14,070 nucleotides of DNA, from assembly GCA_046760705.1 (NCBI GenBank), contig JBHIER010000027.1, positions 1-14,070 of the forward strand, read 5' to 3'. Below the pieces are notes generated by a model. It made no database searches. It saw nothing but the letters and a program-made list of their open reading frames with translations, and was not told the DNA's origin. A program made the position numbers and the translations under genes. Each line of letters opens with the position of its first letter. Positions within the stretch are counted from its first letter, which is position 1. Source of the DNA: JBHIER01 sp046760705 [NCBI: bacterium] (lineage in GTDB: Bacteria; JBHIER01; G020348925). Shown here one piece after another: positions 1 to 14,070 of this stretch.

Positions 1-47
1 GAGGTGAATGTTCTGGACGTGGTGAATATAGTCAATGCCATTCTCGG
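1..47 (+). repeat. Dockerin-coding direct repeat, copy 1
   Basis: This 47-base stretch matches 338-384 at 40 positions. The seven differences (positions 9, 18, 27, 33, 36, 39, 42 of the repeat) all fall on third codon positions; six are silent and one changes Asn to Lys. This is the pattern of two paralogous protein domains kept by selection, not a recent DNA duplication. Confidence 0.75.
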
Positions 48-69
48 TTCACCTGTGTCGAGGCAGTAA
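1..69 (+). CDS. C-terminal end of a dockerin-domain protein (partial, 5' end outside window)
   Basis: Frame 1 reads EVNVLDVVNIVNAILG followed by SPVSRQ and a TAA stop at 67-69. The D-x-x-x-x-V-N-A-I-L spacing and the V-N-V-L-D start are those of a type I dockerin calcium-binding repeat, normally the last element of secreted or cell-surface proteins. Only 22 codons lie in the window, so the catalytic or binding part of the protein is unknown. The same motif recurs in the next fragment at 338-384. The assignment to a dockerin tail is by motif; that the gene is intact upstream is inference. Confidence 0.6.
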   Translation, partial: EVNVLDVVNIVNAILGSPVSRQ

Positions 70-337
70 AATCAAATCGACTGTCACAAAAGGAGCCTGC
101 TGTGTAAGAATTAGAGCTCCAAAGTCCTACTGGCATTGGCACGGCATTCAGGAGGATCACGACTGGGGCTATGTGGAGGCCAGCGCTGACGGCGACAACT
201 GGATCCAGTTCGCCAGACACACAGGATTCCTCGGATATCCCATGCACCGCGGATGCGTTCTTTTGACCCCTTCTGCGGACAAGGCGGGGTCCTGCCCGCG
301 GATAAGGGGGATGTCAACTGCTTTCAATGGGGACGGG

Positions 338-384
338 GAGGTGAACGTTCTGGATGTGGTGAAGATAGTTAACGCAATCCTCGG
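338..384 (+). repeat. Dockerin-coding direct repeat, copy 2
   Basis: Second copy of the dockerin-coding stretch, 337 bases downstream of copy 1 and in a different reading frame of the window. It lies inside the decayed fragment, and the conserved bases keep the V-N-V-L-D-V-V-x-I-V-N-A-I-L-G peptide. Confidence 0.75.
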
Positions 385-430
385 AGGTGAAATGAGATCT
401 GCCGGAAAGATGCCGCTTATGAGACAGGTG

Positions 431-444
431 TCAGGCGTGCCTGA
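431..444. repeat. Short inverted repeat downstream of the SNF2 operon
   Basis: TCAGGC at 431-436 and GCCTGA at 439-444 are complementary around two bases; with a four-base loop the stem is five pairs. It lies 38 bases beyond the stop of the minus-strand zinc-ribbon gene, where a terminator would be expected, but no T run follows on either strand. It may be a weak transcript-end hairpin or chance. Confidence 0.25.
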
Positions 445-481
445 AGATATACAATGCGTCGCATATCGAATCGAGACGGCT

Positions 482-1540
482 TCAGCGCGCTGGGAAAATC
501 AGAACTTCACCCTGGTGGCTACATTTCGGGCAGGAGAAACAGAGCACAGAGTCTTTTTCCCAGGGAGATACAGTCCGAGTAGTTGCGCGGCAACGCTGGC
601 AAACAAGGGGATCCATCGAGCGGGTTACAGGGTTATAGATGAGGCGGATTTCCCGTGAAAGCTTGCGGTATCGAATGGCAACTGTGAGCCGGATCACTGG
701 AACCAGAAATCGCAGGGCCGCGCAACCAGTCAGGGTAACCTGTGTCCGGTATTTTTGGTGAAGATCTTCGATCTTGCGGGACATTTCGTCTGGCAGTTCC
801 TGGATCTTGGCCTTTCTTTCGATTCGCTGCTCTTCGCTTAAATTGGGATTTTCCAGACTGGCTTCCATTTCCCTTTCTAAGGCCTGGTAATACTCCTGGG
901 TATTTCGAACATCACGGTTCAGATGTCGTCGGATGCTTTTGAAAAAATCGGCCAATTCCACGTCGATAAGAGTCCGGGCATTCTTCATGGCTGCGATGAT
1001 CGAATCATCTAAATGTATCGGAAAATGGGGGGGGACATTCTTCGGGGAGAAGAACTTTGGCTGAAAATCCGCCCAGCGTCCTGTCATTTCGGGAATCAAT
1101 GCGCCGGTATCTTCGTGTATAGCCACTTCAACCAGTCCTTCTTTTCGTTCGTCGCTCATAGCTATGTAGTGGCATATCAGCACCATATAACTATGTCGGG
1201 CTTCCACCGTACTGATGATGCGGCTTTGTCCTTTGCCAAAGGAAATATCTTGTGCAAGAAGTTGCTCGAACCCGGCCTTTTTCAAATAAGGCACCTGGAG
1301 CTCACCGTAAACTACCGGAACTTCCTGAGTGGCCAGGGAGACGAGGCGATCCAGGAGCGGGCTGCCATAGAGAAGAATTTCCCCATCTTTTCCTATTCGA
1401 ACCTCTTCAGGCAGCTCCAGTATTCGGGATATATGTCCTGGCAATAGAGCCATCATATGATCGGGATGCTGTTCAACCACGCCGCCTTGTTGTTCCAGCA
1501 ACTGAGCAGCAAAGGATAACAATTCCTGATCTGGACTCAT
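482..1540 (-). CDS. Zinc-ribbon protein, putative partner of the SNF2 ATPase (function unknown)
   Basis: 352 residues; I do not recognise a named family. Visible parts: a globular N-terminal half (about 1-190), a charged helical stretch rich in Glu, Arg and Lys (about 195-265) that looks coiled-coil forming, and a C-terminal zinc ribbon with C314-x2-C317 and C334-x2-C337-x2-C340. The absence of a signal peptide or membrane segment points to the cytoplasm. The ATG at 1538-1540 overlaps the TGA of the SNF2 gene (1537-1539) as ATGA, so translation is probably coupled and the two products likely act together. The C-terminal ribbon could contact nucleic acid or protein. The partnership with the helicase is inference from gene order; a role in repair, transcription recycling or phage defence cannot be chosen from sequence. 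Confidence 0.7.
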   Translation of the reverse strand: MSPDQELLSFAAQLLEQQGGVVEQHPDHMMALLPGHISRILELPEEVRIGKDGEILLYGSPLLDRLVSLATQEVPVVYGELQVPYLKKAGFEQLLAQDISFGKGQSRIISTVEARHSYMVLICHYIAMSDERKEGLVEVAIHEDTGALIPEMTGRWADFQPKFFSPKNVPPHFPIHLDDSIIAAMKNARTLIDVELADFFKSIRRHLNRDVRNTQEYYQALEREMEASLENPNLSEEQRIERKAKIQELPDEMSRKIEDLHQKYRTQVTLTGCAALRFLVPVIRLTVAIRYRKLSREIRLIYNPVTRSMDPLVCQRCRATTRTVSPWEKDSVLCFSCPKCSHQGEVLIFPAR

Positions 1541-3876
1541 ACGCCAAAATCCTCCTGAAAGAGCTTCTCATCCAATTCCTTGCTCTTCTCATAAGCCATC
1601 CTGGCTCGCTTCAATCGAGATGCCAGGGCGTTAAAAGCCTCTCTTCGTTTCGCCTCATCGCTGTTTTTGATCCAAATATCGTACACCAGTTCGCTGAATT
1701 CCTGCTCACCCTTCAGGCGCCCCAGAATCATATCTATTTCCCCCACTACAAGTTCGAACATATTGATTTTGCGATCCAGAACTTCCAGAATATGGTCTTC
1801 AAGACTACCCGCCGCACAAAAGTTATAAACCTGCACCTCCTTGTCTTGACCGATGCGATGGATACGGCCGATGCGCTGTTCAATTTGCATAGGATTCCAG
1901 GGCAGATCATAATTAATCATCGTATGGCAAAATTGCAAGTTATGTCCTTCGCCACCAGTTCCGGTAGCCAGAAGTACTGGGCAGCCCTTTCGGAATGTGT
2001 CGATAGCCGCCTGTTTTTGAGCTGTGGTCATACTACCCTGAAAAACGACGTGGGGAATTTTTTGCTCCTCCAGCACCCCTCGGAGGTATTCCAGTGTAGC
2101 CAGATAATTGACAAAAATTATTCTCTGATCGGACAGAGCGTGGAGGAGTTCCAACACTTGCTGAGTTTTAGCGCCTATTCGAATTTCTCTTCCCATGGCC
2201 AGAATCTCTTTGGCATACTTGCTGATCCCATTCTGGTTGCGTGCGGCGACATTTTCTAACACGCGTAAGGCTGCGATATGGGACGAGCCTGCTGCTTCCA
2301 GCAACTTCTGAAGAGCCATTCTGGTGAGACCATCCGATTGGAGCTTAGCTTGCTCAGCAATGAACTCGCTAATGGCTTGATAAAATGTTTCTTCAGGCTG
2401 CGAGGGGGATACCTTTACCGTGGTAGCGAATCTTGGGGGAAGATGCAGTTGCGTCACCGAACGCGTGTTTCGAAGCATAACCTCCTTAAGCAATTGTCTT
2501 AACTTCTCTCGGTTCTGGGGGTCGGTTGGATTCCCCCGGGTGACGAACTCCTCCTTAAAGGTTTTACGTGTTTTGAGGTGCCCGGGACTCAAGAGGGTAA
2601 CAAGGTTGTAGAGCTCTTCCAGATTATTTTGAACTGGAGTCGCTGTTAACAGAAGCAAGTAGGTTTTTGGTATAGCATTGACTAACTTCCAATTGAGGGT
2701 AGCTCGGTTTTTCAAATGGTGCGCTTCATCAACGATGATCATGTCGTAGCTACGGGAGGTGACGAAGTCAAAGTGGCGCTTACTCTTGGCCGTGTGGATA
2801 GAGGCCAGTACGAGTGGCGATTGCCAAAAACGCTCAGGGTCTTGACGGAAAAGCGGATCATTAGACGAAACAAAAGTAAGTTGAAACTTTTCTAAAAGTT
2901 CCTCCTGCCACTGATGGACAAGATTGCTTGGAGTGAGAATCAGGGCAGTGCGCACCAGTCCGCGCAATAGATATTCCTTCAGGACCATGCAAGCCTCGAT
3001 TGTTTTGCCAAGACCAACCTCGTCTGCCAGAATCGCCCGCCCGCGGAAGTACTTCATAACTTTGCGGGCCGTTTCCTCCTGATACCACAGGGATTGTACG
3101 TTTCGAATCACGGGCAAACAGAGCAACTGATCGTAAGAGGTGCGAAAGGAAAGTTTATATGCCTTTAAGGTCATCTCCAGGCTGGGCACATTCGCTCGGT
3201 GTAGCTTCTTTATCGCTGTTAGGATTGGCTCGGCATCCACCTCAAATGTTATCTTAGGTTTGAGGTGAATCTCTGCAGATGAATCCTCGATTTTTCTCTT
3301 CTCTTTCTCTTCTACTTGCGGAGTTTGGGGTTTTGCGGCTTCTTCTTTAGAACCGGGAGACGGTGCGGGGACAGAGCGTCTGGGTATTGGTTGGATAGCG
3401 TGCTCCAACATGTCGAGCCTCTTTAAGTACCGTTCCGCTTCCTTCAACTGGGTCTTGGTAAGGGGACTCTCCATTGGGACTGCTTCTGCCACCAATCCCT
3501 GAAACACCTCTTTGGCCAGCCTATAATCTTTTTGTGAGAAAGCCATTCTTCCAAGAAACAGGTAATCTTTTCTTAGACGCAAGGCTTCCTTCTCCCAACC
3601 CTGAAGGAGAAGGTTATAAATGGTTGCTTCTTTATTTAAAAGCGCTGCGCATTGAATCGCAATGTCTCTAATATGATCGTCCCTCGGATCAAGTCTCAGA
3701 GATTTAATGGCCCATTTTAAGGCCAACTCATAATTATTGTAGAAAAACGCCTCTTCGGCATTGTATGAGAAAAATCTTGACTTCCTATCCCTTTGATTCC
3801 TTTCCATCTGCATCCGACGAGCCTTACGCCTTTGGTCGCGCTTTCTCTTTTTCTTCTGGTGACGATCAATTTTCAT
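1537..3876 (-). CDS. SNF2-family DNA-dependent ATPase/helicase with N-terminal TPR-like region
   Basis: 779 residues from the ATG at 3874-3876. The SNF2 motifs are complete (this numbering): Walker A DEVGLGKT at 285-292, DEAH box at 383-386, TATP at 411-414, and the C-terminal RecA lobe with ATGTGGEGHNL and motif VI QRIGRIHRIGQ at 667-677. This is the RapA/HepA-like bacterial SNF2 architecture: ATP-driven translocation on double-stranded DNA. Residues 7-32 are very basic (KKKRKR, RRKARR) and about 34-130 are helical and TPR-like (repeated Y-x2-A-L-x-W-A and D-Y-x-L-A-K-x-V-F). A Glu/Pro/Lys linker at about 168-205 follows. I prefer this start because the 52 codons upstream, open to an ATG at 4032, encode transposase-derived sequence, and because GGAGGG lies 11 bases ahead. 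The 3' end overlaps the zinc-ribbon gene by 4 bases. The SNF2 assignment is firm; cellular role unknown. Confidence 0.88.
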   Translation of the reverse strand: MKIDRHQKKKRKRDQRRKARRMQMERNQRDRKSRFFSYNAEEAFFYNNYELALKWAIKSLRLDPRDDHIRDIAIQCAALLNKEATIYNLLLQGWEKEALRLRKDYLFLGRMAFSQKDYRLAKEVFQGLVAEAVPMESPLTKTQLKEAERYLKRLDMLEHAIQPIPRRSVPAPSPGSKEEAAKPQTPQVEEKEKRKIEDSSAEIHLKPKITFEVDAEPILTAIKKLHRANVPSLEMTLKAYKLSFRTSYDQLLCLPVIRNVQSLWYQEETARKVMKYFRGRAILADEVGLGKTIEACMVLKEYLLRGLVRTALILTPSNLVHQWQEELLEKFQLTFVSSNDPLFRQDPERFWQSPLVLASIHTAKSKRHFDFVTSRSYDMIIVDEAHHLKNRATLNWKLVNAIPKTYLLLLTATPVQNNLEELYNLVTLLSPGHLKTRKTFKEEFVTRGNPTDPQNREKLRQLLKEVMLRNTRSVTQLHLPPRFATTVKVSPSQPEETFYQAISEFIAEQAKLQSDGLTRMALQKLLEAAGSSHIAALRVLENVAARNQNGISKYAKEILAMGREIRIGAKTQQVLELLHALSDQRIIFVNYLATLEYLRGVLEEQKIPHVVFQGSMTTAQKQAAIDTFRKGCPVLLATGTGGEGHNLQFCHTMINYDLPWNPMQIEQRIGRIHRIGQDKEVQVYNFCAAGSLEDHILEVLDRKINMFELVVGEIDMILGRLKGEQEFSELVYDIWIKNSDEAKRREAFNALASRLKRARMAYEKSKELDEKLFQEDFGV

Positions 3877-4051
3877 TCGCGTCAGGGCCCTCCGCACAGG
3901 GTTCAGGTGAATGTCACGGCTCAATTCCCAATGATGGTCGACCAATGTGCCCTTGAAACGGCCCTGGGACCTGTCTGCGTCCCGAGGGCTTTCGGGGCAG
4001 GTAGACGTGGGATGTTCCATCCGGTATCTCAATTCGTAAAGGCCTGGCCAT
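3877..4051 (-). pseudogene. REP-associated tyrosine transposase (RAYT, Y1_Tnp) relic
   Basis: On the minus strand an ATG at 4049-4051 opens MARPLRIEIPDGTSHVYLPR, the characteristic N-terminus of RAYT/IS200-like transposases. Within about 30 bases the homology moves to another frame (that of the ATG at 4032) and reads GRFKGTLVDHHWELSRDIHL then NPVR. That matches the C-terminal family signature GRF/YK-x-x-L-V ... ELSRYIHLNPVR. About 90 codons of the middle, including the HUH metal-binding motif, are missing, so the relic is both deleted and frameshifted. The residue before IHLNPVR, normally the (probably catalytic) Tyr, is Asp here. The relic runs into the SNF2 start at 3876. It cannot encode an active enzyme. 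Confidence 0.8.
3883..3892 (-). promoter_or_regulatory. Ribosome binding site supporting the SNF2 start at 3876
   Basis: On the minus strand GGAGGG precedes the ATG at 3874-3876 by about 11 bases, a slightly long but usable spacing. The same bases encode the last codons of the transposase motif (NPVRRAL), so the site seems to have arisen inside transposase-derived sequence. Confidence 0.4.
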
Positions 4052-4058
4052 TTCCGAT

Positions 4059-4087
4059 AAAATAAGAAAACGAATCCAACCTGTCAA
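4059..4087 (-). promoter_or_regulatory. Predicted sigma-70-type promoter of the SNF2 operon
   Basis: Minus strand: consensus -35 TTGACA at 4087-4082, a 17-base spacer, and -10 TATTTT at 4064-4059 (four of six bases matching TATAAT). Transcription would begin near 4052, at the ATG of the transposase relic, giving a leader of about 175 bases before the SNF2 ATG. It may be the original transposase promoter now serving the helicase genes. No experimental support. Confidence 0.5.
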
Positions 4088-4464
4088 TCTAAAATGAAGA
4101 ATGAAGAGCTGGCCCTATCCGAGCCACATCGAAAGGCCAGATTTGCCCCTACCCATCGATCCCTCCTTTAGCTGCGACTCCTCCCCAAATCAATACAACC
4201 CCTCAGCCCTTTTGGCTGAATTGATAGAGAGGCATACCCTTCGAATTTTGGGAGTGCCGGAACTTGATCTGGGCGAAAAAATCGCCAAATCTCACCAATT
4301 TTGTGAAAAGATTTTTTGCATCTCTGCTTTCGTGACATTATATTATCTGCTCCGTTTTTTGAGAGCTCAGAAGGGGCGGCTATTTTTGAGCCATCTTATT
4401 ATGAATTCAGAACTTCGAACCATTGAGGGCTGATACAGCTTGGCGTTCCAATCGAGACCCGGTT
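4088..4464. other. Divergent intergenic region between the SNF2 and nuo operons
   Basis: About 377 bases without a gene I can support. It holds a small hairpin (TCAGCC at 4203-4208, five-base loop, GGCTGA at 4214-4219) with no T run, an A/T-rich stretch with a possible nuoE promoter near 4316-4344, and a 13-codon minus-strand reading frame (4115-4156) preceded by a perfect AGGAGG. The 110-codon plus-strand frame at 4101-4433 has no recognisable motif. The sequence around 4134-4160 contains GCCCCTAC, a half-site like those of REP palindromes near RAYT genes, but no second half is visible. Confidence 0.5.
4316..4344 (+). promoter_or_regulatory. Possible promoter of the nuo operon
   Basis: TTGCAT at 4316-4321, 17 bases, then TATATT at 4339-4344 would place a start near 4351, giving a leader of about 115 bases before nuoE. 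The -35 matches consensus at only three positions, so this is the best candidate by eye rather than a firm call. A TATTAT overlaps at 4341-4346. Confidence 0.3.
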
Positions 4465-4944
4465 ATGGCTTTTGAGTTTTCGGCTGAAGCGAAGAAGAGA
4501 TTCGAAGAGATTCTTATCAGGTACCCGGATCGGGAGTCAGCGCTTCTGCCCACCCTTCATCTCGCCCAGAAAGAGTTCGGTCACTTCACGGTCGAAAGGA
4601 TGGATGCCATTGCCCAGCTCCTCGGCCTGCCCAGGCTGCGCGTCTATCAGGTTGTCAGCTTTTATACCATGTACCAGCGGCAGCCGGTGGGGAAATATCT
4701 CCTGCAAGTATGCACAAACATCTCCTGCTCGCTCTTGGGGGCAGAGCGATTGATGACCCATCTGGAGGAGAAACTGGGGATCAAGGTGGGGGAGACAACC
4801 TCCGATGGGTTTTTCACTCTCTGCGAAGTGGAGTGTCTCGGAGCTTGTGGCAATGCGCCGGTGATGATGGCCAACGATGATTACTACGAGGATCTGACGG
4901 CCGAAAAGATAGACGCACTTCTCGACGATCTGAGAAAGAGGTAG
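4465..4944 (+). CDS. nuoE: NADH-quinone oxidoreductase subunit E
   Basis: The 24-kDa thioredoxin-fold subunit of the NADH-oxidising (N) module of complex I, carrying the off-pathway [2Fe-2S] cluster N1a. 159 residues, the usual length. Cluster ligands are visible as C83-x4-C88 and C124-x3-C128, and the helical front with L-P-x-L-x-x-A-Q at about 28-35 is typical. I chose the ATG at 4465; the frame is open to a TTG at 4423, but the 14 extra residues (ADTAWRSNRDPV) do not resemble the family. No strong ribosome site precedes 4465, so the start is the least certain in the operon. First gene of the nuo operon, directly abutting nuoF. Confidence 0.93.
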   Translation: MAFEFSAEAKKRFEEILIRYPDRESALLPTLHLAQKEFGHFTVERMDAIAQLLGLPRLRVYQVVSFYTMYQRQPVGKYLLQVCTNISCSLLGAERLMTHLEEKLGIKVGETTSDGFFTLCEVECLGACGNAPVMMANDDYYEDLTAEKIDALLDDLRKR

Positions 4945-6222
4945 ATGAAAGATTCTGAAGTCATATTACTGCAGAACGTGGGGCGGCCGAATTCGGAGTC
5001 GATTGCGGTCTATCGAGAGCACGGCGGGTATCGGGCTCTACCCAGGGCTCTGAAGGAGATGAAGCCTGAGCAGGTCGTCGAAGAGGTGAAGAGATCGGGT
5101 TTGAGAGGGAGAGGTGGCGCTGGCTTTCCGGCCGGGCTGAAGTGGAGCTTCGTCCCAAAAGAGTCGGAGAGGCCGAAGTACATGTGCTGCAACGGTGACG
5201 AGGGCGAGCCGGGAACCTTCAAGGATCGGCTGCTTATCGAGAGAGACCCCCACCAACTGATCGAGGGGATCATCATCTCCTGTTACGCCGTCGGCATCCA
5301 CACCGCCTACATCTACATTCGGGGGGAGTTTGCCAAGGGGGCCCGGATCCTGGAGACGGCCATCGCTGAGGCCTACGAGCACGGGTTCCTGGGCAAGGAC
5401 ATCCTCGGCTCAGGATTTGACTTAGATCTTTATGTCCACCGCGGGGCCGGCTCCTACATCTGCGGTGAGGAGACGGCCCTCATGGAGTCTATTGAGGGCA
5501 AACGAGGTAACCCTCGCAACAAGCCGCCCTTTCCGGCAGTGGTCGGGTTGTACGGGGGGCCGACGGTGATCAATAATGTGGAGACCCTCTCAAACATCCC
5601 CCACATCGTCACCAGAGGTGGCCAGTGGTACGCCAGCCTCGGCACCGAGAAGAGCACCGGGACGAAACTGTTCTGCATCTCCGGACATGTTCGGAAACCA
5701 GGGGTGTACGAATTGCACATGGGAACTCCGATGCGACATCTCATCTATGAGGTGGCCGGTGGAATAGCCAACGGAAAGAGGCTGAAGGCCGTCATCCCAG
5801 GGGGCTCGTCCACGCCGATCTTGACTGCGGACGAGGCCGAGAAGGTGACCCTCGACTTCGAATCCTTAGAGGGGGTCGGTTCGGCCCTGGGTTCCGGGGC
5901 CGTCATCGTCATGGACGAAACGACCTGCCTGGTGCGGACCACATGGCGTCTGTCCAGGTTTTACGAACACGAGTCCTGCGGGCAGTGCACGCCCTGCCGG
6001 GAGGGGACGGCCTGGATGAGCAAGATTCTGACCCGGATCGAAAACGGCCGGGGCCGACCAGAGGACATCGACCTTCTGGCAGACATCTGTGATAACATCT
6101 TCGGAAAGACCCTCTGCCCCATGGGCGATGCGGCCACTGGGCCGGTATTGAGTACTGTCCAGAAGTTTCGCCCGGAGTATGAATACCACATCGAAGAGAA
6201 GCGCTGTCTGGTGAGCAATTAG
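4945..6222 (+). CDS. nuoF: NADH-quinone oxidoreductase subunit F (NADH- and FMN-binding)
   Basis: The 51-kDa subunit of the N module: binds NADH and FMN and carries [4Fe-4S] cluster N3, the electron entry point of complex I. 425 residues, normal for bacteria, without the extra N-terminal thioredoxin or C-terminal ferredoxin domains of hydrogenase-linked homologues, which favours true NADH dehydrogenase. Landmarks: glycine-rich loop RGRGGAGFPAGLKW at 54-67, NGDEGEPG at 83-90, a GAGSYICGEETALM segment at 167-180, an SLBB domain near 240-330, and N3 ligands C345-x2-C348-x2-C351 plus C391 in LCPMGDAA. The ATG follows the nuoE stop with no gap; AAGAGG sits across the nuoE end, so translation is probably coupled. 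Confidence 0.97.
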   Translation: MKDSEVILLQNVGRPNSESIAVYREHGGYRALPRALKEMKPEQVVEEVKRSGLRGRGGAGFPAGLKWSFVPKESERPKYMCCNGDEGEPGTFKDRLLIERDPHQLIEGIIISCYAVGIHTAYIYIRGEFAKGARILETAIAEAYEHGFLGKDILGSGFDLDLYVHRGAGSYICGEETALMESIEGKRGNPRNKPPFPAVVGLYGGPTVINNVETLSNIPHIVTRGGQWYASLGTEKSTGTKLFCISGHVRKPGVYELHMGTPMRHLIYEVAGGIANGKRLKAVIPGGSSTPILTADEAEKVTLDFESLEGVGSALGSGAVIVMDETTCLVRTTWRLSRFYEHESCGQCTPCREGTAWMSKILTRIENGRGRPEDIDLLADICDNIFGKTLCPMGDAATGPVLSTVQKFRPEYEYHIEEKRCLVSN

Positions 6223-6226
6223 GGAA

Positions 6227-7810
6227 GTGCCAGGTCTGACCATAGATACTGTCCCAGTGGAAGCCCCGGAGGGGACCACAATCCTGGAGGCGGCCAAGAC
6301 CGCTGGCATCCAGATCCCGCATCTGTGCTATCACCCCTCCTTGAAGATTGTAGGCACCTGCCGGCTCTGTCTGGTGGAGGTGGAGAGTATGCCCAAGTTG
6401 CAGACAGCTTGCAGCACAGAGGTGAGGGACGGGATGGTGGTCCGCACCAAGAGTTCAAAGGTTCAGAAGGCCAGGCGGGGTGTGTTGGAGTTTCTCCTCA
6501 TCAACCACCCCCTCGATTGTCCTGTCTGCGACCAGGCCGGTGAATGCGACCTCCAGGACTACACCTTCGACTACGGGGCGGCCCAGAGCCGCTACGCCGA
6601 GCAGAAGCGGAGGTATCCCCGACAGGAGATCGGCCCCAAGATTGTGCGGGACATGAACCGCTGTGTGCATTGCACCCGCTGCGTCCGGTTCTGCCGCGAT
6701 GTGATCAGCATCGAGGAGTACGGTGTGTTTGAACGTGGCGCGCAGACAACCGTGGGCACCTACGTTGATGCGGCCTTGCAGAACAACTACCAGGGAAGTC
6801 TTGTGGAGCTGTGCCCGGTCGGGGCCTTGACCAGCCGCGACTTTCGCTTCAAGAGCAGAGTGTGGCACTTGCACAGCGTTGAATCGATCTGCCCAGGATG
6901 CAGCCGCGGGTGCAACATCGAAATCGATTTCAGAAACCACACCGTCTATCGATTCAGAGCCAGGGAGAACGATGGGGTCAACAGTTGGTGGATGTGCGAT
7001 GAGGGGAGGGTGTCGTACAGATCTGTCAACAATTCTGATCGGATCCTGAAGCCTCTGCGAAAGGCCAACGGCCAAGAGACGGTGGTCGGTTTCGACGAGG
7101 CCCTTTCATTCGTGGCCGAAACCCTTCAGAAGATAGTGAAGGAGCACGGCCCCGAATCGGTCGGCGGTATCGCCTCCTCAACCTGCACGAACGAGGAGAA
7201 TTACCTTTTCGGTCAATTCTTCAGAGAGGTGCTCGGTTCAAAGAACGTCGATTTTATCCAGGCAGGAAGGGGAGAGGGATACAGTGATAACATCTTGATC
7301 CAGGCCGACAAGAGCCCGAACAGCAGGGGGGCAAGGGAGATGGGGGTCGCAGCCAGAGAGGGTGGACTGAGCGTGGAGGGGATGATGGGCGCAGCCCGAG
7401 ACTCTAAATTGAAGGCTCTCTATGTCATGGGTCAGGATCTTGTGGCCAGGCTCAGAGGAGATGCTCGGGTGAAAGAGGCTCTCGATGGGCTTGAACTGCT
7501 CGTCGTTCAGGATACGAACATGAATGAGACGGCCAAGCTGGCCCACATCGTTCTGCCAAAAGCCTCCTTCGCAGAGATGGAGGGGACTTTTACGAACTTT
7601 GAGGGCCGGGTTCAGAGAATTCGGCCCGCCTTCCAGCATGATGATGTATGGCCTGGATGGAAGACTCTATCTGCCCTCGCCGAAAAGATGGGGCGTCAGT
7701 TTGGATACAGGTCAGCCGAGCAGGTTTTTGACGAGATCGCTCGCAACGTTCAAGAATACAGAGGACTTAGCTACGATAAGATTGGCTGCCAGGGAGTTAA
7801 GGTTAGATGA
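6227..7810 (+). CDS. nuoG: NADH-quinone oxidoreductase subunit G, short form
   Basis: The 75-kDa iron-sulfur subunit that passes electrons from the N module to the connecting arm. 527 residues, much shorter than the 700-900 of E. coli or Thermus. Cluster ligands are all present: [2Fe-2S] N1b C34, C45, C48, C62; N5 H94, C98, C101, C107; N4 C146, C149, C152, C196; and the N7 set C222, C225, C229, C257 (CPGC-SRGC ... MCDEGR). The molybdopterin-oxidoreductase-like part after about residue 285 is abbreviated but still ends in the family stretch IVLPKASFAEMEGTFTNFEG. Start is GTG at 6227: the protein then begins MPGLTIDTVPVEAPEGTTIL, the standard NuoG N-terminus, four bases after the nuoF stop. Confidence 0.96.
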   Translation: MPGLTIDTVPVEAPEGTTILEAAKTAGIQIPHLCYHPSLKIVGTCRLCLVEVESMPKLQTACSTEVRDGMVVRTKSSKVQKARRGVLEFLLINHPLDCPVCDQAGECDLQDYTFDYGAAQSRYAEQKRRYPRQEIGPKIVRDMNRCVHCTRCVRFCRDVISIEEYGVFERGAQTTVGTYVDAALQNNYQGSLVELCPVGALTSRDFRFKSRVWHLHSVESICPGCSRGCNIEIDFRNHTVYRFRARENDGVNSWWMCDEGRVSYRSVNNSDRILKPLRKANGQETVVGFDEALSFVAETLQKIVKEHGPESVGGIASSTCTNEENYLFGQFFREVLGSKNVDFIQAGRGEGYSDNILIQADKSPNSRGAREMGVAAREGGLSVEGMMGAARDSKLKALYVMGQDLVARLRGDARVKEALDGLELLVVQDTNMNETAKLAHIVLPKASFAEMEGTFTNFEGRVQRIRPAFQHDDVWPGWKTLSALAEKMGRQFGYRSAEQVFDEIARNVQEYRGLSYDKIGCQGVKVR

Positions 7811-8163
7811 TCAATCAGTACATACCGATTCTCATCATTTTCATCTTCTCCGCCGGGTTGGCCCTGGTCTTCATCCTCTTCTCCCATATCATGGGGCCGC
7901 GGCGCCAGCACCCTGAGAAGCTCATGACTTACGAGTGCGGCATCGATCCGGTCGGCGATGCCAGACTCAGGTTTTCTATCAAGTTCTTTATGATAGCCAT
8001 CATCTTCCTTCTCTTCGATGTGGAGGTGATCTTTCTTTACCCCTGGGCTGTACTGTTCAGGAAGTTGGGACTTTTTGGATTCATCGAGATGGGGATCTTT
8101 TTGATCATCTTAATCATCGGTCTCTATTACGTCTGGAAGAGGGGGGCGTTGGAGTGGGAATAG
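7807..8163 (+). CDS. nuoA: NADH-quinone oxidoreductase subunit A
   Basis: Small membrane subunit at the heel of complex I, next to the quinone cavity. 118 residues with three membrane segments (about 5-27, 61-80, 89-110). The cytoplasm-facing loop [20 protein letters not shown] at 43-62 and the acidic helix [12 protein letters not shown] are the family signatures; the Cys in YECG belongs to the loop whose exposure varies between active and deactive states. The ATG overlaps the nuoG stop by four bases (ATGA). Confidence 0.96.
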
Positions 8164-8633
8164 AAACCGGACTGGGCAATGCGGCGTTGACCACGCAACT
8201 TGACAAGGCCGTCAACTGGGCCCGAAAGTACTCTCTGTGGCCCATGCCTTTTGGAACGGCCTGTTGTGCCATCGAGTACATGTCTGTGGTCTCGTCCCAC
8301 TACGATCTGGCCCGATTCGGTGCTGAGGTGGTCCGCTTCTCGCCCCGTCAGTCCGATCTCATGCTGGTCATGGGGACTATCAACTCCAAGATGGTACCGA
8401 TCTTGAAGCGGATACATAATCAGATGTGCGAGCCGAAATGGGTCATCGCCGTCGGTGCCTGCGCTTGCTCCGGCGGGATGTACGACAACTATTCGGTCGT
8501 CCAGGGGATCGACCAGTACATACCGGTGGACGTCTACGTACCGGGCTGCCCGCCGGCGCCGGAGGGGATTATCCACGGTATACTGAAGCTGTGGGAGAAG
8601 ATCGACACCGAATCGGTTCTGGATTGGAAGTGA
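8154..8633 (+). CDS. nuoB: NADH-quinone oxidoreductase subunit B (cluster N2)
   Basis: The PSST subunit that holds [4Fe-4S] cluster N2, the last electron donor to quinone. 159 residues. N2 ligands are the adjacent pair C37-C38 ([10 protein letters not shown]), C103 (GACACSGG) and C132 ([10 protein letters not shown]); the 65- and 29-residue spacings equal those of the E. coli protein. Start is GTG at 8154, overlapping the end of nuoA by ten bases, with a strong GAGGGGGG seven bases ahead, inside nuoA. The frame is open further upstream, but that part is nuoA read out of frame. Confidence 0.95.
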
Positions 8634-8639
8634 GATCGA

Positions 8640-9128
8640 ATGAGCGAAACGGAACAGAGGGTGCGCCGAAAATTTGCCGAAGATGTGATCGATGTGAGCG
8701 ATTTCAGGGGAGAGCTCACGCTCACGGTGAAAAGGGAGCGGATCGGTGATGTGTGCCGGTTCCTGTTGAGCACCGAGGGCGGGGAGTACGCCATGATGAT
8801 CGACCTCTGCGGAGTCGATTATCTGGGGCGGGAGCCGCGGTTTGAAGTGGTCTATCACCTCTATTCCCTGAAGAGGAAAGATCGGGTGAGGATAAAGGCA
8901 CCGGTGCCTGAAAGCGATCCGACCATCGATACGGTGACACACCTGTGGAAGGCAGCCAATTGGTTTGAGCGGGAGGTGTACGACCTGTTTGGCATCACTT
9001 TCAAGGGCCATCCCGATCTGAGGCGGATTCTCACCCACGATGATTTTACAGGCCATGCGCTCCGCAAGGATTATCCGGTGGACAAGCGCCAGGAACTGGG
9101 CCGGCCGACCCCATTTGCTGAGGAGTAG
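8640..9128 (+). CDS. nuoC: NADH-quinone oxidoreductase subunit C
   Basis: The 30-kDa peripheral-arm subunit that braces NuoD in the quinone module. 162 residues, separate from nuoD rather than fused as in E. coli. The signature at 101-145 is clear: LWKAANWFEREVYDLFGITF, then GHPDLRRIL, then ALRKDYPV. The N-terminal domain (about 10-100) is as expected. The gene starts at the ATG six bases after the nuoB stop and is followed two bases later by nuoD. No cofactor is bound. Confidence 0.96.
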   Translation: MSETEQRVRRKFAEDVIDVSDFRGELTLTVKRERIGDVCRFLLSTEGGEYAMMIDLCGVDYLGREPRFEVVYHLYSLKRKDRVRIKAPVPESDPTIDTVTHLWKAANWFEREVYDLFGITFKGHPDLRRILTHDDFTGHALRKDYPVDKRQELGRPTPFAEE

Positions 9129-9130
9129 AG

Positions 9131-10339
9131 ATGGCTGTTGTGACGGAACAGAAGCCACCTGGCCCGAAAATATCTCCGAACCTCCTGCCTCTCAACTTCG
9201 GCCCGTCGCATCCGACGATGCACGGGGCCCTCAGGGTCATGATCGGGCTCGACGGAGAGACCATCGTCGAGGCCATCCCTGAGATCGGGTACATCCATCG
9301 GGGTTTCGAGAAGATGGCCGAAGTGAGGACGTACCATCAGGTGATCCCCTTCACCGACCGTCTCAACTACGCCTCCGCGGCGATGAACAATGTCGGATAC
9401 GCCATGGCCGTCGAAAAGCTGATGGGTGTCGAAATCCCCAAGCGGGCCCAGTACATCCGGGTCCTCGTCTGCGAGCTGTCGCGGATCGGCGATCACTGTC
9501 TGTGTATCGGTCCCCAACTGGTGGATTTGGGGGCCCTCACGGTCTACTGGTATCTGTTTCAGATCAGGGAGAAGGTCTACGATCTGCTCGAAGCTCTGTG
9601 CGGGGCGCGGCTGACGACGAGCTACACCAGGATCGGAGGTGTGGCCGAGGAGATTCCGGAGGGTTGGATCGATCGTGCCAGGGAGATGATCAAAACCTCC
9701 AAGCCGCTTCTGCGCGATGTCGAAGGTCTGCTCAACAGGAACAGGATTTTTATCGACCGGACCCGCATGATCGGCGCCATATCGCAGGAGGATGCCATCA
9801 GCTACGGGTTCACTGGGCCGTGTTTGAGAGCGGCGGGTGTTGCTTATGACGTGCGTAAGGCCCATCCCTATTACGACTACGATGAGTTCGAATTCGAGAT
9901 ACCCCTCGGTGAAAATGGAGACACGTACGATCGGTACATGGTCCGGATGAGGGAGATGGTCCAGAGTATGCGGATCATTGAGCAGGTGATTGAGAATTTA
10001 CCCGAAGGACCGATTCAGGTCGACGATCCGAAGATCACCCTCCCGCCAAAAGAGAGCGTGTACAACGAAATTGAGGGGCTCATTCACCATTTCAAGATTC
10101 TGGTCGATGGCATCCGGCCTCCGAAGGGGGAGGTCTACTCTTACACCGAGGCGGCCAACGGAGAGCTGGGGTTCTACATCGTCAGCGACGGCACCGAACA
10201 TCCGTACCGGATCAAAGTCCGTCCACCGTGCTATGCGATCTACCAGGCGTTCAGCGAATTGATCAAAGGCCACCTGGTGGCCGATGCGGTGGCCATATTG
10301 AGCAGCCTCAACATTGTGGCCGGGGAGCTGGATAGATAG
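9131..10339 (+). CDS. nuoD: NADH-quinone oxidoreductase subunit D
   Basis: The 49-kDa subunit, related to the large subunit of [NiFe] hydrogenases but without the nickel-binding cysteines, forming most of the quinone site with NuoB. 402 residues, full length. GPSHPTMHG at 24-32 and TDRLNY at 75-80 supply H31 and Y80, which by spacing (49 residues apart) match the quinone-headgroup His38 and Tyr87 of the Thermus subunit. EIGYIHRGFEKMAE at 51-64 and the C-terminal GELDR are family features. The overlapping GAGGAGTAGAG at the end of nuoC serves as ribosome site. Confidence 0.97.
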   Translation: MAVVTEQKPPGPKISPNLLPLNFGPSHPTMHGALRVMIGLDGETIVEAIPEIGYIHRGFEKMAEVRTYHQVIPFTDRLNYASAAMNNVGYAMAVEKLMGVEIPKRAQYIRVLVCELSRIGDHCLCIGPQLVDLGALTVYWYLFQIREKVYDLLEALCGARLTTSYTRIGGVAEEIPEGWIDRAREMIKTSKPLLRDVEGLLNRNRIFIDRTRMIGAISQEDAISYGFTGPCLRAAGVAYDVRKAHPYYDYDEFEFEIPLGENGDTYDRYMVRMREMVQSMRIIEQVIENLPEGPIQVDDPKITLPPKESVYNEIEGLIHHFKILVDGIRPPKGEVYSYTEAANGELGFYIVSDGTEHPYRIKVRPPCYAIYQAFSELIKGHLVADAVAILSSLNIVAGELDR

Positions 10340-10341
10340 TC

Positions 10342-11403
10342 ATGGTCATCGAATACATCATCATGGCCGCAAAGGCCCTCATCGCACCGATTGCCGTGGT
10401 CTCGTGCGTGCCAATCCTGGTCTGGATGGAGCGGCGGGGGAGCGCCTTCATTCAGGATCGGCTGGGGCCGAACCGGGTACCCATCTTCGGTCGGAGGAAC
10501 GCTGGGCTCGCTCAGCCGGTGGCCGACGTGATGAAGCTCTTCCTCAAGGAGGATATCATTCCGGCCAACGTGAACCGGACCCTCTTCCTCTTGGCTCCCT
10601 TCCTCGTCGTCTTCATAGCCTTCTGCACCTTTGCGGTGATTCCCTTCGGGGACACCCTAAAGATCGGGGGTATGTCGATTCCGCTTCAGGTGGCCGATCT
10701 CAACTTTGGTCTTCTGTACATCTTTGCCCTGGCCTCCTTCGGCGTGTACGGCATTCTTTTAGCCGGCTGGGCCTCGAACAATAAGTACTCCCTGATGGGC
10801 GGCCTCCGGAGCTCGGCCCAGATGATCTCCTACGAGATCGCCATGGGTCTGGCTGTGATCGGGGTGCTCATGGTCTTCGGCTCGCTCCGCCTCAACGAGA
10901 TTGCCAGAGCGCAGGGCGAACTCCTCTGGGGATTTCTTCCGGCCTGGGGGCTCTTCCTCCAGCCTTTGGGGTTCGTGCTCTTTTTGGTTGCATCCTTTGC
11001 TGAGACGAACCGGACCCCCTTCGATCTGCCGGAGGCCGAATCGGAGATCGTGGCCGGCTATCACCTCGAATACAGCAGCGTCAAGTTCGCCATGTTCTTC
11101 ATGGCTGAGTACATGAGTATGGTGGTGGCCTCAGGTGTCATCGTCACCCTCTTCTTCGGCGGATGGCAGATCCCGTGGCTGCCGACGGCCACCCTGGTAG
11201 GGGCTGTCGGACCCATCGTGACGGCGCTGTTACAGATCGGTGCCTTCGTAGCGAAGTTGTTCTTCTTCCTCTGGCTCTTCATCTGGGTCCGCTGGACGGT
11301 ACCGAGATTCAGGTACGACCAGTTGATGGGACTGGGGTGGAAGGTGATGCTGCCTTTGGCTCTCCTGAACATTTTTATTACTGGCGTGGTGATAGTGCTA
11401 TGA
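10342..11403 (+). CDS. nuoH: NADH-quinone oxidoreductase subunit H
   Basis: Membrane subunit that links the quinone cavity to the proton-pumping arm and forms the quinone entry channel. 353 residues with about eight membrane segments. Key stretches: VWMERRGSAFIQDRLGPNRV at 28-47 and the acidic loop FAETNRTPFDLPEAESEIVAG followed by EYSSVKFAMFFMAEYM. The ATG lies two bases after the nuoD stop. In most nuo operons nuoI follows at once; here nuoI is displaced by two extra genes. Confidence 0.97.
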   Translation: MVIEYIIMAAKALIAPIAVVSCVPILVWMERRGSAFIQDRLGPNRVPIFGRRNAGLAQPVADVMKLFLKEDIIPANVNRTLFLLAPFLVVFIAFCTFAVIPFGDTLKIGGMSIPLQVADLNFGLLYIFALASFGVYGILLAGWASNNKYSLMGGLRSSAQMISYEIAMGLAVIGVLMVFGSLRLNEIARAQGELLWGFLPAWGLFLQPLGFVLFLVASFAETNRTPFDLPEAESEIVAGYHLEYSSVKFAMFFMAEYMSMVVASGVIVTLFFGGWQIPWLPTATLVGAVGPIVTALLQIGAFVAKLFFFLWLFIWVRWTVPRFRYDQLMGLGWKVMLPLALLNIFITGVVIVL

Positions 11404-11450
11404 AGTCTGTACTGCTGCCCAGCATGAATGAATTGAGGACATACTGACAT

Positions 11451-11774
11451 ATGAGCACAGTTGTCGCAACTGAACATCCGTACATTGTACAGATTGATGG
11501 GGTATGTGGTGGAAAGCCGATCATTAAGGGCACCCGGACTCCGATGAGGTCCATCGTTGGATATTACAAACTTGGGATGAGCATCGAGGAAATCATTGAG
11601 GGTTTACCCCATCTCACAGCAGCCCAAGTTCACGATGCCCTGAGCTACTATCATGACCACCGGGAAGAAATTGAGAAAGATATTGAGGAGAACAGAATCG
11701 AAAAATTGATGGAGAAATATGGCTTGAAAAGGGATGAGGAAGACAGGTTACCCTCTAAGGACAACAAGAAATGA
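11451..11774 (+). CDS. DUF433-domain protein, orphan VapB45-type antitoxin-like
   Basis: 107 residues. Residues about 9-73 match the DUF433 pattern closely: G21-K-P-I-I-K-G-T-R-T-P, the helix-turn-helix region SIVGYYKLGMSIEEII, then GLPHLTAAQVHDALSYYHDH. The tail after 73 is highly charged (Glu/Lys/Arg). DUF433 proteins are usually DNA-binding antitoxins paired with a PIN-like DUF5615 toxin; no toxin reading frame follows, so this copy is an orphan. A GAGGA 11 bases before the ATG is the ribosome site. It sits between nuoH and the prenyltransferase, separated by 47 and 136 bases, unlike the tight nuo junctions, and looks richer in A and T. It is probably an insertion; a role in controlling the operon is possible but unproven. 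Confidence 0.88.
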   Translation: MSTVVATEHPYIVQIDGVCGGKPIIKGTRTPMRSIVGYYKLGMSIEEIIEGLPHLTAAQVHDALSYYHDHREEIEKDIEENRIEKLMEKYGLKRDEEDRLPSKDNKK

Positions 11775-11783
11775 CTCAAGGCG

Positions 11784-11803
11784 GTTGTGAAACGTCAAAT
11801 TTC
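11784..11803 (+). repeat. 20-base direct repeat, copy 1
   Basis: gttgtgaaacgtcaaatttc, repeated 77 bases downstream with one mismatch. It begins 10 bases after the stop of the DUF433 gene and is not explained by any gene. It may be a scar of insertion, part of a dispersed repeat, or a binding site. Confidence 0.7.
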
Positions 11804-11842
11804 CGGGCCATAGGTCCGATTTTCAGACAGGAAACATCCGAC

Positions 11843-11862
11843 ACATGGAAATACGCCCATGT
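11843..11862 (+). repeat. Small hairpin in the DUF433-menA spacer
   Basis: ACATGG at 11843-11848 and CCATGT at 11857-11862 form a six-pair stem with an eight-base loop. No T run follows, so it is not a clear terminator. It could lower read-through or be part of the repeat unit. Confidence 0.3.
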
Positions 11863-11880
11863 TGTGAAATGTCAAATTTC
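11861..11880 (+). repeat. 20-base direct repeat, copy 2
   Basis: gttgtgaaatgtcaaatttc, matching copy 1 at 19 of 20 bases. It ends 30 bases before the prenyltransferase ATG, overlapping the right arm of a small hairpin (11843-11862). Confidence 0.7.
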
Positions 11881-11910
11881 GAGAAGTAGAAGTTGAAAGG
11901 GCTTAACCAA

Positions 11911-12831
11911 ATGTTGGAGAAAATTAAACTTTGGTTGACGGAAATCCGGGCCCCTTTTCTGACTGCCAGCATCGTCCCCGTCCTTTTAGGGGCCGTCATC
12001 GCCTGGGTCGTCACGGGTTCCTTTCATTGGGGATTTTTTCTGTTGACCCTGGTGGCCGGGATCTGTCTCCACATCGGGACGAACGTGGCCAACGACTATT
12101 TCGACCACGTAAGCGGGAACGACGAGATCAACGTCGACTTCGTCCGGCCCTTCACCGGTGGAAGCAGAATGATCCAGAAGGGGCTGATGAGGCCGAAGGA
12201 GGTCCTGATTGAGTCGATACTCTTTTTCACCATAGGATGCATCATCGGCCTCTATCTGGCCTGGACGAGGGGGCCGATCATCCTTCTGCTCGGTCTGATC
12301 GGGGTCTTCTCCGGTTTCTTCTACACCGCGCCCCCCTTTCGTCTGGCCAATCTGGGGATCGGTGAAGCGGTGGTGGGGGTCAACTTCGGGGTACTCATGG
12401 TCGTCGGATCGTACTACGTGCAGACGGGGAAGCTGAGTTGGGCGGCGGCGGCGGCCGGATTGCCCGTCTCATTCCTCATTGCGGCCGTGCTCTACATCAA
12501 CGAGTTCCCCGATTATGCAGCCGATAAGGCCGTGGGGAAGAACCATCTCGTGGTCAGATGGGGAAAAGAGAGGGCGGTTGTGGGCTACATGGTGATCTTG
12601 GCTTTAGCTTACGCCTCGGTCATTCTTGGGGTGGCTGTAAAGGCAATCACGCCGTACGCCCTCATCGCCCTGCTGACCGTACCATTGGCCATAAAAGCGT
12701 ATCGGAATGCAAAGATGTATCATAATAACAGCCGCAAACTCGTTCCATCCAACGCAGCCACAATCATGATTCATCTCTCCGTCGGCCTGCTCATGTGTGT
12801 GGGCTATGTTTTAGAAAGGGTGATGAGTTGA
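11911..12831 (+). CDS. menA: MenA/UbiA-family polyprenyltransferase, likely 1,4-dihydroxy-2-naphthoate prenyltransferase
   Basis: 306 residues from ATG 11911, the size of MenA, with about eight to nine membrane segments. UbiA-family Asp-rich motifs are present: NVANDYFDHVSGNDE at 58-72 (D62, D65, D71) and NEFPDYAADKAVGK at 197-210 (D201, D205), followed by NHLVVRWG, which resembles the MenA end of this motif (GKNTLVVRLG). RPFTGGSRMIQKGLM at 79-93 is also MenA-like. The enzyme would attach a polyprenyl chain to dihydroxynaphthoate in the membrane, giving demethylmenaquinone, the precursor of the quinone complex I reduces. GAAAGG lies 10 bases before the ATG; a TTG at 11893 would add six residues. 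The 3' end overlaps nuoI by four bases, so it is a true member of the operon. The exact acceptor is inferred from the motif and context; other UbiA enzymes are possible. Confidence 0.8.
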   Translation: MLEKIKLWLTEIRAPFLTASIVPVLLGAVIAWVVTGSFHWGFFLLTLVAGICLHIGTNVANDYFDHVSGNDEINVDFVRPFTGGSRMIQKGLMRPKEVLIESILFFTIGCIIGLYLAWTRGPIILLLGLIGVFSGFFYTAPPFRLANLGIGEAVVGVNFGVLMVVGSYYVQTGKLSWAAAAAGLPVSFLIAAVLYINEFPDYAADKAVGKNHLVVRWGKERAVVGYMVILALAYASVILGVAVKAITPYALIALLTVPLAIKAYRNAKMYHNNSRKLVPSNAATIMIHLSVGLLMCVGYVLERVMS

Positions 12832-13325
12832 ACGAAGTGCCAAAGACACGATTCCCGTTTTTAGGTCGGATCTATCTCTACGAGATCCTCAGGGGACTCG
12901 CTATCACCTTTCGGCATCTCTTCGCCAATCTCATCAATCGGAAGCGGATGCCGGTCATCGAGTATCCGGACGAGCGGCGGGACTACTCGCCCCGTTTTCG
13001 GGGCCGGCATCGGCTCAAGAAGCGAGAGGACGGCTCGGTCAAATGTGTGGCCTGCATGCTCTGCGCCACCGTCTGCCCGGCCCAGTGCATCACTATTGAA
13101 GCCGCTGAGCACCCTGATCCCCAGATCGAGAAGATGGCCGAGCGATACGAGATCGACATTCTCCGGTGCATCTTCTGCGGCTTCTGCGTGGAAGCCTGTC
13201 CAGTGGACGCCCTTGAGATGACGGGTGAATACGAACTGAGCGATTTTACCCGGGAGTGCCTCATATATGATAAGGAGTACCTGTTGAACCCTCCCAGCAA
13301 TCTGCCTGAGAAGAAGGAGACGTAG
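12828..13325 (+). CDS. nuoI: NADH-quinone oxidoreductase subunit I (clusters N6a, N6b)
   Basis: The 23-kDa (TYKY) ferredoxin-like subunit carrying two [4Fe-4S] clusters that conduct electrons to N2. 165 residues. Ligands: C73, C76, C79 and C83, then C114, C117, C120 and C124 (CVACMLCATVCP and CIFCGFCVEACP); by the usual ferredoxin pattern the last Cys of each set ligates the opposite cluster. The amphipathic N-terminal helix LRGLAITFRHLF lies on the membrane. Start is TTG at 12828, four-base TTGA overlap with the prenyltransferase stop and GAAAGGG seven bases ahead. A GTG at 12837 is a weaker alternative. Confidence 0.94.
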   Translation: MNEVPKTRFPFLGRIYLYEILRGLAITFRHLFANLINRKRMPVIEYPDERRDYSPRFRGRHRLKKREDGSVKCVACMLCATVCPAQCITIEAAEHPDPQIEKMAERYEIDILRCIFCGFCVEACPVDALEMTGEYELSDFTRECLIYDKEYLLNPPSNLPEKKET

Positions 13326-13826
13326 ATGGGAGCAGTCCTTTTTTACGTCTTTGCCATTATCGCGGTCCTGGCGGCTTTTCTGGTCATTGTATTCAGAAAC
13401 CCGATTAATTGTGCCCTATCCATGGTCGTCTGCTTCTTCGCCCTGGCGGCCATTTATGTTCTCCTCTCAGCCCATCTCATCGCCGTGCTCCAGATACTGG
13501 TCTACGCGGGAGCGATTATGGTTCTCGTCCTCTTCGTCATCATGCTGATGAACCTGAGGGAGCGGGAGTTGGGGCGTTGGGAGTTCACGTGGCCCAAGAT
13601 CATCGGGTTCATCCTGGCGGGGCTGTTCCTAATAGAAGGAATCAATTTTCTCAAAGGAGTCAAGGGTTGGAATGCAGTCGAGATCTCGAAAGGTTTCGGG
13701 ACCGTTGAGGCAGTGGGGACGAAGCTTTTCTCCCGTTATCTGCTGCCCTTCGAGATGGTTTCGATTCTCTTATTGATCGGCATCATCGGAGCGGTCGTTC
13801 TTACGAAAAAGAAGATTGGGGAATAG
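13326..13826 (+). CDS. nuoJ: NADH-quinone oxidoreductase subunit J
   Basis: Membrane-arm subunit between NuoH/A and NuoK, whose third helix carries the pi-bulge that couples quinone reduction to proton pumping. 166 residues with five membrane segments. Conserved stretch: [18 protein letters not shown], then [20 protein letters not shown] followed by MLMNL. The long polar loop at about 95-135 is normal. The ATG directly follows the nuoI stop, and GAGAAGAAGGAG at the end of nuoI is the ribosome site. Confidence 0.95.
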
Positions 13827-13828
13827 AT

Positions 13829-14070
13829 ATGGTTTCATTGAACAGTTATCTCGTCTTGAGTGCCATTCTTTTCGTCCTGGGTGTGACCGGTGTCCTGGTG
13901 AGACGAAACGCCATCGTCATCTTCATGTCCATCGAGCTGATGCTCAACGCGGTCAATCTGACCCTGATTACCTTCGCCCGGTACTTGAACTCTCTCGATG
14001 GCCACGTATTTGTCTTCATGGTGATGGCGGTGGCGGCGGCCGAGGTGGCTGTCGGTCTGGCCATCATCGT
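13829..14070 (+). CDS. nuoK: NADH-quinone oxidoreductase subunit K (3' end outside window)
   Basis: MrpC-like membrane subunit of the proton-pumping arm. The first 80 of about 100 residues are in the window, starting at the ATG two bases after the nuoJ stop. Three membrane segments are visible. E36 ([15 protein letters not shown]) and E72 ([14 protein letters not shown]) stand at the same positions as the essential proton-channel glutamates of E. coli NuoK. The operon presumably continues with nuoL, M and N beyond the right edge. Confidence 0.95.

What the first reader, a model, noticed from the sequence alone, without database searches (positions are those of the whole stretch)
482..3876. 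Two-gene SNF2 ATPase plus zinc-ribbon protein module of unknown function
A complete SNF2 motor with a basic TPR-like N-terminus is coupled by an ATGA overlap to a 352-residue protein with a coiled-coil-like centre and a CxxC/CxxC ribbon that I cannot place in a family. Single SNF2 genes are common, but a strictly coupled partner suggests a dedicated complex. It is beside mobile-element debris, as defence genes often are. None of the hallmark proteins of DISARM, BREX or Dpd are visible, so if it is defence it would be a new or minimal type.
Basis: inference. Interest (0 to 1): 0.6.

Follow-up and report, generated by a model that had tools for sequence, protein, structure and literature searches.

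The report
Split two-gene RapA/BrxHII-type SNF2 motor
Two adjacent genes, nearly always found together, appear to encode a DNA-tracking motor and, as a separate protein, the tail that related motors of bacterial immunity and RNA-polymerase recycling carry on one chain; what the pair does is unknown.

Summary
In detail: a complete SNF2 ATPase (779 aa) overlaps by ATGA a 352-aa protein ending in a CxxC/CxxC ribbon. The "unplaceable" partner can be placed. Profile comparison links it to the C-terminal module of single-chain defence SNF2 proteins (HmaA/BrxHII type; 89-97%, column-permuted controls at most 0.6%; the bacterial N-terminal half alone is weak, 6.4%). That module is itself related to RapA_C. 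The pair is best read as a RapA/BrxHII-type remodeller split into two genes.

Coupling is real: 11 of 11 bacterial loci, 6 of 6 plasmids, 10 of 10 fetched haloarchaeal loci; 24 of 25 motor-bearing genomes in one phylum sample also hold the partner. Presence is patchy (30 of 395).

Defence is only partly supported. Neighbours of chromosomal bacterial loci look like controls. In haloarchaea 7 of 10 pairs have DUF1156 methylase genes within 9-12 kb (5 also DUF499), with no other SNF2 motor found, so they may be the helicase of an Hma/BREX-related system. The window's branch has neither.

My searches found no description of the split form: a new variant of a known kind. Complex formation, substrate and function are untested.

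The parts
482..1540 (-). Partner gene, 352 aa: free-standing C-terminal module of a RapA/BrxHII-type SNF2 protein
   Evidence: ORF; family in bacteria, plasmids and haloarchaea; profile match to single-chain SNF2 C-termini
1316..1540 (-). Partner residues 1-75: alpha+beta N-terminal domain, the part that aligns with the first C-terminal domain of HmaA/BrxHII (called an inactive REase in PMC12839542)
   Evidence: pLDDT block means 69-91 over residues 1-70; hhalign of N-terminal halves: haloarchaeal 95.0%, joint 74.0%, bacterial alone 6.4%
752..1012 (-). Partner residues 177-263: long helices, coiled-coil-like
   Evidence: AlphaFold model; alignment A1
521..601 (-). Zinc-ribbon cysteines C314/C317 ... 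C337/C340
   Evidence: invariant in 11 of 11 rows of A1; C314 in 40 of 41, C317 in 35 of 41, C337 and C340 in 34 of 40 rows of the wide alignment; no C-terminal CxxC in the 5 cyanobacterial plasmid members
1537..3876 (-). SNF2 ATPase gene, 779 aa
   Evidence: stop codon overlaps the partner start as ATGA
3382..3876 (-). SNF2 residues 1-165: basic helix plus TPR-like array, found in the nearer bacterial relatives; the plasmid and haloarchaeal motors read are only 522-595 aa and lack it
1741..3084 (-). SNF2 motor, residues 265-712, catalytic motifs intact
4059..4087 (-). Best promoter-like match upstream of the pair (TTGACA-17-TATTTT); consensus scan only, weak evidence
   Evidence: 8 sites in 5 kb against a shuffled mean of 3.7

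Best explanation
The two genes encode a RapA/BrxHII-type Swi2/Snf2 remodeller whose chain is split in two. The first gene gives the ATP-driven motor, with a basic TPR N-terminus in this lineage. The second gives, in trans, the C-terminal module that RapA, BrxHII and HmaA carry on the same chain: an alpha+beta domain, then a sheet with two long helices, here ended by a zinc ribbon. SHOWN: motor motifs, coupling, co-inheritance, remote homology of the partner to single-chain C-terminal modules, and grouping of the split motors with weak to moderate support. INFERRED: that the two proteins bind each other, that the motor tracks on double-stranded DNA, and that the partner positions it on a target. 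Most likely work: an accessory machine that remodels or displaces protein on DNA. In one haloarchaeal branch it probably serves as the helicase of an Hma/BREX-related restriction-like locus; in the window's branch it works alone, either as a minimal genome-conflict system or as a remodeller of stalled RNA polymerase. I lean to the first and cannot decide. The first two rivals below are these two functional readings, not alternatives to the split.
For: Coupling; together. Bacterial and haloarchaeal partner profiles align over 332 columns at 98.6% (33 bacterial and 8 haloarchaeal rows, two of the latter cut to 400 and 420 aa). Partner against C-termini of single-chain SNF2 proteins (35 rows, some near-duplicate): bacterial 88.7%, haloarchaeal 96.9%, joint 96.6%; 60 column permutations of the template per profile reached at most 0.6%. 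The same C-termini against RapA_C: 95.0% with three RapA rows, 83.2% with the E. coli RapA C-terminus and 70.7% with whole E. coli RapA. Motor tree: split motors on one side of a branch (89/56), bacterial plus plasmid 99/99, haloarchaeal 100/100. Partner and motor identities correlate, r=0.92 over 32 pairs, 0 of 999 permutations as high. The published description of the BrxHII/RapA C-terminus (PMC12839542 passages) fits the order of elements in the partner model loosely. In the haloarchaeal stretches the split motor is the only match of the A2 profile at 1e-8.
Against: The partner matches RapA_C directly at only 1.0-2.5%, so the RapA link goes by way of HmaA/BrxHII. The bacterial N-terminal half alone gives 6.4%, and the helical plus C-terminal halves alone 10.0% (bacterial), 8.6% (haloarchaeal) and 62.5% (joint). 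Adding three RapA rows to the template lowered the bacterial score to 57.6%. The reversed template still gave 23.9% for the whole haloarchaeal profile. Two DrmD-type C-termini gave 0.3% with the bacterial and 40.4% with the haloarchaeal profile. The partner model is below pLDDT 50 over much of residues 73-181 and gave no useful fold match. Support for grouping the split motors is 89/56, below the tool's own mark. No physical interaction was tested.
Confidence: 0.62

Rival explanations
1. Functional reading 1, stand-alone minimal anti-phage or anti-plasmid system: the motor scans DNA and the partner senses or blocks foreign nucleoprotein, with no methylase or nuclease needed.
For: Kinship to defence SNF2 families: DrmD 9.2e-75, BrxH 6.2e-71, HmaA 9e-51. 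Patchy distribution. Carriage on 6 plasmids, in some beside toxin-antitoxin or partition genes. Haloarchaeal kin near DUF1156/DUF499 genes.
Against: No nuclease motif: in the first half of the partner only E23 and D130 are about 90% acidic over 41 rows. No clear defence enrichment round the chromosomal loci. No partner relative found in viral contigs or phage records. No activity data.
Confidence: 0.4
2. Functional reading 2, a RapA-like RNA-polymerase recycling or anti-stalling factor: motor plus partner act on stalled polymerase, the TPR/basic N-terminus replacing RapA's Tudor pair.
For: Single-chain C-terminal modules are related to RapA_C. RapA gives the best PDB sequence hits of the motor, 7.3e-38. 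The pair is solitary in varied neighbourhoods, as a general factor could be. RapA_C above its cut-off was found in only 2 of 198 genomes of that phylum.
Against: Patchy presence and several interrupted copies (assembly errors not excluded) do not suit a core factor. No Tudor_RapA or RapA_C match in the window proteins. Most fetched haloarchaeal members lie near methylase genes.
Confidence: 0.25
3. The partner is an unrelated gene that happens to follow SNF2.
For: Neighbouring genes in the window are respiratory, not mobile or defence (by inspection).
Against: Recurrent adjacency in the loci read, congruent divergence r=0.92, profile homology to SNF2 C-termini.
Confidence: 0.03
4. The pair is a DISARM DrmD or BrxHII gene broken by a stop codon or a frameshift.
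For: In G337 the two open frames lie in one frame with a single stop between them (L039).
Against: Elsewhere the genes overlap by 4, 8 or more bases or are separated by 2 to 57 bases; split motors group together; DrmD score 252 bits against a cut-off of 950.
Confidence: 0.03

Closest known systems
[quoted passage not shown] passages and sections 29-31 seen)
   Same: SNF2 motor followed by two alpha+beta domains, the second with two long helices between strands; remote homology of the partner to such C-termini
   Different: There one chain with a Tudor N-terminus; here two genes, TPR/basic N-terminus, zinc ribbon, no BREX genes found beside it
Hma / DUF499-centred BREX-related systems (HmaA helicase, HmaB DUF1156 methylase, HmaC DUF499 ATPase)
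   Same: Most fetched haloarchaeal relatives lie near DUF1156 and some near DUF499 genes, with no other SNF2 match in the stretch
   Different: Helicase split in two genes; no NOV_C domain matched in the L052 and L054 partners, whereas the HmaA of G039 has one (L066); the window branch lacks methylase and ATPase
RapA, RNA-polymerase recycling ATPase of E. coli
   Same: SNF2 motor plus a C-terminal module related to the partner by way of HmaA/BrxHII
   Different: Single chain, tandem Tudor N-terminus; no direct RapA_C match of the partner
DISARM DrmD
   Same: Best PADLOC family of the motor, 9.2e-75
   Different: Single chain; no DrmA/B/C seen near; far below the NCBIfam cut-off; C-terminus matches the bacterial partner at 0.3%

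Membership tests
Swi2/Snf2 ATPases | SNF2-rel_dom plus Helicase_C with intact motifs | tested here: met
RapA | Tandem RapA Tudor domains at the N-terminus | tested here: not met
   No Tudor_RapA at E up to 1, while E. coli RapA gives both; TPR-like array instead
RapA | RapA_C domain (PF12137) | tested here: not met
   No match for either window protein; partner profiles against three RapA rows 1.0-2.5%; only transitive by way of HmaA/BrxHII C-termini (95.0%)
RapA | Binds and is activated by RNA polymerase | not testable with these tools
   biochemistry needed
BREX type 3 (BrxHII) | BrxC, PglZ and methylase in the same locus | tested here: not met
   Other window genes are nuo-type, DUF433 and UbiA-like (by inspection); no Brx family among 116 neighbour ORFs of 25 bacterial loci at 1e-15
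Hma / BREX-related | DUF1156 methylase and DUF499 ATPase next to the helicase | tested here: not met
   Not in the window and not among 116 neighbour ORFs. In haloarchaea: annotated DUF1156 in 7 of 10 and DUF499 in 5 of 10 fetched stretches
DISARM (DrmD) | Score above the DrmD cut-off and DrmA/B/C present | tested here: not met
   252 bits against 950; none seen in the window by inspection
Split RapA/BrxHII-type pair (proposed here) | Partner homologous to the C-terminal module and coupled behind the motor | tested here: met
   the bacterial N-terminal half alone is weak (6.4%)
Split RapA/BrxHII-type pair (proposed here) | Motor and partner form one complex | not testable with these tools
   No complex prediction offered; r=0.92 of identities is compatible but no proof

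The most novel reading that the evidence does not exclude
An old, widely scattered lineage of two-protein RapA-like remodellers acts as a complete stand-alone conflict system: the motor is armed in trans by an exchangeable sensor subunit (zinc ribbon; cyanobacterial form without CxxC; long zinc-finger arrays in some haloarchaea) that decides which nucleoprotein is stripped, without methylase or nuclease, and it was re-used as the helicase of BREX-related loci in other haloarchaea.
Probability: 0.25. Interest if true: 0.75.

Novelty: new variant of a known kind. Interest (0 to 1): 0.5.

Why it matters
The role of the C-terminal module of RapA, BrxHII and HmaA is hard to study while it is fused to the motor. 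A natural split would let motor and module be made, mixed and assayed apart, and swapped between branches with different tails. It also ties defence helicases to an orphan branch whose second subunit has no model above cut-off in Pfam or NCBIfam and only an E of 0.0088 in PADLOC.

Tried and rejected
Partner as a piece of DISARM DrmD: the first hint (PADLOC 0.0088, NCBIfam 0.024) covered the helical segment only, and two DrmD-type C-termini scored 0.3% with the bacterial profile and 40.4% with the haloarchaeal one, so I do not claim DrmD.

Single sequences as templates gave 0.1-43.9%; only multi-sequence profiles brought the signal out, and scores move with their make-up: 51-95% for the small non-DrmD sets, 84.4-97.4% for 37 or 35 rows, 88.7-96.9% after sparse columns were removed. 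The 35 rows hold near-duplicates, because some genes came in through both family searches; hhalign kept 31.

Fold search with the partner model: no match at E<=0.001. PDB sequence search with the partner profile: best E 0.34. The N-terminal half of the partner as an active nuclease: no conserved D-ExK pattern.

Viral carriage: no partner relative; the 80 motor hits listed of 331 in viral contigs are 23-43% identical. A fused motor-partner frame was not seen in the loci I read, but I did not search for one systematically.

Neighbour comparison: A4 holds 116 of the 190 neighbour ORFs listed, from 25 loci, and A5 115 of the 170 control ORFs; I picked them by hand to stay under the residue limit. 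L107 fell out because my ORF caller lost the pair there, and L126 (a fragment locus) was left out. The controls come from long contigs only. Matches at 1e-15: 15 families in A4, 7 in A5. Only in A4: PDC-S01 models (up to two ORFs), PDC-M45C, PDC-M19A, RT-Protease_XI (one ORF each). Only in A5: RTasRmuC, HEase (one ORF each). The rest are shared. The tally does not show how many distinct ORFs matched.

Other rows dropped: L002 and L009 from the motor alignment, L009 from the partner alignment, stop-bearing or fragmentary copies (L023, L024, L026, L035-L043) from the wide partner profile. Of the loci offered to the motor tree, L220, L222 and E. coli RapA gave no row; L010's second, unrelated SNF2 protein stood in the tree but not in the mirror-tree count. 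Ten of 17 haloarchaeal records in rows H13-H29 were fetched; one search listed 60 of 430 records in all.
Full report
WHAT IS THERE. The window holds on the plus strand a respiratory complex I cluster (nuoE to nuoJ, by inspection) with a DUF433 gene and a UbiA-like gene (by inspection) inside it. On the minus strand, 482-3876, lie the two genes of the finding. The start at 3876 is preferred over the TTG at 4032 because 6 of 7 aligned relatives have the same basic run there.

THE PAIR RECURS. A scan of public genomes with the partner gave 11 loci: Deltaproteobacteria, Desulfoferrobacter suflitae, Syntrophobacteraceae (two loci of one MAG), one labelled KSB1 and one Saganbacteria. In 11 of 11 an SNF2 gene lies directly upstream; 6 overlap by 4 bases, 4 are 2 bases apart, and L010 overlaps by 23. 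Genome surveys found the partner in 30 of 395 genomes sampled from the phylum of Desulfoferrobacter, 6 of 82 of the phylum of the KSB1-labelled genome and 2 of 74 of that of the Saganbacteria genome. The converse search with the motor at 1e-110 found 25 of 395, of which 24 also hold the partner; the exception, G029, is a stop-bearing fragment. The six partner-bearing genomes without a motor at that cut-off hold only partial partner matches. Six plasmids carry the pair, five cyanobacterial and one alphaproteobacterial, adjacent in 6 of 6. Phage records and viral contigs gave no partner.

ARCHAEA. Seventeen haloarchaeal plasmid records (rows H13-H29 of 60 listed, 430 in all) carry motors 32-37% identical to the window's. 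I fetched 10. A partner follows in 10 of 10, including two where annotation misses it wholly (L053) or in its first part (L063). Bacterial and haloarchaeal partner profiles align over 332 columns at 98.6%. Two forms exist: about 390 residues, and a longer form with zinc-finger-like arrays (676 aa in L054, 1095 aa in L058, and L053). Annotated DUF1156 methylase genes lie in the fetched stretch in 7 of 10, DUF499 ATPase genes in 5 of 10; the three with neither are the zinc-finger form, which also group in the motor tree. No second motor matched the A2 profile at 1e-8 in these stretches, nor in two further 20-22 kb stretches upstream. Several of these plasmids share their layout, so the 7 are not 7 independent events, and I ran no control for chance proximity.

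WHAT THE PARTNER IS. No Pfam or NCBIfam model matches above cut-off and PADLOC gives only DrmD at 0.0088. I collected C-termini of single-chain SNF2 proteins found with the HmaA and BrxH models and on plasmids. Profile comparison with 35 of these (31 after redundancy filtering) gave 88.7% (bacterial partner), 96.9% (haloarchaeal) and 96.6% (joint). Sixty column permutations per profile reached at most 0.6%; reversed templates gave 0.0-0.4%, except 23.9% for the whole haloarchaeal profile. N-terminal halves alone gave 95.0% (haloarchaeal), 74.0% (joint) and 6.4% (bacterial); helical plus C-terminal halves alone 8.6%, 62.5% and 10.0%. A landmark of the alignment is GGVVE ... YGSPLLDRL in the window partner and GGKVY ... 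PGHPLLDA in the HmaA of L066. The same C-termini match RapA_C at 95.0% with three RapA rows, whereas the partner matches it directly at only 1.0-2.5%. These are one-against-one comparisons, not database searches, so the probabilities are best read beside the permutations.

LITERATURE. A 2026 paper (PMC12839542; [quoted passage not shown] and DUF499-centred BREX-related systems, also called Hma, with a helicase of that build. The word 'split' does not occur in its main text. Seen in passages only: the PADLOC paper that names Hma (PMC8565338), the YprA helicase preprint (PMC12458937) and the RapA-RNA polymerase paper (PMC8501970). Searches, seen as listings, showed no description of a split form; most subscription journals lie outside this library.

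EVOLUTION. In a motor tree of 80 rows the split motors lie on one side of a branch (support 89/56) and the single-chain ones on the other (80/33), apart from the unrelated second SNF2 protein of L010; bacterial plus plasmid split motors form one group (99/99), haloarchaeal ones another (100/100). Partner and motor identities correlate at r=0.92 over 32 pairs, 0 of 999 permutations as high. The split looks old and inherited as a unit, but its single origin has only weak to moderate support.

CONTEXT IN THE WINDOW'S BRANCH. Neighbours are metabolic or diverse. PADLOC matches at 1e-15 among 116 neighbour ORFs of 25 loci (15 families) and 115 control ORFs (7 families) are few and largely of the same generic kind; the neighbour-only matches, chiefly PDC-S01 models on up to two ORFs, are listed under Tried and rejected. 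This does not support a defence-island setting, within a rough, hand-picked comparison. Nor is the pair housekeeping: it is rare, its surroundings differ, and several copies carry stops (G354, G262, G284, G114; G398, G029), though assembly errors are not excluded.

MECHANISM. Shown: complete motor, coupling, remote homology. Inferred from the families: the motor translocates on double-stranded DNA; the partner docks on it as the C-terminal module does in RapA; the zinc ribbon and the TPR/basic N-terminus choose the target. No nuclease pattern is conserved in the partner's first half over 41 aligned rows, in line with the 'inactive REase' reading. Whether the target is phage or plasmid nucleoprotein or stalled RNA polymerase is open; I lean to a genome-conflict role because of kinship, patchiness, plasmid carriage and the haloarchaeal methylase loci.

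Noticed in passing
window 11451-11774 and 11893-12831: A DUF433 gene and a UbiA-like gene (by inspection) lie between the nuoH- and nuoI-like genes, interrupting the complex I cluster.
   Followed up: partly
window 1-48 and about 338-386: Two similar stretches (by eye), the second reading VNVLDVVKIVNAILG, dockerin-like; Pfam Dockerin_1 only at E 0.027 for the ORF 35-658. Perhaps a broken or repeated dockerin-type gene end.
   Followed up: no
window 3877-4032: Open extension upstream of the SNF2 ATG with the string HLNPVR, recalled from REP-associated transposases; no Pfam match; a text search for that string in the loci held hit only the window.
   Followed up: partly
L010:614-6760: In the Saganbacteria locus the pair is followed by a second SNF2 protein of another kind (DUF3670, ZorD/DpdE-like) and a 247-aa protein without a family match in PADLOC or Pfam.
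   Followed up: partly
L054:13816-15846, L058:10740-14027, L053 from about 13800: Haloarchaeal partners with long arrays of zinc-finger-like repeats; in L053 the partner is not annotated.
   Followed up: partly
L006 and L009: One genome (G006) holds two copies of the pair, one with a frameshifted partner.
   Followed up: no
L056:9839-14475: A DrmD-like SNF2 gene overlaps an AIPR-family gene on a Deinococcus plasmid, followed by a VapC toxin gene and a methyltransferase gene.
   Followed up: no
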